Part shown: piece after piece, positions 1-64,000 of the stretch
Layout of the letters: each line of letters begins with the position of its first letter
How positions within the stretch are numbered: position 1 is the stretch's first letter
NCBI GenBank assembly: GCA_017431005.1
Contig: JAFRLY010000050.1
Coordinates: 104,435 to 168,434 of the forward strand
DNA from: Clostridia bacterium
GTDB taxonomy: Bacteria; Bacillota; Clostridia; Christensenellales; Aristaeellaceae
Direction of reading: 5' to 3'
DNA length: 64,000 nucleotides
Notes under the pieces: model-generated
What the model saw: only the letters and a program-made list of their open reading frames with translations
The model's database searches: none
What the model was told of the DNA's origin: nothing
Translations under genes and position numbers: made by a program

Positions 1-72
1 ATCATCTCCGTTGAGAAGGGCTTCGACGCCACCACCATCACCCAGGAAGATATCGACAACTACGGACTGTAA
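1..72 (+). CDS. 3' end of sugar ABC transporter substrate-binding protein (YtfQ type)
   Basis: Only the last 23 codons are in the window; the reading frame is open from base 1 and stops with TAA at 70-72. The residual C-terminus ends FDATTITQEDIDNYGL, the sort of tail seen on periplasmic-binding-protein-type receptors of the ribose/galactofuranose class. The assignment rests mainly on position: the next three genes are a double-domain sugar ATPase and two RbsC-type permeases. A terminator-like hairpin follows directly. The 5' part lies outside the window. Confidence 0.7.
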   Translation: MISVEKGFDATTITQEDIDNYGL

Positions 73-90
73 TCAGCCCTGAATCCCATG

Positions 91-137
91 GCGCGGTATG
101 AACGGACGGAAACGCGCGTTCATACCGCGCTTTCTTT
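91..137 (+). terminator. Attenuating terminator between binding-protein and ATPase genes
   Basis: A 13-bp perfect stem (91-103 with 118-130, GCGCGGTATGAAC and its complement) is followed by TTTCTTT. It lies between the binding-protein stop and the ATPase gene of the same operon. It probably causes partial termination, so that the receptor is made in excess. Confidence 0.8.
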
Positions 138-182
138 GAAGAACAACGGTCTGACGGAAGGGCAGGAAAGGAGTTCTCCCGG

Positions 183-1682
183 ATGCAAAACAATGAAGTG
201 CTGAGGATGCGGGGAATCTGCAAGTCGTTTCTGGGCGTCCGTGCGCTGAACAACGTGGATTTTACCCTGCGGAAGGGGGAAATCCATGCCCTGATGGGGG
301 AAAACGGCGCAGGGAAATCCACCCTCATCAAGGTGCTGACCGGCGTTTATGAGAAAGACGGCGGCAGCATCACGGTGGAAGGAAAGGACGCGCATATCCG
401 GTCTCCGCAGGACGCGCAGAAGGCCGGAATCAGTACGGTGTATCAGGAAATCACTCTTTGCCCGAACCTGACCGTGGCTGAAAATATGTTTATCGGCCGG
501 ACGAAAGGCGCGCTGGTCAACTGGAAGGAACGGGAAAAGCGGACTGCTGAAATTCTGGACAGTCTGGGCATTCCCGCAAGACCGCGGCAGGAGCTGTCGG
601 GATGCTCACTGGCAGTGCAGCAGATGGTGGCCATTGCCCGGGCCGTGGATATGCAGTGCAAGGTCCTGATTCTGGATGAGCCGACCTCCTCGCTGGACGA
701 GAAGGAAGTGGAAATGCTGTTCGGCCTGATGCGGGATCTGAAGAGCCGCGGCGTCGGCATCATTTTTGTGACCCATTTTCTGGAGCAGGTTTACGCGGTC
801 AGTGACCGCATTACGGTGCTGCGCAACGGCGAACTGGTAGGCGAGTATGTGGCGGAGGAGCTGCCGCAGGTCGAGCTGGTCGCCAAAATGATGGGCAAGG
901 ACCTGAAGGATCTCGCTGATCTGGAGCAGGTCGGCGTGAAAAACGCCGGAGAGAAGGATATGGTGTATGAGGCGGAAAACCTCTCCAGCACGGAGGCCCG
1001 CCCGTTCGGTTTCCATATCCGCAGGGGCGAGGTGAACGGCTTTACCGGGCTGCTGGGATCCGGACGGAGCGAGAGCGTGCGCGCGGTTTTCGGCGCGGAC
1101 CGGGTGACCGGCGGCACTGTGAAAATGAACGGAAAGTCTGTCAGAATCACCAATCCGCATGAGGCAATGAAGGCCGGCATCGGCTACCTGCCGGAGGACC
1201 GGAAAAGGGACGGGATCATTGCGGATCTGTCTGTGCGTGAGAATATTATTCTTGCGCTCCAGGTGATGAGGGGCTTTTTCCATCCGATGAGCCGGAAGGA
1301 AATGGAACAGTTCGCGGATGAATATATCAAGGCGCTGCAGATCAAGACGGCAAGCCAGGAAACACCGGTGGGCAGCCTTTCCGGAGGCAACCAGCAGAAG
1401 GTGATTCTGGCCCGCTGGCTGCTTACACATCCGGAATATCTGATTCTGGATGAACCGACCCGCGGCATTGACGTGGGCACCAAGCTGGAAATTCAGAAGC
1501 TGGTGCTGAAGCTGGCGGAGGATGACGTGAGCGTGACCTTCATCTCCTCTGAAATTGAGGAAATGCTCAGGGTATGCAGCCGCCTGATTGTCATGCGTGA
1601 CCGGAAGATCGTGGGCGAGCTGACCGGCGATGACCTGACACAGGCCACGGTCATGAAGACGATTGCGGGAGGTGAGCAGTAA
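183..1682 (+). CDS. ytfR: Sugar ABC transporter ATP-binding protein, two ABC domains (YtfR/RbsA family)
   Basis: This 499-residue protein energises monosaccharide import. It has two ABC domains in tandem, the normal length for RbsA/MglA/YtfR proteins. Domain 1 has Walker A GENGAGKST at residues 39-47 and Walker B LILDEPTSSLD. Domain 2 has the degenerate Walker A GLLGSGRSE, an intact LSGGNQQKV signature and LILDEPTRGID, as is usual in this family. The start ATG at 183 has AAAGGAG at 167-173. The permease gene begins two bases after the stop. The order receptor, ATPase, permease, permease matches the E. coli galactofuranose transporter, but the substrate is inferred from order and similarity only. 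Confidence 0.9.
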   Translation: MQNNEVLRMRGICKSFLGVRALNNVDFTLRKGEIHALMGENGAGKSTLIKVLTGVYEKDGGSITVEGKDAHIRSPQDAQKAGISTVYQEITLCPNLTVAENMFIGRTKGALVNWKEREKRTAEILDSLGIPARPRQELSGCSLAVQQMVAIARAVDMQCKVLILDEPTSSLDEKEVEMLFGLMRDLKSRGVGIIFVTHFLEQVYAVSDRITVLRNGELVGEYVAEELPQVELVAKMMGKDLKDLADLEQVGVKNAGEKDMVYEAENLSSTEARPFGFHIRRGEVNGFTGLLGSGRSESVRAVFGADRVTGGTVKMNGKSVRITNPHEAMKAGIGYLPEDRKRDGIIADLSVRENIILALQVMRGFFHPMSRKEMEQFADEYIKALQIKTASQETPVGSLSGGNQQKVILARWLLTHPEYLILDEPTRGIDVGTKLEIQKLVLKLAEDDVSVTFISSEIEEMLRVCSRLIVMRDRKIVGELTGDDLTQATVMKTIAGGEQ

Positions 1683-1683
1683 G

Positions 1684-2760
1684 ATGAGCGTTCCGGTGAA
1701 AAGGAAGAAAGCCTCCGGCCTGAGCCAGCTGATCATTCCGCTGGTGGCGCTGGGACTTCTGCTTCTGTTCAACCTGATCCGTGATCCGGGCTTCTACAGC
1801 GTCAGTATCGCGGTCAACAATGCCGGCAACCCGGTGCTGAGCGGCAATATGATCAGCATTATCGACAGCGCGAGCGAGCTGGCGATCATTGCGATGGGCA
1901 TGACACTGGTTACCGCGGCCTGCGGCGGCCAGGACATTTCCGTCGGAGCGGTCGGAGCGATTGCCGGCGCGGTATTTGTGAAGGTTGTGTTCGCGTTCGA
2001 GAGCATCACCGCCGGCGCGCTGCTCGCGGGTCTGGCGGCGTGCATTCTCGGCGCTGTTCTGTTCAAGCTGTTCAACGGCACCCTGGTGGCGGTCTTCAGG
2101 ATTCAGCCGATGATTGCCACTCTGATCCTTTACTCCTGCGGACGGTCCATTGCCTACTGGATCAACGGCGACGCGACTCCGCAGATCAGCAGCCCGATTC
2201 TCAGCGCCGTGGGAATGACCATCCCGGGTATTCCGGTACCGACGCCGATCTTTCTGGTGATCCTGACAGGATTGCTGATGATGCTGCTGTTCAGGGTGAC
2301 AAACACCCGCCTGTATACCCAGACAGTGGGGATCAACCAGGGCGCGGCCCGGCTGAACGGGATCAATCCGGTAAGAATCAAGCTGCTGAGCTTTGTACTG
2401 CTGGGCGTGTGCGTGGCGGTGGCGGCCGTGATCGGCATTGCCCGGCTGGGCAACCTGAGCCACAAAACCATTCTGGCAGATATTGAGATGGACGCGATAC
2501 TTGCGGTTGCGATCGGCGGTAACAACCTGGGCGGCGGCCGGTTCCGGCTGAGCGGCAGTATTCTCGGCGCCTACATCATTCAGATGCTGACGACGACGCT
2601 GTACGCGATGAATGTCGCGACGGTGAATGTGAAGGCCTATAAAGCCATCGTCATTATCGTGATCGTGGTCGCGGGATCTCCCGTGGTGAAAGCCAGGCTG
2701 TCTGCCCTGCTGAACCGCGTTCGTCCCGGCGGAGCGGCCGGCCTCAGGGGGGTGAGCTGA
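1684..2760 (+). CDS. ytfT: Sugar ABC transporter permease 1 (YtfT/RbsC family)
   Basis: A 358-residue, very hydrophobic membrane protein of the BPD_transp_2 (RbsC) family; it forms half of the sugar channel. The family region IAMGMTLVTAACGGQDISVG lies near residue 70, and several further membrane spans follow. I chose ATG 1684, preceded by GGAGGTG at 1668-1674; an upstream in-frame TTG at 1663 lies inside the ATPase gene and before this ribosome site. It is tightly coupled to both neighbours. Confidence 0.9.
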   Translation: MSVPVKRKKASGLSQLIIPLVALGLLLLFNLIRDPGFYSVSIAVNNAGNPVLSGNMISIIDSASELAIIAMGMTLVTAACGGQDISVGAVGAIAGAVFVKVVFAFESITAGALLAGLAACILGAVLFKLFNGTLVAVFRIQPMIATLILYSCGRSIAYWINGDATPQISSPILSAVGMTIPGIPVPTPIFLVILTGLLMMLLFRVTNTRLYTQTVGINQGAARLNGINPVRIKLLSFVLLGVCVAVAAVIGIARLGNLSHKTILADIEMDAILAVAIGGNNLGGGRFRLSGSILGAYIIQMLTTTLYAMNVATVNVKAYKAIVIIVIVVAGSPVVKARLSALLNRVRPGGAAGLRGVS

Positions 2761-3837
2761 GTGAGCACGGCAGGAAAGCAGAAGAGGGAACGGCTGACAG
2801 ACGCTCAGCTGCTGATGACGATCAGTATCTGTATTTTCGTATTCATGTATGCCGCGGCAATGATCTTCATGGGAGGCGGCTTCCTGAAGACGCAGCAGCT
2901 GTTTGACCTGCTGAACGATAACGCCGCGCTGATCATCATTTCCTGCGCGCTGACCATCGTCATGATCGGCGGCGGCATCAACATCTCCGTCGGCGGCGTG
3001 ATCGGCCTGACGGTTATGGCCGGCGCACTGTTCCTGAACGCGCACAGCGACGGCGGACCGTTCAGCATTGTGCTGACGTTCCTGCTGGCGGTCGGAATCG
3101 GCCTGGCCTTCGGACTGCTGCAGGGCTTCCTGGTCAGTCATCTTGAAATACAGCCGTTTATCGTGACGCTGGCGGGCATGTTCCTGGCCCGCGGACTGAC
3201 GACGATGCTGTCCGTCAATCCGGTTTCCGTATCCCACAGCGATTTCAGCGCGCTGGTGAAAACGAAAATTCAGATTGCGTTCCTGGGGTATACGGCGAAA
3301 AACGGGAACCTGATTCCGGCCAAGCTGGAAATCGGTGCGGTGACGGCAGTCGCGGTGGTCATCCTGGTTTATCTGATGCTTCGGTACACAAAGTTCGGAC
3401 GGAACATCTACGCCATCGGCGGCAACCAGGGCAGCGCCCTGACGCTGGGTATCAACGTGAGGCGGACCCGCTTTTACAGCTATCTGATCAGCGGGCTGCT
3501 GAGCGGCCTGGCCGGCTTCGTGTTCCTGATGCACAAACCCGCGGGCAACGCGAGTGTGGCTATGCGGAGCGAGATGGATGCCATCGCGTCATCGATTATC
3601 GGCGGGACATTGCTGACAGGCGGCGTGGGCAACGTGATCGGCACCTTCTTCGGCACAATGATCCTGGCGACGATTCAGAAAATTATCGCACTGAGCCCGC
3701 TGAACGCCTCCTGGTGGCAGGACATGGCGAGCGGCGCCATGCTGGGTGTGTTCATTCTGCTGCAGAGCGTGGTGCTGAGCCAGCGCGGACGGGGAAGAAT
3801 GGGCCTCCCGTCCTGGCTGAAGTTCAGAAAGGAATAG
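2761..3837 (+). CDS. yjfF: Sugar ABC transporter permease 2 (YjfF/RbsC family)
   Basis: A 358-residue RbsC-family membrane protein, presumably the partner of the preceding permease in a heterodimeric channel. The family motif GGGINISVGG is near residue 78, and hydrophobic segments run through to about residue 345. The start is GTG at 2761, immediately after the upstream stop, with a G-rich ribosome site (GGGGGGTGAG) just before it. Two different permease genes in a row separate this operon from ribose-type operons, which use one permease, and point to the YtfT/YjfF arrangement. Confidence 0.9.
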   Translation: MSTAGKQKRERLTDAQLLMTISICIFVFMYAAAMIFMGGGFLKTQQLFDLLNDNAALIIISCALTIVMIGGGINISVGGVIGLTVMAGALFLNAHSDGGPFSIVLTFLLAVGIGLAFGLLQGFLVSHLEIQPFIVTLAGMFLARGLTTMLSVNPVSVSHSDFSALVKTKIQIAFLGYTAKNGNLIPAKLEIGAVTAVAVVILVYLMLRYTKFGRNIYAIGGNQGSALTLGINVRRTRFYSYLISGLLSGLAGFVFLMHKPAGNASVAMRSEMDAIASSIIGGTLLTGGVGNVIGTFFGTMILATIQKIIALSPLNASWWQDMASGAMLGVFILLQSVVLSQRGRGRMGLPSWLKFRKE

Positions 3838-3859
3838 AAAAATATAAAACAAAATGCAG

Positions 3860-3886
3860 AACGGCAGGGAAAAAATCCCTGCCGTT
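3860..3886. terminator. Hairpin after the YtfRT-YjfF operon
   Basis: An 11-bp perfect stem (AACGGCAGGGA with its complement) has an A5 loop. No T-run follows on the plus strand, so termination strength is uncertain. It may end the sugar ABC operon before the separately promoted kinase gene. Confidence 0.5.
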
Positions 3887-3956
3887 CATGATTCCGGGGA
3901 AATGCTTCTGCCGGAACAGAGAATCGCGCATTGCAAAATTATCAGACCGGAGATGA

Positions 3957-3985
3957 TTGTCAAGCCGTGAAGAATTTAGTAAAAT
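3957..3985 (+). promoter_or_regulatory. Predicted promoter of the sensor kinase / binding protein pair
   Basis: TTGTCA at 3957-3962 and TAAAAT at 3980-3985 are separated by 17 bp. It lies 54 bp upstream of the kinase ATG, after the previous operon's hairpin. Confidence 0.6.
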
Positions 3986-4039
3986 AACAGGAAGAGACTG
4001 TGCTGCCGATCCCGAAGCGAAATAAAGGAATGTGATGAA

Positions 4040-6574
4040 ATGAAAAAGGGCCTGATGATACTGGGAAATGTGCTCATCATTCTCGTCATTCTGGCGTTTG
4101 TTTTGCTGGATGTCAGCAGCGAACAGCACAGAATGCTGGCTTCCCAAACAGAGGCTTTTGAAAATATGACGGTGGCCATGGAGAGCGTTGCCACCAATTA
4201 CCTTGTGGGTGAGCAGCAGGTTTGCCGAAGCTGGGCCAACTATATCAATGCCGGCAGCCTGACCCCGGAGGAAGCGATTGACTTTGTCCGGAAATCGATT
4301 ACCAATCCGGATGCGATGGCGCATATCCTGCTGATCGGGGATCCGGAGCTGTCCGGTCTTTCCACAGACGCCAGAGCAGGCAGCGGAGAGGATTATACCG
4401 TTTCATATAAAAATATAGATATTTTTTCCAAGGGCTTCGACGCATTCCTCCGGGAAGACAACGCGGTGAACGTTACCCGGACGTACACAAATCCTGTCAA
4501 TGCCATCCAGTCCATTGCCTTCTGCTGCCAGGTCACACTGCGGGACGGGGAAAACGGCGGGCCGCTGGCCGCGGCGCTGCTGCGGGTGATTCCCGTATCC
4601 AACTTTGCGCAGAAATGGGCTTTCCCAACCGAGGAATACAGAAGCGCAGGGGTTGCCCTGATCGATACGGCCGGAAATTATATCATCAAAGATCATTCCT
4701 TTAAAAATACCAACCTTTATGAGTTCTATCAGTCCTATAACAATCCGGGCCCAGCTGAACTGGAAAACATGAAGAGCCGGGTTACAGGCGAACCGGGCTC
4801 TCTGGAAATGAACAATTCCGCCGGACAGCGCTGCCTGACGGCGTATACCCGCGTCAACTCCACGGACGACTGGATCATCGTTGCCATGATTCCCATGGCG
4901 GACCTGAGCCGGTCGGTTACGAACTGGACACTGGTCGGGATTGTTACAGCCGGGCTTCTTCTGCTGCTGGGCTTTAATCTGGTCAACATGGTTCAGTTCA
5001 ACAGGCGGCTGAAGGACGCCGCCGCCGCTGCGGACAGCGCGAATCAGGCGAAAACGGTTTTCCTGTCCACGATGTCCCATGATATCCGGACCCCCATGAA
5101 CGCGATTATCGGTCTGACCACGATCGCGGGGAAAAACGTGGAGGATACGGCGACGGTGCGGGACAGCCTGCGTAAGATCAATCTGGCCAGCAACCATCTG
5201 CTGACGCTGATCAATGATATTCTGGATATTTCCAAGGTGGAGAGCGGCAAGTTGAATCTGAGCCCCGTCACCTTCTCCATTGTGGAATGCGCGGAAAACC
5301 TCGTGAATATTTCCCAGCCGATGGTCAGGGAGAAGAATATCGACTTCAATTTCAGGGTCAATCACTTTGAGCATGAATACCTTTATGCCGATCAGCTGCG
5401 TCTGAATCAGATTTTTATCAATCTTCTGTCCAACGCCATCAAATATACCGAGCCGGGCGGACAGGTGTGCGTGGACATGCGCCAGGAGCCGGGAGAAACG
5501 GATAAAACCGTGCGGCTCATCTATGTGGTTGCGGATACCGGCATGGGGATGACGCCTGAATTCATGTCCAGGATGTATCAGGCCTTCTCCCGGCAGACAG
5601 ACAGCCGGGTCAACACCATTCAGGGAACCGGCCTGGGTCTCGCCATTACAAAGCAGATGATCGATCTGATGAACGGCACCATTGACTGCCGGAGCGAGGC
5701 CGGCAAGGGCACAACCTTCACGGTAACGCTGGAGATCCCGCTGGCGGATAAGCTTGTGGATGAAATGATGCTTCCGCCTGTCCGGATCCTTCTTGCCGAT
5801 GATGATCCCGTGCTGCTGGAAACAGCCCGGGATACGCTGCATTCGATCGGAGCGGAGGCTGACACGGTCACCAGCGGCCGGGAGGCTGTCCGCAAGGTTT
5901 CTGAAAGAACGGATTACCGGGTGGTCATCCTGGACTGGAAAATGCCGGATATGGACGGCATTGAGGCCGCGCGGCAGATCCGTGAAAAAGTGGGCGGCGA
6001 TGTGCCGATCCTGCTGATTTCAGCCTATGACTGGTCCGACCTGGAGGATGCTGCCAGAGAAGCAGGAGTGAACGGATTTATCAGCAAACCGCTGTTCCGT
6101 TCCACGCTGTATGAGAAGCTGGATGAAATGCTGGGCAGCGGAAGCGTGCATCCGGAACACGGGAATGAAGACGCCGACCTGGCTGGAATGCGGATCCTGG
6201 TGGCAGAGGATAATGACGTCAACTGGGAGATTATTTCCGTGCTGCTGCAGATGCAGGGGATTGAAACGGAGAGAGCCGTCAACGGGCAGCTGGCAGTGGA
6301 TCGTATGGCTGAAGCCCGGAAGGGAGAATTCAACCTGATTTTTATGGATATTCAGATGCCGGTGATGAATGGCATAGAGGCCACAAAGGCGATCAGGAGG
6401 CTTGCGGATCCCTGGGCCTCTCATATTCCGATCATTGCCATGACGGCAGACGCGTTTTCTGAAAATGTGGCGGAATGCCTGGCAGCCGGCATGAACGGAC
6501 ATATTGCAAAGCCGATTGATATGAAACTGGTGCTGAAGGAGATCAGGAGAATTAAGGAGGAGTCGGAAACATGA
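4040..6574 (+). CDS. Membrane hybrid sensor histidine kinase with two receiver domains
   Basis: This 844-residue hybrid kinase has a transmembrane segment at about residues 5-24, an extracellular sensor of about 260 residues that looks Cache-like, and a second membrane segment at about 293-316. The kinase core follows: SHDIRTPMNAIIG with phospho-acceptor His347, N-box NLLSNAIKYT, and G boxes DTGMGM and GTGLGL. Two receiver domains come next, with predicted phospho-acceptors Asp632 (VILDWKMPDMDG) and Asp770 (LIFMDIQMPVMNG). No HPt or DNA-binding domain is present, so the output protein must be encoded elsewhere. The stop overlaps the next gene by ATGA, tying the kinase to a sugar-binding lipoprotein that probably presents a ligand to it. 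Confidence 0.92.
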   Translation: MKKGLMILGNVLIILVILAFVLLDVSSEQHRMLASQTEAFENMTVAMESVATNYLVGEQQVCRSWANYINAGSLTPEEAIDFVRKSITNPDAMAHILLIGDPELSGLSTDARAGSGEDYTVSYKNIDIFSKGFDAFLREDNAVNVTRTYTNPVNAIQSIAFCCQVTLRDGENGGPLAAALLRVIPVSNFAQKWAFPTEEYRSAGVALIDTAGNYIIKDHSFKNTNLYEFYQSYNNPGPAELENMKSRVTGEPGSLEMNNSAGQRCLTAYTRVNSTDDWIIVAMIPMADLSRSVTNWTLVGIVTAGLLLLLGFNLVNMVQFNRRLKDAAAAADSANQAKTVFLSTMSHDIRTPMNAIIGLTTIAGKNVEDTATVRDSLRKINLASNHLLTLINDILDISKVESGKLNLSPVTFSIVECAENLVNISQPMVREKNIDFNFRVNHFEHEYLYADQLRLNQIFINLLSNAIKYTEPGGQVCVDMRQEPGETDKTVRLIYVVADTGMGMTPEFMSRMYQAFSRQTDSRVNTIQGTGLGLAITKQMIDLMNGTIDCRSEAGKGTTFTVTLEIPLADKLVDEMMLPPVRILLADDDPVLLETARDTLHSIGAEADTVTSGREAVRKVSERTDYRVVILDWKMPDMDGIEAARQIREKVGGDVPILLISAYDWSDLEDAAREAGVNGFISKPLFRSTLYEKLDEMLGSGSVHPEHGNEDADLAGMRILVAEDNDVNWEIISVLLQMQGIETERAVNGQLAVDRMAEARKGEFNLIFMDIQMPVMNGIEATKAIRRLADPWASHIPIIAMTADAFSENVAECLAAGMNGHIAKPIDMKLVLKEIRRIKEESET

Positions 6575-7878
6575 GAAGGCAGTGGAAGAAAGCAGGAGCG
6601 CTTTGCGCGCTGATGCTGGCGCTCGTACTGTGCCTGACGGGATGCAGCGGCCAGAAAGCGCCTGAAGCGCAGGAGACCGGAGCCGGGTTCAGGCCGAAGC
6701 TTGACACAAAAACAGACTGCGCAATCACTGTTGTCGGGCACTACAACAATTTTGAGGCGCTGGAAGCGGAGTTCAACCGTTTCGCGGAATATTATCCCAA
6801 TGTCAAAATGAGCTACAGCTTTCTGGATGACTATAACAACATCATCCTGACAGCCCTGAGCAGCAGCGAGGCGCCGGACATCTTCTTTACCTATCCCTGG
6901 ATGCCTTACCGGGAGGGCTATGAATCCATATATGAAACAGCGGAAAACCTGGCTGACCCCGCACTGGGCATCGATCTGAGCTGTATCCGGGGAAGCCTTC
7001 TGTACCGCGACGCGGCCGGAAAGGTACCCACCGTGCCGGTTTACACAACCACCTACGGCATGATGGTGAACGAGGCGATTTTTGAAAAGGAAAAGATCAA
7101 AGTGCCTGTCACCTACGCAGAGCTGCTTACCGCCTGTGAAACGCTGAAAAAGGCAGGATATGCCAGCCCCATTATGGCGTATAACCGGGGTAATTTTATG
7201 CTGTTCCCGATGTACTATCCCTATTTTTGCGCGCAGATTCAGGGGAACGAAAAAGCCATTCAGGAACTGAATGAAATGAAGAGCGGCGCCGGAGAATACA
7301 TGCGCAGCGCCATGAACCTGGCGGCGGACTTTATGAGCCGGGGATATATCGACCTCGAAAGCTGCAGCCAGCTGGAGAATGATTATAACGCCGTTATCAT
7401 GCGATTCTTTGAGGGAGACGTGCCCATGATGTTTGCTTCCGGGAATACGGTATCCGGCACGGAAAAACGGGAAAGCCAGTCTGAGGCGTTTTCGGCCCAT
7501 CCCTTCCGCTACAGCTTTTATCCGGTTCCCTCCACAGAGGAAGGCGGCTATTTTATCAACATGATTTCCATGGGCTTCGCTGTGAACAAAAACAGCAGAA
7601 ATCTGGAAATGGCCAATGAGTTCATGCGGTTCCTGGTATCCGCAGGAGAACTGAACCGGATGGCGCAGGCCAAACGCATGGTGACGCCCTGCGTGGATAT
7701 GTCCCTGGACGGCGTATACGCGGCCTTCGGTCAGGTGGACGCCAAACGCGTCATCAATCTTTCGGATCTGGGGCTGGCAGATACGCCCGACTCTCAGGTA
7801 CGCAAGGCCGGATGGCTGGTCAGCAACGGGAACATGACGGTTGATGAAGCGGTGGAAGCGTTCGGATCTATTGAATAA
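6571..7878 (+). CDS. Extracellular solute-binding lipoprotein paired with the hybrid kinase
   Basis: A 435-residue family-1-type solute-binding protein with a lipoprotein signal (CLTGC, lipidated Cys predicted at residue 25). The mature part has the usual two-lobe binding-protein composition, including an APDIFFTYPW segment near residue 110. It overlaps the kinase gene by four bases (ATGA), and no permease or ATPase gene is next to it. The likely role is a ligand receptor for the kinase sensor domain, not transport; this is inference from gene order. The true ligand is not visible, though sugars are the commonest ligands of this fold. Confidence 0.85.
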   Translation: MRRQWKKAGALCALMLALVLCLTGCSGQKAPEAQETGAGFRPKLDTKTDCAITVVGHYNNFEALEAEFNRFAEYYPNVKMSYSFLDDYNNIILTALSSSEAPDIFFTYPWMPYREGYESIYETAENLADPALGIDLSCIRGSLLYRDAAGKVPTVPVYTTTYGMMVNEAIFEKEKIKVPVTYAELLTACETLKKAGYASPIMAYNRGNFMLFPMYYPYFCAQIQGNEKAIQELNEMKSGAGEYMRSAMNLAADFMSRGYIDLESCSQLENDYNAVIMRFFEGDVPMMFASGNTVSGTEKRESQSEAFSAHPFRYSFYPVPSTEEGGYFINMISMGFAVNKNSRNLEMANEFMRFLVSAGELNRMAQAKRMVTPCVDMSLDGVYAAFGQVDAKRVINLSDLGLADTPDSQVRKAGWLVSNGNMTVDEAVEAFGSIE

Positions 7879-7897
7879 ACACTGCGCTGAAAATGAT

Positions 7898-7953
7898 AAC
7901 GGAAAGAATAACGGCGGGGGTCACTTCAGACCCCCGCCGTTGCTCTTTCCGTT
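7898..7953. terminator. Bidirectional terminator between convergent genes
   Basis: A long hairpin has an inner stem AACGGCGGGGG (7910-7920) pairing with 7931-7941, and an outer stem AACGGAAAGA pairing with TCTTTCCGTT. The outer arm reaches into the stop codon of the minus-strand phosphatase gene, so one structure probably ends both transcripts. Confidence 0.75.
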
Positions 7954-9121
7954 AAAAATAACTGACTTTGATCCGTTTGCCCATTTTTTTCAGGGCATCC
8001 GACAGCTCCTGCACCAGATTCATCTTGATATTGAAGTTGATGGGCAGATCGGGGTTCTGATGGGCGGGATTGATGGCTTTGCCTACGTAGAAGTTAATAT
8101 CGGTGGCTTCATCGAAAAGCAGACGGCTGATCAGGGAGGCGCCGTCCTCGCCGTAGCTCCAGTCCTCGTAATGCTTATTCTCGCTGAGATAATCCTTGGC
8201 GTATTCGACCACCCGGTTCACGGTGATCACGCCCTCCGTAACCAGATCGACCCCCTCCAGGTAGGCAATGGGCGGAATGTCACCGGTGAAATCCAGAGAA
8301 GGACGCAGCGGCTTGTTCAGCCATTTGGCGGCGATGGAGGAGGTGGTTCCGCCGCAGATAATGTGCTTGCCTTCCTTGGCGAAGAACAGGCTCATCATCC
8401 GGTCACCGTCGTCCCGGTTGCTGGGGGGACCGAAGAGCAGGTTCATGGGCACACGCCTGCGGACGCGCACCACGCAGGCGGTGGCGTCATCTCCGGGTTC
8501 ACCGCCGTACTGCTTGTTGCACTCGTCCACCAGCAGGGTGGACAGGTTTCTGGCGGTATAGCCGCAGAGGCTCATGGCTTCCATGAAGGAAATGATATCC
8601 TCCCGTTTCCACCCGAAATTATAGCCGATCCCGATTCCGGCATGCGGACAGCCGTCGCTCATGGCGATGAACACGTCATCCTCCTGCAGACGGATCAGGG
8701 AACGGAAAATCTGTTTTCCGCCGATGGTGGTTTCCGTGCGGGGATATTCCCAGTTATCCCCGTTCCGCAGGATAATAACCTGCGGATTGTCATACTGAAT
8801 CAGCTCGGCCGTCTGGTTCCGGATCAGGCGGATGATTGTGAAGGTGGAATAGGCCACGCCGCGCTCAGAGCATACCGGCAGTGTGGCTGCGATGGTTTCC
8901 ACACATTCCTCAATGGACAGGCCGGCGGCCAGCATGGTGGAAATGATCTTGCTGGTGAGGGTGGACAGGATGCTTGCCTTTACGCCGCTGCCCAGGCCGT
9001 CCGCCAGCACGATGACCGTGGAGCCGTCCTCCTGCTCCACAACCTCCACATGGTCGCCGCAGAGCTGTTCGCCTGCGTGGTTAATGCTTTTATAGCCGAT
9101 ATCGCAAGTCAGATCATTCAT
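7952..9121 (-). CDS. SpoIIE-type PP2C phosphatase of the hydrogenase sensor operon
   Basis: A 389-residue cytoplasmic serine/threonine phosphatase of the SpoIIE/PP2C class. The N-terminal half has the metal-site signature VLADGLGSG near residue 40, then DVFIAMSDG near residue 145, and EPGDDATACVV near residue 210. The C-terminal 170 residues have no family I recognise. The gene overlaps the hydrogenase gene by eight bases. Group-C [FeFe]-hydrogenases are known to sit beside such phosphatases, so the pair probably forms a redox or hydrogen signal relay whose output is dephosphorylation of an unknown target. Confidence 0.85.
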   Translation of the reverse strand: MNDLTCDIGYKSINHAGEQLCGDHVEVVEQEDGSTVIVLADGLGSGVKASILSTLTSKIISTMLAAGLSIEECVETIAATLPVCSERGVAYSTFTIIRLIRNQTAELIQYDNPQVIILRNGDNWEYPRTETTIGGKQIFRSLIRLQEDDVFIAMSDGCPHAGIGIGYNFGWKREDIISFMEAMSLCGYTARNLSTLLVDECNKQYGGEPGDDATACVVRVRRRVPMNLLFGPPSNRDDGDRMMSLFFAKEGKHIICGGTTSSIAAKWLNKPLRPSLDFTGDIPPIAYLEGVDLVTEGVITVNRVVEYAKDYLSENKHYEDWSYGEDGASLISRLLFDEATDINFYVGKAINPAHQNPDLPINFNIKMNLVQELSDALKKMGKRIKVSYF

Positions 9122-10790
9122 TTGTTATTGACTCCTTCAGCTTGGACAGGGCGATCTTGGTTTCTGCAGCGGTTTCACCCAGGAGGCTTGCGATTTCCTG
9201 CACAATGCGCATCTGCTTGTCCACCACCTTGTCGGCGACCTCCACCGTCTGGCGGCTGAGTTCCTCCCGCTGCCGGCGGGCGTCCTCCTCGTCGCTGACA
9301 TCCCGCATGATGCACAGCAGCATCCGCCCTTCCTCAGCGGGAACAATGGTCTGCTGAATCGTGCAGCCGTATTCCGCCAGGTAGCTCCGCTGGTGGAAAA
9401 TGCCGCGGCCGGTGCTCTTTACCTTCAGGAAGGGCGTCGGATCCAGAATGCGGACGACCTGGTCGCCCAGCACATCATTCTCGGAACGCAGGTTCAGGAT
9501 CTTGAGCGCGGAAGGATTGATCTGCTGCACCTCCAGCTGATCGTTCAGCATGATGATACCGTTGGGGCTGTTGCGGGCGATGGTATCGTTCACGTTCTCC
9601 GCCTTTTCCATCAGATAGGGCAGACACATGGAAATCTCCGCCTTGCCCTGATAAATGGCAATGGCTTTTTCGCGGCAGGAATTATATCCGCAGGAGCCGC
9701 AGTTCAGCTCCTGGCTGGGCTTGAACTTGCCCATTTCCCGCAGAATATCCCGGATCTCGTCCTCACTGGGCATGGCGGCGCGCTGATCGATGGGCTCAAA
9801 GTGCTTGCGAAGCTGCCGGATCTCCGGCTGTTCGATGGGGAAATCCCTGTCGCCGGCGTACTGCGATACCGACAGATAGTCCTTCAGCGGGCTGTGGCCG
9901 TATTTCTCCATGACCGGACCGCCGGCGCAGCTGCCCACGCAGGCGCTCATTTCAATAAAGCAATGATGAATATTTCCCTGTTCGATTTCCCGGAGGGCCG
10001 CAATGCAGTTTTCCACTCCGTCCAGCGCCAGATAGGTAAATCCCGGCGCGTCCTGGGCCATGGTTTTCAGAATGCCGCCTGTGGTGGGGAAGAAGCGGGC
10101 CAGGCTTTGCTCATCCGGGCACTTTTCCTGACGGAGCACTATGCCCTCTTTCTTCAGCCAGCTGGTCAGCTCCTCATAGGTCAGCACCGCGTCCACGATG
10201 CCTTCATAGTATTCGGCCTCGTCCTTCTTGGCCACACAGGGACCGATAAAGACGGTCTTCGCGTTCGGAATGCGCCGTTTGATATCCTCACAGTGGGCCT
10301 GCATGGGGGACAGCACGTCCGCCAGGTACGGCAGCACCCGGGGAAAATACTTCTGAATCAGCAGATTGACCGAATGGCAGCAGGAGGAGATGACCACATC
10401 CCGGTCTTCCTCCTTCAGAATGCGGTCATATTCCCGCTTGACCAGGGTGGCCCCCAGGGCGGTTTCCTCCACATCGTAAAAACCGAGTTTTTTCAGCGCT
10501 TCCCGCATGGCTTCGATGCCCACACCGTCGTAGTTGGCCACGAAGGACGGGGCCAGGGAGACCACCACCGGATCGCCGCTCTGGATCAGCACCTTCACCT
10601 TTTCGGTTTCATCCACGATCTCCTTGGCATTCTGCGGACAGACCACGAAGCAGTGGCCGCACAGAATACATTCGTTGCCGATGATGTGGGCCTGGCTGCC
10701 GGAGAAGCGGATGGACTTTACCGGGCAGTGGCGGATGCACTTGTAGCAGTTTTTGCAGTTGGATTTTTTCAGCGTCAGACAGTTCGGCAT
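9114..10790 (-). CDS. Sensory-type (group C) [FeFe]-hydrogenase with Fe-S and PAS domains
   Basis: In order, this 558-residue protein has a two-[4Fe-4S] ferredoxin domain (CKNCYKCIRHCP and CILCGHCFVVCP), a hydrogenase H-cluster domain, a further CGSCGYNSC iron-sulfur motif near residue 358, a PAS domain at about 405-510, and a C-terminal helix. The H-cluster motifs are altered from the catalytic type: SSCCHSV replaces TSCCP, GPCVAKKDEA replaces MPCxxKK, and SACVGSCAGGP replaces MACPGGC. The four cluster cysteines are kept. This is the pattern of group-C sensors, not of bulk hydrogen producers. It sits between a [2Fe-2S] protein gene and a phosphatase gene. Confidence 0.88.
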   Translation of the reverse strand: MPNCLTLKKSNCKNCYKCIRHCPVKSIRFSGSQAHIIGNECILCGHCFVVCPQNAKEIVDETEKVKVLIQSGDPVVVSLAPSFVANYDGVGIEAMREALKKLGFYDVEETALGATLVKREYDRILKEEDRDVVISSCCHSVNLLIQKYFPRVLPYLADVLSPMQAHCEDIKRRIPNAKTVFIGPCVAKKDEAEYYEGIVDAVLTYEELTSWLKKEGIVLRQEKCPDEQSLARFFPTTGGILKTMAQDAPGFTYLALDGVENCIAALREIEQGNIHHCFIEMSACVGSCAGGPVMEKYGHSPLKDYLSVSQYAGDRDFPIEQPEIRQLRKHFEPIDQRAAMPSEDEIRDILREMGKFKPSQELNCGSCGYNSCREKAIAIYQGKAEISMCLPYLMEKAENVNDTIARNSPNGIIMLNDQLEVQQINPSALKILNLRSENDVLGDQVVRILDPTPFLKVKSTGRGIFHQRSYLAEYGCTIQQTIVPAEEGRMLLCIMRDVSDEEDARRQREELSRQTVEVADKVVDKQMRIVQEIASLLGETAAETKIALSKLKESITNE

Positions 10791-10793
10791 TGC

Positions 10794-11033
10794 TTACACC
10801 CTTGCTTTCATTTCTTTTTCGAAGAATGAGGTAACCGTTTCCGGGGATACGGAAAAGAATTCCCCGTCCACCGTGACGCACACGCCCTGCTGGCATTTGC
10901 CCATACAGAAGCTGCCGCCCAGCTCAATCTGATCCTGCAGGTTTTCCTTAGCAATCAGTTCCTGCAGCCGTTCCACCACGGCACGGGAACCCTTGATATG
11001 GCAGGAAGAACCGATGCATACCAATACTTTCAT
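10794..11033 (-). CDS. Thioredoxin-like [2Fe-2S] ferredoxin (NuoE-like fold)
   Basis: A 79-residue protein with the four-cysteine pattern of thioredoxin-fold [2Fe-2S] ferredoxins: CIGSSC at residues 6-11 and CMGKC at 43-47. It is the first gene of the hydrogenase operon, three bases before the hydrogenase start, with GGAG about ten bases upstream of its ATG. It is likely to pass electrons to the sensor hydrogenase. It is much shorter than NuoE itself and lacks the helical N-terminal part. Confidence 0.85.
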   Translation of the reverse strand: MKVLVCIGSSCHIKGSRAVVERLQELIAKENLQDQIELGGSFCMGKCQQGVCVTVDGEFFSVSPETVTSFFEKEMKARV

Positions 11034-11342
11034 AGACTGTTTTCTCCTTCAGCGTCCTTTTCAGGAAGTTTCTAAAGAAGCCTCATGCTGTGACGCGGTG
11101 TCAGAGCACAAGGCTGCTGGACGTTGCTGTATGAATTTCATCCGGCTGATAAACGACGGGCCGTGATTCCGCTCCCAAACACGGATCACTGTGCTGGAAT
11201 GATTATACAGCATTTTTACATATCAGACAAGAGCGGAGGAAGACGGCCCCTTTGCAGTTCCGGCAGCCCCGGGAATAAAAGCGGTCTGTTTCCCGTTTAA
11301 TTTTACGGAGAACATTCCTGCGCTGGAATACCGCTGCCGTTA
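11034..11342. other. Non-coding leader and divergent intergenic region
   Basis: No gene is supported here. It holds the minus-strand promoter of the hydrogenase operon (11202-11230) and leaves that operon a 5' leader of about 160 nt. I recognise no known riboswitch in the leader. The plus-strand promoter of the vWA gene follows. Confidence 0.5.
11202..11230 (-). promoter_or_regulatory. Promoter of the hydrogenase sensor operon
   Basis: On the minus strand TTGTCT (11230-11225) and a perfect TATAAT (11207-11202) are separated by 17 bp. Transcription would start near 11195, about 160 nt before the first codon. Confidence 0.7.
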
Positions 11343-11351
11343 TGGTATAAT
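11343..11351 (+). promoter_or_regulatory. Extended -10 promoter of the vWA protein gene
   Basis: TGG directly before TATAAT (11346-11351) forms an extended -10 element. No good -35 is visible at the right spacing. The gene starts about 105 bp downstream. Confidence 0.6.
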
Positions 11352-11455
11352 GCATGGGAAGGCTATCGTCCCCGCAGGGGGAAGCAAAAGACGGATACAG
11401 CGTAAAACGCGCGGCAAGCGAAGCGTTTCAGCGAAGAATAACGGAAAGGAAGAAA

Positions 11456-13297
11456 ATGAAGATGAAAAAAAGAATCATGGCGGCGATTCTCGCCGCAGTG
11501 CTGATGCTCAGCTGCACAGGAACGCTGGCGGAGACCGGAACGCCGGAGATGCCGGCGCATCAGGCCTGGCATGAGGGCGATGAAAACGATGTCATTAAAG
11601 CTGCACAGGCAAAGCTGATTGAGCTCGGGTACCTGGAGGGCGAAGCGACCGGCGTTTTCGACGCCGCAACGGGCGAGGCTGTCCGCGTGTTCCAGAAAGC
11701 GCACAGCCTGCTCGCAACCGGAATACTGGACAGCATCACATACAGAACGCTGATGGATGAAACAGCGCATAAGAGCAATGACGAATGGTTTGTGACGGAT
11801 GAGTACGAAGAAGGGTACGCGCTCGCTCCCGCAGTGAGCGCGAAAGGCTACAGCGCGGCAAACAGCTTCACAGCGGCGGGTTATGCTGAGAGCTTTAACA
11901 CAAATGAATTTACGAAAATCAAGAGCAACGGTTTTGTCAGCGTCAGTACAAATCCGCTGTCCACCTTCGCGGCGGATGTGGATACCTCTTCCTATGCGTG
12001 GATCCGGAGAAGCATCCTGAACGGGGAACCGGTGACACCCGATATGGTGCGGATTGAGGAAATGCTGAACTATTTCCATTACGACTACCGGCAGCCGGAG
12101 AACGGGGAACCGTTCGGCGTTACCGTGGAATACGCGCCTTGTCCATGGAATGACAAAACAATGCTTCTGCAGATCGGCCTTCAGGCCAAATCTGTTGAAA
12201 CGGATCCGGAAGAAGGACATAATCTTGTGTTCCTGATTGATACCTCCGGAAGCATGTACGGCGCTGACCGGCTTGATCTGGTCAAAAGAGCTTTTCTGAT
12301 GCTGCTTGATGAACTGAATCCGAATGATACGGTTTCAATCGTGGCTTACGCAAGCCAGGACAGGGTGGTGATTGAAGGCGCCAAAGCGGGCGGAGAAAAA
12401 ACCCGCATTATGGAAGCGGTTTCCGAACTGGAGGCAGGCGGCTTCACAAACGGCTCAGCGGGCATACAGCGAGCCTATGAGATTGCGGAAAAATATATGG
12501 TAAAGGGCGGCGTGAACCGTATTCTGCTCGCGACAGACGGCGACCTGAATGTAGGCATCACCAGCGAGGGGGATCTTGTAAACCTGGTGGAGGAAAAAAG
12601 AAAAACCGGCGTCTACCTGACCTGCCTCGGCGTGGGGATGGGAAACTACAAGGACAACAAAATGGAAGCGCTCGCTGATTACGGCAACGGAAACTGCTGG
12701 TATATCGACACAATACATGAAGCCCGCAAAGCACTGATTTCCGAAGGCGGAGGAACTTTTGTCACGGTCGCCAAGGATGTAAAGCTGCAGGTGGATTTCA
12801 ATCCTGCCCGAATCCGCGGTTACAGGCTGATCGGCTATGAAGACCGTCTGATGGCCGCGGAAGATTTCGCGAATGATGAAAAGGACGGAGGAGAAGTGGG
12901 AAGCGGACACCGGGTTACGGTTCTGTATGAAATTGTGCCGACCGGATCCGATTTTGATTTCGGTGAAGCTTCCAGCAAGTACGCGGATCAAAGCCATGAC
13001 GGAGAAGCAGCAGAAGAACTGCTGACAATCAATGTCCGCGCCAAAGAACCGGACGGCGATCAGAGTGAGCTGTACAGCTATCCGGTCGAAGCCGGTGCTG
13101 AACAGGCTGAGCTGACAGACAACATGAAGTTTGCCGCGGCGGTTGCCGAGACCGGCATGCTCCTCCGGGACAGCGAATGGAAAGGAACCTCAACGTATGA
13201 AACAGCGCTGGAGCTCCTTCGCAGCTGCGGATCGGTGCCGGGGGACGTATACAAGGAAGAATTTGTTTATCTTGTTGATCTTCTGAACAGAGAGTGA
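11456..13297 (+). CDS. Secreted von Willebrand A domain protein with peptidoglycan-binding domain (YfbK-like)
   Basis: A 613-residue exported protein. The signal region contains LMLSC, a possible lipoprotein site at Cys20; SPase I cleavage after TLA is the alternative. A PG_binding_1 domain covers about residues 45-110. Then come the YfbK-type N-terminal region (about 155-245), a vWA domain with the metal site DTSGSMYG, and the YfbK-type C-terminal domain. ATG 11456 was chosen because AGGA sits five bases before it. The likely role is a wall-associated adhesion or assembly factor; the partner is unknown. A peptidoglycan-binding module in front of the YfbK architecture is a notable addition. 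Confidence 0.85.
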   Translation: MKMKKRIMAAILAAVLMLSCTGTLAETGTPEMPAHQAWHEGDENDVIKAAQAKLIELGYLEGEATGVFDAATGEAVRVFQKAHSLLATGILDSITYRTLMDETAHKSNDEWFVTDEYEEGYALAPAVSAKGYSAANSFTAAGYAESFNTNEFTKIKSNGFVSVSTNPLSTFAADVDTSSYAWIRRSILNGEPVTPDMVRIEEMLNYFHYDYRQPENGEPFGVTVEYAPCPWNDKTMLLQIGLQAKSVETDPEEGHNLVFLIDTSGSMYGADRLDLVKRAFLMLLDELNPNDTVSIVAYASQDRVVIEGAKAGGEKTRIMEAVSELEAGGFTNGSAGIQRAYEIAEKYMVKGGVNRILLATDGDLNVGITSEGDLVNLVEEKRKTGVYLTCLGVGMGNYKDNKMEALADYGNGNCWYIDTIHEARKALISEGGGTFVTVAKDVKLQVDFNPARIRGYRLIGYEDRLMAAEDFANDEKDGGEVGSGHRVTVLYEIVPTGSDFDFGEASSKYADQSHDGEAAEELLTINVRAKEPDGDQSELYSYPVEAGAEQAELTDNMKFAAAVAETGMLLRDSEWKGTSTYETALELLRSCGSVPGDVYKEEFVYLVDLLNRE

Positions 13298-13363
13298 GAG
13301 AGGATCATTCATCCTCAGCTTTCCGTCAGCGCACTGCAAAATGGACATCATGAGGAACGGACG

Positions 13364-14179
13364 ATGATCAGACAGAAAGAAATCAACGGCAAAAACGGCC
13401 GGAACACGCCGGGACCGGAGACCGGTGACGACAGGAATGAGATCATCCGGCAGTTTACAGTACGTTCCGCGGGAATCCTGAAGGAAAAGCTGACGGGTAT
13501 TTACCTGCACGGTTCCGCCGCGATGGGCTGCTATCAGCCGAAGAAGAGCGACCTGGACTTTGTGGTTGTGGTCAATGATGCGCTGACAGACGCAGGCAAA
13601 CGGGAATACATGGATATGGTGCTTGAACTGGACGCGGACGGCCCGGCCAAGGGAATCGAAATGAGCATCGTAACAAGGGACGTCTGCAATCCCTTCGTTT
13701 ATCCGACGCCGTACATCCTGCATTATTCCAGAATGCATACGGAATGGTACCGGACGAATCCGGAAGATTATATCCGGAAGATGAACGGTGCGGACAAGGA
13801 TCTGGCTGCTCACTTTACCGTAATCCGGAGCAGGGGAATATGCCTGTACGGCCTGCCTGTCTGTGAAGTTTTCGGCGAGGTGCCGGAAAAGGACTATCTG
13901 GATTCCATCCGGGATGACGTATCCGGAGCAGGGGAGGAAATCAATGACAATCCCATGTACCTGATCCTGAATCTTTCCCGGGTTCTTGGATACCTGAAGG
14001 AAAAGAAAATCCTGTCCAAGCGGGAAGGCGGGATCTGGGGACTGAAAAATCTGCCGGGGAAATACCACCCGCTGCTCCTGGCTGCCCTGGAAGAATACGG
14101 GAACGGGACGGAGGCACGGTATGATCCTGAACTGGCACGGGATTATGCGGCGTATATGCTGAGGCAGATTGCGCCGTGA
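13364..14179 (+). CDS. Aminoglycoside adenylyltransferase-like nucleotidyltransferase (AadA/ANT type)
   Basis: A 271-residue protein close to the length of ANT(3'')/ANT(9) enzymes. The nucleotidyltransferase signature is GSAAMGCYQPKKSDLDF at about residues 48-64, with the metal-binding Asp pair in SDLDF. The C-terminal helical half resembles the DUF4111 domain of AadA proteins. The start ATG at 13364 has GAGGAA upstream. A strong terminator follows. It could modify an aminoglycoside, but many intrinsic chromosomal relatives are uncharacterised, so resistance is not claimed. Base composition matches the neighbours and no mobile element is nearby. Confidence 0.75.
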   Translation: MIRQKEINGKNGRNTPGPETGDDRNEIIRQFTVRSAGILKEKLTGIYLHGSAAMGCYQPKKSDLDFVVVVNDALTDAGKREYMDMVLELDADGPAKGIEMSIVTRDVCNPFVYPTPYILHYSRMHTEWYRTNPEDYIRKMNGADKDLAAHFTVIRSRGICLYGLPVCEVFGEVPEKDYLDSIRDDVSGAGEEINDNPMYLILNLSRVLGYLKEKKILSKREGGIWGLKNLPGKYHPLLLAALEEYGNGTEARYDPELARDYAAYMLRQIAP

Positions 14180-14185
14180 CCTTAT

Positions 14186-14228
14186 GCAAAACCCGGGAGC
14201 CTGAATAACAGGCATCCCGGGTTTTTGC
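14186..14228 (+). terminator. Intrinsic terminator after the adenylyltransferase gene
   Basis: The stem GCAAAACCCGGGA pairs with TCCCGGGTTTTTGC, with an inner CCTG/CAGG extension. The T5 run falls within the descending arm. It lies seven bases after the stop codon. Confidence 0.85.
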
Positions 14229-14388
14229 ATTTTGGTGACAGATCCTATCAGGTCCTCTGCGAGGGCGGCCCATTCCGGCTTCCGGCTGTACCAGATGTTT
14301 TCCGGGCTGTCTGATTCCGGCCTGCGGTCCTTCTTGCCGTTGCTGTTATACCAGAGTGGAAACGAAAGATGAATACACTTTTCCTTAC

Positions 14389-14417
14389 TTACGGTTCAGA
14401 GTAAATCATGATATACT
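14389..14417 (+). promoter_or_regulatory. Possible promoter of the DUF218 gene
   Basis: TATACT at 14412-14417 has only a weak -35 (TTACGG, 14389-14394) at 17 bp. The gene starts 34 bp downstream. Confidence 0.4.
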
Positions 14418-14451
14418 GATGCTGCAAAAGAAAGAAAGGATATGTGAATAC

Positions 14452-15567
14452 GTGAAAAAACATCTGATCAGGCTGGCGGCTTTCCTGCTTTTGACGCTTT
14501 GCGTCATCGGAGCAGCCGGAGCGGAAGAAACTGAAGAAGAATACATCGGATGGAAAATCACGGAATCCTCCGTGATGACGGAAGAGGCCCGGGCTGTATT
14601 TGACGCGGCGGTTCAGGAAGTGACAGACGCCGTATATGAGCCTGTCGCTCTTCTGGGCGAAAAGCAGGGCGTTTACTGTATCCTCTGCCGTACGGAAACT
14701 GTATATGACGAAGGGGATCCGTACTACAGCTATACGCTTCTGTACGCCGGAGAAAACGGGGTGCAGAACGCCTGGGATCTGTGGATCGACAGCCATGATA
14801 CGCCGGAAGCTGATGAAGCAGAGGAGGAAACGCCGGTGAATATCGGTATGCTTGTCAACGATCTTGCATCCGTCAGGGAAGCCGGCGACCGTGTCACGGA
14901 AGACATGGAGGCACTGAAGGACAACGATCTGGCGGTTTTCATTGCGGACAGGTGGCAGAAGATTTATATGAATCCGGATTACCGGCTGCCGCTGAACGGA
15001 AGGGACGATCCTGCCGGCCTGCCGGTCAGCGGGAAGCACGCGTTCGTCATCCTGGGATTTGAACTGGAAAACGGTGAAATGAAGGATGAGCTGAAAGCCA
15101 GGTGCGACGCTGCGGCCGCGGCAGCCGCGGCATTCCCTGAATCCATTCTGGTCTGCTCCGGCGGGGCAACCGGTGAAAACAATCCGGACGGACATACTGA
15201 GGCCGGACTGATGAAGGATTATCTGGTCCGGACCTGCGGTGTGGCCCCGGAACGGATCCTGATTGACGAAAACGCGACGACAACGCTGGAAAACGCAGTC
15301 AATACCTTCACAATCCTGAAGGATCAGGGGATTGAAACGATCACTATCGTCACATCCTCCTACCATCAGCAGCGCGCCGGCATTCTGTATGAAACACTGG
15401 CGGAGATTTTCCGGGAAAAGGAAGGTATTTCCATCCGTGTTGCCGGGAATTACAGCTGTGAGTTCCAGGCACCGGCAGAACTGGCCGGATATGACGCGCG
15501 GATCGCGGCCGCACAGCTGGCCGAACTGGTTTCAGCCATGGAGAATTCAAGTGATCCCGTCCGCTGA
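14452..15567 (+). CDS. Secreted DUF218 (YdcF/SanA-like) family protein
   Basis: The 371-residue product starts with a signal peptide (KKHLIRLAAFLLLTLCVIGAAGA). An N-terminal segment of about 170 residues has no family I know. The C-terminal half is a DUF218 domain: HAFVILGF at its start, SILVCSGGATG, then RILIDENATTTLENA and TIVTSSYHQQRA. DUF218 proteins of the SanA/ElyC type act in envelope polymer metabolism, but no reaction can be assigned here. The start is taken as GTG 14452, since an upstream ATG at 14356 would put a polar segment before the signal peptide; AAAGGA precedes it at a long spacing of 12. Confidence 0.8.
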   Translation: MKKHLIRLAAFLLLTLCVIGAAGAEETEEEYIGWKITESSVMTEEARAVFDAAVQEVTDAVYEPVALLGEKQGVYCILCRTETVYDEGDPYYSYTLLYAGENGVQNAWDLWIDSHDTPEADEAEEETPVNIGMLVNDLASVREAGDRVTEDMEALKDNDLAVFIADRWQKIYMNPDYRLPLNGRDDPAGLPVSGKHAFVILGFELENGEMKDELKARCDAAAAAAAAFPESILVCSGGATGENNPDGHTEAGLMKDYLVRTCGVAPERILIDENATTTLENAVNTFTILKDQGIETITIVTSSYHQQRAGILYETLAEIFREKEGISIRVAGNYSCEFQAPAELAGYDARIAAAQLAELVSAMENSSDPVR

Positions 15568-15679
15568 TGCGGCCGGGAAGCAGCACCTTCACATTTAGGC
15601 AGGATCAATACGAAACGGATGCATCTCATGACGGAGACGGAGTCAGCTCAGAATTTGAAGAATGATACGGAGGAAAGGC

Positions 15680-16726
15680 ATGAAAAAGGCTGATTTAAAA
15701 GAATATACAGATTTTCTGGTAAAGGAAACAGAGACCCTTCTGAATATAGACTCACCGACCGGGTATACCGAGAACGCAGCGGCCTGGGTACGGAACGAGT
15801 TTGAAAAACTGGGGTTTGACGCAAAGATCACCAACAAAGGCGGAGTGCTTGTATCCCTGGGCGGGGAGGACAAGACAAACGGACTTCTGCTGGAGGCGCA
15901 TGTGGATACGCTGGGCGGCATGGTTGCCGAAATCAAGGGAAACGGCCGGCTTCGTCTGACAAACCTTGGCGGCATGAATCCGAACAACGCTGAAACTGAA
16001 AATGTCCGTGTGATCACCAAATTCAACGGCATTTATGAAGGAACGTTCCAGCTGAACAACGCGTCGATACATGTAAACGGCGAGTATAACAACATCAAAC
16101 GCGGGTGGGATACCTGCGAAGTGGTTCTGGATGAGGATGTCAGCAGGAAGGAGGATACAGAAAAACTGGGCATCGCTGTCGGCGATATCGTATGCTTTGA
16201 GCCGAATGTCCGGATCACAAAATCCGGATATATCAAGTCCCGTTTCCTGGATGACAAACTCAGCGTCGGTATCCTCCTCGGCCTCGCCAGATATATCCGC
16301 GATGAGAAGATTGTGCCGAAGCGGGCCCTTTATGTGCATATTACCGTTTTTGAAGAAGTCGGGCACGGCGGCGCCGGTAATGTTCCGGAAGGATGCACGG
16401 AAGCAATATCAGTCGACATGGGCTGCGTGGGGGAGGGCCTGCAGTGCACCGAAAAACAGGTCTCCATCTGCGCCAAGGACAGCGGCGGTCCATACAGCTA
16501 TCCGGTTGTAAAGGGCCTTATTGAAGCCGCCAGGGCATGCGGCGCGGATTATGCGGTGGATATTTATCCGCATTACGGCAGCGATGTGGAGGCAACGCTC
16601 GACGCAGGGCATGACCTCCGCCACGGATTGATCGGCGCGGGTGTGTATGCCTCCCATGGCTATGAGAGAAGCCACAGGGACGGTGCGGAAAACGTGCTTC
16701 GTCTGCTGACAGCATATGCATTGTAA
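15680..16726 (+). CDS. M42 family metallopeptidase
   Basis: This 348-residue cytoplasmic dinuclear-metal aminopeptidase-like enzyme has the M42/M20 signatures. EAHVDTLGG supplies His74 and Asp76, VFEEVGHGG supplies catalytic Glu225 and metal-ligand Glu226, SVDMG supplies a bridging Asp-type ligand, and a late YASHGYERSH supplies the final His. Length is normal for M42. The start ATG 15680 has the strong site GGAGGAAAGG. M42 enzymes trim N-terminal residues from peptides; some were once annotated as cellulases. It stands 47 bases before the aldo/keto reductase gene, probably in the same transcript. Confidence 0.9.
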   Translation: MKKADLKEYTDFLVKETETLLNIDSPTGYTENAAAWVRNEFEKLGFDAKITNKGGVLVSLGGEDKTNGLLLEAHVDTLGGMVAEIKGNGRLRLTNLGGMNPNNAETENVRVITKFNGIYEGTFQLNNASIHVNGEYNNIKRGWDTCEVVLDEDVSRKEDTEKLGIAVGDIVCFEPNVRITKSGYIKSRFLDDKLSVGILLGLARYIRDEKIVPKRALYVHITVFEEVGHGGAGNVPEGCTEAISVDMGCVGEGLQCTEKQVSICAKDSGGPYSYPVVKGLIEAARACGADYAVDIYPHYGSDVEATLDAGHDLRHGLIGAGVYASHGYERSHRDGAENVLRLLTAYAL

Positions 16727-16773
16727 GCACCGGTGATTTGATCTGAAAATGGGATGTGAAAGGAGACGGAAGC

Positions 16774-17955
16774 ATGTATTACAAGGAGATAACGGGTGTC
16801 AGAGTATCGGCGCTGGGAATGGGCAACATGCGTCTCCCGAAAATCGGGAACCAGGGAGAAAAAATCGACCGGGAAAAGGCGCGGGAAATCATTGATTACG
16901 CCATGAGCCACGGGATTAACTATTATGATACCGCATACCGCTATCACGGGGGCGAATCGGAGCGTTTTATCGGAGAGGCGCTGAAGAGATATCCCAGGGA
17001 CAGCTTTCTGCTGGCCAGCAAATTTCCCGGCCACATGATGGAAAAGAAAGGAAACGGCGTCATGGGATTCACCAGCATGCTGGCCGGGCATCCCGATTCA
17101 ACCGTCGACGCGGTTTTCCATGAACAGCTTGAAAAGTGCCAGGTGGACTATTTTGACTTTTACCTGCTGCACAATGTGAATGAAAACTCGCTGGCTTTCT
17201 ACAACGATCCGGAAATCGGGATCGTGGATTACCTGATGAAACAGAAGGAGCTCGGCAGAATCCGGCACCTCGGCTTCAGCTCCCACGCTGTTTCGGCCGC
17301 CACCATTGACGAATTCCTGACCCGGTATGAAGGGGTGTTTGAGTTTGTGCAGATTCAGCTGAATTATCTGGACTGGATTCTGCAGGACGCGAAAAGCAAG
17401 GTGGAGGCGATCAGAAAACACGGACTGAAGATCGTGGTCATGGAGGGCATCCGGGGCGGCAGGCTCGCTTCACTTCCGGAGGAGCAGGCGGCCCGGCTCC
17501 GCGCGGCACGGGCGGAGGATTCCGCGGCGCGGTGGGCGCTCCGCTGGCTGCAGGATATTCCGGAGGTTGCGGTGATCCTGTCCGGTATGTCCACGATGGA
17601 CCAGATGATTGAGAATGTGGAAACCTTCAGGGAATGCAACCCGGTCAGCGGAGAGGAAAAAGCGCTGCTGACGGAGGTGGCGGAATCGATGCTGTCCTGG
17701 GTGCCGTGCACAGCCTGCAGGTACTGCACCGAAGGCTGCCCCATGGGACTGGAGATACCGAAAATCATCGCGGCCTACAACGGCGTGAAGAACGGCGACA
17801 ACATGGCATGGTACAGTCCGGCGGAAAAGGGCGAAGCCATGGATCCGGCCCGCTGCATCGGCTGCGGGAGCTGCGCATCCATCTGCCCTCAGCAGATCGC
17901 GATACCGGAAATCATGGCGGAATTCGCCGGAATGCTGAAGAACAGGGGAAAGTAA
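16774..17955 (+). CDS. Aldo/keto reductase fused to a 2x[4Fe-4S] ferredoxin domain
   Basis: The 393-residue protein has an aldo/keto reductase barrel at about residues 1-290: the active-site YDTAYRYHGG holds the catalytic Asp and Tyr, ASKF the Lys, and LLHN the His. The C-terminal ferredoxin domain has CTACRYCTEGCP and CIGCGSCASICP. Such fusions are common in anaerobes and presumably couple carbonyl reduction or oxidation to ferredoxin. The substrate is unknown. AAAGGAG lies upstream of ATG 16774. Confidence 0.9.
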   Translation: MYYKEITGVRVSALGMGNMRLPKIGNQGEKIDREKAREIIDYAMSHGINYYDTAYRYHGGESERFIGEALKRYPRDSFLLASKFPGHMMEKKGNGVMGFTSMLAGHPDSTVDAVFHEQLEKCQVDYFDFYLLHNVNENSLAFYNDPEIGIVDYLMKQKELGRIRHLGFSSHAVSAATIDEFLTRYEGVFEFVQIQLNYLDWILQDAKSKVEAIRKHGLKIVVMEGIRGGRLASLPEEQAARLRAARAEDSAARWALRWLQDIPEVAVILSGMSTMDQMIENVETFRECNPVSGEEKALLTEVAESMLSWVPCTACRYCTEGCPMGLEIPKIIAAYNGVKNGDNMAWYSPAEKGEAMDPARCIGCGSCASICPQQIAIPEIMAEFAGMLKNRGK

Positions 17956-17996
17956 AGCGACCTGAATACAGAAAAAGTATTCTCCAAAACGAAAAA

Positions 17997-18035
17997 ATCC
18001 CCGGAACCCCGCATGATTGCAGGATTTCCGGGGAT
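17997..18035 (-). terminator. Minus-strand terminator belonging to the decayed guaA end
   Basis: The stem ATCCCCGGAA pairs with TTCCGGGGAT. Read on the minus strand it is followed by six T residues (17996-17991). No intact minus-strand gene ends here; only the guaA-like tail at 18043 does. Confidence 0.75.
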
Positions 18036-18042
18036 ATGTTGT

Positions 18043-18096
18043 TTATTCCCACTCGATGGCTGCGACGGGTTTTTCAGCGGAAAACCCGTCAACCGA
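18043..18096 (-). pseudogene. Remnant of the 3' end of a guaA gene
   Basis: Read on the minus strand, this stretch ends EKPVAAIEWE followed by TAA (18045-18043). That is the characteristic GMP synthase C-terminus; the intact gene at 19184 ends EKPVATIEFE. The remnant keeps its own terminator at the same short distance from the stop. Upstream the similarity fades after roughly 12-18 codons and the frame has no guaA content. It looks like what is left of a second or ancestral guaA gene after deletion. A chance match is unlikely given tail plus terminator together. Confidence 0.65.
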
Positions 18097-18290
18097 AAGA
18101 ACAGCAGCATTTAGGATTGTATTCATTCATACTGCCTGATAAAACAGCTGATCGACAGAAACATCAAAACGATGCATTGCCGGAACGGTTTGAAGCCGTT
18201 ACCTTTATCATTGCTACTGGAAACTGCGCGAATCATGAAAAGCAACTATGACAGTCCGGGAAAGAAGAGTATGTAACAGGAACCAGCGAT

Positions 18291-18336
18291 CCGACGGGCG
18301 GTTTTTATCCAAACTGTTTTGCCGTATGTCCGTCGG
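18291..18336 (+). other. Inverted repeat upstream of the phosphoribosyltransferase-like gene
   Basis: CCGACGG at 18291-18297 pairs with CCGTCGG at 18330-18336 around a T-rich interior. It ends just before the -35 box at 18342. It could be a binding site or a leftover structure. No known riboswitch fits. The rest of the 17956-18423 gap holds only the guaA remnant and this promoter region. Confidence 0.35.
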
Positions 18337-18341
18337 CCTAC

Positions 18342-18370
18342 TTGCTCTCAAGAGGAAAAAGGTTTATAGT
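18342..18370 (+). promoter_or_regulatory. Promoter of the phosphoribosyltransferase-like gene
   Basis: TTGCTC (18342-18347) and TATAGT (18365-18370) are spaced by 17 bp, 54 bp before the start codon. Confidence 0.6.
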
Positions 18371-18423
18371 AGATTCACAGAGATACCGTTTTACAGAATT
18401 TCATACAGGAGGAGGAACGAATC

Positions 18424-19065
18424 ATGTCTATCCAGATTGTTGAGATTCCGAATCACCAGAACAAGGTACGTCTGCGCGTCGCCCACGGGCATTTCGCCAC
18501 AAGCCACAGCCATATCAATTACTACATTGACCTGACCATGACCAAGCACCGGCTGTCAGAAGCCCGGATTGCCGCGGAAGAATTGTGCGGCATGTACAAG
18601 AATTCCACGATCGTGGACTCCATCCTCTGCCTGGACGGAACGGAAGTGCTGGGCGCCTGCATGGCTTCAGCACTGTCCGAGGCCGGGTTTCGGAGCATGA
18701 ATGCGCACCAGACGATTTACGTGGTGACTCCGGAACATACCTCCGGAAGCCAGCTGATCTTCCGGGACAATATCGCTCCGATGATTGTGGGCAAGCATGT
18801 GCTGGTGCTGGCAGCCTCCCTGACCACCGGCTTTACCGCCCGCTCCGCCATCGAGGCTATCCGGTATTACAGCGGTGTGCCCGCAGGTGTCTCAGCCATC
18901 TTCTCTGCGATTGATGAATGTGAAGGCTTCCCGGTCAAGAGTGTTTTCACCGTAAAGGAGAACCTCCCCGATTATGTCAGCTACTCCTCTCACAACTGCC
19001 CGATGTGCAAGGCAGGGGAAAAGCTGACAGGATTGGTCAACAGCCACGGCGTTTCTTCCTTCTGA
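18424..19065 (+). CDS. Phosphoribosyltransferase-fold protein
   Basis: A 213-residue protein with the layout of orotate/purine phosphoribosyltransferases. A hood region is followed by the PRPP-loop-like segment HVLVLAASLTTGFTA at about residues 122-136, in the place of the usual VDDVITTG. The acidic pair of the classic loop is replaced by Ala-Ala, which argues for altered or regulatory activity. CPMCKAGEK near the C-terminus resembles a zinc knuckle with only one CxxC. The ribosome site AGGAGGAGG is strong. It is monocistronic and converges on a GMP synthase gene, so a purine role is possible but not shown. Confidence 0.7.
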   Translation: MSIQIVEIPNHQNKVRLRVAHGHFATSHSHINYYIDLTMTKHRLSEARIAAEELCGMYKNSTIVDSILCLDGTEVLGACMASALSEAGFRSMNAHQTIYVVTPEHTSGSQLIFRDNIAPMIVGKHVLVLAASLTTGFTARSAIEAIRYYSGVPAGVSAIFSAIDECEGFPVKSVFTVKENLPDYVSYSSHNCPMCKAGEKLTGLVNSHGVSSF

Positions 19066-19084
19066 GGGCGCGCTTTTTGAAAAA

Positions 19085-19115
19085 ACGGAAGCCGGGCATG
19101 ATGCCCGGCTTCCGT
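19085..19115. terminator. Bidirectional terminator between convergent genes
   Basis: A near-perfect 15-base palindromic arm (ACGGAAGCCGGGCAT and its complement) lies 20 bases after the phosphoribosyltransferase-like stop. The minus-strand side is followed by six T residues, and the plus side is T-rich. Confidence 0.75.
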
Positions 19116-19138
19116 TGTATTGTCTGCTTCAGCGACAA

Positions 19139-19179
19139 AACATCCCGGGGACCTTTGTAAATAAGGCTCCCGGGATGTT
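19139..19179 (-). terminator. Terminator of the guaA ATP-pyrophosphatase gene
   Basis: The stem AACATCCCGGG pairs with CCCGGGATGTT, starting five bases after the stop codon, followed on the minus strand by TTTTG. Its placement matches the one beside the guaA remnant at 17997-18035. Confidence 0.7.
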
Positions 19180-19183
19180 GATA

Positions 19184-20170
19184 TTATTCGAACTCAATTG
19201 TCGCGACGGGCTTCTCGCTGATATCCCAGAGGACGCGGTTGACACCGTCCACGGTCTGGATGATCCGGTCGCGGATGCGGCAGAGCACGCTGAAGGGAAT
19301 TTCCGGCACGGTGGCGCTGACGGCGTCCACGGTGTTGACCGCGCGGATGATCACGGCCCAGCCCATGTAACGCTCGCCCTTGCCGTCCACATATTTAATA
19401 CCGGTGAACTGAATGTCGGGAATCGCGCAGAAATACTGCCACGGGATTTCCGGAAGCTTCCCGATCTCCTCACGGACGATCGCGTCCGCCTCGCGGAGCG
19501 CCTCCAGACGGTCGCGGGTGATGGCACCGATGCAGCGCACGCCGAGGCCCGGGCCGGGGAAGGGCTGACGGTACACCATGCCGTCCGGAAGCCCCAGGGC
19601 CTTGCCGACAACGCGGACTTCATCCTTATAAAGGAAGCGGACGGGCTCCACCAGTTCGAACTGCAGATCATCCGGCAGCCCGCCTACATTATGATGCGCC
19701 TTGACGCCGACGCTTTCCGTGATATCCGGATAGATGGTTCCCTGGGCCAGGAAGGCAATACCGTCCTGCTTGCGGGCTTCCTCCTCAAAAACGCGGATAA
19801 ATTCAGCGCCGATAATTTTTCTCTTCTGTTCCGGATCGCTGACGCCGGCCAGCTTGTCCAGGAAACGGTCCACGGCGTCCACATAGACGAGATTCGCGTT
19901 CATCTGGCCGCGGAAGACCTCGATCACCTGCTCGGGCTCGCCCTTGCGCAGCAGACCGTGATTGACGTGTACGCATACCAGCTGTTTGCCGATGGCTTTG
20001 ATCAGCAGAGCAGCCACCACAGAGCTGTCCACGCCGCCGGACAGAGCCAGCAGAACCTTTTTATCACCAACCTGATTACGGATCGCCTGTACCTGCTCCT
20101 CAATAAAAGCATTGGCCAGGGCGGGCGTTGTAATCCGTTCCATGCTTTCCGGGCGCTTGTTGTTATCCAT
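19184..20170 (-). CDS. guaA: GMP synthase, ATP-pyrophosphatase and dimerisation domains only (GuaA subunit B type)
   Basis: This 328-residue enzyme would adenylate XMP and transfer ammonia to form GMP. The PP-loop SGGVDSS is near residue 45, with HGLLRKGE, FLAQGTIYPD and the C-terminal dimerisation domain ending KPVATIEFE. It lacks the N-terminal glutamine amidotransferase domain (about 190-200 residues) found in normal bacterial GuaA; the start is real, with AGGAGGAAC before ATG and a promoter just upstream. So it is a split-type subunit B or an ammonia-dependent paralog. No glutaminase gene is in the window. Confidence 0.9.
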   Translation of the reverse strand: MDNNKRPESMERITTPALANAFIEEQVQAIRNQVGDKKVLLALSGGVDSSVVAALLIKAIGKQLVCVHVNHGLLRKGEPEQVIEVFRGQMNANLVYVDAVDRFLDKLAGVSDPEQKRKIIGAEFIRVFEEEARKQDGIAFLAQGTIYPDITESVGVKAHHNVGGLPDDLQFELVEPVRFLYKDEVRVVGKALGLPDGMVYRQPFPGPGLGVRCIGAITRDRLEALREADAIVREEIGKLPEIPWQYFCAIPDIQFTGIKYVDGKGERYMGWAVIIRAVNTVDAVSATVPEIPFSVLCRIRDRIIQTVDGVNRVLWDISEKPVATIEFE

Positions 20171-20199
20171 AAGCGTTCCTCCTGCTTCAAGATGGATAA

Positions 20200-20228
20200 A
20201 GAATATGCAAAAGGGAACCGGATGTCAA
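20200..20228 (-). promoter_or_regulatory. Promoter of guaA (subunit B type)
   Basis: On the minus strand TTGACA (20228-20223) and TATTCT (20205-20200) are spaced by 17 bp, about 30 bp before the start codon. The short leader leaves no room for a purine riboswitch. Confidence 0.7.
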
Positions 20229-20336
20229 TTCATACCTGAGGCAAAGGACGGGCAGAACTGTTACAAAAAACGAAAAAAAGAAAATATTTTTTTTAATATA
20301 TTTTAATTGCCCGAAGAGGAACCGGGATATTGTAAA

Positions 20337-20355
20337 GTTAACAATTAACCTAACA
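20337..20355. promoter_or_regulatory. Upstream copy of the mannan-operon operator-like site
   Basis: GTTAACAATTAACCTAACA matches the site at 20523-20541 at almost every base, with one inserted base between them. It contains the palindrome GTTAA-CAA-TTAAC. It lies in an AT-rich tract about 185 bp upstream of the proximal site, a distance compatible with repression by DNA looping. Confidence 0.6.
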
Positions 20356-20477
20356 GAGGAAAAACACACTGAAATATAGATCCGGAAATATACAAAATAA
20401 GTATGTACAAAACAATACATCAGGACAAAATGACGGCAGGTATGGGTTATTAATCGCCGGAAAGAACAAAAAAGAGC

Positions 20478-20506
20478 TTGACAAAACAAAAATTTAACTT
20501 TACAAT
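20478..20506 (+). promoter_or_regulatory. Strong promoter of the mannooligosaccharide operon
   Basis: A perfect TTGACA (20478-20483) and TACAAT (20501-20506) are separated by exactly 17 bp. The predicted start site near 20513 is five bases before the operator-like inverted repeat. Confidence 0.8.
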
Positions 20507-20517
20507 GCAGCTACAGA

Positions 20518-20541
20518 TTAGGTTTACAAATTAACCTAACA
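20518..20541. promoter_or_regulatory. Probable operator immediately downstream of the mannan-operon start site
   Basis: The inverted repeat TTAGGTT-N8-AACCTAA (20518-20539) is followed by CA. Its right half is shared with the upstream copy at 20337-20355. Position just after the -10 box fits a repressor site; the LacI-family protein at 25148 is the natural candidate. Confidence 0.65.
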
Positions 20542-20562
20542 ATTGAAGGAGGAGAATTGATC

Positions 20563-21897
20563 ATGAAGAAAATCCTGTCTCTGATTCTGGCCCTGTGCCT
20601 CGTGCTGGGCATGGCTTCTTTCGCTGCCGCGGATGAGCTGCCGACCCTGGACCAGATCGTTCTGGGCGAGAACACCGATCTGGCTGCGAAGATTCACTTC
20701 GCCTATCACCGGACCGACCGGAAGGAGCTCCTGGAAGGCTATGTGCAGCAGTTCAGAGAGATCTATCCGAACGTCGAGATTGAGTACGAGCTGATCACGG
20801 ACTATGCCGAGAATGCCCTGCTGCGGATCGGCAACAACGACTGGACCATCATGGGCATCCCCACCGTGGACAAAGATGAGCTGAGCAAGTACTTCATTCC
20901 GCTGGGCTCCCTGGAAACCCTGGACGGTCTGTACAACTTCATGTCCAACTGGGCATATGAAGGCGTGTGCTACGGCCTGCCGTCCACCGGCAATGCCAAC
21001 GGCCTGCTGTACAACAAGCGGATCTTCGCGGAAGCCGGCGTGACCGAGCTGCCCAAGACCCCCGCGGAGTTCATGGACGCCCTGCGCGCCGTGAAGGAAA
21101 AGACCGACGCGATCCCGCTGTACACCAACTACGCGGCCGGCTGGACCATGGGCGCCTGGGACGCCTACATCGGCGTTGCCGCGACCGGCAGGGACACCTA
21201 CATGAATCAGGAACTGGCCCATACCAAGGATCCCTTCGCGAAGCAGGCGGATGAAGGCACCGGCCCCTACGCCGTGTACAAGATTCTGTACGACGCGGCT
21301 GCCGAAGGCCTGATCGAGGAAGACTACACCACCACAGACTGGGAAGGCTGCAAGCCGATGCTGAACAACGGCCAGATCGCCACGATGGTGCTGGGCAGCT
21401 GGGCCTTCACCCAGATGCGCGACGCCGAGGGCGGCGAGCATGACGAGGATGTCGGCTACATGGCGTTCCCGATCACCATCGACGGAAAACAGTATGCTCC
21501 TGCCGGCCCCGACTACTGCTTCGGCATCAATGTCCAGGCCTCCGACGAGGAGAAGCTGGCTTCCCTGTACTATCTGAAGTGGCTGACCGAGAAGAGCGGC
21601 TTCGCCTACAGCGAAGGCGGCGTGCCGATCGACAAGAAGGGCGAGTATCCGGACCTGTACGCTGCGTTTGACGGCATCGACATGGTGGCGGACGCGGATG
21701 CCCTGGAAGGCGAAGCGACCCTGCTGAGCGAGCTGAACAGCGAATCCGAGCTGAACATCAACGCCGGCGGCAACACCAAGGTGCAGGAGATCATTGAGCA
21801 CGGCTTCAACCATGACAAGGACTTCGACGACATCATGGCTGACTGGAACGAAGCCTGGAGCGACGCGCAGGAAGCCCTGAAGGTGGAAGTCAAGTAA
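20563..21897 (+). CDS. Extracellular solute-binding protein, predicted beta-mannooligosaccharide receptor
   Basis: A 444-residue family-1-type binding protein, first gene of the mannan operon. The signal peptide (MKKILSLILALCLVLGMASF) ends in an SPase I-like AAA-D site. There is no lipobox Cys at the cleavage point, which is unusual for a Gram-positive receptor. The mature protein has a YPNVEIEYELITDY segment near residue 67 typical of the fold. ATG 20563 has AGGAGGAG at 20547-20554. Codon use is strongly biased to C/G-ending codons, as expected of a highly expressed gene. Ligand assignment rests on the downstream enzymes. Confidence 0.88.
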   Translation: MKKILSLILALCLVLGMASFAAADELPTLDQIVLGENTDLAAKIHFAYHRTDRKELLEGYVQQFREIYPNVEIEYELITDYAENALLRIGNNDWTIMGIPTVDKDELSKYFIPLGSLETLDGLYNFMSNWAYEGVCYGLPSTGNANGLLYNKRIFAEAGVTELPKTPAEFMDALRAVKEKTDAIPLYTNYAAGWTMGAWDAYIGVAATGRDTYMNQELAHTKDPFAKQADEGTGPYAVYKILYDAAAEGLIEEDYTTTDWEGCKPMLNNGQIATMVLGSWAFTQMRDAEGGEHDEDVGYMAFPITIDGKQYAPAGPDYCFGINVQASDEEKLASLYYLKWLTEKSGFAYSEGGVPIDKKGEYPDLYAAFDGIDMVADADALEGEATLLSELNSESELNINAGGNTKVQEIIEHGFNHDKDFDDIMADWNEAWSDAQEALKVEVK

Positions 21898-21953
21898 TTC
21901 AAAGAACGTGACGGACGGGGATATGGTTCTGGCATTTCCCGGTCCACCCCCCG

Positions 21954-21991
21954 GGCGGGGCCATGGCTTAGCTCCTGGCCCCGCCTTTTTT
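21954..21991 (+). terminator. Attenuating terminator between receptor and permease genes
   Basis: The stem GGCGGGGCCA (21954-21963) pairs with TGGCCCCGCC (21976-21985) and is followed by T6. As the downstream permeases have no visible own promoter, read-through is expected to supply them at a lower level. Confidence 0.85.
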
Positions 21992-22030
21992 GAAACGATT
22001 CCCGGTTGATGAATCCAGGAGGTGGCTTTG

Positions 22031-22993
22031 ATGAGCACAGCGCGCGCGGTGCAGCCGGACCTGCGGAGAAAGCGGGTCAACTGGCAGAAGGTGGCCGTTA
22101 TCGTACTGTTTGCGATTGTTCCCCTGTTTCTGCTGATTCTCTTCACCTATGTGCCCTTTGTGAAGATGATCCAGTTCAGCTTCTACAACATGAGCTATAC
22201 CAAGAACAAGGGCTTTGTCGGCTTTGACAATTATCTTCGGGTGTTCTCGAAGTCTGAATATGTCGGCGCCATGCTGCTGAGTCTGTACTATATGGCAGGA
22301 GCGGTGGTTCAGCTGGCGCTGGCGCTGTTTTTCGCCTCCGTGCTGAGCCTGGAGAAGATCCGGGGCAGCGGCATATACAAGGCGATCATGTTCTTCCCGT
22401 TCCTGGTGAACGGCATCGCGATCGGCTATATCTTCAAGTATTTCTATACCAGGGGATTCGTACTGGACTCCGTGCTGCAGGCGCTGGGCTTCAGCCTGGA
22501 CAGTCTGCCTTACTGGCTGCGGGACCAGAGCGTCAACAACTGGTCCCTGGTGTTCACCAGCGTGTGGAAGTACTGCGGGCAGAACATGGTGCTGTTTATC
22601 GGTGCGATCGCGTCCATTGATCCCACGCTTTACGAGGCGGCGACCATTGACGGCGCGAACCGCTGGCAGCAGTTCAAGGCCATCATTCTGCCGGGCATCA
22701 AGACGGTGTTCATGCTGAACCTGATCCTGTCCATCACCGGCTCCCTGTCCGCCTTTGAGCCGGCATACGTGGTCGGCAGCATGGGCGCCAACGGAACGGC
22801 GACGTTCTTCATCAAGATTCACCAGATGGCCCACGTGTCCCAGAAGGTCGGCCAGGCCTGCGCCATGGCGATGGTGCTGATGGCGCTGATCCTGATCTTT
22901 ACGGTGCTGCAGCGGCTGTTCTTCCGTTATGTGATGAAGGACTCTGAAAATACCTTCAACGCCAAGGCCAACAAGGCCAAGGCTCTGTGGTAA
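22031..22993 (+). CDS. Carbohydrate ABC transporter permease, MalF type
   Basis: A 320-residue inner-membrane permease with about six membrane segments, first at residues 20-42. The cytoplasmic EAA loop, which docks on the ATPase, reads YEAATIDGANRWQQFKAIIL at about residues 203-222. ATG 22031 is preceded by GGAGG at 22018-22022. It pairs with the next gene to form the sugar channel. The operon has no ATPase gene, so a shared MsmK-type ATPase elsewhere is implied. Confidence 0.92.
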   Translation: MSTARAVQPDLRRKRVNWQKVAVIVLFAIVPLFLLILFTYVPFVKMIQFSFYNMSYTKNKGFVGFDNYLRVFSKSEYVGAMLLSLYYMAGAVVQLALALFFASVLSLEKIRGSGIYKAIMFFPFLVNGIAIGYIFKYFYTRGFVLDSVLQALGFSLDSLPYWLRDQSVNNWSLVFTSVWKYCGQNMVLFIGAIASIDPTLYEAATIDGANRWQQFKAIILPGIKTVFMLNLILSITGSLSAFEPAYVVGSMGANGTATFFIKIHQMAHVSQKVGQACAMAMVLMALILIFTVLQRLFFRYVMKDSENTFNAKANKAKALW

Positions 22994-23010
22994 GAAAGGA
23001 GGAAGCGGAA

Positions 23011-23886
23011 ATGTCTAACGTAACAACGGCGGTCCGGACAACCAATACCGCGGCCAGAGTGCAGCGTACAGTGGTCAAGACGCTGGAATACGCGGCGCTG
23101 CTGATTGCCTGCTTTATCGCGCTGCTTCCGATCATATCCTCCTTCACCACGTCCTTCAAGACAGCGGAGGAATACGCGACAACCAGCGCCATGGATATGC
23201 CGCGGAACTGGCTGAATTTCAGCAATTATGTACAGGTATGGACCGAAGGAGATATGCTGCGGGCTTTCCTGACCTCCGCCTCCGTGGTTGTGGTGGTCGT
23301 GGTGGTTTCCGTGATGATGGGTTCCATGCTGGCCTATGTGCTGAACCGCTTCCGGTTCCCGGGCAACGGGCTGATCCGGAACCTGTTCATGATCGCGACG
23401 CTGATTCCCGGCATCGCCATGCAGGTGACCACCTACCAGATCATGAAGGACCTGGGGTTCCTGAACTCCATCGTCGGCTATATGATCCTGATGAGCGGAA
23501 CAGACGTCATCTCCATTTATATTTTCCTGCAGTACTTTGAGAATCTGGACGGAGCGCTGGATGAATCCGCGGTGCTGGAGGGCTGCACATATTTCGGCGT
23601 TTTCTTCAAAATCCTGCTGCCGCTGACCAAGCCGGCGATCATCACCGTGGCGGTGCTGAAGGGCGTCGGTGTGTACAACGAGTACTACAACGCGAACCTG
23701 TACCTGCAGTCCAACAGTTGGCGCACGATTTCCACCGCGCTGTATTCCTTCTCCGGCCCGTTCAAGAGCTCCTACAATATTATCTGCGCCGGCGTGCTGC
23801 TGACGCTGATCCCTTCGCTGATCGTTTTCCTGATTTTCCAGAAACAGGTATACGCAGGGCTTGCGAGCGGGTCTGTTAAGGGATAA
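23011..23886 (+). CDS. Carbohydrate ABC transporter permease, MalG type
   Basis: A 291-residue permease with an N-terminal membrane segment at about 25-48 and the MalG EAA loop LDESAVLEGCTYFGVFFKIL at about 185-204. It ends with the usual ASGSVKG tail. ATG 23011 follows AAAGGAGGAAG, placed 17 bases after the MalF-type stop. It is the second half of the predicted mannooligosaccharide channel. Confidence 0.92.
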   Translation: MSNVTTAVRTTNTAARVQRTVVKTLEYAALLIACFIALLPIISSFTTSFKTAEEYATTSAMDMPRNWLNFSNYVQVWTEGDMLRAFLTSASVVVVVVVVSVMMGSMLAYVLNRFRFPGNGLIRNLFMIATLIPGIAMQVTTYQIMKDLGFLNSIVGYMILMSGTDVISIYIFLQYFENLDGALDESAVLEGCTYFGVFFKILLPLTKPAIITVAVLKGVGVYNEYYNANLYLQSNSWRTISTALYSFSGPFKSSYNIICAGVLLTLIPSLIVFLIFQKQVYAGLASGSVKG

Positions 23887-23930
23887 ACTAACAGGAGAGG
23901 AAGCAGAAGACTGCATAAAGGTGACACGTT

Positions 23931-25094
23931 ATGATGACGGGAGAAATTCGGGAGCATCTGGAGCGGAAAATTCTGCCCTTTTGGGAAAAACTCGCTGATC
24001 AGAAACACGGCGGCTATTACGGCTATGTGGACAAGGAGCTGAATATCCGGCCGGAGGCAGACAAGGGCTGCATTCTGAACAGCCGGATTCTCTGGACCTT
24101 TTCGGCCGCGGCCCGGGAGCTGGAAAAACCGGAGCTGCGGGTGTATGCCGACCGGGCATATGATTTTATGCGCCGCTTTGAAGATCCGGAGAACGGAGGC
24201 GTCTTCTGGTCCGTAACCTTTGACGGGAAGCCGGCGGACACAACCAAGCATACCTACTGCCAGGCCTTCGCGATCTACGGGCTGGCAGCCTATTATCAGC
24301 TGACCGGGAACCGGGAAGCGCTGGACAGAGCCATGGCACTGTTCCGCCTGATTGAAACCAGATGCCGGGACACGGGAGGCTACCTGGAGGCGCTGAAGGC
24401 TGACTTCTCCCCGGAGAGCAACGAGAAGCTGAGCGAGAACGGCGTGATGGCCTCCAGAACCATGAATACGCTGCTGCATGTGGCGGAAGCCTACGCGGAG
24501 CTTCAGCGGGCGTGCCCGGATCCGGCGGTGCGCGCGGCCGGGCGCAGCTGCATGGAACGCTTCCTGCATACGTTCTACAACCCCGGGAAGCACAAGCTGG
24601 AGGTGTTCTGCGACGATCAGTACCGGCCGCTGCTGGACATGCAGAGCTACGGGCATGACATCGAGGCCAGCTGGCTGCTGTGGGACGCGGCGCAGACCTT
24701 CCTGCCGGAAGCGGAACAGGCGCCGTACCGGGCCATGTGCCTGGACCTGGCGGAGAGCGTATGCGAACGCGCTTTTACGGATCACGGCCTGCGGAACGAA
24801 TGTGTGAACGGGGTCAACGACGAGCTGCGCATCTGGTGGGTGCAGGCGGAAACCATGCTGGGGCTTGAAAACGCCTGGGAGCTGACCGGGGATCCGGTCT
24901 GGCCGGAACGGCTGAAGATCCAGTGGAACAGCCTGAAACGGCTGATTGTGGACAAACGCGCGGACGGTGAATGGTACTGGTCCGTGTATGAGGACGGAAC
25001 CCTGACGGAACGGCCGATGGTGGAGGAGTGGAAATGCCCCTACCACAACGGGCGGATGTGCCTGAGGCTGATCCGGGCGGAGCTTCCGTGCTGA
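23931..25094 (+). CDS. Cellobiose 2-epimerase (AGE family), acting on mannobiose in this context
   Basis: This 387-residue alpha/alpha-barrel epimerase converts the reducing-end glucose of beta-1,4 disaccharides to mannose or the reverse. Three histidines placed like the active-site ones of known cellobiose 2-epimerases are present: His183 (NTLLHVAEAY), His242 (SYGHDIEASW) and His372 (CPYHNGRM). KHTYCQAFAIYGL and WWVQAETMLG are also family signatures. Length is normal. Next to GH130 enzymes it should turn mannobiose into mannosyl-glucose, the substrate of mannosylglucose phosphorylase. Confidence 0.92.
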   Translation: MMTGEIREHLERKILPFWEKLADQKHGGYYGYVDKELNIRPEADKGCILNSRILWTFSAAARELEKPELRVYADRAYDFMRRFEDPENGGVFWSVTFDGKPADTTKHTYCQAFAIYGLAAYYQLTGNREALDRAMALFRLIETRCRDTGGYLEALKADFSPESNEKLSENGVMASRTMNTLLHVAEAYAELQRACPDPAVRAAGRSCMERFLHTFYNPGKHKLEVFCDDQYRPLLDMQSYGHDIEASWLLWDAAQTFLPEAEQAPYRAMCLDLAESVCERAFTDHGLRNECVNGVNDELRIWWVQAETMLGLENAWELTGDPVWPERLKIQWNSLKRLIVDKRADGEWYWSVYEDGTLTERPMVEEWKCPYHNGRMCLRLIRAELPC

Positions 25095-25147
25095 ACAGAC
25101 GGCTGAAAACCGGAATAAGATACTGACAGATGAAAGGAGGCGGGACA

Positions 25148-26179
25148 GTGAGCACCCGGAAGCCGACAATGCGCGATATCGGCAAGGCGGTAGGCACCAG
25201 CGCTGTAACCGTCTCCAAAGCTCTGGCCGGAAAAGAGGGCATGAGCGACCGGCTGAGAGATAAAATCCTGAAAAAAGCGGAGGAAATGGGCTACGCCTAT
25301 CCCGGCGGGGACAAGGGGATTCGCCGGGGACAGCTGGATATCGGGATTCTGATTCCTGATCATTTCTTCGAAGCGGATTCCTTCTACTATGTATTGTACA
25401 AAATGCTGGTCCGCCGGCTGGCGGAGGAAGGGCACTTCGGCCTGCTGGAGATTCTGACCCATCAGGCGGAGGCGAAACGGGAGCTGCCCAACCTGATCCG
25501 GAGCCGGCATGTGGACGGGCTGATCCTGCTGGGCCAGCCCGGGAAGGAATACTACCGGATGATCGCGCGGTGCGGAACGCCGGTGGTTTTCCTGGACTTC
25601 TATGACGAGCATGGCAACGCGGACGCGGTGGTGGGGGACAACACCTACGGCGCGTACCGGCTGACGAGCCATCTGATCCGTCTGGGGCATACCCGGATCG
25701 GGTTTGTGGGCAACCAGCTGGCGACCAGCAGTATTATGGACCGCTATCTGGGATACTACCGGGCCATGCTGGTGAACAGTCTCCCGGTACGGGACGACTG
25801 GATCCTGATGGACCGGACGGACGACGGGGAGCTGACGCCGATCGCGCTGCCGGAGGAGCTGCCTACGGCATTTGTATGCAACTGCGACGTGATCGCCAGA
25901 AAGCTGATTCAGGCCCTGCGGGAGGCGGGAAAACGCGTGCCCGAGGATGTTTCCGTGACCGGATTTGACGACTTTGAGATCGGGCAGGAACAGAAGCCGG
26001 CCCTGAGCACCTTCCGGGTCAACACCGACGGGATGATTGACCTGGCTGTCAATGCCATCTGCGACAGGTGCGCGGGAACGGCGAAGCCCTTCGGGAGACT
26101 GGTGGTCAGCGGTCAGCCGGTTTACCGCGATTCTGAACGGCCGCTGACAGATTATGACATGGACAACGGGAGGAACTGA
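25148..26179 (+). CDS. LacI-family transcriptional regulator of the mannan operon
   Basis: A 343-residue regulator. The N-terminal helix-turn-helix reads MRDIGKAVGTSAVTVSKAL (residues 9-27), followed by the hinge and a periplasmic-binding-protein-like sensor domain (about 63-335) with VSVTGFDDFEIG near residue 272. The start is GTG 25148, after AAAGGAGGCGGG; the ATG at 25130 precedes the ribosome site. It is likely to bind the inverted repeats at 20518-20541 and 20337-20355 and to release them on a mannose-containing ligand. Being inside the operon, it would be autoregulated. Confidence 0.9.
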   Translation: MSTRKPTMRDIGKAVGTSAVTVSKALAGKEGMSDRLRDKILKKAEEMGYAYPGGDKGIRRGQLDIGILIPDHFFEADSFYYVLYKMLVRRLAEEGHFGLLEILTHQAEAKRELPNLIRSRHVDGLILLGQPGKEYYRMIARCGTPVVFLDFYDEHGNADAVVGDNTYGAYRLTSHLIRLGHTRIGFVGNQLATSSIMDRYLGYYRAMLVNSLPVRDDWILMDRTDDGELTPIALPEELPTAFVCNCDVIARKLIQALREAGKRVPEDVSVTGFDDFEIGQEQKPALSTFRVNTDGMIDLAVNAICDRCAGTAKPFGRLVVSGQPVYRDSERPLTDYDMDNGRN

Positions 26180-26180
26180 T

Positions 26181-27212
26181 ATGAGCAAGGTGAAGCTGAT
26201 CAATGCGGATGCGCTGCCGAACATTCCCTGGCAGGACAGACCCGCGGATCTGAAGACGGAAAGCCCTGTGTGGCGGTATTCCGGAAATCCGGTGATGGGC
26301 AGAAATCCGACGCCGGAAATCGCGCGGATTTTCAACAGCGCTGTCGTACCATGGGAGGGCGGATACATCGCGGTGCTCCGGGGCGAGCAGGTGAACGGCG
26401 TCCCCTATGTGTATCTCGGGCATTCAAAGGACGGAATTCACTGGGATGTGGAGCGGAACAAGGTGCCGTTCACGGATGAGAACGGCAATCCCAAAATGCC
26501 GCACTATGCCTATGACCCGCGGCTGGTGAAGGTGGAGGATACCTACTATATCATCTGGTGCGGAGATTTCTACGGCGCGTCCATCGGCATGGCGAAGACG
26601 AAGGATTTCAAAACCTTTACCCGGCTTGAGAATCCCTTCATTCCCTTTAACCGAAACGCGGTGCTCTTTCCGCGCAAAATCAACGGAACCTTTAAACTGC
26701 TTTCCCGGCCCTCCGACAGCGGACATACACCCTTCGGCGATATCTTCCTGAGCGAGTCCCCGGACATGGTCTACTGGGGGAAACACCGCCATGTGATGGG
26801 CAGCGGCGGGGAATGGTGGCAGGGTGTCAAGATCGGCGCCGGCGCGGCTCCGATTGAAACATCCGAAGGCTGGCTGATGTTCTACCACGGCGTGGCGACC
26901 ACCTGCAACGGGTTTGTGTATTCCATGGGCGCGGCAATTCTGGACATTGACGAGCCCAGCAGGGTGCTTTACCGCTGCGAGAACCATCTGCTGACGCCGG
27001 AAGAGCCCTATGAAACCACCGGCTTTGTTCCCAACGTGGTCTTCCCCTGCGCGACGCTGCAGGACGGGGAAACCGGACGGATCGCGATTTATTACGGCGC
27101 GGCGGACACCAACGTCGGTCTGGCATTCACTACCGCGGACGATGTGGTGACCTATATCAAGGAGCACAGCGTCCTGCACGGCGGCGACGGCGAAGCGGTG
27201 CACAATTACTGA
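26181..27212 (+). CDS. GH130 beta-1,4-mannooligosaccharide phosphorylase
   Basis: A 343-residue cytoplasmic five-bladed propeller phosphorylase that releases mannose-1-phosphate from the non-reducing end of beta-1,4-mannooligosaccharides. The catalytic Asp is predicted as Asp112 in HYAYDPRLVKVED. Further GH130 marks are GNPVMGRNPT near residue 36, RNAVLFPRKING near 155, and EGWLMFYHGV near 230. The length and motifs fit the shorter mannooligosaccharide phosphorylase subgroup (GH130_2). It starts one base after the LacI stop; GGGAGGAAC is inside that gene. Confidence 0.88.
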   Translation: MSKVKLINADALPNIPWQDRPADLKTESPVWRYSGNPVMGRNPTPEIARIFNSAVVPWEGGYIAVLRGEQVNGVPYVYLGHSKDGIHWDVERNKVPFTDENGNPKMPHYAYDPRLVKVEDTYYIIWCGDFYGASIGMAKTKDFKTFTRLENPFIPFNRNAVLFPRKINGTFKLLSRPSDSGHTPFGDIFLSESPDMVYWGKHRHVMGSGGEWWQGVKIGAGAAPIETSEGWLMFYHGVATTCNGFVYSMGAAILDIDEPSRVLYRCENHLLTPEEPYETTGFVPNVVFPCATLQDGETGRIAIYYGAADTNVGLAFTTADDVVTYIKEHSVLHGGDGEAVHNY

Positions 27213-27220
27213 TTATTCAT

Positions 27221-27242
27221 CCGGCCCCGGGAGCGGGGCCGG
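27221..27242 (+). other. Stable hairpin between the two GH130 genes
   Basis: CCGGCCCCG pairs with CGGGGCCGG around a four-base loop. No T-run follows, so it is more likely an mRNA-stabilising or processing structure than a terminator. Confidence 0.5.
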
Positions 27243-27263
27243 ATTATTATGGAGGAAACACCG

Positions 27264-28445
27264 ATGATGATACGCAGCTTTGATTCCCTGATGGAAGCTT
27301 ATGAGCGGCTGCTGGCAAGGCCCAATCCGGCGGATGAGCATTTCTACAACGGGCTCTTCCTGCGCTACCGGAATCCCGTGCTGACCCGGGAGCATATCCC
27401 GCCGTTCTGGATGTACGACGCAAACCCGGAAACCAATCCCTTCATGATGCAGCGGCTGGGCGTGAACGCCACGCTGAACAGCGGCGCCATCAAGCTGAAC
27501 GGGAAATACTGCCTGATGGTCCGGGTGGAGGGCATGGACCGCAAGAGCTTCTTCGCCGTGGCGGAGAGCGACAGGCCCACGGAGGGCTTCCGGTTCCGGG
27601 ATTATCCCGTCTGCCTGCCTGATACGGAAAAGGCGGAAACCAACGTATATGACATGCGGCTGACAGCGCATGAGGACGGATGGATCTATGGCGTGTTCTG
27701 CTCCGAGAGCAAGGACGAGACCAACCCGGATCTTTCCGCGGCCGTGGCGGCGGCGGGGATTGTACGCACCCATGACCTGGAACACTGGGAACGGCTGCCG
27801 AATCTGAAGACCCTGCGGTCTCCGCAGCAGCGGAACGTGGTGCTGCATCCGGAATTTGTGGACGGCCAGTACGCCTTCTATACCCGCCCGATGGATGATT
27901 TCATCGACACGGGCTCCGGCGGCGGCATCGGGTTCGGACTGTGCCCGGATATCACGCATCCCGTCATCGACGAGGAACGGATCCTTTCCAAACGCCGCTA
28001 TCATACCATCACGGAAGCCAAAAACGGAGCCGGTGCCGTGCCGATCAAAACGGACCGCGGCTGGATCCATCTGGCGCACGGCGTGCGGAATACCGCTGCG
28101 GGGCTGCGCTATGTGCTGTATGCCTTTGCCACCTCCCTGGAGGATCCGGGAAAAGTGATCGCCGAGCCCTCCGGCATGCTGCTCGGGCCGCTGGGGCACG
28201 AGCGGATCGGCGACGTGAGCAACGTGGTTTTCACGAACGGCGCGATCGCGGATGACGACGGAAAGATTTATCTGTATTACGCGGCGTCCGATACCCGGAT
28301 GCATGTGGCGGAAACCGATGTGGAACGGCTGAAGGATTATGTTTTCAATACGCCGGCCGATCCGCTGCGGAGTCCGGACTGCGTGCTGCAGCGGACTGAG
28401 CTGATCCGGAAGAACCTGAGCTATCTGCGGGAAAAGGGGAAATAA
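27264..28445 (+). CDS. GH130 4-O-beta-D-mannosyl-D-glucose phosphorylase
   Basis: A 393-residue phosphorylase converting mannosyl-1,4-glucose plus phosphate to mannose-1-phosphate and glucose. The catalytic Asp is predicted as Asp130 in [13 protein letters not shown]. The extended N-terminus ([19 protein letters not shown]) and [14 protein letters not shown] are features of the longer mannosylglucose phosphorylase subgroup (GH130_1). ATG 27264 is chosen because GGAGG (27251-27255) lies between it and an upstream ATG at 27249. It completes the epimerase-dependent mannobiose pathway. Confidence 0.88.
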
Positions 28446-28448
28446 AGC

Positions 28449-29960
28449 ATGCTGAAGCCTTCTGCGCTGTTCAGCGACGGAGCGGTGCTCTGCAGAGACA
28501 AGGAAATACGGATTTTCGGGGATACGGACGCCGGCGCGGAGCTCCGGATTGAGCTGCGCGGTCCGGCGGGCGAGCTGCTGGCGGAAGCGGCCTGCGCCGC
28601 GGCGGAGGACGGGCGCTTTCTGGCCCTGCTGCCGCCCCAGCCGGCGCGGAGCGGCTGCGCCCTGCGGTTCATCGGAAAAACGGAGGAGTGCGGGGCGCGG
28701 GACGTCGCGATCGGCGACGTGTACCTGGCGGGCGGCCAGAGCAACATGGAATGGGAGCTGCGGTACGCTCAGGAGGGTCCGGAGGAAATCGCGTCCCACG
28801 AGGATCCGCAGCTGCGCTTCTTTACGGTGCCCAGAAAGGCTTACGTATGCGACGATCAGCGGCAGGCCTTTGACAGCACGCGCTGGGAGGCCGTCACCCC
28901 GGGCGGGAACGGCTCGGTCAGCGCCGTCGCGTACTTTTTCGCCGCCGCGCTGCGGAAGCGGCATCCCGATATTCCCGTGGGCATAATCGGATGCTACTGG
29001 GGCGGCACGTCCGTGACCTGCTGGATGCCGGAGGAAACGCTGCGCCGCCTGGAAGAGGGTCGGGCGTATCTGGAAAGGGACGCGCAGCTGGCGGCGGGAA
29101 AGAGCATGGAAACCTACCTGCGGGAGGAGGCTGTCTTCCGGGAAAACCTGGACGCCTGGAGCCTGCAGGTGGAGCAGTATAAACAGGAACATCCGGGCGC
29201 GCCCTGGCGGGACATCCAGAGCGCCTGCGGGCCGTGCCCCTGGAATCCGCCCGCGGGTCCGGGCTCTCCCTACCGGCCCGGCGGCCTCGTGGATTCCATG
29301 CTGCTTCAGGTGGTTCCCGTTACGCTGACCGGCATTCTCTTCTATCAGGGGGAATCGGACGCGGACCTGACGGAGCACTACGACGAGCTGATGCTGGCGA
29401 TGCTGCTGCAGTGGCGGAAGCTGTTCCGGGACGCGGACCTGCCCTTCCTGTTTGTGCAGCTGCCGATGTGGCTGGACTGGGATGCCGCGGACACGTTCCG
29501 CTGGCCCGCCCTGCGCCTGGCCCAGGCCGCTGTCCGGGACACGGTACGGCATACGGGCATGATCTGTCTGCTGGACGAAGGGGAATACGGCAATCTGCAT
29601 CCCACAGCGAAGCGGGTGGTGGGCGAGCGCCTGCACCGGCTGGCGGAAACAATGCTTTACGGGGAGCCCGGCGGGGAATCGCCCCGGGCGACCGGAAAGT
29701 ATACGATGGGCCGGGAGCTGACCGTGACGCTCTCCGAGCCGGTCGCGGTCCGGAACGGCGGCGCGCCCGCGCTGCTGGAAATCGCCGGGGCGGACGGCGC
29801 GTTCCATCCGGCGGACGGGAGAATTTCCGGGAAGGAACTGCGCCTCCGGAGCCCGGAGGTTCCCTGCCCCGTACACGCACGCTATGCATGGACCGACTGG
29901 TCGGATCAGGTGAACCTGTTCGGCTTTACCGGGCTGCCGCTGGAGCCGTTCTGCCTGTAA
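28449..29960 (+). CDS. SGNH carbohydrate acetylesterase (sialate O-acetylesterase-like)
   Basis: This 503-residue enzyme has no signal peptide, so it acts in the cytoplasm. An N-terminal beta domain covers about residues 1-85. The SGNH block I GGQSNMEWEL has nucleophile Ser98, an IGCYWGG segment is near residue 180, FYQGESDA near 300, and the catalytic His384 lies in GNLHPTAKR. A C-terminal beta domain follows. In this operon the likely substrate is acetylated mannooligosaccharide brought in intact, since plant mannans are acetylated. The start is three bases after the GH130 stop. The third codon position is extremely GC-rich. Confidence 0.85.
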   Translation: MLKPSALFSDGAVLCRDKEIRIFGDTDAGAELRIELRGPAGELLAEAACAAAEDGRFLALLPPQPARSGCALRFIGKTEECGARDVAIGDVYLAGGQSNMEWELRYAQEGPEEIASHEDPQLRFFTVPRKAYVCDDQRQAFDSTRWEAVTPGGNGSVSAVAYFFAAALRKRHPDIPVGIIGCYWGGTSVTCWMPEETLRRLEEGRAYLERDAQLAAGKSMETYLREEAVFRENLDAWSLQVEQYKQEHPGAPWRDIQSACGPCPWNPPAGPGSPYRPGGLVDSMLLQVVPVTLTGILFYQGESDADLTEHYDELMLAMLLQWRKLFRDADLPFLFVQLPMWLDWDAADTFRWPALRLAQAAVRDTVRHTGMICLLDEGEYGNLHPTAKRVVGERLHRLAETMLYGEPGGESPRATGKYTMGRELTVTLSEPVAVRNGGAPALLEIAGADGAFHPADGRISGKELRLRSPEVPCPVHARYAWTDWSDQVNLFGFTGLPLEPFCL

Positions 29961-30007
29961 TTCCCCCGGAAAACAGGAAACAAACAAAGAAAGCCCGGCG
30001 GAAAAGG

Positions 30008-30037
30008 TTGACAGGAAAGGCATATTTAGAGTAAACT
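30008..30037 (+). promoter_or_regulatory. Promoter of the T-box leader
   Basis: TTGACA (30008-30013) and TAAACT (30032-30037) are spaced by 18 bp. Transcription would start near 30044, just at the base of T-box stem I. Confidence 0.65.
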
Positions 30038-30039
30038 GC

Positions 30040-30300
30040 CGATAACAGCTGAGACGGAGAGGTTTGCGGAGGACCGGCTGAAGAGACGCGGCGGATGGTG
30101 CGAGCCGCGGGAAGGTTCCGCTGACAGTCACTCCTGAGCCGGAAGGAAGAAAGCAGACGGCAAGTAGAGCCTTCCCGATGAAGCCGCGTTAAGGCGAAAG
30201 GCTTGACGGAGCCTGAGGGGCGGCTGCGGCCGCAAGTTTGAGTGGTACCGCGGGTGTGTATATTCACGCTCGTCTCAACAAAGCTTGAGACGGGCGTTTT
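30040..30300 (+). promoter_or_regulatory. T-box riboswitch, specifier probably GUC (valine)
   Basis: The T-box sequence AAGTTTGAGTGGTACCGCG is at 30234-30252, followed by a terminator (30267-30300). Stem I carries the apical GGATGGTGCGAG motif (30093-30104) and the closing CTCCTGAGC (30131-30139). Aligning that with the glyQS T-box, where the specifier is followed by one A and then a U/C-rich CUUGAGC, places the specifier at 30127-30129 = GTC. The bulge TGGT needs an A discriminator base, which tRNA-Val has. Uncharged tRNA-Val would therefore switch on the ligase gene. The T-box call is firm; the valine call is moderately firm. Confidence 0.9.
30267..30300 (+). terminator. Regulated terminator of the T-box leader
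   Basis: The 12-bp stem CGCTCGTCTCAA with TTGAGACGGGCG (two G-T pairs) ends in TTTT. It is the OFF state of the T-box; the antiterminator would use the ACCGCGG region instead. Confidence 0.9.
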
Positions 30301-30331
30301 CATTACCGCCGGGAAACAGGAGGGAAACGGC

Positions 30332-32629
30332 ATGGCACAGATGACAGGGCTGAATTTCAAGATTCAGGAAATGGCTCACCGCATCCGGGAGCTGCGGGAA
30401 ATTGAGAACTATACGATCGCCGAGATGGCGAAGAAGACGGGCGTGACCGAGCAGGAATATATTGACTGCGAAATGGGCCGGTCCGATCTGAACTTCGCGT
30501 TTCTGTACCGGTGCGCCTTGGCCTTCGGCGTGGACGTGGGGGACATTATCGAAGGCGAAAGCCCCACGCTGAATTCCTTCACGGTGACCCGCAGGGGAGA
30601 GGGGCAGCGGATTGAGGAAGCCCATGACATGGTTTACTATAACATGGCGGCTTCCTTCCGGAACCGGATTGCCGAACCGCTGTATGTGCAGGCGGCCTAC
30701 AGCGCGGAGGCGGAGCATGCGGACATCAAGCTGACCACCCATGAGGGGCAGGAATGCGACATCGTGATTCAGGGCCAGCTGAAGGTGCAGGTGGGTGAGC
30801 ACAGCGCCGTGCTGAATCCCGGGGACTCGATTTACTATGACAGCGGCACGCCCCATGGCATGATTGCCGTCGGCGGCGAGGACTGCCTGTTCTACGCGAT
30901 CGTTCTGAATCCCACCGGCGCGCCGATTCCGGAGCTGACGCCGGAGAAAATCCTGCCCGGCACAGCGCTGCAGGAGGTGCCGGCTGAGAACGGGAGAACC
31001 CGGGTCTGGCACAGGTTCGCGGACGTGGAGAAGGATAAGAACGGCACGCCTGTGAAGATCACCTTCAAGAACACGGAAAAATTCAACTTCGCGTTCGATG
31101 TAATGGACGCGATCGCGGCGGAGGTGCCCAACAAGCTGGCGATGGTGCACCTGGACAGGAACAAGGAGGAGCACCGGTTCACCTTCCGCGACATTCAGCG
31201 GGCGTCCAACCGCTGCGCCAACTATTTCAAGGCCCTGGGCATCCGGAAGGGCGACCGGGTTATGCTGGTGCTGAAACGGCACTATCAGTTCTGGTTCGCG
31301 ATTCTGGGTCTGGAAAAGATCGGCGCGATCGCGATTCCGGCGACCTGCCAGCTGCAGGAGCACGACTTCGAGTACCGGTTCAACGCCGCGGGCGTCAAGG
31401 CGATCCTGTGCACGGCGGACGGAGACACCGCAAACCAGGCGGAACGCGCCGCCAAGGACGCGCCGGGCCTGGAGCTGAAGCTGATCGTCAACGGCACCCG
31501 GGAGGGCTGGCATACCTTTGACGAAGAATACCTGATGTATTCCACCCATTACAACCGGCCTGAGGACGCGGCCTGCGGGGATGACCTGATGCTGATGTAC
31601 TTCACCTCGGGCACGACAGGATACCCGAAAATCGCCGCCCACAGCTTCAAGCATCCGCTGGGGCATCTGCATACGGCGAAATACTGGCACTGCGTGAATC
31701 CGAACGGGCTGCACCTGACCATTTCCGACACCGGCTGGGCCAAGGCCGGGTGGGGGAAAATCTACGGGCAGTGGCTCTGCGAGGCAGCCATCTTCGTTTA
31801 CGACTTTGACCGGTTTGACGCCGCGGATATTCTTCCGCTGTTCGCGAAATACCATATCACGACGTTCTGCGCGCCGCCCACGATGTACAGAATGCTGATC
31901 AAGCAGGATCTGAGCAAATATGACCTGTCTTCCGTCACCCATGCCTGCAGCGCCGGCGAGGCGCTGAACCCGGAGGTGTTCCGGCAGATTGAGAAGCAGA
32001 CCGGGCTTCAGGTCATGGAGGGCTTCGGCCAGAGTGAAAGCACCATGATTATCGGCAACCTGGCCGGCGCGGATCACAAGCTTGGGTCCATGGGCAAGGT
32101 GGCTCCGATCTATAAGGTGGAGCTGCTGGACGCGGAGGGAAAGCCGGTGCCCACCGGTACACCCGGAGAAATCTGCATCGATATTTCCGAAGGGATCCCG
32201 ATCGGCCTGCTGCGGGAGTATTACCGGGACGAGGAAAAGACCCGGGAGGTTATGCACGATGGCTGGTATCATACCGGCGATCTGGCCTGGCGGGATGAGG
32301 ACGGCTTCTACTGGTACGTTGGCCGGGCGGACGATGTGATCAAGTCCAGCGGCTACCGCATCGGACCGTTTGAGATTGAAAGTGTGATCATGGAGCTGCC
32401 CTATGTGCTGGAGTGCGGCGTCAGCGCTGCGCCGGACGAGGTGCGCGGACAGGTTGTCAAGGCCAGCGTTGTGCTGACAAAGGGAACGGAGCCTACCGAG
32501 GAGCTGAAAAAGGAAATCCAGAACTACGTCAAGCAGCACACGGCCCCGTACAAGTATCCCCGGATTGTGGTCTTCCGCGACGAGCTGCCCAAGACGGTCA
32601 GCGGAAAGATTCAGAGGGCCCTGCTGTGA
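30332..32629 (+). CDS. XRE-cupin domain fused to an acyl-CoA-synthetase-like AMP ligase
   Basis: The 765-residue product has an XRE helix-turn-helix (about residues 10-65), a cupin (about 115-200, with PGDSIYYDSGTPHG), then a complete ANL ligase (about 250-765). Ligase motifs: YFTSGTTGYPK phosphate loop, GFGQSES, YHTGDLAWRDEDG, KSSGYRIGPFEIES hinge, and PKTVSGKIQR with the catalytic Lys. The ligase half resembles medium/branched-chain acyl-CoA synthetases. Valine-type T-box control suggests activation of isobutyrate to isobutyryl-CoA, which anaerobes can carboxylate reductively to the valine keto acid. That substrate is inference. The ribosome site AGGAGGG is upstream of ATG 30332. Confidence 0.85.
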   Translation: MAQMTGLNFKIQEMAHRIRELREIENYTIAEMAKKTGVTEQEYIDCEMGRSDLNFAFLYRCALAFGVDVGDIIEGESPTLNSFTVTRRGEGQRIEEAHDMVYYNMAASFRNRIAEPLYVQAAYSAEAEHADIKLTTHEGQECDIVIQGQLKVQVGEHSAVLNPGDSIYYDSGTPHGMIAVGGEDCLFYAIVLNPTGAPIPELTPEKILPGTALQEVPAENGRTRVWHRFADVEKDKNGTPVKITFKNTEKFNFAFDVMDAIAAEVPNKLAMVHLDRNKEEHRFTFRDIQRASNRCANYFKALGIRKGDRVMLVLKRHYQFWFAILGLEKIGAIAIPATCQLQEHDFEYRFNAAGVKAILCTADGDTANQAERAAKDAPGLELKLIVNGTREGWHTFDEEYLMYSTHYNRPEDAACGDDLMLMYFTSGTTGYPKIAAHSFKHPLGHLHTAKYWHCVNPNGLHLTISDTGWAKAGWGKIYGQWLCEAAIFVYDFDRFDAADILPLFAKYHITTFCAPPTMYRMLIKQDLSKYDLSSVTHACSAGEALNPEVFRQIEKQTGLQVMEGFGQSESTMIIGNLAGADHKLGSMGKVAPIYKVELLDAEGKPVPTGTPGEICIDISEGIPIGLLREYYRDEEKTREVMHDGWYHTGDLAWRDEDGFYWYVGRADDVIKSSGYRIGPFEIESVIMELPYVLECGVSAAPDEVRGQVVKASVVLTKGTEPTEELKKEIQNYVKQHTAPYKYPRIVVFRDELPKTVSGKIQRALL

Positions 32630-33093
32630 TCAATACAACCCTGTGCTATATATACCGGGACGATGAGGTGCTGATGCTGCACCGGGTCAAGAAGAAAAAC
32701 GACCTGAACCACGACAAGTGGATCGGCCTGGGCGGCAAGTTTGAGGACCGGGAAAGCCCGGAGGACTGCGTGCTGCGGGAGGTCCGGGAGGAGACGGGGC
32801 TGACCCTGACCTCCTGGCGGTACCGCGGGATCGTCACCTTCGTCTCCGACCTGTACGAGACGGAATATATGCATCTGTTCACGGCTGACGGGTTTACCGG
32901 AGAAATGACGGAATGCGATGAGGGTGAGCCGGCCTGGATCAAAAAGGAAAAACTGGATGAGCTTCCGCAGTGGGAGGGAGACAGGATCTTCCTGAAGCTG
33001 CTGGATGAGGAAGCGCCTTTCTTCTCCCTGAAGCTGGTTTACGAGGGGGATACGCTGAAGGAGGCCGTGCTGGACGGCAGAAGGATCGTCTGA
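32626..33093 (+). CDS. Nudix hydrolase (MutT/8-oxo-dGTP diphosphatase-like)
   Basis: A 155-residue Nudix protein with the complete box GGKFEDRESPEDCVLREVRE followed by ETGL (about residues 35-58). The MLHRVKKKNDLNHDKWIGLGGK region resembles small MutT-type 8-oxo-dGTPases. The start is GTG 32626, overlapping the ligase stop (GTGA), so translation is coupled and the gene is under the same T-box. The pairing with an amino-acid-type control is probably operon hitch-hiking. Confidence 0.85.
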   Translation: MINTTLCYIYRDDEVLMLHRVKKKNDLNHDKWIGLGGKFEDRESPEDCVLREVREETGLTLTSWRYRGIVTFVSDLYETEYMHLFTADGFTGEMTECDEGEPAWIKKEKLDELPQWEGDRIFLKLLDEEAPFFSLKLVYEGDTLKEAVLDGRRIV

Positions 33094-33102
33094 AATATCA
33101 TG

Positions 33103-33127
33103 AACGCCGGGAAACCGGCGTTTTTTT
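33103..33127 (+). terminator. Intrinsic terminator after the Nudix gene
   Basis: The stem AACGCCGG / CCGGCGTT with a GAAA loop runs into T7. It ends the T-box operon. Confidence 0.9.
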
Positions 33128-33154
33128 GTACTGTTTTTTCAGTGCATTTTCTCC

Positions 33155-33183
33155 TTGACAAACTGACCGGAGAGAGGTTTAAT
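33155..33183 (+). promoter_or_regulatory. Promoter of the glycosyltransferase gene
   Basis: TTGACA (33155-33160) and TTTAAT (33178-33183) are spaced by 17 bp, 61 bp before the start codon. Confidence 0.7.
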
Positions 33184-33244
33184 AGGCCTGTTTTGAGTTT
33201 GCGGGAGCGGGGCGGGTGCCCCGGGAAAGAAGGAAGTTAAGGCC

Positions 33245-34561
33245 ATGGTTTCTGTAATCGGCGCACTGCTGCGGGCGGCGGCCTCTTTCGCCGGCATATG
33301 CCTGACGGTGATGATGCTTTATCAGCTGTTTTTAAGCCTGTTCGGTTTTGGAAAAAAGGTGAAGGATTACGCGGATCACGATCCGCAGAGCCGGTTCCTG
33401 GTGCTTGTTCCGGCCCATAACGAAGAAAAGGTGATCGGGGATATCATCGACAACCTGAACCGGATGGACTATCCCCGGGAGCTCTACGATTATTACATTA
33501 TCGCGGACAACTGCACGGACAGCACGGCGGAGGTAGCCCGGAGAATGGGCGCCCGGGTCATCGAGACCCGGAAGGAATCCCCGGACGCGCCGACGGGCAA
33601 GCCCATCGCGCTCCGCAAGGCACTGCAGGCTATCGGGGATTATCAGAACCGGTACGACCTGATGATGATCTTCGACGCGGATAACCTGATGGACACCAAT
33701 ATGTTCCGGGAGGTCAACAGCCAGTATCTGGACAAGGGCAGGCCGGACTTCATCCAGTGCTATCTGGGAGCCAAAAACAAGAAGGGTGTCGTAGCCTGGT
33801 TCTACTACACCGGCTATACGCTGACGAACCGGTTCTTTGATCTGGCCAAGCACCGGTTGGGCCTGAACTGCGCGATCGGGGGCACCGGGTTTGCCATGAG
33901 CACGGCCTACCTTTATGAGCGCGGCGGCTGGACGACCATGTCCCTGACGGAGGATTTCGAGATCCAGGTGGAAGCGACGCTGGAAGGACGCCGGATTCTC
34001 TGGAATCATGTGACGCGGGTTTACGATGAGAAGCCCACCAGCATGCGGGCTTCCATCCGGCAGAAAATCCGCTGGGGGCAGGGCCACTGGTTTGTGGCGC
34101 TGCATAATACCCGGAAACTGTTTGCGGCGCTGCTTGGCGGAAAAATCGGCATCGGGGAATTCTTCAGCCTGCTGACCTACATGTATTCCATCAGCGCCTA
34201 TCTTCTGGCGCTGGTTCAGGTCGTCTCCTTGGGGCTGCTGATGCTGACCGGCCTGACCAAAGTACCGGAGTTCACCTTTAACTGGCAGAGCTTTTCACAG
34301 GGCGCTGCGCTGTTCACCTACAGCTACCTGGTGCTGTTCTACCTGGCGGACTGGCTGGACAACCGGATTGCCTTCAGCTTCCGGACCCTTCCCGTGATGG
34401 TGGGCGGCTTTGCGGCAAACATGATCGTCGGCGCTTTCAACCAGCTGGTGGGGCTGGCGCGCTTCAGGGATCAGCAGCACTGGGTCAAGACGGAGCATGC
34501 GATCAACAGGAAGACGCTGACGGTGCCGCAGACCTCCGGGCTGACCCGGAAGGCAGCCTGA
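33245..34561 (+). CDS. Membrane-bound family 2 glycosyltransferase (processive, BcsA-like core)
   Basis: A 438-residue GT2 enzyme with one N-terminal membrane segment (about 5-30) and about three or four C-terminal ones (about 300-410). The catalytic core has VPAHNEE, FDADN (nucleotide/metal Asp), LTEDFEIQ (the TED-type base) and QKIRW (the QxxRW acceptor-site motif), which together mark synthases of the cellulose/hyaluronan type. No PilZ domain or partner BcsB gene is present. It probably makes a cell-surface polysaccharide of unknown sugar. Confidence 0.88.
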   Translation: MVSVIGALLRAAASFAGICLTVMMLYQLFLSLFGFGKKVKDYADHDPQSRFLVLVPAHNEEKVIGDIIDNLNRMDYPRELYDYYIIADNCTDSTAEVARRMGARVIETRKESPDAPTGKPIALRKALQAIGDYQNRYDLMMIFDADNLMDTNMFREVNSQYLDKGRPDFIQCYLGAKNKKGVVAWFYYTGYTLTNRFFDLAKHRLGLNCAIGGTGFAMSTAYLYERGGWTTMSLTEDFEIQVEATLEGRRILWNHVTRVYDEKPTSMRASIRQKIRWGQGHWFVALHNTRKLFAALLGGKIGIGEFFSLLTYMYSISAYLLALVQVVSLGLLMLTGLTKVPEFTFNWQSFSQGAALFTYSYLVLFYLADWLDNRIAFSFRTLPVMVGGFAANMIVGAFNQLVGLARFRDQQHWVKTEHAINRKTLTVPQTSGLTRKAA

Positions 34562-34574
34562 AGGCGGCCTGTCA

Positions 34575-34604
34575 TTGACAAATTCCGGGCGCGTGCCGTA
34601 TAAT
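34575..34604 (+). promoter_or_regulatory. Promoter of the GIY-YIG/SDR/glycosidase operon
   Basis: A perfect TTGACA (34575-34580) and TATAAT (34599-34604) are spaced by 18 bp. A T7 run follows the -10. Confidence 0.75.
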
Positions 34605-34683
34605 TTTTTTGTGAAGATCTGCAGGGCGCGAAGCACGCTGATGAAGGGTGCTGCCGCGCGATATCCGGGGGTGGCTGCCTTCT

Positions 34684-35085
34684 ATGTCAGACACTGAGAA
34701 AACTGAAAAAGGCAAAAATATTCTCCCTGTCGGCTTCCGGCAGGGAGTTTGCTGCACTTATCTGCTGCAGTGTGCGGACGGCAGCCTTTACTGCGGATGG
34801 ACGAATGACCTGGAGCACCGTCTGCAGAGCCATAACGCAGGCACCGGCGGAAAATACACCCGGTCCCGCCGGCCGGTCAGGCTGATGTATGCTGAGCGCT
34901 TCGGCACTAAGGAAGAAGCGATGCGGCGTGAATGGGAGATCAAGCGCCTGACCCGGAAAGCGAAAATCGGACTGATTCAGCATGCCGGCGGGAACGGTGA
35001 AAAAGAGGGGATTCTGCGGATCCCGGATGAGGACGGATACATTCCGGCAGCGGTGCTGTCCGGGGAAGCGGAGCGGCTGAAATGA
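34684..35085 (+). CDS. GIY-YIG domain protein (UPF0213/YhbQ type)
   Basis: A 133-residue protein. The GIY-YIG core CTYLLQCADGSLYCGWTND is at about residues 20-38, then a LEHRL-QSHNAG segment and KYTRSRRPV, all standard for the UPF0213 family; a C-terminal tail of about 40 residues is extra. These single-domain proteins are putative nucleases of unclear role. ATG 34684 has GGGGGTGG about ten bases upstream. The stop overlaps the next start (ATGA). Confidence 0.85.
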   Translation: MSDTEKTEKGKNILPVGFRQGVCCTYLLQCADGSLYCGWTNDLEHRLQSHNAGTGGKYTRSRRPVRLMYAERFGTKEEAMRREWEIKRLTRKAKIGLIQHAGGNGEKEGILRIPDEDGYIPAAVLSGEAERLK

Positions 35086-35915
35086 AAAACGGATTGAAGA
35101 CGGCATGGGTGACCGGCGCGTCCAGCGGACTCGGGCTGCATACGATGAAAGCCCTGGCGGAGGACGGATGGCAGGTGGTCGCCGGAGCCAGAAGCTTTGA
35201 AAAGGAAACGAGGGAAAAGGAAATCACGCGGCTGCCGCTGGACGTGACAGACGAGGCAAGCATATCGTCCTTCTGTGCCCGGGCGGCTGAAATCACCGGG
35301 GCGCCGGACGCGCTGGTCCAGTGCGCGGGCATGCTGGTGCTGGGTTCCTGCGAGGAAACCGGGACGGAAGAGTTCCGGAAGGTGATGGATACCAATTATC
35401 TGGGCATGGTCCGGGTGAACCGCGCCGTGCTGCCGCGGATGCGTGAAAACGGCGGCGGGAAAATCGTTCTGTTTTCCTCCATCAACGGGCTGATGGGCAT
35501 TCCTTTCCAGAGCGCCTACACAGCCAGTAAGCACGCGATCGAGGGCTACGCGGAATGCCTGCAGATGGAGGTAAAACCCTTCGGCATTCAGGTCATGCTT
35601 GTCGAACCCGGCGATCACCGCAGCGGAAACGACAAGTACCGTCCCCACGCAAAGGCCATGTCCGGAGCATCTCCCTACGCGGCTGAATATGAGAGCACCA
35701 TCGGCATCATTCACCGGGACGAGAGCGGCGGATCCGATCCGGATATTCTCGGCCGGAAAATCGCCAGGACGCTGGACAAAGAGCGGATTCCCTTCCGGAA
35801 AAGGATCGCAAGCCCGGACCAGCATCTGGCGGTATACATCCACAGACTCCTGCCGGCCGGCGTCAACGCGGCGATTCTGAGAAGCTATTATATCAAAAGG
35901 AAAAAGAACGCATGA
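35082..35915 (+). CDS. Short-chain dehydrogenase/reductase
   Basis: A 277-residue classical SDR. The cofactor motif TGASSGLG is near residue 11, the catalytic Ser in LFSSINGL near 129, and YTASK (Tyr and Lys) near 146-150. The substrate is not predictable. It overlaps both neighbours by four bases (ATGA at each end), so it is translationally coupled in a compact operon. Confidence 0.88.
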   Translation: MKNGLKTAWVTGASSGLGLHTMKALAEDGWQVVAGARSFEKETREKEITRLPLDVTDEASISSFCARAAEITGAPDALVQCAGMLVLGSCEETGTEEFRKVMDTNYLGMVRVNRAVLPRMRENGGGKIVLFSSINGLMGIPFQSAYTASKHAIEGYAECLQMEVKPFGIQVMLVEPGDHRSGNDKYRPHAKAMSGASPYAAEYESTIGIIHRDESGGSDPDILGRKIARTLDKERIPFRKRIASPDQHLAVYIHRLLPAGVNAAILRSYYIKRKKNA

Positions 35916-36889
35916 GAAAAGAAGGACTGCGGCGCGGACTCGCCTGGATGCTGATCCTGCTGCTGCTTTGGGGCACGGCGGCCGCGGAGACGCCGGGAAG
36001 CGCTCCCGGGGAAGCGTGGCAGATGGACGAGAACGGCTTCCTGATCAGCGGGCCGGAAGATGAATACGTTCTTGAGGACGAGGAGAACGGTCTGTGGCAG
36101 TACGCCCGGAAGGATCTGGCGGTCACCGTCCGGCGCTTCCGGGAGGAGGTGCCCGGCAAGAGCAAAAAGAAAAGCAGAATCCGGGAGTACTGCGTCGCGG
36201 AGATCCATGCCTCGGAAACCTCACCTCTGGGGGCTGTCATGTCCCAACCGACAAAGAAACGCCCTGCCGGATACAAGCTGGTCAGTCCGGAGCTGCTGCT
36301 GGAAACGCATCCCTGCGTTTTTGCCATGTCGGACGATCTGTACGGGATCCGGCTGCAGAAGTACAGGTATGACGGTATCGTGATCCGGAACGGGGAGATT
36401 CTGGCGACAAAGACCCGGAACAGCGCAAAGAAAAGACCCTGGCCGAATCTGGATACTCTGGCCGTTTATCGGGACGGCAGCATGAAGGCTTACATCTGCG
36501 ACGCGATGACCGCTGAGGAATATCTGGAGCAGGGGGCCGTGCAGGTCTTTTCCTTCGGCCCGGTGCTGATTTCAGACGGGAAGATCAGCGAAACAGTGCT
36601 GGATCCGAAGTATTATCCTTACAACGAGCCCAGAGTGGCCATCGGCATGGTGGAGCCCTGGCATTACGTGGCCGTGATGGCCCGCGGACGCCCCAAGGAA
36701 ACATACGCGGGTGTCCGGCTGGACTGGATGGCGGAGAAGCTGGCGGAGTACGGCTGCGTGGAAGCACTGAACCTGGACGGCGGTCTGACAGCCACCATGG
36801 CTTTTATGGGAAAAATTATTATGACAGGCGGAGGCAAGCTGCGCTCCCAGGGGAGCATGATTGCCTTCGGGGAAAGCGATGCGCAATGA
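35912..36889 (+). CDS. Secreted phosphodiester glycosidase-family (NAGPA domain) protein
   Basis: A 325-residue exported protein with a signal peptide ending GTAAAET. The C-terminal two thirds resemble the NAGPA/exopolysaccharide domain: AIGMVEPWHYVAVMARGRP near residue 243, then EALNLDGGLTATMAF near 290 with the conserved Asp-Gly-Gly. Family members cleave phosphodiester-linked sugars, so an action on wall or surface polymer is plausible. The start overlaps the SDR stop. Confidence 0.85.
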   Translation: MRKEGLRRGLAWMLILLLLWGTAAAETPGSAPGEAWQMDENGFLISGPEDEYVLEDEENGLWQYARKDLAVTVRRFREEVPGKSKKKSRIREYCVAEIHASETSPLGAVMSQPTKKRPAGYKLVSPELLLETHPCVFAMSDDLYGIRLQKYRYDGIVIRNGEILATKTRNSAKKRPWPNLDTLAVYRDGSMKAYICDAMTAEEYLEQGAVQVFSFGPVLISDGKISETVLDPKYYPYNEPRVAIGMVEPWHYVAVMARGRPKETYAGVRLDWMAEKLAEYGCVEALNLDGGLTATMAFMGKIIMTGGGKLRSQGSMIAFGESDAQ

Positions 36890-36905
36890 CGGAAGGAGGA
36901 GCCGT

Positions 36906-37613
36906 ATGAAATACCGCCGGATACTGCTGATCCTGGCTGCGCTTCTGATCGCCGCAGCCGCCCTGCCGTGCGCCGCTGAGGAACCGGAACCGTTCACGGA
37001 TGAGTCGTTCCGGGGCAATATCTCAACGGAAACGCTGGACGCCATCATTGAGAAGTACGAGCTGTACGACGGCTGGTACTGGACGACGCAGGCAGGCGTG
37101 CCTCAGGACTTTCACGGCCGGGAAGGAAAACCGGGCTGGACGGATTCCGCCGTCAACGTGTTCAGAAGAACCGGATATATCAGAGGCTGGTACGGTTACA
37201 GATGGGGCAGGGAACAGGTAAACCCGGAGAAGCCCAATGACGCAGGGTACGGGGAATGCTACGGATTTGTGGATTTCCTCAGTTACCTGCTGACGGGGGA
37301 AAGAAGCCCGCATCCCACCTGGAAGGCGTATGCCAACATCCGGCTGTCAAAAGGGCTGCGCCCGGGGGATATCATCCGCGCGGATTATAAGAAGAACGGG
37401 AGAAGATACCAGCACAGCGCGATGGTATACAGCGTTGAAGGGGACGAGGTGCTGTTTCTGCAGGTATCCGGAGGCAACTTTAACCTGCTGAGAACGCGGC
37501 AGGGCTATTGCGACGGCAACCTGATGTTCGTAACCTCCGTCAAACAGATCGAGTGGCTGAACGGGACGACCATCTATCGCTACATCCCTGAAGAAGAGAA
37601 GAATGACGGTTGA
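36906..37613 (+). CDS. Secreted CHAP/NlpC-like protein, hypothetical
   Basis: The 235-residue product has a signal peptide (LLILAALLIAAAALPCAAEE). Its core has GECYGFVDFLSYLLTG near residue 115 and RYQHSAMVYSVEGDEV near 167. The Cys and His in this order and spacing suggest a papain-like CHAP/NlpC amidase fold, but a family cannot be named with confidence. AAGGAGGAG precedes ATG 36906. It follows the glycosidase gene by 16 bases and overlaps the promoter of the next gene. Confidence 0.6.
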   Translation: MKYRRILLILAALLIAAAALPCAAEEPEPFTDESFRGNISTETLDAIIEKYELYDGWYWTTQAGVPQDFHGREGKPGWTDSAVNVFRRTGYIRGWYGYRWGREQVNPEKPNDAGYGECYGFVDFLSYLLTGERSPHPTWKAYANIRLSKGLRPGDIIRADYKKNGRRYQHSAMVYSVEGDEVLFLQVSGGNFNLLRTRQGYCDGNLMFVTSVKQIEWLNGTTIYRYIPEEEKNDG

Positions 37614-37639
37614 CCAACCGCCCTTTTCCGGGGTAAAAT
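37610..37639 (+). promoter_or_regulatory. Promoter of the DUF1846 gene
   Basis: TTGACC (37610-37615) and TAAAAT (37634-37639) are spaced by 18 bp. The -35 overlaps the stop codon of the upstream gene. Confidence 0.65.
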
Positions 37640-37676
37640 ATGTGCTGTTGTTTTGACCTGACAGGGAGGTTCGCCG

Positions 37677-39158
37677 ATGAAAACAGGATTTGATCATGAG
37701 AAATACACCCGTATGCAGTCAGAACGGATTCTGGATCGGATTGAGGAGTTCGGCGGGAAGCTTTATCTGGAGCTCGGCGGGAAGCTGTTCGACGATTATC
37801 ACGCAAGCAGGGTGCTGCCCGGATTTCAGCCGGACAGCAAGGTCCAGATGCTGCTGAAGCTGAAGGACCGGGAGGAAATTCTGATCGTTCTGAACGCGGA
37901 TGATATTGAGAAAAGCAAGGTTCGCGGCGACCTGGGCATTACCTATGATGCGGACACCCTGCGGCTGATCGACGCCTTCCGCGGCATCGGGCTGTATGTG
38001 GGTTCCGTTGTGCTGACCCGCTTTGCCGGCCAGCCGGCGGCCCTGGCGTTTGAGCAGCGGCTGAATGCCCAGGGCATCAAAACCTACCGGCACTATCCCA
38101 TTGAAGGATATCCGACGGATATTGACCATATTGTCAGCGATGACGGTTTCGGACGGAACGATTATGTGGAGACCACCCGGCCGCTGGTGCTGGTGACCGC
38201 ACCGGGCCCGGGCAGCGGCAAGATGGCTACCTGCCTGAGCCAGCTGTATCAGGAGAACCGCAGAGGAATCAAGGCGGGATACGCCAAGTTTGAGACCTTC
38301 CCCATCTGGAATCTGCCGCTGAAGCATCCTGTGAACGTGGCATATGAAGCCGCGACGGCGGATCTGAGCGACGTCAACATGATCGATCCCTACCATCTTG
38401 AAGCGTACGGGATCACCACGGTCAACTATAACCGTGATATTGAAATCTTCCCCGTGCTGAACGCCCTGTTCGAGCATGTCTGGGGCAAGTCCCCGTACCA
38501 GAGTCCGACGGACATGGGCGTCAACATGGTCGGATACTGCATTACGGACGACGAAGCCTGCCGGGACGCGGCGAAGAAGGAAATTGTCCGCCGCTATTAC
38601 ACGGCAAGATGCGCTTATCTTCAGGGACACGCGGCCAAGGAGGAAGCGGAGAAGATCCGGCTTCTGATGAAGCATCTGAACCTGGATGATGAAACCCGGC
38701 CGGTCATCGGCGCAGCCAGAAAGCGGGCGGAGGAAACCGGCAATCCTGCCCTGGCAATCGAGCTGCCCAACGGCGAAATCATTACCGGCAAGACGACGAA
38801 CCTGCTGGGACCGTCCGCGGCTGTGATTCTGAACGCACTGAAAAAGCTGGGCGGAATCGCGAAGAGCACGCACCTGATTTCCCCGGAGGTCATTGAACCT
38901 GTACAGGAGCTGAAGTGCAAATACCTGGGGAATCACAATCCGCGCCTGCATTCCGATGAAGTGCTGGTCGCGCTGTCGGTTTCCGCAGCCTCCAATCCTG
39001 AGGCCGCAAAGGCGCTGAGCATGCTGCCGCAGCTGAAGAACTGCGAAGCGCATTCCACCGTGATCCTGTCAGCTGTGGATGACAATACCTTCCGGCGCCT
39101 GGGTGTTACTCTGACCTGCGATCCCTCCTATCAGACACACAAACTGTACCACAAATAA
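37677..39158 (+). CDS. DUF1846 (UPF0371) family protein
   Basis: A 493-residue cytoplasmic protein, full length for DUF1846. Recognisable parts are RILDRIEEFGGKLYLELGGK near the start, a nucleotide-loop-like APGPGSGKMATCLSQLY near residue 180, and the C-terminal HNPRLHSDEVLVALSVSA. The function of the family is unknown; the glycine-rich loop suggests nucleotide binding. It has its own promoter and terminator. Confidence 0.88.
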   Translation: MKTGFDHEKYTRMQSERILDRIEEFGGKLYLELGGKLFDDYHASRVLPGFQPDSKVQMLLKLKDREEILIVLNADDIEKSKVRGDLGITYDADTLRLIDAFRGIGLYVGSVVLTRFAGQPAALAFEQRLNAQGIKTYRHYPIEGYPTDIDHIVSDDGFGRNDYVETTRPLVLVTAPGPGSGKMATCLSQLYQENRRGIKAGYAKFETFPIWNLPLKHPVNVAYEAATADLSDVNMIDPYHLEAYGITTVNYNRDIEIFPVLNALFEHVWGKSPYQSPTDMGVNMVGYCITDDEACRDAAKKEIVRRYYTARCAYLQGHAAKEEAEKIRLLMKHLNLDDETRPVIGAARKRAEETGNPALAIELPNGEIITGKTTNLLGPSAAVILNALKKLGGIAKSTHLISPEVIEPVQELKCKYLGNHNPRLHSDEVLVALSVSAASNPEAAKALSMLPQLKNCEAHSTVILSAVDDNTFRRLGVTLTCDPSYQTHKLYHK

Positions 39159-39176
39159 GCTTTTCGGACATAACAA

Positions 39177-39219
39177 AACCCGCTTCCGCCGGTGACTGAA
39201 CCGGTTGAAGCGGGTTTTT
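39177..39219 (+). terminator. Terminator after the DUF1846 gene
   Basis: AAACCCGCTTC pairs with GAAGCGGGTTT, with an inner ACCGG helix, and continues into TT. It also lies downstream of the convergent queT gene. Confidence 0.8.
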
Positions 39220-39250
39220 CCTGTTGTGAGGTCAATGCCGATCCGGGGAA

Positions 39251-39784
39251 TCAGTTCTGATCCGCGGCGGGAATCGCGCGCTGCGCGGCTTTATATACCA
39301 GCATGCCCAGAATACCGCAGCTGATGACCTCGCCGATGCCGACGGTGATCATGAGGGGCAGGTAGCCGGAACCGCTGAGTGTGGTCTGCGTAAAGGGAAT
39401 CGTCACGGACACGTCCGGGACCTGGTACACATACAGCAGCACCAGAGGAACGATGATCATGTTGCTGATGACCGGGGGAATCCAGGCAAGTGTGGGCTTA
39501 TTCTTCAAAAGCCGGGTGCCGACGGCTCCGATCAGGGTGGCCAGGCTGCCGAAAACGACGTCCCACGCGGCGCAGCCGGTCAGCAGATTGGCCAGGACGC
39601 AGCCGACGGTCAGGCCGGGAACGGCGGCAGCAGTGAGGCAAGGAAGAATCGTCAGGCACTCGCTGAGGCGGACCTGAATGGCCCCGCTGGCCAGACCGGC
39701 TGCGCTGGCAACATATGTCAGCACGACGTACAGGGCAGCGATCAGGCCGCCGTAGACAATGTAACGGGTTTTCTTCTGGTTCAT
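39251..39784 (-). CDS. queT: QueT family queuosine-precursor ECF transporter S component
   Basis: A 177-residue integral membrane protein with five or six hydrophobic segments. The family hallmark AIQVRLSECLTILPC is near residue 37. QueT proteins are substrate-capture subunits of ECF transporters for preQ1 or related queuosine precursors; the energising module is encoded elsewhere. The start ATG at 39784 follows AAAGGATGG; a further ATG at 39796 would overlap that ribosome site. The preQ1-type aptamer directly upstream supports the substrate. Confidence 0.9.
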   Translation of the reverse strand: MNQKKTRYIVYGGLIAALYVVLTYVASAAGLASGAIQVRLSECLTILPCLTAAAVPGLTVGCVLANLLTGCAAWDVVFGSLATLIGAVGTRLLKNKPTLAWIPPVISNMIIVPLVLLYVYQVPDVSVTIPFTQTTLSGSGYLPLMITVGIGEVISCGILGMLVYKAAQRAIPAADQN

Positions 39785-39796
39785 GACATTTACCAT

Positions 39797-39841
39797 CCTT
39801 TAGTTTTGTTTTTGGTGAGGAAGGTCTCGAACTCACCGCAC
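39797..39841 (-). promoter_or_regulatory. preQ1-I riboswitch upstream of queT
   Basis: On the minus strand the stem GGTGAG / CTCACC encloses the loop TTCGAGACCTTC, and is followed by an A-rich tail AAAAACAAAACTAAAGG. This is the H-type pseudoknot layout of preQ1-I aptamers. The tail contains the ribosome site, so binding should block translation of queT. Confidence 0.8.
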
Positions 39842-39855
39842 AAAAGTGCCCACGG

Positions 39856-39884
39856 AGTATACATGATGCGGGAGAGTTTTGCAA
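39856..39884 (-). promoter_or_regulatory. Promoter of queT
   Basis: On the minus strand TTGCAA (39884-39879) and TATACT (39861-39856) are spaced by 17 bp. Transcription starts just before the preQ1 aptamer. Confidence 0.65.
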
Positions 39885-39912
39885 GGGGGTGGCACAAAAC
39901 ATTGATTTCCGG

Positions 39913-39918
39913 TATAAT
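39913..39918 (+). promoter_or_regulatory. -10 box of the Ig-like protein gene
   Basis: TATAAT is at 39913-39918. A poor -35 (TGGCAC, 39890-39895) would lie next to the queT -35, so the divergent promoters are packed face to face. Confidence 0.5.
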
Positions 39919-40005
39919 GGGAAAGGTTTTGACGGAAACCGGCATGGATGCATTTTCCGGGATAAGCCCGGAACAGTTTATCCTGAAGAAGCTGGAGGAT
40001 CATAT

Positions 40006-41463
40006 ATGTTTACGATGATGAAGAAAAACCATAAAACGGTATGGATTCTGGCGGCGCTGCTGATCCTGGCACTAGCGCTTCCGGCCCTGGCTGAGCCTGC
40101 TGCGGACGGCATTCTGGCCGGTATGGACTTCGATGAGATCAGCAAGGACGGGTTCCATGTTCCCATGCCCAAAGAGCAGGGCTGGCAGGGCGGAGAAGCC
40201 TGGGGAATGAGAGGCCTTTTCGCCGAGAGTATCAGGAAAGGCGAAGGGACGGAACTGCTGACCCTGCAGGCCTATTCCCAGGAGCTGGATCAGTTTGTCC
40301 AGACGACGGAAGACGCAAACAAATATTATGATTCCCTGCACTTTGAAAATGAACAGGACGTGCAGGTCAGCAATGTGAATATCGAAGGTTATTCCGCCCG
40401 GCTGGTCACTTTCTCCTATACCCGGGCGAACGGAGGCCCCAATGTAAACAGCGGCATCCTGCTTTACGCCCGGGAAATGCGTATGCTGCAGCTGCGCCTG
40501 TATTCTGAGATGGAGCCGGGAAACGATCCGGAAAACATGCCGGCGGCTCCTGCGGTCACGATGGAGGATCTGCTCACTCTGGCAGGAAGGGTTCATTTTG
40601 CGCCTGAAGAAGCGCCAATCCGGCATTCGGATGTCGAACTGACGATCGGTGTTGCAGGAGACATCCCGGTGGTTGCCTCCGGCGGAACGCTGCAGCTGTT
40701 TCCCGTTTTCGGAAACGACAAGATCGTCAGCGCGGCGATCGGAAACAACGGAGTAACCTGGGAGGCACTGGACCCCGCAACGGGCCTGGCGTCCGATGTC
40801 GCGGCGATCAGCGAAAAGGGCGTGTTTACAGCCGGCAAAAACATTCAGTGGGCGTCGGAGGTTGTGGTGCGCGTAACCTCCACGGCTTATGATACTGTTT
40901 CCACCAGGAAGATCCTTGTCACACCGCCGGCCACGGCACTGCTTGCCGATCCGGACAGCGTGACATTCTACGCTGGAGAAAACCGGACGGAAACAATCGC
41001 GACAAGAATTGAGCCGGATATTGTTCCGCTGATCGGCCTCAGCTGGAATATCAACAAAAAGGATCTGCTGGAGATTACGGACAACGGCAACGGAACCGCC
41101 ACGGTCCGGCCGCTGCTGGCCGGCAGGGGTACGCTGACTGTCCGGGAACCCGGCGGAAAAGGCGCGAATATCAAGGTTACGGTGCTGCAGCCGGTGCTGT
41201 CCGTGGAGCTGACACAGAAAGGCAAGGCAAAGCCCGGAAGCATTGTGCCGTTTACCGTAAAGCTGACGCCCTATAACGCGGGAGACAGGACCGTGGAATG
41301 GTCTGTGGACGTGGATGAATCCATCGCGACCATTACCAACCGGGGACGGCTGCGTATCAGCAAGGATGCACCGGCCGGTTCCGTGATTCATGTGAGCTGC
41401 AAAGCTATCGGAGCGCCGGAGCCCGTGATTGCGACAGCAGAGGTCATTGTTGTTGAAAAATAA
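40006..41463 (+). CDS. Secreted protein with bacterial Ig-like (Big_2) domains
   Basis: The 485-residue product has a signal peptide (WILAALLILALALPALAEP). An N-terminal domain of about 180 residues is unrecognised. About three Ig-like repeats follow, with LLADPDSVTFYAGENRT and LSVELTQKGKAKPGSIVPF as typical strand starts and SATITNRG-like turns. No sortase motif or membrane anchor is seen at the C-terminus. ATG 40006 has GGAGG at 39994-39998. The likely role is a surface or secreted binding protein. Confidence 0.75.
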   Translation: MFTMMKKNHKTVWILAALLILALALPALAEPAADGILAGMDFDEISKDGFHVPMPKEQGWQGGEAWGMRGLFAESIRKGEGTELLTLQAYSQELDQFVQTTEDANKYYDSLHFENEQDVQVSNVNIEGYSARLVTFSYTRANGGPNVNSGILLYAREMRMLQLRLYSEMEPGNDPENMPAAPAVTMEDLLTLAGRVHFAPEEAPIRHSDVELTIGVAGDIPVVASGGTLQLFPVFGNDKIVSAAIGNNGVTWEALDPATGLASDVAAISEKGVFTAGKNIQWASEVVVRVTSTAYDTVSTRKILVTPPATALLADPDSVTFYAGENRTETIATRIEPDIVPLIGLSWNINKKDLLEITDNGNGTATVRPLLAGRGTLTVREPGGKGANIKVTVLQPVLSVELTQKGKAKPGSIVPFTVKLTPYNAGDRTVEWSVDVDESIATITNRGRLRISKDAPAGSVIHVSCKAIGAPEPVIATAEVIVVEK

Positions 41464-41497
41464 AGCCGCAGACCGGATATGCACGGAGAAGACAGAT

Positions 41498-43945
41498 ATG
41501 AAAGATATGCCTGCAACGCATGCTTCCTGGCCGCTGGACAGACAGGGCTTTATCCAGCATTATATGGTATCCGGACCGCAGACAGAGCCCTTTGTCTGCG
41601 ATGAGCGCGACACCAATCAGCTGCGGTTTGAGGCGCATCTGCGCTCCATTGTCGCACGGCATGAGCCGGTCCGGGACGCTGTGCGGATCCGGAACGGCGC
41701 GGACAGCCGGCTTGGTTTTCCCTGGCGGTTTCAGGGCGGGAAGGATACTTCCTTTGTGAATCTCTCCGGTTTCTACGCCACCATGCAGCGGGAACGCTTT
41801 GACGCGGCAACCGCATTGCTGGTTGAACAGGAATGCTGCGTGGAGGCCGTTCTGTGGAGCTATACGGCCGTCGATCTGTATCTGAACGGAGTTCCGGCCG
41901 GCGGGCTGGCGGAGCCGGTCTACAAACCCATTCAGCATGCACATATTTCATTAAAGCTGCAGACCGGCAGCAACATCGTCTATCTGGCGTGTGAGACGCT
42001 GGGAGTCCGGGATACCCGGAGCGTTGTGGGACTGCAGATCCTGAACGCGCCGGAGGATCTGCGGGTCACGCTGCCCGACCCCGTGCTGGCGGAGGAAGCG
42101 GCCCGGGCTTTGCATTTCCTGGATACGGCAAAAACCGAACCACGGCGGATTGCGTTTTCATCCGCAGCTCCGGCGGGAACTGCCTGGGCCTGGCTGCGCC
42201 ATGATCCGGATTATGCCAAGGCCCACCTTCCGGAGATCTGGCATGACGTGTCCGGGGAGTATGCTGTGAAACTGCCGGACGGGGCAGAGCAGATTGCCCT
42301 TCGGGTGCCGGTGGGAAAGGAAACGGTTCAGCGGCTGTTTGAACGGACAGAACAGATACTGCCGCTGAAGCTTTGCCCGGTGCCGACACCGCAGGAGAAT
42401 CAGCAGACTGTAATGAAACGGATTGCCGCCGTTGAGAGCCTTGACCGCGGCGATTTCGGCTTTCCGATCGCCAATATGCTGGCGCGAAAGGCCGTCGGGG
42501 AAGAATCCCCCCGGGATCATCAGCTGATGGAGGATATGCTGAGGCTGATTGAGGAACGGGTCGATTGCGCCGACTTTCTTGTATGCGGGCTGATCCGCTA
42601 TCTCAGGAACTATGCTGTACCGGAAGAAACCTCTGCAAGAATCCGGCAGGTTCTGACCCACTGGCGGTACTGGATGGATCAGGACGGCTTTGACGGGATG
42701 TGCTTCTGGAGTGAGAATCACTGCCTGATGTTCTATACCAGCGCCATGCTCGCGGGAGAAATGTATCCGGAGGATATCTTCCCGCTGGCCGGGATGACCG
42801 GACGCGAACTCAGCCTCCGGGGCAGGCAGAAAGTGCTGGACTGGCTGGAGGATGTGGAAACCTGGGGCTTTGAGGAGTTTCACAGCACGGTTTACATGTG
42901 CGTAACCTTTGCGGCGCTGATCAACGTGATCGACTATGCGGCTCCGGAGATTTCCCGGAGAGCGTCCGATCTGACGGACAGGATGCTGCGCATGCTGGCG
43001 GATCATACCTTCGGAGGCGGAATTATCGCGCCGCAGGGCCGGGTCTACCGGAGCGTGCTGTATCCCTTCCGGGCCGGAGCCATGGCGCTCATGAACCTTG
43101 CGGACCCGGAGCAGCCGTACGACTACGGCGAGGGCTGGCTCGGCTTCTATGCGACCAGCTCCTACCGCTTTCCGGCGGACCTGAAGGAAAGAATGCGGAA
43201 GCCGGTATCCCTGAATTATACCAGCGGAAACGCACGTATCATTCTGGAAAAACAGGAGGACTGGTGTCTGACCAGTGTGCAGAGCCCGCGTGAGACGTTT
43301 GACCGCTGGGTCAACGGTATCCGGCAGGAGGGAGCCGATCCGTCCAGTCATGCGTTTGTGAAGTCGTACAATGAATGCTTCCATGGCACGACGTGCTTCC
43401 AGCCGGGCGTTTACGGCTACCAGCAGCATTTATGGTATGCCGCCCTGGACGGCGCCGCGGCTGTCTTCATCAATCACCCGGGGTCTGCCTCAGAGGGCGG
43501 GGACATGCGCCCGGGCTACTGGCATGGAAACGGTGTTTTCCCGGCGCTGAAGCAGGAAGGATGCCGGCTTGGCCTTATCTACCGGATTCCCGAAGAGTAT
43601 CCTTTCCATTATGTCCATCTCTACTGTCCGGAATGCCGTTTTGATGAGGTGCGCAGAAGCGGGAGCTGGATTCTGCTCCGGAAAGGGCAGGGATTTATCG
43701 GCCTGTGGGCCAATGTTCCCTTTGAACCCTGGACAGGGATGAACAATCACTGCGAGCAGCGGCTCTGGGGAAGCGAAATTGCCTGCTTCTGCCTGTGCGC
43801 AGGCCGGGAGATCGGGAATATGGATGCCTTTGAGGCACAGGTTCTGAGTCTGCACCCGGCCTATCAGCCGGAAACGGGCGTACTGACGGCGGGGGACTAT
43901 CAGCTGACCTATGTTTCGGGTCAGGATGACACACAGTATCTGTAA
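41498..43945 (+). CDS. Unrecognised 815-residue protein, candidate carbohydrate-active enzyme
   Basis: No family could be named. The protein is cytoplasmic (no signal or membrane segment). The N-terminal 180 residues look beta-rich, with RDTNQLRFEAHLRSIVARHE and a DLYLNGVPAGG segment like a sugar-binding sandwich. The middle (about 300-560) is helical and aromatic, with FDGMCFWSENHCLMFYTSAM and WGFEEFHSTVYMCVTFAALI, as in alpha/alpha-toroid glycosidases or lyases. The C-terminal part is beta-rich with paired cysteines. GGAGAAG precedes ATG 41498. A GH28 enzyme and sugar transporter lie nearby. Confidence 0.6.
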   Translation: MKDMPATHASWPLDRQGFIQHYMVSGPQTEPFVCDERDTNQLRFEAHLRSIVARHEPVRDAVRIRNGADSRLGFPWRFQGGKDTSFVNLSGFYATMQRERFDAATALLVEQECCVEAVLWSYTAVDLYLNGVPAGGLAEPVYKPIQHAHISLKLQTGSNIVYLACETLGVRDTRSVVGLQILNAPEDLRVTLPDPVLAEEAARALHFLDTAKTEPRRIAFSSAAPAGTAWAWLRHDPDYAKAHLPEIWHDVSGEYAVKLPDGAEQIALRVPVGKETVQRLFERTEQILPLKLCPVPTPQENQQTVMKRIAAVESLDRGDFGFPIANMLARKAVGEESPRDHQLMEDMLRLIEERVDCADFLVCGLIRYLRNYAVPEETSARIRQVLTHWRYWMDQDGFDGMCFWSENHCLMFYTSAMLAGEMYPEDIFPLAGMTGRELSLRGRQKVLDWLEDVETWGFEEFHSTVYMCVTFAALINVIDYAAPEISRRASDLTDRMLRMLADHTFGGGIIAPQGRVYRSVLYPFRAGAMALMNLADPEQPYDYGEGWLGFYATSSYRFPADLKERMRKPVSLNYTSGNARIILEKQEDWCLTSVQSPRETFDRWVNGIRQEGADPSSHAFVKSYNECFHGTTCFQPGVYGYQQHLWYAALDGAAAVFINHPGSASEGGDMRPGYWHGNGVFPALKQEGCRLGLIYRIPEEYPFHYVHLYCPECRFDEVRRSGSWILLRKGQGFIGLWANVPFEPWTGMNNHCEQRLWGSEIACFCLCAGREIGNMDAFEAQVLSLHPAYQPETGVLTAGDYQLTYVSGQDDTQYL

Positions 43946-43963
43946 GACAGAAAAGAATACAAA

Positions 43964-43995
43964 AGCGCGGCCAGCCGGTAAGGGCTGGCCGCGCT
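43964..43995. terminator. Bidirectional terminator between the 815-residue protein gene and glyA
   Basis: The stem AGCGCGGCCAGCC pairs with GGCTGGCCGCGCT. Read on the minus strand, TTTTG follows, so it mainly serves glyA. Confidence 0.8.
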
Positions 43996-44023
43996 GTATA
44001 TCGCGTCCGCGGATATCTGTGAA

Positions 44024-45259
<1,236 letters not shown>

Positions 45260-45390
45260 ATGATATAACCTCCGTCCTTCCCCGGCGACGCAGCGCGCGG
45301 GTCCGCAATTTCCATTCCGTGCAGTCCGCACGAACAATCATCAGTATAGCAAGCAGGAGAGCAGGGGACAAGGCATGAACATAAAAAAAA

Positions 45391-45512
45391 CCGCCTGCGC
45401 TCAGACCGGGCAACCCCGCAGCACATCCATCCAACGCTTACTGCTGCTTCCGTCAGGACCTGACAGGGTTCACGCCAATGGATCGCACGGGACCCAGACT
45501 TCATCGCGCAAA
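45391..45512 (-). ncRNA. ffs: Signal recognition particle RNA (4.5S type)
   Basis: On the minus strand the conserved SRP core reads GAACCCTGTCAGGTCCTGAC then GGAAGCAGCAGTAAG, which forms the Ffh-binding hairpin. Flanking arms (GGTCCCGTGCGATCC with GGATGGATGTGCTGCGGGG) make the long helix. There is no Alu domain, so it is the short form. A T8 run follows the 3' end (45390-45383). Ends are approximate. It has its own promoter. Confidence 0.9.
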
Positions 45513-45522
45513 CGGCTTAAAC

Positions 45523-45551
45523 AGTATACCTTTTTTTATGGCGTAAAGCAA
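45523..45551 (-). promoter_or_regulatory. Promoter of the SRP RNA gene
   Basis: On the minus strand TTGCTT (45551-45546) and TATACT (45528-45523) are spaced by 17 bp. The -35 lies inside the hairpin at 45540-45571. Confidence 0.65.
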
Positions 45552-45571
45552 GGACTTTTTGCTTTTCCGCC
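45540..45571 (-). terminator. Hairpin after the GH28 gene
   Basis: On the minus strand AAAGCAA pairs with TTGCTTT, with an outer GGCG/CGCC helix, 11 bases after the GH28 stop. No T-run follows, so termination may be weak and some transcripts could run into the SRP RNA gene. Confidence 0.45.
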
Positions 45572-45581
45572 TGCAGATACC

Positions 45582-47150
45582 TCAGGGATTAACGTCGTAA
45601 AGGCGGATCATTTCCCGGATGTTTGCAGACCGCGGCGTGATCTGAATATTCTCAAGCCGCACATGGTCCGCATGGCGGATCCAGAGTCCGTACGCGTCCA
45701 CGTCGCCATGGGCGTTGCTTTCAGGATAATCCGTCAGAAACTCATCGAAAACAGCGGGGATATGCAGGATCTCCTGATTGTCCCGGTAGGTGACCCGATA
45801 GTTTTCCACCGCTATATCGGAAATGGCTTTGCGGACAGGATTTCCGGCTTTCGTGACATCTGCGTATCCTGTCAGAATGGCCGGGAGCTCCGCACCGGTT
45901 GCCTCAACATCAGAAACGCGGACATGTGATACAGAACCTCCCCAGTACGGGGTATCCGGATCCTCTGAATACGGGGCCCCTGCCTGGTTTCTCCGGTTCA
46001 GGAGAATATAAAGCGGGCACTGAACACCGTCCATCCGGATGTTCCGGACCGTGATATTCTCCACGTGTGATCCGTCGCAGCTTTCAATGGAAATACCGCT
46101 GACGGATCCCGGATAGATATCAGGCATGATAAAATCACAGTTTTCCAGCAGGACATCCCGGATGTCATGGCGGGTTCCCGTGCCGATTTTGAAGGCGTTC
46201 ATCACGGTGACGACGGTGCAGTCATGCAGATGCAGATGTTCAGAGGGGCGGCGGGTATATACCGGGTTCTTGATGCAGAGCCCGTCATCCGCGCAGGAGA
46301 TGAAGCAGTGATCCACCTCCGCATGGCTGCAGCCGGAAATGTCAATACCGTCGGTATTCGCGACGTGGCGGTTATCGTCGATCACAACATTCCGGATGAG
46401 GATATGGTCGCTGGCCTCCGGATGCAGCGTCCAGCACATGGAATCGCGGAGAACAATGTTCTCCACCCGGACCTGCGTGCAGCGCAGCAGCCAGACCATG
46501 GCGCTCGGACGACGGAGTACGGGCTTGCCTTCCCCGTACTTATCCTCCGCGTAGCGGATCCGCTCCCGGTAAAAGGTCCGTATGGAACCGGGAATTGTGT
46601 TGATCTCAGCTGCCTGCTCCCGCGTCGGAAGCATCGTGACCGGGAAGGGCTCCAGGGCAGGCTTTTGCCGGGGCTCATGCACATACCACTCCCCCTGCCC
46701 GTGGATGACGCCGCCGCCTGTAATACAGATGTTCTCCGCGCCGACAGCCAGAATGAAAGCACCGCCGCTGGATTCATCCCCGAAGTCCTGTGTTCCTTCT
46801 ATCCGGCGGATCAGGTCGTCCGCATTGCGGGATGCCACCAGCATACTGCCGGAGGCGATGAAGAGCGTGGTGTTGCTGTAAAGCTGAACTGTTCCGCTGC
46901 GGTAGCATCCGCCGTCCACCAGCACCACGCCGCCGCCGGCGTCCCTGCAGGCCTCGCAGGCACGCCGGATGGGCTCCGTATTCAGCAGATCGCCGGGCAA
47001 AGCGCCGAAGGACCGGATATCAAAGACAGGCACGCCCTCCGGAAGCTTTTGCGCGGCTGAAATATATTCCGGATAGGGAATGTTTTCATAGTAATCACCG
47101 GGATAAATCTTTCCCAGCCCGGGATAGGATACAGCTTCAGGCTGAAGCAT
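45582..47150 (-). CDS. GH28 family glycoside hydrolase (polygalacturonase-like)
   Basis: The 522-residue product has a pectate-lyase-like N-terminal start (VFDIRSFGALPGDLLNTEPI, residues 42-61) and a right-handed beta helix. GH28 signatures present are NTDGIDISGC and CADDGLCIKN, which hold the catalytic Asp residues. The usual GHG is replaced by GTGTRHD and the RIK site is not obvious, so activity may differ from plain polygalacturonases. There is no signal peptide, so it should act on imported oligosaccharides. It follows the transporter operon beyond a terminator hairpin. Confidence 0.85.
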   Translation of the reverse strand: MLQPEAVSYPGLGKIYPGDYYENIPYPEYISAAQKLPEGVPVFDIRSFGALPGDLLNTEPIRRACEACRDAGGGVVLVDGGCYRSGTVQLYSNTTLFIASGSMLVASRNADDLIRRIEGTQDFGDESSGGAFILAVGAENICITGGGVIHGQGEWYVHEPRQKPALEPFPVTMLPTREQAAEINTIPGSIRTFYRERIRYAEDKYGEGKPVLRRPSAMVWLLRCTQVRVENIVLRDSMCWTLHPEASDHILIRNVVIDDNRHVANTDGIDISGCSHAEVDHCFISCADDGLCIKNPVYTRRPSEHLHLHDCTVVTVMNAFKIGTGTRHDIRDVLLENCDFIMPDIYPGSVSGISIESCDGSHVENITVRNIRMDGVQCPLYILLNRRNQAGAPYSEDPDTPYWGGSVSHVRVSDVEATGAELPAILTGYADVTKAGNPVRKAISDIAVENYRVTYRDNQEILHIPAVFDEFLTDYPESNAHGDVDAYGLWIRHADHVRLENIQITPRSANIREMIRLYDVNP

Positions 47151-47177
47151 ATTTCACATACTCCTTTTACAGGTTTA

Positions 47178-47209
47178 TAAAAATCGGCCCGCAGAAACTG
47201 CGGGCCGAT
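47178..47209 (-). terminator. Terminator between the permease operon and the GH28 gene
   Basis: ATCGGCCCGCAG pairs with CTGCGGGCCGAT around a three-base loop, and on the minus strand T5 follows. Read-through is needed if GH28 shares the operon promoter. Confidence 0.85.
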
Positions 47210-47220
47210 GAGAGATAACG

Positions 47221-48093
47221 TCAGCCTTTCACGGCGCCGGAGGTCAGTCCGCCCATGAAGTAACGGCTGAAGCAGACAAAGACAACCAGAATCGGGATGA
47301 TGGCGATGGTAGCGCCGGCGAACATGATGTTCCAGGCGGCCGCGCCGTCGCCGGCGTTCTTCAGCATGTTGACGCCGACCGTCAGGGGACGGAGACTGTC
47401 ATTGGTCATGGTGAAGACGCGGGGCATGATGTACTCATTCCAGCCCTGGCGGAAGGACAGGATGGCGATGGTCGCCATAACCGGCTTCAGCATCGGGATA
47501 ATGACCTTGTAATAGGTCTGGAAGAAGGAGCATCCGTCTATTCTCGCCGCCTCGTCCAGCTCCTTCGGAACGGAGTTGACATAACCGCGGCACAGGAAAA
47601 TGTAGGTAGCCTGACCGCCGCCGGCGGAGAACAGAATAACCGGCCAGAGGCTGGTGTTGATTTTCATGTTCGTGGCCAGTTCATACAGAGGCCGCAGGGA
47701 AACAGATCCCACATTGATGAACATGAAAGCGGTGAAGATTCCGTAAATGATTTCCTTGCCCGCAAAGGTTTTCCGGGAGAAAACATATCCGGCCATCGAA
47801 GAGACGATCAGGGAAATGATCATGACGCCGAAGGACAGGAAAAGGCTGTTCTTGGTATAGACGGCAAAGTTGGCCTGATTCCAGGCATCCACATAGTTCT
47901 GGGTAATCCAGACCTTCGGGAAAACGTTGGATCCGCCGACCAGCAGCTCCTGGTTCTGCTTGAAGGAACCCAGTACTATATAAAGAACCGGGAAAATGAC
48001 CACGACGGAGATGAAGACCAGCAGAAGCCACAGAATTGCGCGGACGGCTTTCTGCTTCGGGGAATAAACGATTTGCGCTCTGTTTTTAGCCAT
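47221..48093 (-). CDS. Carbohydrate ABC transporter permease, MalG type
   Basis: A 290-residue permease with the EAA loop ELDEAARIDGCSFFQTYYKV at about residues 183-202 and about six membrane segments. It ends MGGLTSGAVKG, a typical MalG tail. ATG 48093 is preferred over an in-frame TTG two codons upstream; GGGGAG lies before it. It pairs with the next upstream gene. The sugar is probably a pectin-derived oligosaccharide, judged from the GH28 neighbour. Confidence 0.9.
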   Translation of the reverse strand: MAKNRAQIVYSPKQKAVRAILWLLLVFISVVVIFPVLYIVLGSFKQNQELLVGGSNVFPKVWITQNYVDAWNQANFAVYTKNSLFLSFGVMIISLIVSSMAGYVFSRKTFAGKEIIYGIFTAFMFINVGSVSLRPLYELATNMKINTSLWPVILFSAGGGQATYIFLCRGYVNSVPKELDEAARIDGCSFFQTYYKVIIPMLKPVMATIAILSFRQGWNEYIMPRVFTMTNDSLRPLTVGVNMLKNAGDGAAAWNIMFAGATIAIIPILVVFVCFSRYFMGGLTSGAVKG

Positions 48094-48110
48094 ATTCAAT
48101 CGCTCCCCTC

Positions 48111-49076
48111 TTACACCACGTCGTCCAGTTTCTTGGCGACCAGGTTATAGATAATGGTGACCGCGCCGACAATGACGGCAGCCATCAGGCTCAGCAGCGC
48201 GCCGTAGCCGATCTGGCGGGTGGCGTTCGCACCGGTGCCGAAGATCAGGTTATAGATATACAGGAACATGACGTTCGTCCGGGTTCCGGGACCGCCGTTG
48301 GTCAGAACCATGATGGCTTCGTAGTCCTTGAAGGCACCGGTGATGGCCAGCATCAGTACCACCTTCAGCACGGGAGCCAGCATGGGCAGGGTGACGCGGA
48401 AGAAGGTCTGGATACCGTTCGCACCGTCGATCCGGCTGGCTTCATAGACGTCCTCTGATATGGACGTCATACCGGTAACAAAATACAGCATATAATTACC
48501 GAAGCCGGCCCAGACCGACATAATAATGACTGCGGCCATGACCACGCCGGTGTCCGTCAGCCAGCCGATGGGCTGGGAAATCAGACCCAGATTCTGGAAA
48601 ATGCCGTTCAGGATGCCGTTTCCGGTAGCAAAAATGAAAGTGAAAATCATACCGGAAATGGAGGAGGCGATAACCGTAGGCATAAAGAATACGCCGCGGA
48701 AGAAGGAGGAACCGCGCAGCTTCTGATTCAGCAGCACTGCCATGATCAGGGCCAGCGGAATGATGAAAACCAGCTTCCAGAGGGCATATTCGAAGGTGGT
48801 GCCGACGCTGTTCCAGAACTTTGCATCGGCAAACATCGTGGTGATGTTCCGCATGCCTGTGAAGCGTGTATGGGCGGGGATGCCGTCGTAGTTATACAGG
48901 ACATAACGGAAGATCCAGGCGAACGGATAGATGGAACAGACCGCCAGGAAAATCAGCGAAGGCGCCAGCATCATCCAGGCAGCGACACCGCCGCTTTCCT
49001 TCAGCCGCATTTTTTTGTCCACCGGCCTGGGCGGACGGGTGGTGGGCGCCAGCTGCGGATTGACATAATTGCTCAA
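48111..49076 (-). CDS. Carbohydrate ABC transporter permease, MalF type
   Basis: A 321-residue permease whose first membrane segment is near residues 33-55 (MMLAPSLIFLAVCSIYPFAW). The EAA loop is YEASRIDGANGIQTFFRVTL near residue 212. The start appears to be TTG at 49076, with AAAGGAG nine bases before it; the next in-frame Met comes only at residue 23. No ATPase gene is nearby. Confidence 0.9.
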   Translation of the reverse strand: MSNYVNPQLAPTTRPPRPVDKKMRLKESGGVAAWMMLAPSLIFLAVCSIYPFAWIFRYVLYNYDGIPAHTRFTGMRNITTMFADAKFWNSVGTTFEYALWKLVFIIPLALIMAVLLNQKLRGSSFFRGVFFMPTVIASSISGMIFTFIFATGNGILNGIFQNLGLISQPIGWLTDTGVVMAAVIIMSVWAGFGNYMLYFVTGMTSISEDVYEASRIDGANGIQTFFRVTLPMLAPVLKVVLMLAITGAFKDYEAIMVLTNGGPGTRTNVMFLYIYNLIFGTGANATRQIGYGALLSLMAAVIVGAVTIIYNLVAKKLDDVV

Positions 49077-49106
49077 ATCCGAGGACTCCTTTCTGCGGAT
49101 AAATCG

Positions 49107-49157
49107 GGAAAGCCGCCCGCCCAGCAGACAGAGTCTGTCTGGTACGGACGGCTTTCC
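49107..49157 (-). terminator. Attenuating hairpin between binding-protein and permease genes
   Basis: GGAAAGCCG pairs with CGGCTTTCC at the ends of an imperfect 51-base structure. A second small hairpin (GGGCC/GGCCC) lies between it and the binding-protein stop. It has no clear T-run but sits in the same place as terminators in the two other sugar ABC operons. Confidence 0.55.
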
Positions 49158-49190
49158 GTTTGACGGGCCCTGAAAGGGCCGGAGATCAGA

Positions 49191-50525
49191 TCACTTGTCC
49201 AGCCAGGTCACGGTGCCGGCAGAGGGATGCAGCGGATCGTAGTCTTCGATCACCAGACGCTTGATGAAGCCCAGGGAGATGTCCTCATCATAGGCTGCGT
49301 TGTAGCGGGTGTTCAGGTCTTCGATCGCGGCATCGATTTCCATATGGCCCATGATCGCGTTCCACAGCTGAGTGCGGTAGTCGTCGCCCATCAGGTTGAT
49401 GGTGGGAACGGCGGGATATACGGATTCATAGTCCAGCAGGGAATAGTCCGCCATACGGCCCATCTTGCTCTTGTCGATGCGCTCGTCGATGTAGGAGGTG
49501 ATGGGGAGGTCGAAACCGCCTTCCATGTAGCCTACCAGGAACTCTTCGCTCTGGAAGTACTTGATGACTTCCCAGGCAGCATCCTTGTTCTTGCAGGCAT
49601 CCAGCATCAGATAGCCCTTGTTGGGGTTGACCTGCAGCGCGCCCTTGATTTCGCCGTCCAGAGAGGGAACAGGAGCTACGCCCCACTCAAAGGCAGTGAT
49701 CGGGAACTGGTTGGTGAAGACGCCGGCTTCCTGAGAAGCGTTGCCCCACAGCGCGAAGGTGCCTTCAGCGAACATGGCGCGCATGTTGTCAACGCCCTGC
49801 TGATCCGGATAGGCGACAGCGACGAGCTCGCGGCCTGCTTCCAGGAAGGGCTTGTAACCGGAGAAGTCAAACTTGCCGTTTTTGTAGTCATAGTAGAACA
49901 CACCGGAAACCTGAGCCATCATTTCCAGCTGACGCTCAAAAGGAGAAGAAGAGGTGAAGCCGATGCCGTAGGTCTTGCCGGCGCCGTCAGCTGTCATCTT
50001 CTTGGCCATTTCAACATACTCAGCCAGAGTGGCGGGGATGCCTTCGAAGCCGGAGGCTTCCAACAGCGCCTTGTTGTACTCAATACGGACGCCGGAGCGC
50101 TGGCCGGAGGGCACCCAGTAGATGGCGTCGCCGATGGCGTTCAGGCCTTCGAACTTCAGGTTCAGGGCATTGGTCACCTTCTGATACTCTTCATCCGCCT
50201 GGATGTAGGGAGCCAGGTCGACAACAGCATTGTAGTCCACCATGTTCTTCAGGGTGACGGACTGGCCGATGATGTCCGGGGCAGTGCCGCCGTCAATAGC
50301 CAGCAGGATGGAGTTCTCAAAGTCGTCGGTCATGATGACCATGTTGATCTCGATATCATCATGGGCTTCATTGAACTTATTGATCATGTCGGTCATGTAG
50401 GTTTCATCGTGACGGTCGTTGGACCAGTAGGTGATCACGGTCTTTTCAGCCATGGCGGGCACGGCGGAAAGAACGATCAGGGCAGCCATCATGATGGCGA
50501 CCAGCAGGGATACCTTTTTCTTCAT
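49191..50525 (-). CDS. Extracellular solute-binding protein of the GH28-linked transporter
   Basis: A 444-residue family-1-type binding protein. The signal peptide ends AVPAMAEK (SPase I type) with no lipobox Cys, as in the mannan-operon receptor. The mature start KTVITYWSNDRHDETY and NGGTAPDI-like segment DGGTAPDIIG near residue 80 are typical. ATG 50525 follows AAAGGAGG at eight bases. It is the first and most strongly expressed gene of its operon, judged from its promoter and codon use. Confidence 0.9.
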   Translation of the reverse strand: MKKKVSLLVAIMMAALIVLSAVPAMAEKTVITYWSNDRHDETYMTDMINKFNEAHDDIEINMVIMTDDFENSILLAIDGGTAPDIIGQSVTLKNMVDYNAVVDLAPYIQADEEYQKVTNALNLKFEGLNAIGDAIYWVPSGQRSGVRIEYNKALLEASGFEGIPATLAEYVEMAKKMTADGAGKTYGIGFTSSSPFERQLEMMAQVSGVFYYDYKNGKFDFSGYKPFLEAGRELVAVAYPDQQGVDNMRAMFAEGTFALWGNASQEAGVFTNQFPITAFEWGVAPVPSLDGEIKGALQVNPNKGYLMLDACKNKDAAWEVIKYFQSEEFLVGYMEGGFDLPITSYIDERIDKSKMGRMADYSLLDYESVYPAVPTINLMGDDYRTQLWNAIMGHMEIDAAIEDLNTRYNAAYDEDISLGFIKRLVIEDYDPLHPSAGTVTWLDK

Positions 50526-50550
50526 ACCAGGGATCCTCCTTTAATATTTT

Positions 50551-50566
50551 CTGCCGACCTCGGCAG
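50551..50566. promoter_or_regulatory. Perfect inverted repeat after the operon start site
   Basis: CTGCCGA-CC-TCGGCAG lies just downstream of the predicted start (near 50573) and before the ribosome site. It could be a regulator operator or a leader hairpin. Confidence 0.5.
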
Positions 50567-50579
50567 TTGGGATGTATTA

Positions 50580-50609
50580 TTTATACCATACATCAAGCAC
50601 GGGAAGCAA
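50580..50609 (-). promoter_or_regulatory. Promoter of the GH28-linked transporter operon
   Basis: On the minus strand TTGCTT (50609-50604) and TATAAA (50585-50580), preceded by TGG, are spaced by 18 bp. Confidence 0.55.
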
Positions 50610-51075
50610 GAAGCAGATCGTTAAATTATGGAAAAAATTTGCGATCAGCCCCGGTACGCATGAAACAGGATATCGCAGGGCCCTTTTTTTCTTATTCCAT
50701 ATCCCACACTTCAGTAAGGACAATCTCTCATGCCATCGCAGAGAATCCGGTCTGAGGAACAGTTCCGTGCCTGACGCAGATCGGAAGCGTTTCCGGAGTT
50801 ACGGGCTTCTGAATCCAATCCCCGCGGGAGTTGCACTTCTCAAAAACAGTCCATCTGGGATTCCGGAATTCAGGAAGAGGCCGCGGCCTCTGGCCGGCAT
50901 ACAGAAGTAAATATTCAGCAGTGCTTTCGGTAAACCGGGGGAAACCTGCGCATCAGTAAGGTTTGTGTTTTCCGTGTGATTCCCTTCCTGACAGTAAATT
51001 CACGCTTTCAGGGAACGGCGGACTGCTCCGGACGAGCGGATCCGGGTTCCGAGACCGGAATAATTCAGAAAAGGA
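50610..51075. other. Non-coding divergent region
   Basis: About 470 bp between the transporter operon promoter and the AraC gene. Open frames here (such as one at 50572-50910) have no ribosome site and no recognisable protein features. No RNA gene was recognised. It may hold AraC binding sites, but I see no convincing repeat. Confidence 0.4.
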
Positions 51076-51104
51076 TTGTTTCTCCAGGCAAAAAAGGTTA
51101 CAAT
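51076..51104 (+). promoter_or_regulatory. Possible promoter of the AraC regulator
   Basis: TTGTTT (51076-51081) and TACAAT (51099-51104) are spaced by 17 bp. The -10 overlaps the ATG at 51103, which would imply a later start codon such as ATG 51130. Confidence 0.45.
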
Positions 51105-51921
51105 GATAGAAAAAAATTGCGAAGGCGTGATGCGGTTGTTTTTTGAGGAGAAGCACAGCAGATCCGATTACTGCATTACCCTGCATTATGAGAACATGCA
51201 GACGGTTTCCCACTGCCAGACCAGCATGGAGCTGCTGTTTATCTCCCGGGGAAGTGTGGAAGCCCTGCGGCATAACCAGGTTTACAGACTGAAGGCAGGG
51301 GAATGTATCTGGATTCTCCCCTTTGACGTGCATTACTACCATACGATCGAACCAAACCAGGCAACCGTTTTCATCTTTTCTCCGGACTGGATGCCTGACT
51401 TTGATCAGCTCACGCGTGATTACCGTCTGTGCTGTCCCGTGATCCCCTTTGAGCCGGAGGAAATGGAACTGCTGCATGAAAACCAGTCGGACAGGTTTCT
51501 TAAAAAATCTGTTCTTTACCGGCTGGCGGCCAGAGCTCTGGCACAGGGAACAGAAAGGAAAGGCGTCCAGGAAGACCGGGATCCCATGATCCGTATGATG
51601 CTGTTTATTCAGGAGCATTTCCGGGAGGAAATTACCCTGAAGGATATGGCGGAAAACCTTGGCTATACCTATCATTACACTTCGCATCTGTTTCAGAAAT
51701 ATATGCCGGCGGGGTTCAGCGAGATCCTTTCCGGCCACAGACTGGACGAGGCGGTCAGCCTGATGAGAAAAGGCAGGCTGACCATGAGCGAGGTGGCTGA
51801 ACAGTCCGGCTTTTCCACTGTCAGGAATTTTAACTACGCGTTCAAAAAACGTTTCGGCATGTCGCCGTCTGCGTTTTTGATTGAAGAAAAGAAAAATTTA
51901 TGCTACATTAAACAGGAATAA
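51103..51921 (+). CDS. AraC-family transcriptional regulator with cupin sensor
   Basis: A 272-residue regulator (263 if it starts at ATG 51130). A cupin-type sugar-sensing domain covers about residues 10-100 (LKAGECIWILPFDVHYYHT). The two-helix-turn-helix AraC domain covers about 170-265, with LKDMAENLGYTYHYTSHLF and the signature VAEQSGFSTVRNFNYAFKKR. It stands divergent to the GH28-linked transporter operon and is its likely activator. The start is uncertain because a good -10 box overlaps ATG 51103. Confidence 0.88.
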   Translation: MIEKNCEGVMRLFFEEKHSRSDYCITLHYENMQTVSHCQTSMELLFISRGSVEALRHNQVYRLKAGECIWILPFDVHYYHTIEPNQATVFIFSPDWMPDFDQLTRDYRLCCPVIPFEPEEMELLHENQSDRFLKKSVLYRLAARALAQGTERKGVQEDRDPMIRMMLFIQEHFREEITLKDMAENLGYTYHYTSHLFQKYMPAGFSEILSGHRLDEAVSLMRKGRLTMSEVAEQSGFSTVRNFNYAFKKRFGMSPSAFLIEEKKNLCYIKQE

Positions 51922-51986
51922 TGCTGTTGTACGTCTTGTCCGATACAAAATAAAACCTGTTTTTTTCAGAGGGAGGTTTGCTGCAG

Positions 51987-52223
51987 GTGATCAGGGATTA
52001 TATTGAGAAAACGCTTGCGCCGAGAATCCAGGGAGACGGCGGGTGGGTGGAATATGTTTCCCTTGAGGGGGACAAACTCACACTGGTTTTCCGGGGTGAA
52101 TGCTCCAAGTGTGAAATCCTGGACCGCTGCGAGAACTGGATTGCAGCCAAGATTCAGGAGGATCTGGGTCAGACTGTACAAGTGACTGGTATTCGAAAGA
52201 AGCCGTTCTTCTGGGACAAATAA
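51987..52223 (+). CDS. NifU C-terminal-like (Nfu) domain protein
   Basis: A 78-residue protein with the Nfu pattern: IQGDGGWVEYVSLEGDKLTL, then GECSKCEILDRC, which supplies the CxxC cluster ligands plus a nearby third Cys. The start is taken as GTG 51987 because GGGAGG (51971-51976) lies ten bases before it; a TTG at 51978 is too close. It may carry Fe-S clusters. It is 15 bases before the alpha-mannosidase gene, with no obvious functional link. Confidence 0.75.
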   Translation: MIRDYIEKTLAPRIQGDGGWVEYVSLEGDKLTLVFRGECSKCEILDRCENWIAAKIQEDLGQTVQVTGIRKKPFFWDK

Positions 52224-52238
52224 GAGGAGGTTGGACAA

Positions 52239-55211
52239 ATGGCACATGTGGCAGTGGTACGCCGGTCCATGCGGCCGGAGGAATGGACGGATCTGCGGTT
52301 TGTCTGGCTTCAGCGGGGAATCGTGTCGGATCAGGAGGAAGTGACAGGCCTGACCATCCGTGATGCCCGGCAGATCAGTGAAAACGCATACGAATATACA
52401 GACGGGGAAGCACGTCCCCTGAACCGGGGAGATCTGTACTTCACCCCGGACGGAACAGCCTTCATCCGGGGAAACGCCCGGATTCCGGAGCGGTTCCGGG
52501 GAAAGAACGTGTACCTCGCGCTGAAAACCGCGGCGGAGATGATTGTCCGCGTGAACGGCAGGCTGGTCGGCGGTATTGATCCAAACCGGGAGCGGATTCT
52601 GCTGAATCCCTATATTGACCGGGATGAGCTGGAGATCGAAATTGAAGCATACAACCGTTCCAAGCCCGATGATGAACGGAATCCCGCGGCGCTGAGCAAA
52701 AAGGGCTGCCGGCAGGTTTTTGACGGTCTGTACCTGGAGACAATCCGGGACAACGTCCAGTCCCTGGTATACGATTATATCCTGCTGATGGATATCGCCC
52801 ATTCCGAGTACTTCAATGAGGATTACCGGAAATTCCTGTTCGCTGAGCTCAGCAGGGCGCTGGACAAGATCGATTTTGACACCTGGGAGGGCGTGGACGA
52901 AGCCGCCGCCTATGTGCAGAAGGTGATTTACGACAACACTGATTTCAGGGGCAGCGGCGACGTGGCGCTGGTGGGGCATTCCCATCTGGACATCGCCTAT
53001 TACTGGCGGAGAATCCACGCGGTGCAGAAAAACGCGCGGACTATCCTGATTCAGCTGCGCCTGATGGACAAATACCCCGAGTTTAAATATACCCATACCC
53101 AGGCTTATACCTACGAGACGCTCGAGAAGTATTATCCCGAGTTGTTCGCGGAGCTGAAGGAAAAGATTGCCAAAGGGCAGTTTGAGCCGGTCGGCGCCAT
53201 GTACGTGGAGCCGGACTGCAATATCCCGGCGGCGGAAAGCCTGATCCGCCAGTTCCTGTACGGTCAGCATTATTTCCGGAGGGCGTTCGGAAAGACGCTG
53301 GATAATGCCTGGCTGCCGGACGTGTTCGGTAACAGCTGGATCATGCCGCAGATTCTGAAGAAGAGCGGGGTGGACTACTTTGTTTCCAACAAAATGTCCA
53401 CCTGGAACGACACCAACCGGTTCCCTCACAATAACTTTATCTGGAAGGGCATTGACGGAAGCACGGTCTATGCCTGCGTGCCTCCCACGCATTTCATCAC
53501 CTGGAACATGCCGAGCCAGATCCAGGAAAACTGGGAAGCCTATCAGGACAAAGAGGCCGGCGGACAGACACTTTCTATGTACGGCTATGGCGACGGCGGC
53601 AGCGGCGTCACCGAGGAAATGCTCGAACTGGCCCGGCGCTTCAGCAAAGTGTCCGTCATGCCGAAGACGGAGATGACGGGCGGGGCTGCCTTCCTGCATA
53701 AGAACCTGAAGGATAATCCGAAGCTTGCGACCTGGGACGGGGAGCTCTACCTGGAGATGCACCGGGGAACCTTCACCACCAAATCCAATCTGAAGAAAAT
53801 GAACCGGGCGCTGGAATTCAAACTGCGCGAAGCAGAGCTGCGAGCGTCACTGGCCGCCCGGGAAGGCGCGGCCTATCCGGCGGAGGAGCTGCGGGAATGC
53901 TGGAAAAAGCTGCTGCTGAATCAGTTCCATGATATTCTGCCCGGTTCCCATATCCATCCGGTTTATGAAGATGCCATGGCGGATTACCGGGAAATCGATG
54001 AGCGCCTGGAAAAGCTGCTGACAGCGGAGCAACAGGATACATGGTTCAACTCCCTGCCCTGGGCGCGGACCGGGCTGACCTTCATTCCGGATGAGACCGG
54101 GGAGGTTTGCCGTGACGGGCAGAAGGGCTACTGGAGCCGCCCGGGAATCGCAGGCCTTGCCAGCGGAAAGGCGGAAAGGCTGCAGGGCGTTCCGGGCTGG
54201 CTTAAAACGGCGGAACTTCCGGGAGGACAGCTGCGGATTGAAACGCCTCTGTATCAGCTGACCCTGAACCCGGACGGCAGCTTCGCCTCCTGGACAATGG
54301 AAGGCAGGGAATGGGTGCGCTCCGGCTGCGGCTTCAACAGGCTGCATCTCTGGGCGGACAATCCTGGCGTATATGACGCGTGGGATATCCTGCCGAATTA
54401 CAAGGACGTTGAGGCAAAGCTGACGGTTGCCGAGCCGGTGCGACAGGCCCGGGCGGACGATGTGTCCGCGGAGTTTACGGTGACCTTCACAACGGAAAAG
54501 AGCAGCTGGCGGATGATTATCCGGCTGTTCGCGGATTCCCGGGCTGCAGAGGTGGAGCATATTGTGGACTGGCATGAAAAGCACCGGCTTGCCAAGGTGA
54601 ATTTCGGCCCGGATCTGCTGACGCGGGAACTGGTGTGCGACACCAGCGCAGGCTTCATCCGCCGTCCGCTGACCAAGAACACCTCCTGGGAGCAGGCAAG
54701 GTTTGAAACCTGCCATCATAAATGGTTCGACATGAGCGAAACCGGCGCCGGCATCGCTGTGATCAACAGCGGGAAATACGGCGTGGGTCTGGAAGGCGAC
54801 GAGGTCAGCCTCAGCCTACTGCGGTCAACCATCCGCCCGGATATTACGAGTGACATGGGGAATCATGACATCCGCTATCTGATTCTGCCGCATGCCGGGG
54901 ACGCGGTAACGGCGGAGATCAACCGGCAGGCGTTTGCGTACAATGTGCCGCTGCGGAAGGGGAAGATCACGGTTCCGGAAGCCTGGCGGCAGGCGGTCAC
55001 GGAAAGCGGTCTGTGGCTGCAGAGCCTGAAGCTGGCGGAGGACGGCGGAATGCTGGTGGCACGTCTGAGCGAGCAGGACGGCATGCGCCGGCAGCTGCGC
55101 TGTCCCGGCAGGGTGCGCCTGCTGAACATGCTGGAGGATATCCAGGGGGAAGCGGAGCAGATTGACGTCCGTCCGTTCGAAATTGTTACAATTGGAATCC
55201 CTATGGAATGA
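52239..55211 (+). CDS. GH38 family alpha-mannosidase
   Basis: This 990-residue cytoplasmic enzyme hydrolyses alpha-linked mannose. The zinc-site motif HSHLD is at residues 247-251. The predicted nucleophile Asp361 lies in WLPDVFGNSW, followed by VSNKMSTWNDTNRFPHN. FHDILPGSHIHPVYEDA near residue 565 adds the conserved HDI. The C-terminal 380 residues form the usual beta domains. The length fits bacterial GH38. AGAGGAGG precedes ATG 52239. It may serve host or yeast glycans, separate from the beta-mannan operon. Confidence 0.92.
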   Translation: MAHVAVVRRSMRPEEWTDLRFVWLQRGIVSDQEEVTGLTIRDARQISENAYEYTDGEARPLNRGDLYFTPDGTAFIRGNARIPERFRGKNVYLALKTAAEMIVRVNGRLVGGIDPNRERILLNPYIDRDELEIEIEAYNRSKPDDERNPAALSKKGCRQVFDGLYLETIRDNVQSLVYDYILLMDIAHSEYFNEDYRKFLFAELSRALDKIDFDTWEGVDEAAAYVQKVIYDNTDFRGSGDVALVGHSHLDIAYYWRRIHAVQKNARTILIQLRLMDKYPEFKYTHTQAYTYETLEKYYPELFAELKEKIAKGQFEPVGAMYVEPDCNIPAAESLIRQFLYGQHYFRRAFGKTLDNAWLPDVFGNSWIMPQILKKSGVDYFVSNKMSTWNDTNRFPHNNFIWKGIDGSTVYACVPPTHFITWNMPSQIQENWEAYQDKEAGGQTLSMYGYGDGGSGVTEEMLELARRFSKVSVMPKTEMTGGAAFLHKNLKDNPKLATWDGELYLEMHRGTFTTKSNLKKMNRALEFKLREAELRASLAAREGAAYPAEELRECWKKLLLNQFHDILPGSHIHPVYEDAMADYREIDERLEKLLTAEQQDTWFNSLPWARTGLTFIPDETGEVCRDGQKGYWSRPGIAGLASGKAERLQGVPGWLKTAELPGGQLRIETPLYQLTLNPDGSFASWTMEGREWVRSGCGFNRLHLWADNPGVYDAWDILPNYKDVEAKLTVAEPVRQARADDVSAEFTVTFTTEKSSWRMIIRLFADSRAAEVEHIVDWHEKHRLAKVNFGPDLLTRELVCDTSAGFIRRPLTKNTSWEQARFETCHHKWFDMSETGAGIAVINSGKYGVGLEGDEVSLSLLRSTIRPDITSDMGNHDIRYLILPHAGDAVTAEINRQAFAYNVPLRKGKITVPEAWRQAVTESGLWLQSLKLAEDGGMLVARLSEQDGMRRQLRCPGRVRLLNMLEDIQGEAEQIDVRPFEIVTIGIPME

Positions 55212-55338
55212 AAACATCGGGATGGAATAAATGGTGGAAAAGCTGCCAGTATTGATTTGTAAGGCTTTTAAGGAAAAACAAAAGAAAAAATTGTTTTAAA
55301 AAAGTTCCAAAAATGTAACATAAATCCACATAACGGGG

Positions 55339-55367
55339 TGGATTATCCGGCGGATGTGTGTTATACT
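55339..55367 (+). promoter_or_regulatory. Promoter of the RNase J gene
   Basis: An extended -10 (TGT then TATACT, 55362-55367) has a weak -35 TGGATT (55339-55344) at 17 bp. The -35 is the right arm of an inverted repeat AATCCAC/GTGGATT (55322-55344), a possible operator. The AT-rich stretch 55240-55320 holds no gene. Confidence 0.5.
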
Positions 55368-55476
55368 CATCCTGTGTTTCTGTTGATTCAATTGAATGAT
55401 TTATGATATGGAGATGCGCCGGTTACCAGCCACGTTATCTTTGTATGCTTGTCATTTGGTGTGGGAAGGAGGATTC

Positions 55477-57159
55477 ATGTTGGCCACGAAAACGACGCAG
55501 GCGAAGGAAGCAAGCAGGCTCAGAATTGTGTCTCTGGGCGGCGTGGACGAAATCGGAAAGAATATGTACGTGTTCGAGTACGAGGATGATATTATTATTG
55601 TGGACTGCGGAAGCGTTTTTCCGAAGGAAGACATGCTGGGCGTTGACCTGGTGATTCCGGATATTACGTATCTGATGGGAAAACGGGACCATATCCGGGG
55701 CTATCTGTTTACGCACGGGCATGAGGACCATATCGGAGCGACGCCCTATATTCTTCGTCAGGCGCCGGCCCATATTTACGGTACGAAGCTTACGCTGGCC
55801 CTTGTGGATCTGAAGCTGAAGGAATACCGGGTTGACAATATTCCGATGCACGTGGTGAAACCGCGGGATGTGGTGCAGCTGGGTCAGTTTACCTGCCAGT
55901 TCATTCATGTCAGCCATTCCATCGCCGGCGCATGCGCGATCGCCATTACCTGCCCGGCCGGCACGGTCATTGTCAGCGGAGACTTTAAGGTGGACTACAC
56001 ACCCATTGACGGGGAAGTGACGGACCTGCAGACCTTCGCCCACTACGGGGAGCGGGGGGTTATGGCCTTTATCTGCGAGTCGACGAATGTGGAACGCCCC
56101 GGCTATACGATGAGCGAGCTGAAGGTCGGCGAAACCTTTGAGAAGATGTTCGCCCAGGCGGAGGGCCGCGTGATTGTGGCCATGTTTGCCAGCAACATCC
56201 ACAGAATGCAGATGATCATTGACAACGCCATCCGGTACGGGAGGCGGATCTGCTTCATCGGCCGCAGCATGGTGAACGTCAGCCGGGTGGCGATGGCAAT
56301 CGGCGAGCTGCGGATTCCGGAAGGCTATCTGATCGATATGGACGAGCTGGATCAGTTCCCGGATCAGGAAATTCTGGTGCTGACGACCGGCAGTCAGGGA
56401 GAGCCAATGGCCGGCCTGACGCGGATGGCCTATGCGGAGCACCGCAAGCTGCAGATCCGCCAGAGCGATATGGTCATCATCTCAGCGACACCGATTCCTG
56501 GAAACGAGAAATTCATTTCACGGGTTATCAATCAGCTGTACCGCCTCGGCGCGCAGGTGATCTACAGCGCCATGGCGGAGGTCCATGTTTCCGGCCACGC
56601 CTGCCAGGAGGAACTGAAGCTGCTCCATTCCCTGGTCCGTCCGAAATATTTCATTCCGGTGCACGGCGAATACCGCATGATGTGGCAGCACGCGATTCTG
56701 GCGGAGTCCATGGGCGTGCCCAGTCAGAACATCGTGATTCCGGAGCTCGGTCAGGTCATCGAAATGAACGAAAACGTCCTGGCGCTGGGAGAACAGGTGC
56801 CGGTGGGCGGCGTGCTGGTCGACGGACTGGGCGTCGGGGACGTCGGGAACGTTGTGCTGCGCGACCGCAAGCATCTGAGTCAGGACGGCCTGCTGATTGT
56901 CGTCATGGCGATCAACCGGGATGAGGCGAAGCTGGTCAGCGGTCCGGACATTGTCAGCCGCGGCTTCATCTACGTCAAGGAAAACGAGGACATTATTGAC
57001 AATACCCAGGAGCTGGTCCGTGAAATCCTGGCTTCCAACAGCCTGGAGGGCGACAACTGGCCGGATCTGAAGAATACCATCAAGGATGAGGTCCACCGGT
57101 ATATCTTCGAGAAGATCAAGCGCAATCCCATGATCCTGCCGATTATCCTGGATGTCTGA
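55477..57159 (+). CDS. rnjA: Ribonuclease J
   Basis: This 560-residue metallo-beta-lactamase/beta-CASP ribonuclease acts as 5'-3' exonuclease and endonuclease in RNA decay. The zinc motif HGHEDHIGA starts at His80. Further marks are SHSIAGACAIAI, FIGRSMVNVSRVA, ISATPIPGNEKFISRVINQL, HVSGHACQEEL, and the IPVHGEYRM motif near residue 395. Length is standard. ATG 55477 has AAGGAGG upstream; an earlier ATG lacks one. Confidence 0.97.
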   Translation: MLATKTTQAKEASRLRIVSLGGVDEIGKNMYVFEYEDDIIIVDCGSVFPKEDMLGVDLVIPDITYLMGKRDHIRGYLFTHGHEDHIGATPYILRQAPAHIYGTKLTLALVDLKLKEYRVDNIPMHVVKPRDVVQLGQFTCQFIHVSHSIAGACAIAITCPAGTVIVSGDFKVDYTPIDGEVTDLQTFAHYGERGVMAFICESTNVERPGYTMSELKVGETFEKMFAQAEGRVIVAMFASNIHRMQMIIDNAIRYGRRICFIGRSMVNVSRVAMAIGELRIPEGYLIDMDELDQFPDQEILVLTTGSQGEPMAGLTRMAYAEHRKLQIRQSDMVIISATPIPGNEKFISRVINQLYRLGAQVIYSAMAEVHVSGHACQEELKLLHSLVRPKYFIPVHGEYRMMWQHAILAESMGVPSQNIVIPELGQVIEMNENVLALGEQVPVGGVLVDGLGVGDVGNVVLRDRKHLSQDGLLIVVMAINRDEAKLVSGPDIVSRGFIYVKENEDIIDNTQELVREILASNSLEGDNWPDLKNTIKDEVHRYIFEKIKRNPMILPIILDV

Positions 57160-57277
57160 CCGGGTTGATGTTTCCGGAAAAAGAAGGTATACTTTTTGGA
57201 AGAAGGAGCTTTTCCTTCTTCCGTTTTATTTTATTGCTGACGGGCCGGAACGGGTTCCGGACCGCACGGGAGGAAAC

Positions 57278-57628
57278 ATGGATTATTCAACAGCTCACAG
57301 ACTGGCGCAGGATATCCGCTCAAGCGAGGAATACCAGACGTATCACGGACTGAAGGAATCCGTCATGAGCGACGAGACAACGGCGGCGCTGATCCGGGAA
57401 TACAGGAAGCTGCAGATTTCCCTGCAGATGGCCATGATGAGCGGGCAGCAGGCAGACACGGAGGATCAGCAGCGCTTTTCCGGCATCTCCGCACTGCTTT
57501 TTTCCAAACCGGAGGTCAGCCAGTTTCTGCTGGCTGAAATGCGGCTGCAGCAGGCGCTGGCGGATATTTTCAGAATCGTGACTGAGGCGGCCGGTGTGGA
57601 AATGAATATTCCGGGGATGGACGGCTGA
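57278..57628 (+). CDS. YlbF family regulator
   Basis: A 116-residue, helical, glutamine-rich protein of the YlbF/YmcA family, with the N-terminal LAQDIRSSEEYQTYHGLKES and a conserved C-terminal MRLQQALADIFRIV. In Bacillus such proteins form a complex that guides RNase Y and affects biofilm and competence. Its place after RNase J fits an RNA-processing role. GGGAGG precedes ATG 57278. Confidence 0.85.
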   Translation: MDYSTAHRLAQDIRSSEEYQTYHGLKESVMSDETTAALIREYRKLQISLQMAMMSGQQADTEDQQRFSGISALLFSKPEVSQFLLAEMRLQQALADIFRIVTEAAGVEMNIPGMDG

Positions 57629-57703
57629 GGAAGGAACGTTCTATTGAATGTGCCCCCTTTTTGAATCCCCGCGGAAAACATTCTGAAGCATGAGGAAGAA
57701 ACC

Positions 57704-58885
57704 GTGAAAGAAGATAAGGATTACACCTATCGCAGCATGCGCCGGGAACGCGAATACGGCCTGTACTGGTACAGCGGACTCTGGCAGGTCCTGCGGCCTG
57801 TTCTGATCGCACTTACCGTGGCGGTGATCGTGGGAGGGCTGTGCCTGACCGGATGGAACAAGCTGTATCAGGCGTTTATTGCTCCGGTGGATCCGCAGGA
57901 TACAGAGACCGTGACGTTTGAAATCACAAGCGGACAGAGCCTGAGCCGTGTTGCCGCCAATCTGGAAAAGGAAGATCTGATCCGGAACAAAACGGTTTTC
58001 AAGTATTACTGTGACTTTGCCGGCATGGGCCAGAAGATTCAGGTCGGCGTCTATGACCTGAACCGGGGAATGTCCATCATGGATATCGCCGACCAGCTGA
58101 CGATGGGCGACGGCAATCCGCTGGTCCGAAACATTACGCTGATTCCCGGCGATACGGTGGAGGATTTCGCGGACAGGCTTGTCAAGGCCGGAGCCATTCA
58201 GGACCGGCAGGCGTTCCTGGACAAATGCCGGACCGGCGAAGCCTTCAGGGATTATTATTACATTTCGGACGTGCTGTCCGGCGGTACCGCGGCACAGCGG
58301 AAATATGTGCTGGAGGGCTACCTTTCCCCCAATACTTACGAGGTCTATACGAGCGCGACGGATGAGGATATCATCCGGAAGCTGCTGAGCCAGACGGAAG
58401 CGGCCTTCCCGGCGGAATACCAGGAGCGGGCAGCTGAAATGGGCTTTACGATGGATCAGATCCTGACGCTGGCAAGCCTGGTGGAGAAGGAAGCGAAAGA
58501 GTCTGACTTCGCCAGGGTCAGCGCTGTGTTCCATAACCGGCTGAAGGCAAAAATGAAGCTGCAGAGCGACGTGACGATCCATTACATCACCGGGGTCCGG
58601 AAAATGGCGCTGGCGGAATCGGATCTTCAGGTGAAAAGCCCCTATAATACCTATGTGGTTGACGGGCTGCCGGTAGGGCCGGTCTGCAATCCCTCCCCGA
58701 AAGCCATTCAAGCGGCGCTTTATCCGGATGAAATGCTGACCGCGGAGAACTATCTGTTCTTCTGCGCCAAGGAACCGGAAAGCGGCGAGCTTTATTTCTC
58801 CAAGACGCTGGCGGAGCATGAGCGCGCCGTGGCGGTATACGCGCCGCTGTGGCAGAAGTATGATGAAACCAGAGGCATTCAATGA
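57704..58885 (+). CDS. mltG: Endolytic transglycosylase MltG
   Basis: A 393-residue membrane-anchored peptidoglycan lytic transglycosylase. One transmembrane segment is at about residues 30-52, followed by a LysM-like subdomain (ITSGQSLSRVAANLEKEDLI) and the YceG catalytic domain. Catalytic Glu261 lies in LASLVEKEAKE; LEGYLSPNTYEV and SPYNTYVVDGLPVGPVCNP are further hallmarks. The start is GTG 57704 with AGGAAG upstream. The stop overlaps the next gene. Confidence 0.95.
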   Translation: MKEDKDYTYRSMRREREYGLYWYSGLWQVLRPVLIALTVAVIVGGLCLTGWNKLYQAFIAPVDPQDTETVTFEITSGQSLSRVAANLEKEDLIRNKTVFKYYCDFAGMGQKIQVGVYDLNRGMSIMDIADQLTMGDGNPLVRNITLIPGDTVEDFADRLVKAGAIQDRQAFLDKCRTGEAFRDYYYISDVLSGGTAAQRKYVLEGYLSPNTYEVYTSATDEDIIRKLLSQTEAAFPAEYQERAAEMGFTMDQILTLASLVEKEAKESDFARVSAVFHNRLKAKMKLQSDVTIHYITGVRKMALAESDLQVKSPYNTYVVDGLPVGPVCNPSPKAIQAALYPDEMLTAENYLFFCAKEPESGELYFSKTLAEHERAVAVYAPLWQKYDETRGIQ

Positions 58886-60114
58886 TGCAGATTCCTGAAC
58901 TGTTAAGCCCGGCCGGCGATGAAGCTGCGCTGAAGGCGGCGCTGCATTTCGGCGCAGATGCGGTTTACGGCGGCATGAAGCGTTTCGGGCTCCGGGCTTT
59001 TGCCGGGAACTTTGATGAGGAAGCAATGGAAACCGCAGTCCGTCTGGTCCATCAGGCGGGGAAGCGGTTCTATGTCACCATGAACAGCTATCCCTTCGAT
59101 GACGAGCTGGAGGACTTCCTGAAGGCTGCTGGCACCGCGCGGGAGCTGGGCGCTGATGCTGTGATCGTCAGCGACCTGGGAGCTGTCCGGATGCTTCGGC
59201 GACGGTTTCCGGATCTGGCGGTTCACGTCAGCACGCAGGCAAATACGCTGAATACGCCGACGGTGGAGCTGTACCGGGAGCTGGGCTGCGAAAGGGTGAT
59301 TCTGGCCCGCGAAATGAGCCTTGTGCGTATCGCCGCCATGAAGCGGAGCGTGGGCGATTCCATCCAGCTGGAGACCTTTGTGCACGGAGCCAGCTGCATG
59401 TCCTATTCTGGCAGGTGCATGCTGAGCGCTTGGATGACCGGACGGAGCGCCAACCGGGGCGAGTGTGCGCAGCCCTGCAGGTGGAAATATCACGTTGTGG
59501 AGGAGAAACGACCGGGCGAATATTATCCGGTTGCGGAGGATGAGAACGGCACCTACCTTTTCTCCGCCCGGGATCTGTGCCTGATGCCCCTGCTGCCCGA
59601 GCTGGCGGAGGCCGGCGTTTCCAGCCTGAAAATTGAAGGCCGGATGAAAACGGAGTATTACGTCGCAGTCGTAACCGGGGCATACCGGCGGGGGCTTGAC
59701 GCGCTGCGGGAAGGGCGGGAAGCTTTTGAAGCCGTTGCTCCGGAGCTGATCCGGGAGCTGGCCTGCGCGAGCCACCGGGAAAGCGATACGGGCTTCCTGC
59801 TGGATAAGCCGGAGCATCCGGGCGGGGCGGAGGGCTTCCATCAGGACCGGGAATATAAGGGGCTCGTGGTAACCGGCGCTGATGCGGAGGGTATCTGCAG
59901 GGTTCAGCTGAAGAACCGGATATTCGCCGGGGAAGCTCTGGAACTGATGACACCGGAGGGAATCCGGCAGGTCGCGGCGGACCCGTTTCTGCGGGAAAAG
60001 ACCGGGGAAACCGTTGACACGCTGGGTGTCGGCGGTGAGATCATCCGTATACGGGTGCCCGGTGCGCAGGCGGGAGACATGCTGCGGGGAGAGGTCCGGA
60101 ATCACCGGATCTGA
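58882..60114 (+). CDS. U32 family protein (TrhP/YegQ-like, tRNA hydroxylation)
   Basis: A 410-residue TIM-barrel protein of peptidase family U32. It begins ELLSPAGDEAALKAALHFGA and has the signature ETFVHGASCMSYSGRCMLS near residue 165, then GECAQPCRW, giving the conserved iron-sulfur cysteines. SLKIEGRMKTEYY near 248 is also typical. Related TrhP proteins hydroxylate U34 in tRNA; a peptidase role is less likely. ATGA overlap with mltG is the usual gene neighbourhood in Clostridia. Confidence 0.9.
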   Translation: MMQIPELLSPAGDEAALKAALHFGADAVYGGMKRFGLRAFAGNFDEEAMETAVRLVHQAGKRFYVTMNSYPFDDELEDFLKAAGTARELGADAVIVSDLGAVRMLRRRFPDLAVHVSTQANTLNTPTVELYRELGCERVILAREMSLVRIAAMKRSVGDSIQLETFVHGASCMSYSGRCMLSAWMTGRSANRGECAQPCRWKYHVVEEKRPGEYYPVAEDENGTYLFSARDLCLMPLLPELAEAGVSSLKIEGRMKTEYYVAVVTGAYRRGLDALREGREAFEAVAPELIRELACASHRESDTGFLLDKPEHPGGAEGFHQDREYKGLVVTGADAEGICRVQLKNRIFAGEALELMTPEGIRQVAADPFLREKTGETVDTLGVGGEIIRIRVPGAQAGDMLRGEVRNHRI

Positions 60115-60153
60115 GACGATCCGCGGCAGCGGACACGGAGGGAACAGAAGATC

Positions 60154-61926
60154 ATGCCGAGAGTGAAGCGATATGATCTGTATGAAGGCGACGGGGAAGT
60201 GATCCCTGAAGAGGAGGAAACCTCGTACAGCAGCAGCCACATACGCGGCGATGGGCCGCAGAAGACGGACGGGAGCCCGGAAAAAGCGCCGGCATCAGGA
60301 CAGAATGAGGCATCCAGAAGAAGATATTTCCGTCACGAAGAGAATGACGGCCTGGCGGAGCCGTCCGCGCTGTTTGATGATTTCGACCGCTACAACGGTC
60401 AGGATTTTTCCGCGAGGCGCCGGGTTGCGAAAAAAAAGGAAAAACACAGCGGTGCGTGGGCCTGCATGCTCATTGCGGAACTGCTTGTGCTGGCGGGCCT
60501 TTGCCTGCTTGTGCTCCCGCAGACGACTGGCGTTCGTTACCGCTTTCTGCCGAATTTCGCTTTTGTCAACGGCAACCTGATCCGTCTGGAGGAGCAGCAG
60601 GCACAGAATCTGGAGCAGTGCAGGCAGGAACTGTATACGGATACCATCTATCAGGGAGTCTATATCGACGGCATTCATGTCGGAGGCATGACGAAGGAAC
60701 AGGCGGCCCAGGTTGTTTCCGCCGCGGCCAGGACGGAGGAAAAGGCCTTCGATATATCCGTTTCTGTCGGAAACCAGATCTGGCATATCAACAGTGAACG
60801 GGTGCCTGTCTCCAGAAACGTCGACGAAATGATCAGCCGAGCCTGGGCGCAGGGCCGGTCCAATACAGCAGGCATCCGCGGCAGCGGAATGACGCCTTTT
60901 CAGGAGCGGCTGAACCAGGCTGCCGAGCTGCGGACACATCCGGTGATCCTGGCCACGGAGCAGGATTATGACCATCATGCCCTGCGGGAACTGACGGAGG
61001 GCATCGCCAATTATGTGAACCGGGATCCGGTCAACAGCATGGTGGAGAGCTTTGACTTCAACACGCATACCTTTACCTTCACCGAAGACCAGCCCGGAGC
61101 CCGGATTGACAGCGAGGATCTGTACAATCAGCTGACGGCCCTTCTGGACGGGGGAACCACCCATACCACGCTGCGGGTGACGCCGGAGAAGATCCTGGCG
61201 GAGGTGACGAAAACCGAGCTGATGAACCGGTTCGGCCTGATCTCCGCCTATACGACGAACACCACAAACAACAAAAACCGCAATACAAATATTGACCTGA
61301 GCGCCCGGGCGATCAACGGAAAAACCGTGCTGCCCGGAGAAACCTTCTCCTTCAACAGGACGACAGGCGAGCGCACGGCTGCAAAGGGCTACAAGGAGGC
61401 GGCAGCCATCTCCGGCGGGCAGAGCCGGGATGAGATCGGGGGCGGCGTATGCCAGACCAGCTCCACGCTTTTCAATGCCGTGGCCCGGGCCGATCTGGAA
61501 ATTGTGGAAAGGAATCCCCATGCCTGGCCGTCCAGCTATGTGGAGAAAGGCTTTGACGCCACCGTCAACTGGCCGGGCCTGGATTTTCAGTTTAAAAACA
61601 ATACTGACTGGCCGATCTTTATCGTCGCGGCCTACAAGGACCGGAAAATCACCGTGAATCTGTACGGAATGAGCCTCGGCGCGGACGTACGGGTTGACCT
61701 GGAAAGCGTGACGACCAGGGTGATCCCAAAGCCGGAGGGTACAGAATATGTAGTGAATCCCAGCCTGGCTCCCGGGACGAGCGAAAAGACCGTGACAGGC
61801 CGCAAGGGTTATGTGGTGGAGACCTGGAAGATCTGGTATCAGGGAAGCAGGGAAACCAGGCGGGAGCTGCTCTTCACCACGACCTACAAGGCTTATCAGG
61901 AAAAGGTGGAATACAATCCCCGGTAA
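60154..61926 (+). CDS. VanW family membrane protein
   Basis: A 590-residue protein. A charged cytoplasmic N-terminus is followed by a single transmembrane segment at about 105-125. The extracellular part has a peptidoglycan-binding-like region starting VYIDGIHVGGMTKEQAAQVV near residue 168. The VanW domain lies at about 375-510: FNRTTGERTAAKGYKEA, GGGVCQTSSTLFNAVARADL and PSSYVEKGFDATVNWPGLD. It is a chromosomal VanW relative and does not by itself indicate vancomycin resistance. GGAGGG precedes ATG 60154 by 11 bases. Confidence 0.92.
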   Translation: MPRVKRYDLYEGDGEVIPEEEETSYSSSHIRGDGPQKTDGSPEKAPASGQNEASRRRYFRHEENDGLAEPSALFDDFDRYNGQDFSARRRVAKKKEKHSGAWACMLIAELLVLAGLCLLVLPQTTGVRYRFLPNFAFVNGNLIRLEEQQAQNLEQCRQELYTDTIYQGVYIDGIHVGGMTKEQAAQVVSAAARTEEKAFDISVSVGNQIWHINSERVPVSRNVDEMISRAWAQGRSNTAGIRGSGMTPFQERLNQAAELRTHPVILATEQDYDHHALRELTEGIANYVNRDPVNSMVESFDFNTHTFTFTEDQPGARIDSEDLYNQLTALLDGGTTHTTLRVTPEKILAEVTKTELMNRFGLISAYTTNTTNNKNRNTNIDLSARAINGKTVLPGETFSFNRTTGERTAAKGYKEAAAISGGQSRDEIGGGVCQTSSTLFNAVARADLEIVERNPHAWPSSYVEKGFDATVNWPGLDFQFKNNTDWPIFIVAAYKDRKITVNLYGMSLGADVRVDLESVTTRVIPKPEGTEYVVNPSLAPGTSEKTVTGRKGYVVETWKIWYQGSRETRRELLFTTTYKAYQEKVEYNPR

Positions 61927-61945
61927 GGGAGAAAATGAGCTGAAA

Positions 61946-61979
61946 CAGAGGCCGGCTTGAAGAAAAGGCCGGCCTCTGC
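61946..61979. other. Palindrome overlapping the next gene's promoter
   Basis: AGAGGCCGG pairs with CCGGCCTCT around a 13-base interior that contains the -35 box. It could be the VanW terminator without a T-run, or an operator. Confidence 0.45.
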
Positions 61980-61985
61980 TATAAT
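61957..61985 (+). promoter_or_regulatory. Promoter of the zinc-ribbon/DUF368 pair
   Basis: TTGAAG (61957-61962) and TATAAT (61980-61985) are spaced by 17 bp, 24 bp before the start codon. Confidence 0.65.
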
Positions 61986-62009
61986 GATCAGCCGCTGGAG
62001 GTGAAGGAT

Positions 62010-62270
62010 TTGCGCTGCAGCTGCAAGACCTGCGGAACATATATGGTGCAGGCAGAGAGCAGTGCCCTGGGCTGCGTTTGTCCGGAATGCGGATATCGCT
62101 GCAGGGACTGCCTGGGTACGGATACGGTTGTCAGCCGGGACCGCCTGTCGGCGCTGGCGTCCGATCCGCGGTTTCAGCCGGAAAATCTGAGCGCTTCCTT
62201 TGATGAAGACGAGGAAGCATGGGAAGATGAACCGGATCAATGGGATGAAGATGGGAGAATGAGAAGATGA
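62010..62270 (+). CDS. Small zinc-ribbon protein with acidic tail
   Basis: An 86-residue protein with seven cysteines in the first 35 residues: CSCKTCG, then CVCPECGYRCRDC, probably a zinc ribbon. The rest ends in a highly acidic tail (DEDEEAWEDEPDQWDEDG). The start is TTG 62010, with GGAGG at 61997-62001; a GTG at 62001 overlaps that site. No family is recognised. It overlaps the DUF368 gene by ATGA. Confidence 0.6.
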   Translation: MRCSCKTCGTYMVQAESSALGCVCPECGYRCRDCLGTDTVVSRDRLSALASDPRFQPENLSASFDEDEEAWEDEPDQWDEDGRMRR

Positions 62271-63139
62271 AATGGTTTCTGGATGTGCTGAGAGGCATGG
62301 TGATCGGCCTCGCCAATGTCATTCCGGGTGTTTCCGGCGGCACGATGATGGTTTCCATGGGGATTTACGATAAGCTGATTTACAGCATCAATCATCTGTT
62401 CAAGCGGTTTAAAGAATGCTTCCGGATCCTGCTGCCCTATCTGGTGGGCATGGTCCTGGCCATTCTGCTGGGCTCCTTCGCGCTGAAGGCGGCTTTCAGC
62501 TCCTATCCGCTGCCGACGAACGCGCTGTTCATCGGGCTGATCCTGGGCAGCCTGCCGCTGATTCTGCAGCAGATGAAGGGTGAAAAGATCGGCTGGCAGG
62601 GAATCCTGATTTTCATTCTTTTCTTTGCGCTGGTGGTCTGGCTCAAGGCGATTGAAAAGGAAAACACTGCGGCCGTACAGCTGAACATCGGAACCATCCT
62701 GATTCTTTTCGTGCTGGGGTGTATCTGCTCCGCGGCAATGGTCATTCCCGGGGTCAGCGGCAGCATGATCCTGAAGACGCTCGGCTATTATGAGCCGGTG
62801 GTGACCGTGGCTATCCCGGGTCTGGTGAAGGGACTGACGGGCGGAGACTGGAGTGCCGTGCTGCAGAACGCGGGCTTGCTGATTCCGTTCGGCCTCGGGA
62901 TTGTGGCCGGCATCTTCGGCATCGCCAAATTCATCGAGATTATGATGAAAAAATGGAAGGGCAGAACCTACTGCGCCATTCTGGGCATGGTTGTGGCTTC
63001 TCCGGTGGTCATCCTGATGGATACCTCCATCTATGCCGGGTTCAACGCGGTGATCTGCATCGTCTCCGTGATCGCACTGGCGGCGGGCGGACTGATTGCC
63101 TGGAAGCTGGGCGGAGATCCTGAAACGAAGGCGGCGTAA
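62267..63139 (+). CDS. popT: DUF368 membrane protein (PopT-type undecaprenyl phosphate translocase)
   Basis: A 290-residue polytopic membrane protein with about eight or nine segments. It has the internally repeated motif of the family, NVIPGVSGGT near residue 18 and MVIPGVSGSM near 158. DUF368 proteins (PopT) have been shown to recycle undecaprenyl phosphate across the membrane for wall polymer synthesis. The product matches that family over its whole length. The start overlaps the zinc-ribbon gene stop. Confidence 0.88.
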   Translation: MKWFLDVLRGMVIGLANVIPGVSGGTMMVSMGIYDKLIYSINHLFKRFKECFRILLPYLVGMVLAILLGSFALKAAFSSYPLPTNALFIGLILGSLPLILQQMKGEKIGWQGILIFILFFALVVWLKAIEKENTAAVQLNIGTILILFVLGCICSAAMVIPGVSGSMILKTLGYYEPVVTVAIPGLVKGLTGGDWSAVLQNAGLLIPFGLGIVAGIFGIAKFIEIMMKKWKGRTYCAILGMVVASPVVILMDTSIYAGFNAVICIVSVIALAAGGLIAWKLGGDPETKAA

Positions 63140-63149
63140 CGCACTGAAA

Positions 63150-63184
63150 CGTTCCCGGAGACTCCGGGGGAACCTCCGGGAACG
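63150..63184 (+). terminator. Hairpin after the DUF368 gene
   Basis: CGTTCCCGGAG pairs with CTCCGGGAACG. No T-run follows, so termination strength is uncertain. Confidence 0.55.
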
Positions 63185-63254
63185 GTGATAATAATGAGAA
63201 TTTATGCAGGAAAACAGCCGGAAAATCACAAGGGAAAAAATGAAAAAAAAGTGA

Positions 63255-63283
63255 TTGACAAGGCTGCTGAAATCGTGTATATT
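63255..63283 (+). promoter_or_regulatory. Strong promoter of the tRNA cluster
   Basis: A perfect TTGACA (63255-63260) and TATATT (63278-63283) are spaced by 17 bp, about 40 bp before the first tRNA, after an A-rich tract. Confidence 0.8.
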
Positions 63284-63324
63284 ATCACATGTCGCCTGCG
63301 GGATTGACCGTGGGAAGGATGCAC

Positions 63325-63398
63325 CGGGGTGTAGCGCAGTCTGGTAGCGCACGTGCTTTGGGAGCATGGGGCCGGGGGTTCGAATCCCTTCACCCCGA
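63325..63398 (+). tRNA. tRNA-Pro (TGG)
   Basis: Acceptor stem CGGGGTG/CACCCCG, anticodon loop TTTGGGA with anticodon TGG, GGTTCGAAT in the T loop. The CCA end is not encoded. Confidence 0.95.
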
Positions 63399-63420
63399 CT
63401 CAGATCGTTACCCTGTACGT

Positions 63421-63493
63421 GGCTCCGTGGTCAAGAGGCCTAAGACACCGCCCTTTCACGGCGGCTACCCGGGTTCGAATCCCGGCGGAGTCA
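63421..63493 (+). tRNA. tRNA-Glu (TTC)
   Basis: Acceptor stem GGCTCCG/CGGAGTC, anticodon loop CTTTCAC with anticodon TTC on a CCGCC/GGCGG stem. The CCA end is not encoded. Confidence 0.95.
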
Positions 63494-63512
63494 CTTTTCT
63501 TCCTTCCGATAT

Positions 63513-63586
63513 GGGCCTTTAGCTCAGTTGGTCAGAGCGGCCGGCTCATAACCGGTTGGTCCGGGGTTCAAGTCCCTGAAGGCCCA
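63513..63586 (+). tRNA. tRNA-Met (CAT)
   Basis: Acceptor stem GGGCCTT/AAGGCCC, anticodon loop CTCATAA with anticodon CAT. The D arm and acceptor look like the elongator form; an Ile2 tRNA (lysidine-modified CAT) cannot be excluded by eye. CCA is not encoded. Confidence 0.9.
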
Positions 63587-63598
63587 CAGCCTTTTCCT

Positions 63599-63675
63599 GG
63601 CCCGGTAGCTCAGTTGGTTAGAGCGCCAGCCTGTCACGCTGGAGGTCGTGGGTTCGAGCCCCATCCGGGTCGCCA
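63599..63675 (+). tRNA. tRNA-Asp (GTC)
   Basis: Acceptor stem GGCCCGG/CCGGGTC with a G discriminator, anticodon loop CTGTCAC with anticodon GTC, and an encoded CCA end. Confidence 0.95.
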
Positions 63676-63718
63676 CTTTTCCTGACGGATCCGCTGGCCA
63701 TGTTGGAAAGAGCTTCGT

Positions 63719-63794
63719 GCTGGCGTAGCTCAATTGGCAGAGCAGCTGATTTGTAATCAGCAGGTTGCGGGTTCGAGTCCCATCGCCAGCTCCA
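63719..63794 (+). tRNA. tRNA-Thr (TGT)
   Basis: Acceptor stem GCTGGCG/CGCCAGC, anticodon loop TTTGTAA with anticodon TGT, and an encoded CCA end. Confidence 0.95.
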
Positions 63795-63824
63795 TCCCTT
63801 TGGATCAAGAGGGAAAATCAATAT

Positions 63825-63909
<85 letters not shown>

Positions 63910-63915
63910 TCTTCT

Positions 63916-64000
63916 GCGGGAATGGCGGAATTGGCAGACGCGCATGATTCAGGTTCATGTGTACGTACGTACTTGCAGGTTCAAGTCCTGTTTCCCGCAC
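63916..64000 (+). tRNA. tRNA-Leu (CAG), 3' end at window edge
   Basis: Acceptor stem GCGGGAA/TTCCCGC, anticodon loop TTCAGGT with anticodon CAG, and a long variable arm containing the palindrome GTACGTACGTAC. The window ends one base after the discriminator, so whether CCA is encoded is unknown. Confidence 0.93.

Follow-up and report, generated by a model that had tools for sequence, protein, structure and literature searches.

The window analyzed here is a stretch of 64,000 nt of contig JAFRLY010000050.1 (104,435-168,434, forward strand), and feature coordinates are window positions. A promoter and a T-box leader precede a gene in which an XRE-type helix-turn-helix (HTH) domain, a cupin domain and an acyl-CoA ligase are joined in one chain (Table 1). 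The T-box, its specifier, the terminator and the protein domains can all be read directly from the sequence.

Table 1. Features of the T-box leader and the ligase fusion gene in the window.
Feature	Position	Strand	Basis
Promoter: TTGACA (30008-30013), 18-nt spacer, TAAACT (30032-30037)	30008-30037	+	Motif scan, 1 found vs 0.1 expected in shuffles
T-box leader (RF00230), full length	30042-30280	+	cmscan of 29950-30400: model 1-219, 74.9 bits, E 1.6e-16
Stem I region of T-box	30047-30140	+	Stem I model R1, 88.7 bits; the window sequence is one of the 26 from which R1 was built
Specifier codon GUC (valine), followed by A	30127-30129	+	Covariance alignment and same-genus comparison
Antiterminator hairpin	30238-30278	+	Predicted fold, -15.3 kcal/mol
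Conserved T-box sequence, UGGU at 30243-30246	30240-30253	+	Sequence and folding
Intrinsic terminator hairpin, 13 pairs, then U-rich tail	30266-30297	+	Predicted fold, -21.0 kcal/mol
Ribosome-binding site AGGAGGG	30318-30324	+	By eye
XRE-cupin-acyl-CoA ligase fusion, 765 aa	30332-32629	+	ATG at 30332, stop ends at 32629; domain searches
HTH domain, residues 17-76	30380-30559	+	HTH_19, E 4.6e-8
Cupin domain, residues 131-190	30722-30901	+	Cupin_2, E 2.7e-13
AMP-binding (ANL) domain, residues 261-617	31112-32182	+	E 3.6e-62
Codon 470 (GCC, Ala), residue tracking the specifier	31739-31741	+	Alignments; four residues before Trp474, which aligns to MacsMa pocket Trp259
AMP-binding_C domain, residues 681-759	32372-32608	+	E 2e-21

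The leader covers the RF00230 covariance model end to end. Its score lies below the gathering score of 93, because of which a gathering-threshold Rfam scan misses it; the default scan having failed in this way, E-value mode on short stretches was used instead. No RF00230 match above the gathering score was found in 14 of 61 genomes, that of the window among them; in the latter genome, the T-box studied here ranks second of five RF00230 matches. Four further T-boxes of the same genome were recorded at L042, L043, L044 and L045.

Like the valine-class T-boxes of RF00230, the window leader is full-length, with a specifier, a UGGU bulge, an antiterminator and a terminator, the last of which overlaps and competes with the antiterminator in the predicted folds. 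The UGGU bulge calls for an A as the discriminator base, and the covariance alignment places the specifier on a valine codon rather than on a codon for an amino acid without a branched chain. Both the full leader with a GUC specifier and the bulge demanding an A discriminator had been proposed in the preliminary description of this DNA, and both were recovered here. In same-genus leaders aligned with MAFFT and read by eye, the specifier column holds GUC, GUA or GUG in 27 of 27, the window included; this set excludes L021, where the leader is cut, L016 and L039, which do not match the motif pattern, and L025, which is the same place as L071. Since the third base varies while the amino acid is constant, this is the pattern expected of a true valine specifier. 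The T-box is thus real, and its specifier is valine. The TTGACA element was likewise present in 21 of 21 same-genus leaders compared, including that of the window.

All domains of the fusion protein score above their Pfam cut-offs, both those that define the ANL acyl-CoA ligase (AMP-binding, 210.8 bits; AMP-binding_C, 77.1 bits) and those of the XRE-cupin part (HTH_19, 33.3 bits; HTH_3, 29 bits; Cupin_2, 49.9 bits), in agreement with the earlier description of the three kinds of domain in a single chain. Full-length orthologs with 85-95% identity were identified in 30 of 36 same-genus genomes. A longer reading of the gene from a GTG at 30242 is not credible, as this start lies inside the T-box. 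The best NCBIfam match of the fusion is MbcS (NF047394), at 436 bits against an equivalog cut-off of 850, and the protein was therefore not filed as MbcS. A NUDIX gene lies directly 3' of the fusion (32626-33093, plus strand), and its GTG at 32626 overlaps the fusion stop. On contig 12 of the same genome, a second ligase with 50% identity (L046:7411-9087, minus strand) has a separate HTH-cupin gene upstream; a T-box was looked for at this second ligase and none was found.

Over the ligase part, the closest solved sequence is 3etc (605.7 bits, the next being 356.7), which we take to be MacsMa of Methanosarcina acetivorans. MacsMa prefers 2-methylbutyrate, and its Trp259 is reported to be critical for substrate binding (PMC10455477). 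The window ligase keeps this pocket tryptophan, whereas the archaeal enzyme was matched as a chain without the HTH-cupin part and carries Gly where the window has Ala470.

In relatives, the fusion has a paralog of about 62% identity, which in some of them is the next gene in tandem. Specifiers were surveyed with a Stem I model (R1) built from 26 leaders and run on 75, then 80 sources. A T-box was identified upstream of 160 of 193 ligase genes; the 33 ligases at which R1 found none were left out of the 160. The two types of fusion differ sharply in their control RNA. All 56 T-boxes of window-type fusions, hereafter valine type, have a valine specifier (GUA 47, GUC 7, GUG 2), while those of the paralog, hereafter isoleucine type, have AUC in 95 of 96 cases (two of them read by eye) and GUA in one. 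Comparing specifiers across homologs of the fusion, as had been suggested, thus separates the two types by amino acid. Ligases that have no HTH-cupin domain in the chain also have T-boxes, with AUC in six and GUA in two.

The specifier is mirrored by a single residue of the enzyme. A scan from residue 201 onward for columns that split 56 valine-type from 95 isoleucine-type rows returned one perfect column, residue 470, which is Ala in the valine type and Gly in the isoleucine type. As these 151 rows chose the residue, they are no test of it. All nine rows outside the scan agree, namely the paralog-like fusion L090, with a valine T-box and Ala, and the eight ligases without HTH-cupin in the chain, so that in the first set all 59 ligases under a valine T-box have Ala and all 101 under an isoleucine T-box have Gly. 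A later set, fetched once the rule had been formed, was drawn from other families of the class as 60 stretches that span both types and standalone ligases, chosen from the listed matches blind to specifier and residue 470. It gave Ala in 14 of 14 valine and Gly in 22 of 22 isoleucine cases, 27 of its 63 ligases (16 Ala, 10 Gly, 1 Met) being left out because no T-box was found there. Without near-copies of the first set, 34 of the 36 (13 valine, 21 isoleucine) are retained and all are concordant. In total, residue and specifier match in 196 of 196 ligases, or in 191 of 191 when near-copies are removed at 98% identity, at which the first 160 rows fall into 157 clusters and two of the 36 later rows copy earlier ones.

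The match was also viewed on phylogenies. On a quick IQ-TREE tree of the 160 ligases with a T-box, from which column 470 had been removed, the specifier changes six times and the residue six times. Supported independent pairs were concordant in five of five cases, with a p value of 0.0625, the minimum attainable with five pairs. A FastTree tree of all 193 ligases, with column 470 kept, has nine changes of the valine/isoleucine label.

In the alignment, residue 470 lies four positions before MacsMa Trp259, near the predicted acyl pocket, and is Gly in the aligned chain. This placement rests on the sequence alignment to 3etc and on the residue numbers given in PMC10455477, to which the 3etc chain is fitted by an offset of 23 (YHTGD at 431-435 and Gly459-Tyr460-Lys461). 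A simple reading of Ala470 would be that one extra methyl group on the enzyme compensates for a substrate that is one carbon smaller.

Several relatives carry the ligases within a longer gene cluster. In L120, from goat cecum, the order is an isoleucine T-box, a ligase, a valine T-box, a ligase, an NTPase-like gene, a ferredoxin-like ORF, VorB, the beta and gamma subunits of VOR (2-ketoisovalerate:ferredoxin oxidoreductase) and a branched-chain aminotransferase; a leucine T-box with a LeuA-like gene lies there in the opposite orientation. Most of these genes are found in similar order in L049 and L050, within the reach of the stretches. The names NTPase and ferredoxin are by-eye motif readings, and no NCBIfam match was found for the NTPase-like gene. 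The preliminary description had called for a search for the oxidoreductase, which in relatives lies within this cluster. VorB and IlvE of the relatives' clusters exceed their cut-offs (in L049 of genome G044, 554 bits against 399 for VorB and 388.8 against 250 for IlvE), whereas the beta and gamma subunits of VOR in L050 fall below the curated cut-offs (116.8 against 261.9 and 114 against 235 bits). A search of the genome of the window, 85% complete, found no VorB.

Eighty named loci, many of them cut by contig ends, were compared for this arrangement; the valine type is present in 52, the isoleucine type in 64 and both in 36. VorB was identified in 36 and IlvE in 23 of these loci on either strand, and both genes were on the ligase strand in 21. 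Thirty of the 52 valine-type loci have VorB in the same orientation as the ligase, vs 4 of 28 loci with the isoleucine type only. In two same-genus genomes examined, VOR forms an operon of its own that does not adjoin the fusion.

A third module was seen beside the two ligases. A leucine T-box (CUC or CUG) heads a LeuA-like gene at 13 survey places, in L050 and, judging from visual inspection, also in L258 and L259 (L050:47-4288, L120, L131, L144, L146-L149, L152, L154, L156, L178, L191, L195, L258 and L259). At several of these loci an acyl-CoA ligase is next, its front part a TIM barrel as judged by eye. At L048, the score of the LeuA-like protein falls far short of the LeuA cut-offs. Perhaps this module is an isovalerate-to-leucine arm. 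At L087 (1619-1878, minus strand), a T-box lies directly 5' of the NTPase-like gene, the ferredoxin-like ORF and VorB (63.7 bits). This T-box, the second of L087, was read as GAA-specific by R1, an assignment that was not retained; the Rfam alignment has insertions, and AUC, CUG or GAA are all possible. This T-box heads no ligase and was excluded from the counts.

Gene content was compared over 396 genomes of the order, the three draws (each 142 genera) being taken as identical genomes. The 38 valine-type genomes were picked by identity and bit score among the matches listed; a few more are possible, for example G259, which has no ilvC match. In this sample, ilvC is present in none and VorB in 36 of the 38 valine-type genomes, as compared with 127 and 168 of the other 358 genomes (p 2e-7 for ilvC and 2e-9 for VorB, values that ignore shared ancestry). 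The corresponding numbers for ilvC and VorB are 12 and 38 of 42 genomes with other fusions, 33 and 88 of 92 with a ligase homolog only, and 82 and 42 of 224 without a listed match. An ilvD match above the cut-off was found in 0 of 28 carriers vs 8 of 8 comparators that had been selected for having ilvC, two carriers having a match below the cut-off. In the genome of the window, ilvC, like VorB, was sought and not found. This bacterium appears no longer to have the standard pathway to valine.

Comparison among relatives shows the paralog-specific specifiers, the pathway clusters, the absence of ilvC and the match between residue and codon. We favor, with a probability of about 0.83, the reading that valine shortage, acting through the valine T-box, leads the ligase to form isobutyryl-CoA, from which valine is made by way of reductive carboxylation. 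In this scheme, the transcription-attenuating T-box would bind uncharged tRNA-Val and let the polymerase read into the ligase gene. The product, an AMP-forming short branched-chain acyl-CoA ligase, would activate isobutyrate from the gut fluid, VOR would carboxylate isobutyryl-CoA to 2-ketoisovalerate, and the branched-chain aminotransferase IlvE would convert the latter to valine. A ligase under valine control that activates isobutyrate or a similar acid had been inferred earlier, and the valine specifier, the clusters with VOR and IlvE, the distribution of ilvC (0/38) and VorB (36/38) among the sampled genomes and the nearest known enzymes lend support to it.

The most serious alternative is that isobutyryl-CoA from the ligase primes the synthesis of branched-chain fatty acids, the T-box responding because this primer normally comes from valine, which is short. 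In Staphylococcus aureus, MbcS feeds fatty acid synthesis by activating isobutyrate and 2-methylbutyrate (PMC10026030), and it is the best NCBIfam match of the fusion, albeit one below the family cut-off. However, relatives cluster the ligase with VOR and IlvE, and the lack of ilvC in sampled valine-type carriers (0/38) argues for a need for valine itself. Supply of amino acids is also the better fit for two further observations, the ligase dedicated to isoleucine and the third module headed by a leucine T-box. We consider the lipid reading unlikely, although the ligase may have a side role in lipids. Enzymes of the VOR type can work in both directions, and some anaerobes use them to ferment amino acids; the ligase and VOR could therefore run catabolically from valine to isobutyrate. 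Such a direction is extremely improbable, considering that the T-box turns genes on under amino acid scarcity, that the ligase belongs to an ATP-spending, AMP-forming family and that sampled carriers are without ilvC (0/38).

XRE-cupin proteins are commonly regulators, which raises the question whether the HTH-cupin part could be the main actor, as a DNA-binding regulator for which the ligase domain only makes the effector. Consistent with this, residues 1-195 are more alike within a type than between types (identity 0.51-0.71 vs 0.40-0.59 over 41 tandem pairs), which is not so for parts of the ligase. The residue that tracks the specifier nevertheless lies in the ligase, and ligases without the domain in the chain also have isoleucine or valine T-boxes (8 in the first survey, 2 in the later set). 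Moreover, no operator was found; a dyad around the -10 box, the arms of which seemingly co-change among 21 same-genus promoters, is not above chance, as 324 of 1000 random re-pairings of the left halves equal it. We regard a mainly regulatory role as very improbable and retain the synthesis of valine from isobutyrate as the probable function of the locus.

Even so, the HTH-cupin part may have a type-specific task, as hinted at by residues 1-240 staying type-specific; windows over 406-510 and 541-645 are more weakly so. Within-type identity exceeds between-type identity in every window of the HTH-cupin part, whereas parts of the ligase are without such a gap. In the ligase windows 271-330, 496-555 and 676-735, the likeness within tandem pairs is at least as high as that between loci of the same type (41 tandem pairs), and windows 316-375 and 631-690 come close to it. 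This is a sign of concerted evolution between tandem copies in these three windows of the ligase, and not in the HTH-cupin part. In our view, the latter may respond to a product or an amino acid, adjusting the activity of the enzyme or of its own promoter.

Neither the class of T-box nor the chemistry is new. It has been established for many years that rumen microbes draw on isobutyrate, 2-methylbutyrate and isovalerate for amino acid synthesis. In the 1960s-70s, Allison and co-workers reportedly described how branched short-chain acids are reductively carboxylated there to give amino acids. The precursor roles in the rumen are isobutyrate for valine and 2-methylbutyrate for isoleucine (PMC7356843); methanogens of the rumen build isoleucine and leucine from acids of this kind (PMC10658910). 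The system outlined here would share the precursors, and adds candidate genes for the conversion together with their control RNA. An account of a T-box on such ligases was not found in the literature searched, outside the scope of which most subscription journals lie; while the window T-box controls an acid-activating ligase, the term "CoA" occurs 0 times in the main texts of both a T-box survey from 2008 (PMC2494555) and the TBDB paper (PMC7778990).

For uncultured gut Clostridia, the locus provides candidate genes and a control RNA for turning these acids into amino acids, and genomes become readable for a need of branched short-chain acids. The match between codon and residue would report predicted substrate specificity from sequence alone, with a one-residue prediction, Ala470 to Gly. 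A broader hypothesis, which we hold tentatively and at somewhat less than even odds, is that in one group of gut Clostridia, scavenged branched short-chain acids are the sole source of valine, isoleucine and leucine, each amino acid having its own acid-activating module under its own T-box. Codon and residue would then form a specificity code, and the HTH-cupin part would be a second, protein-level sensor for the same amino acid.

Other RNA features were also observed. In a relative of the class, a HEARO RNA (L244:2601-2813, minus strand, 156.6 bits) lies upstream of a ligase homolog. The window itself contains a large bacterial signal recognition particle RNA (45373-45587, minus strand) and an array of seven tRNA genes, for Pro, Glu, Met, Asp, Thr, Tyr and Leu (63325-64000, plus strand).
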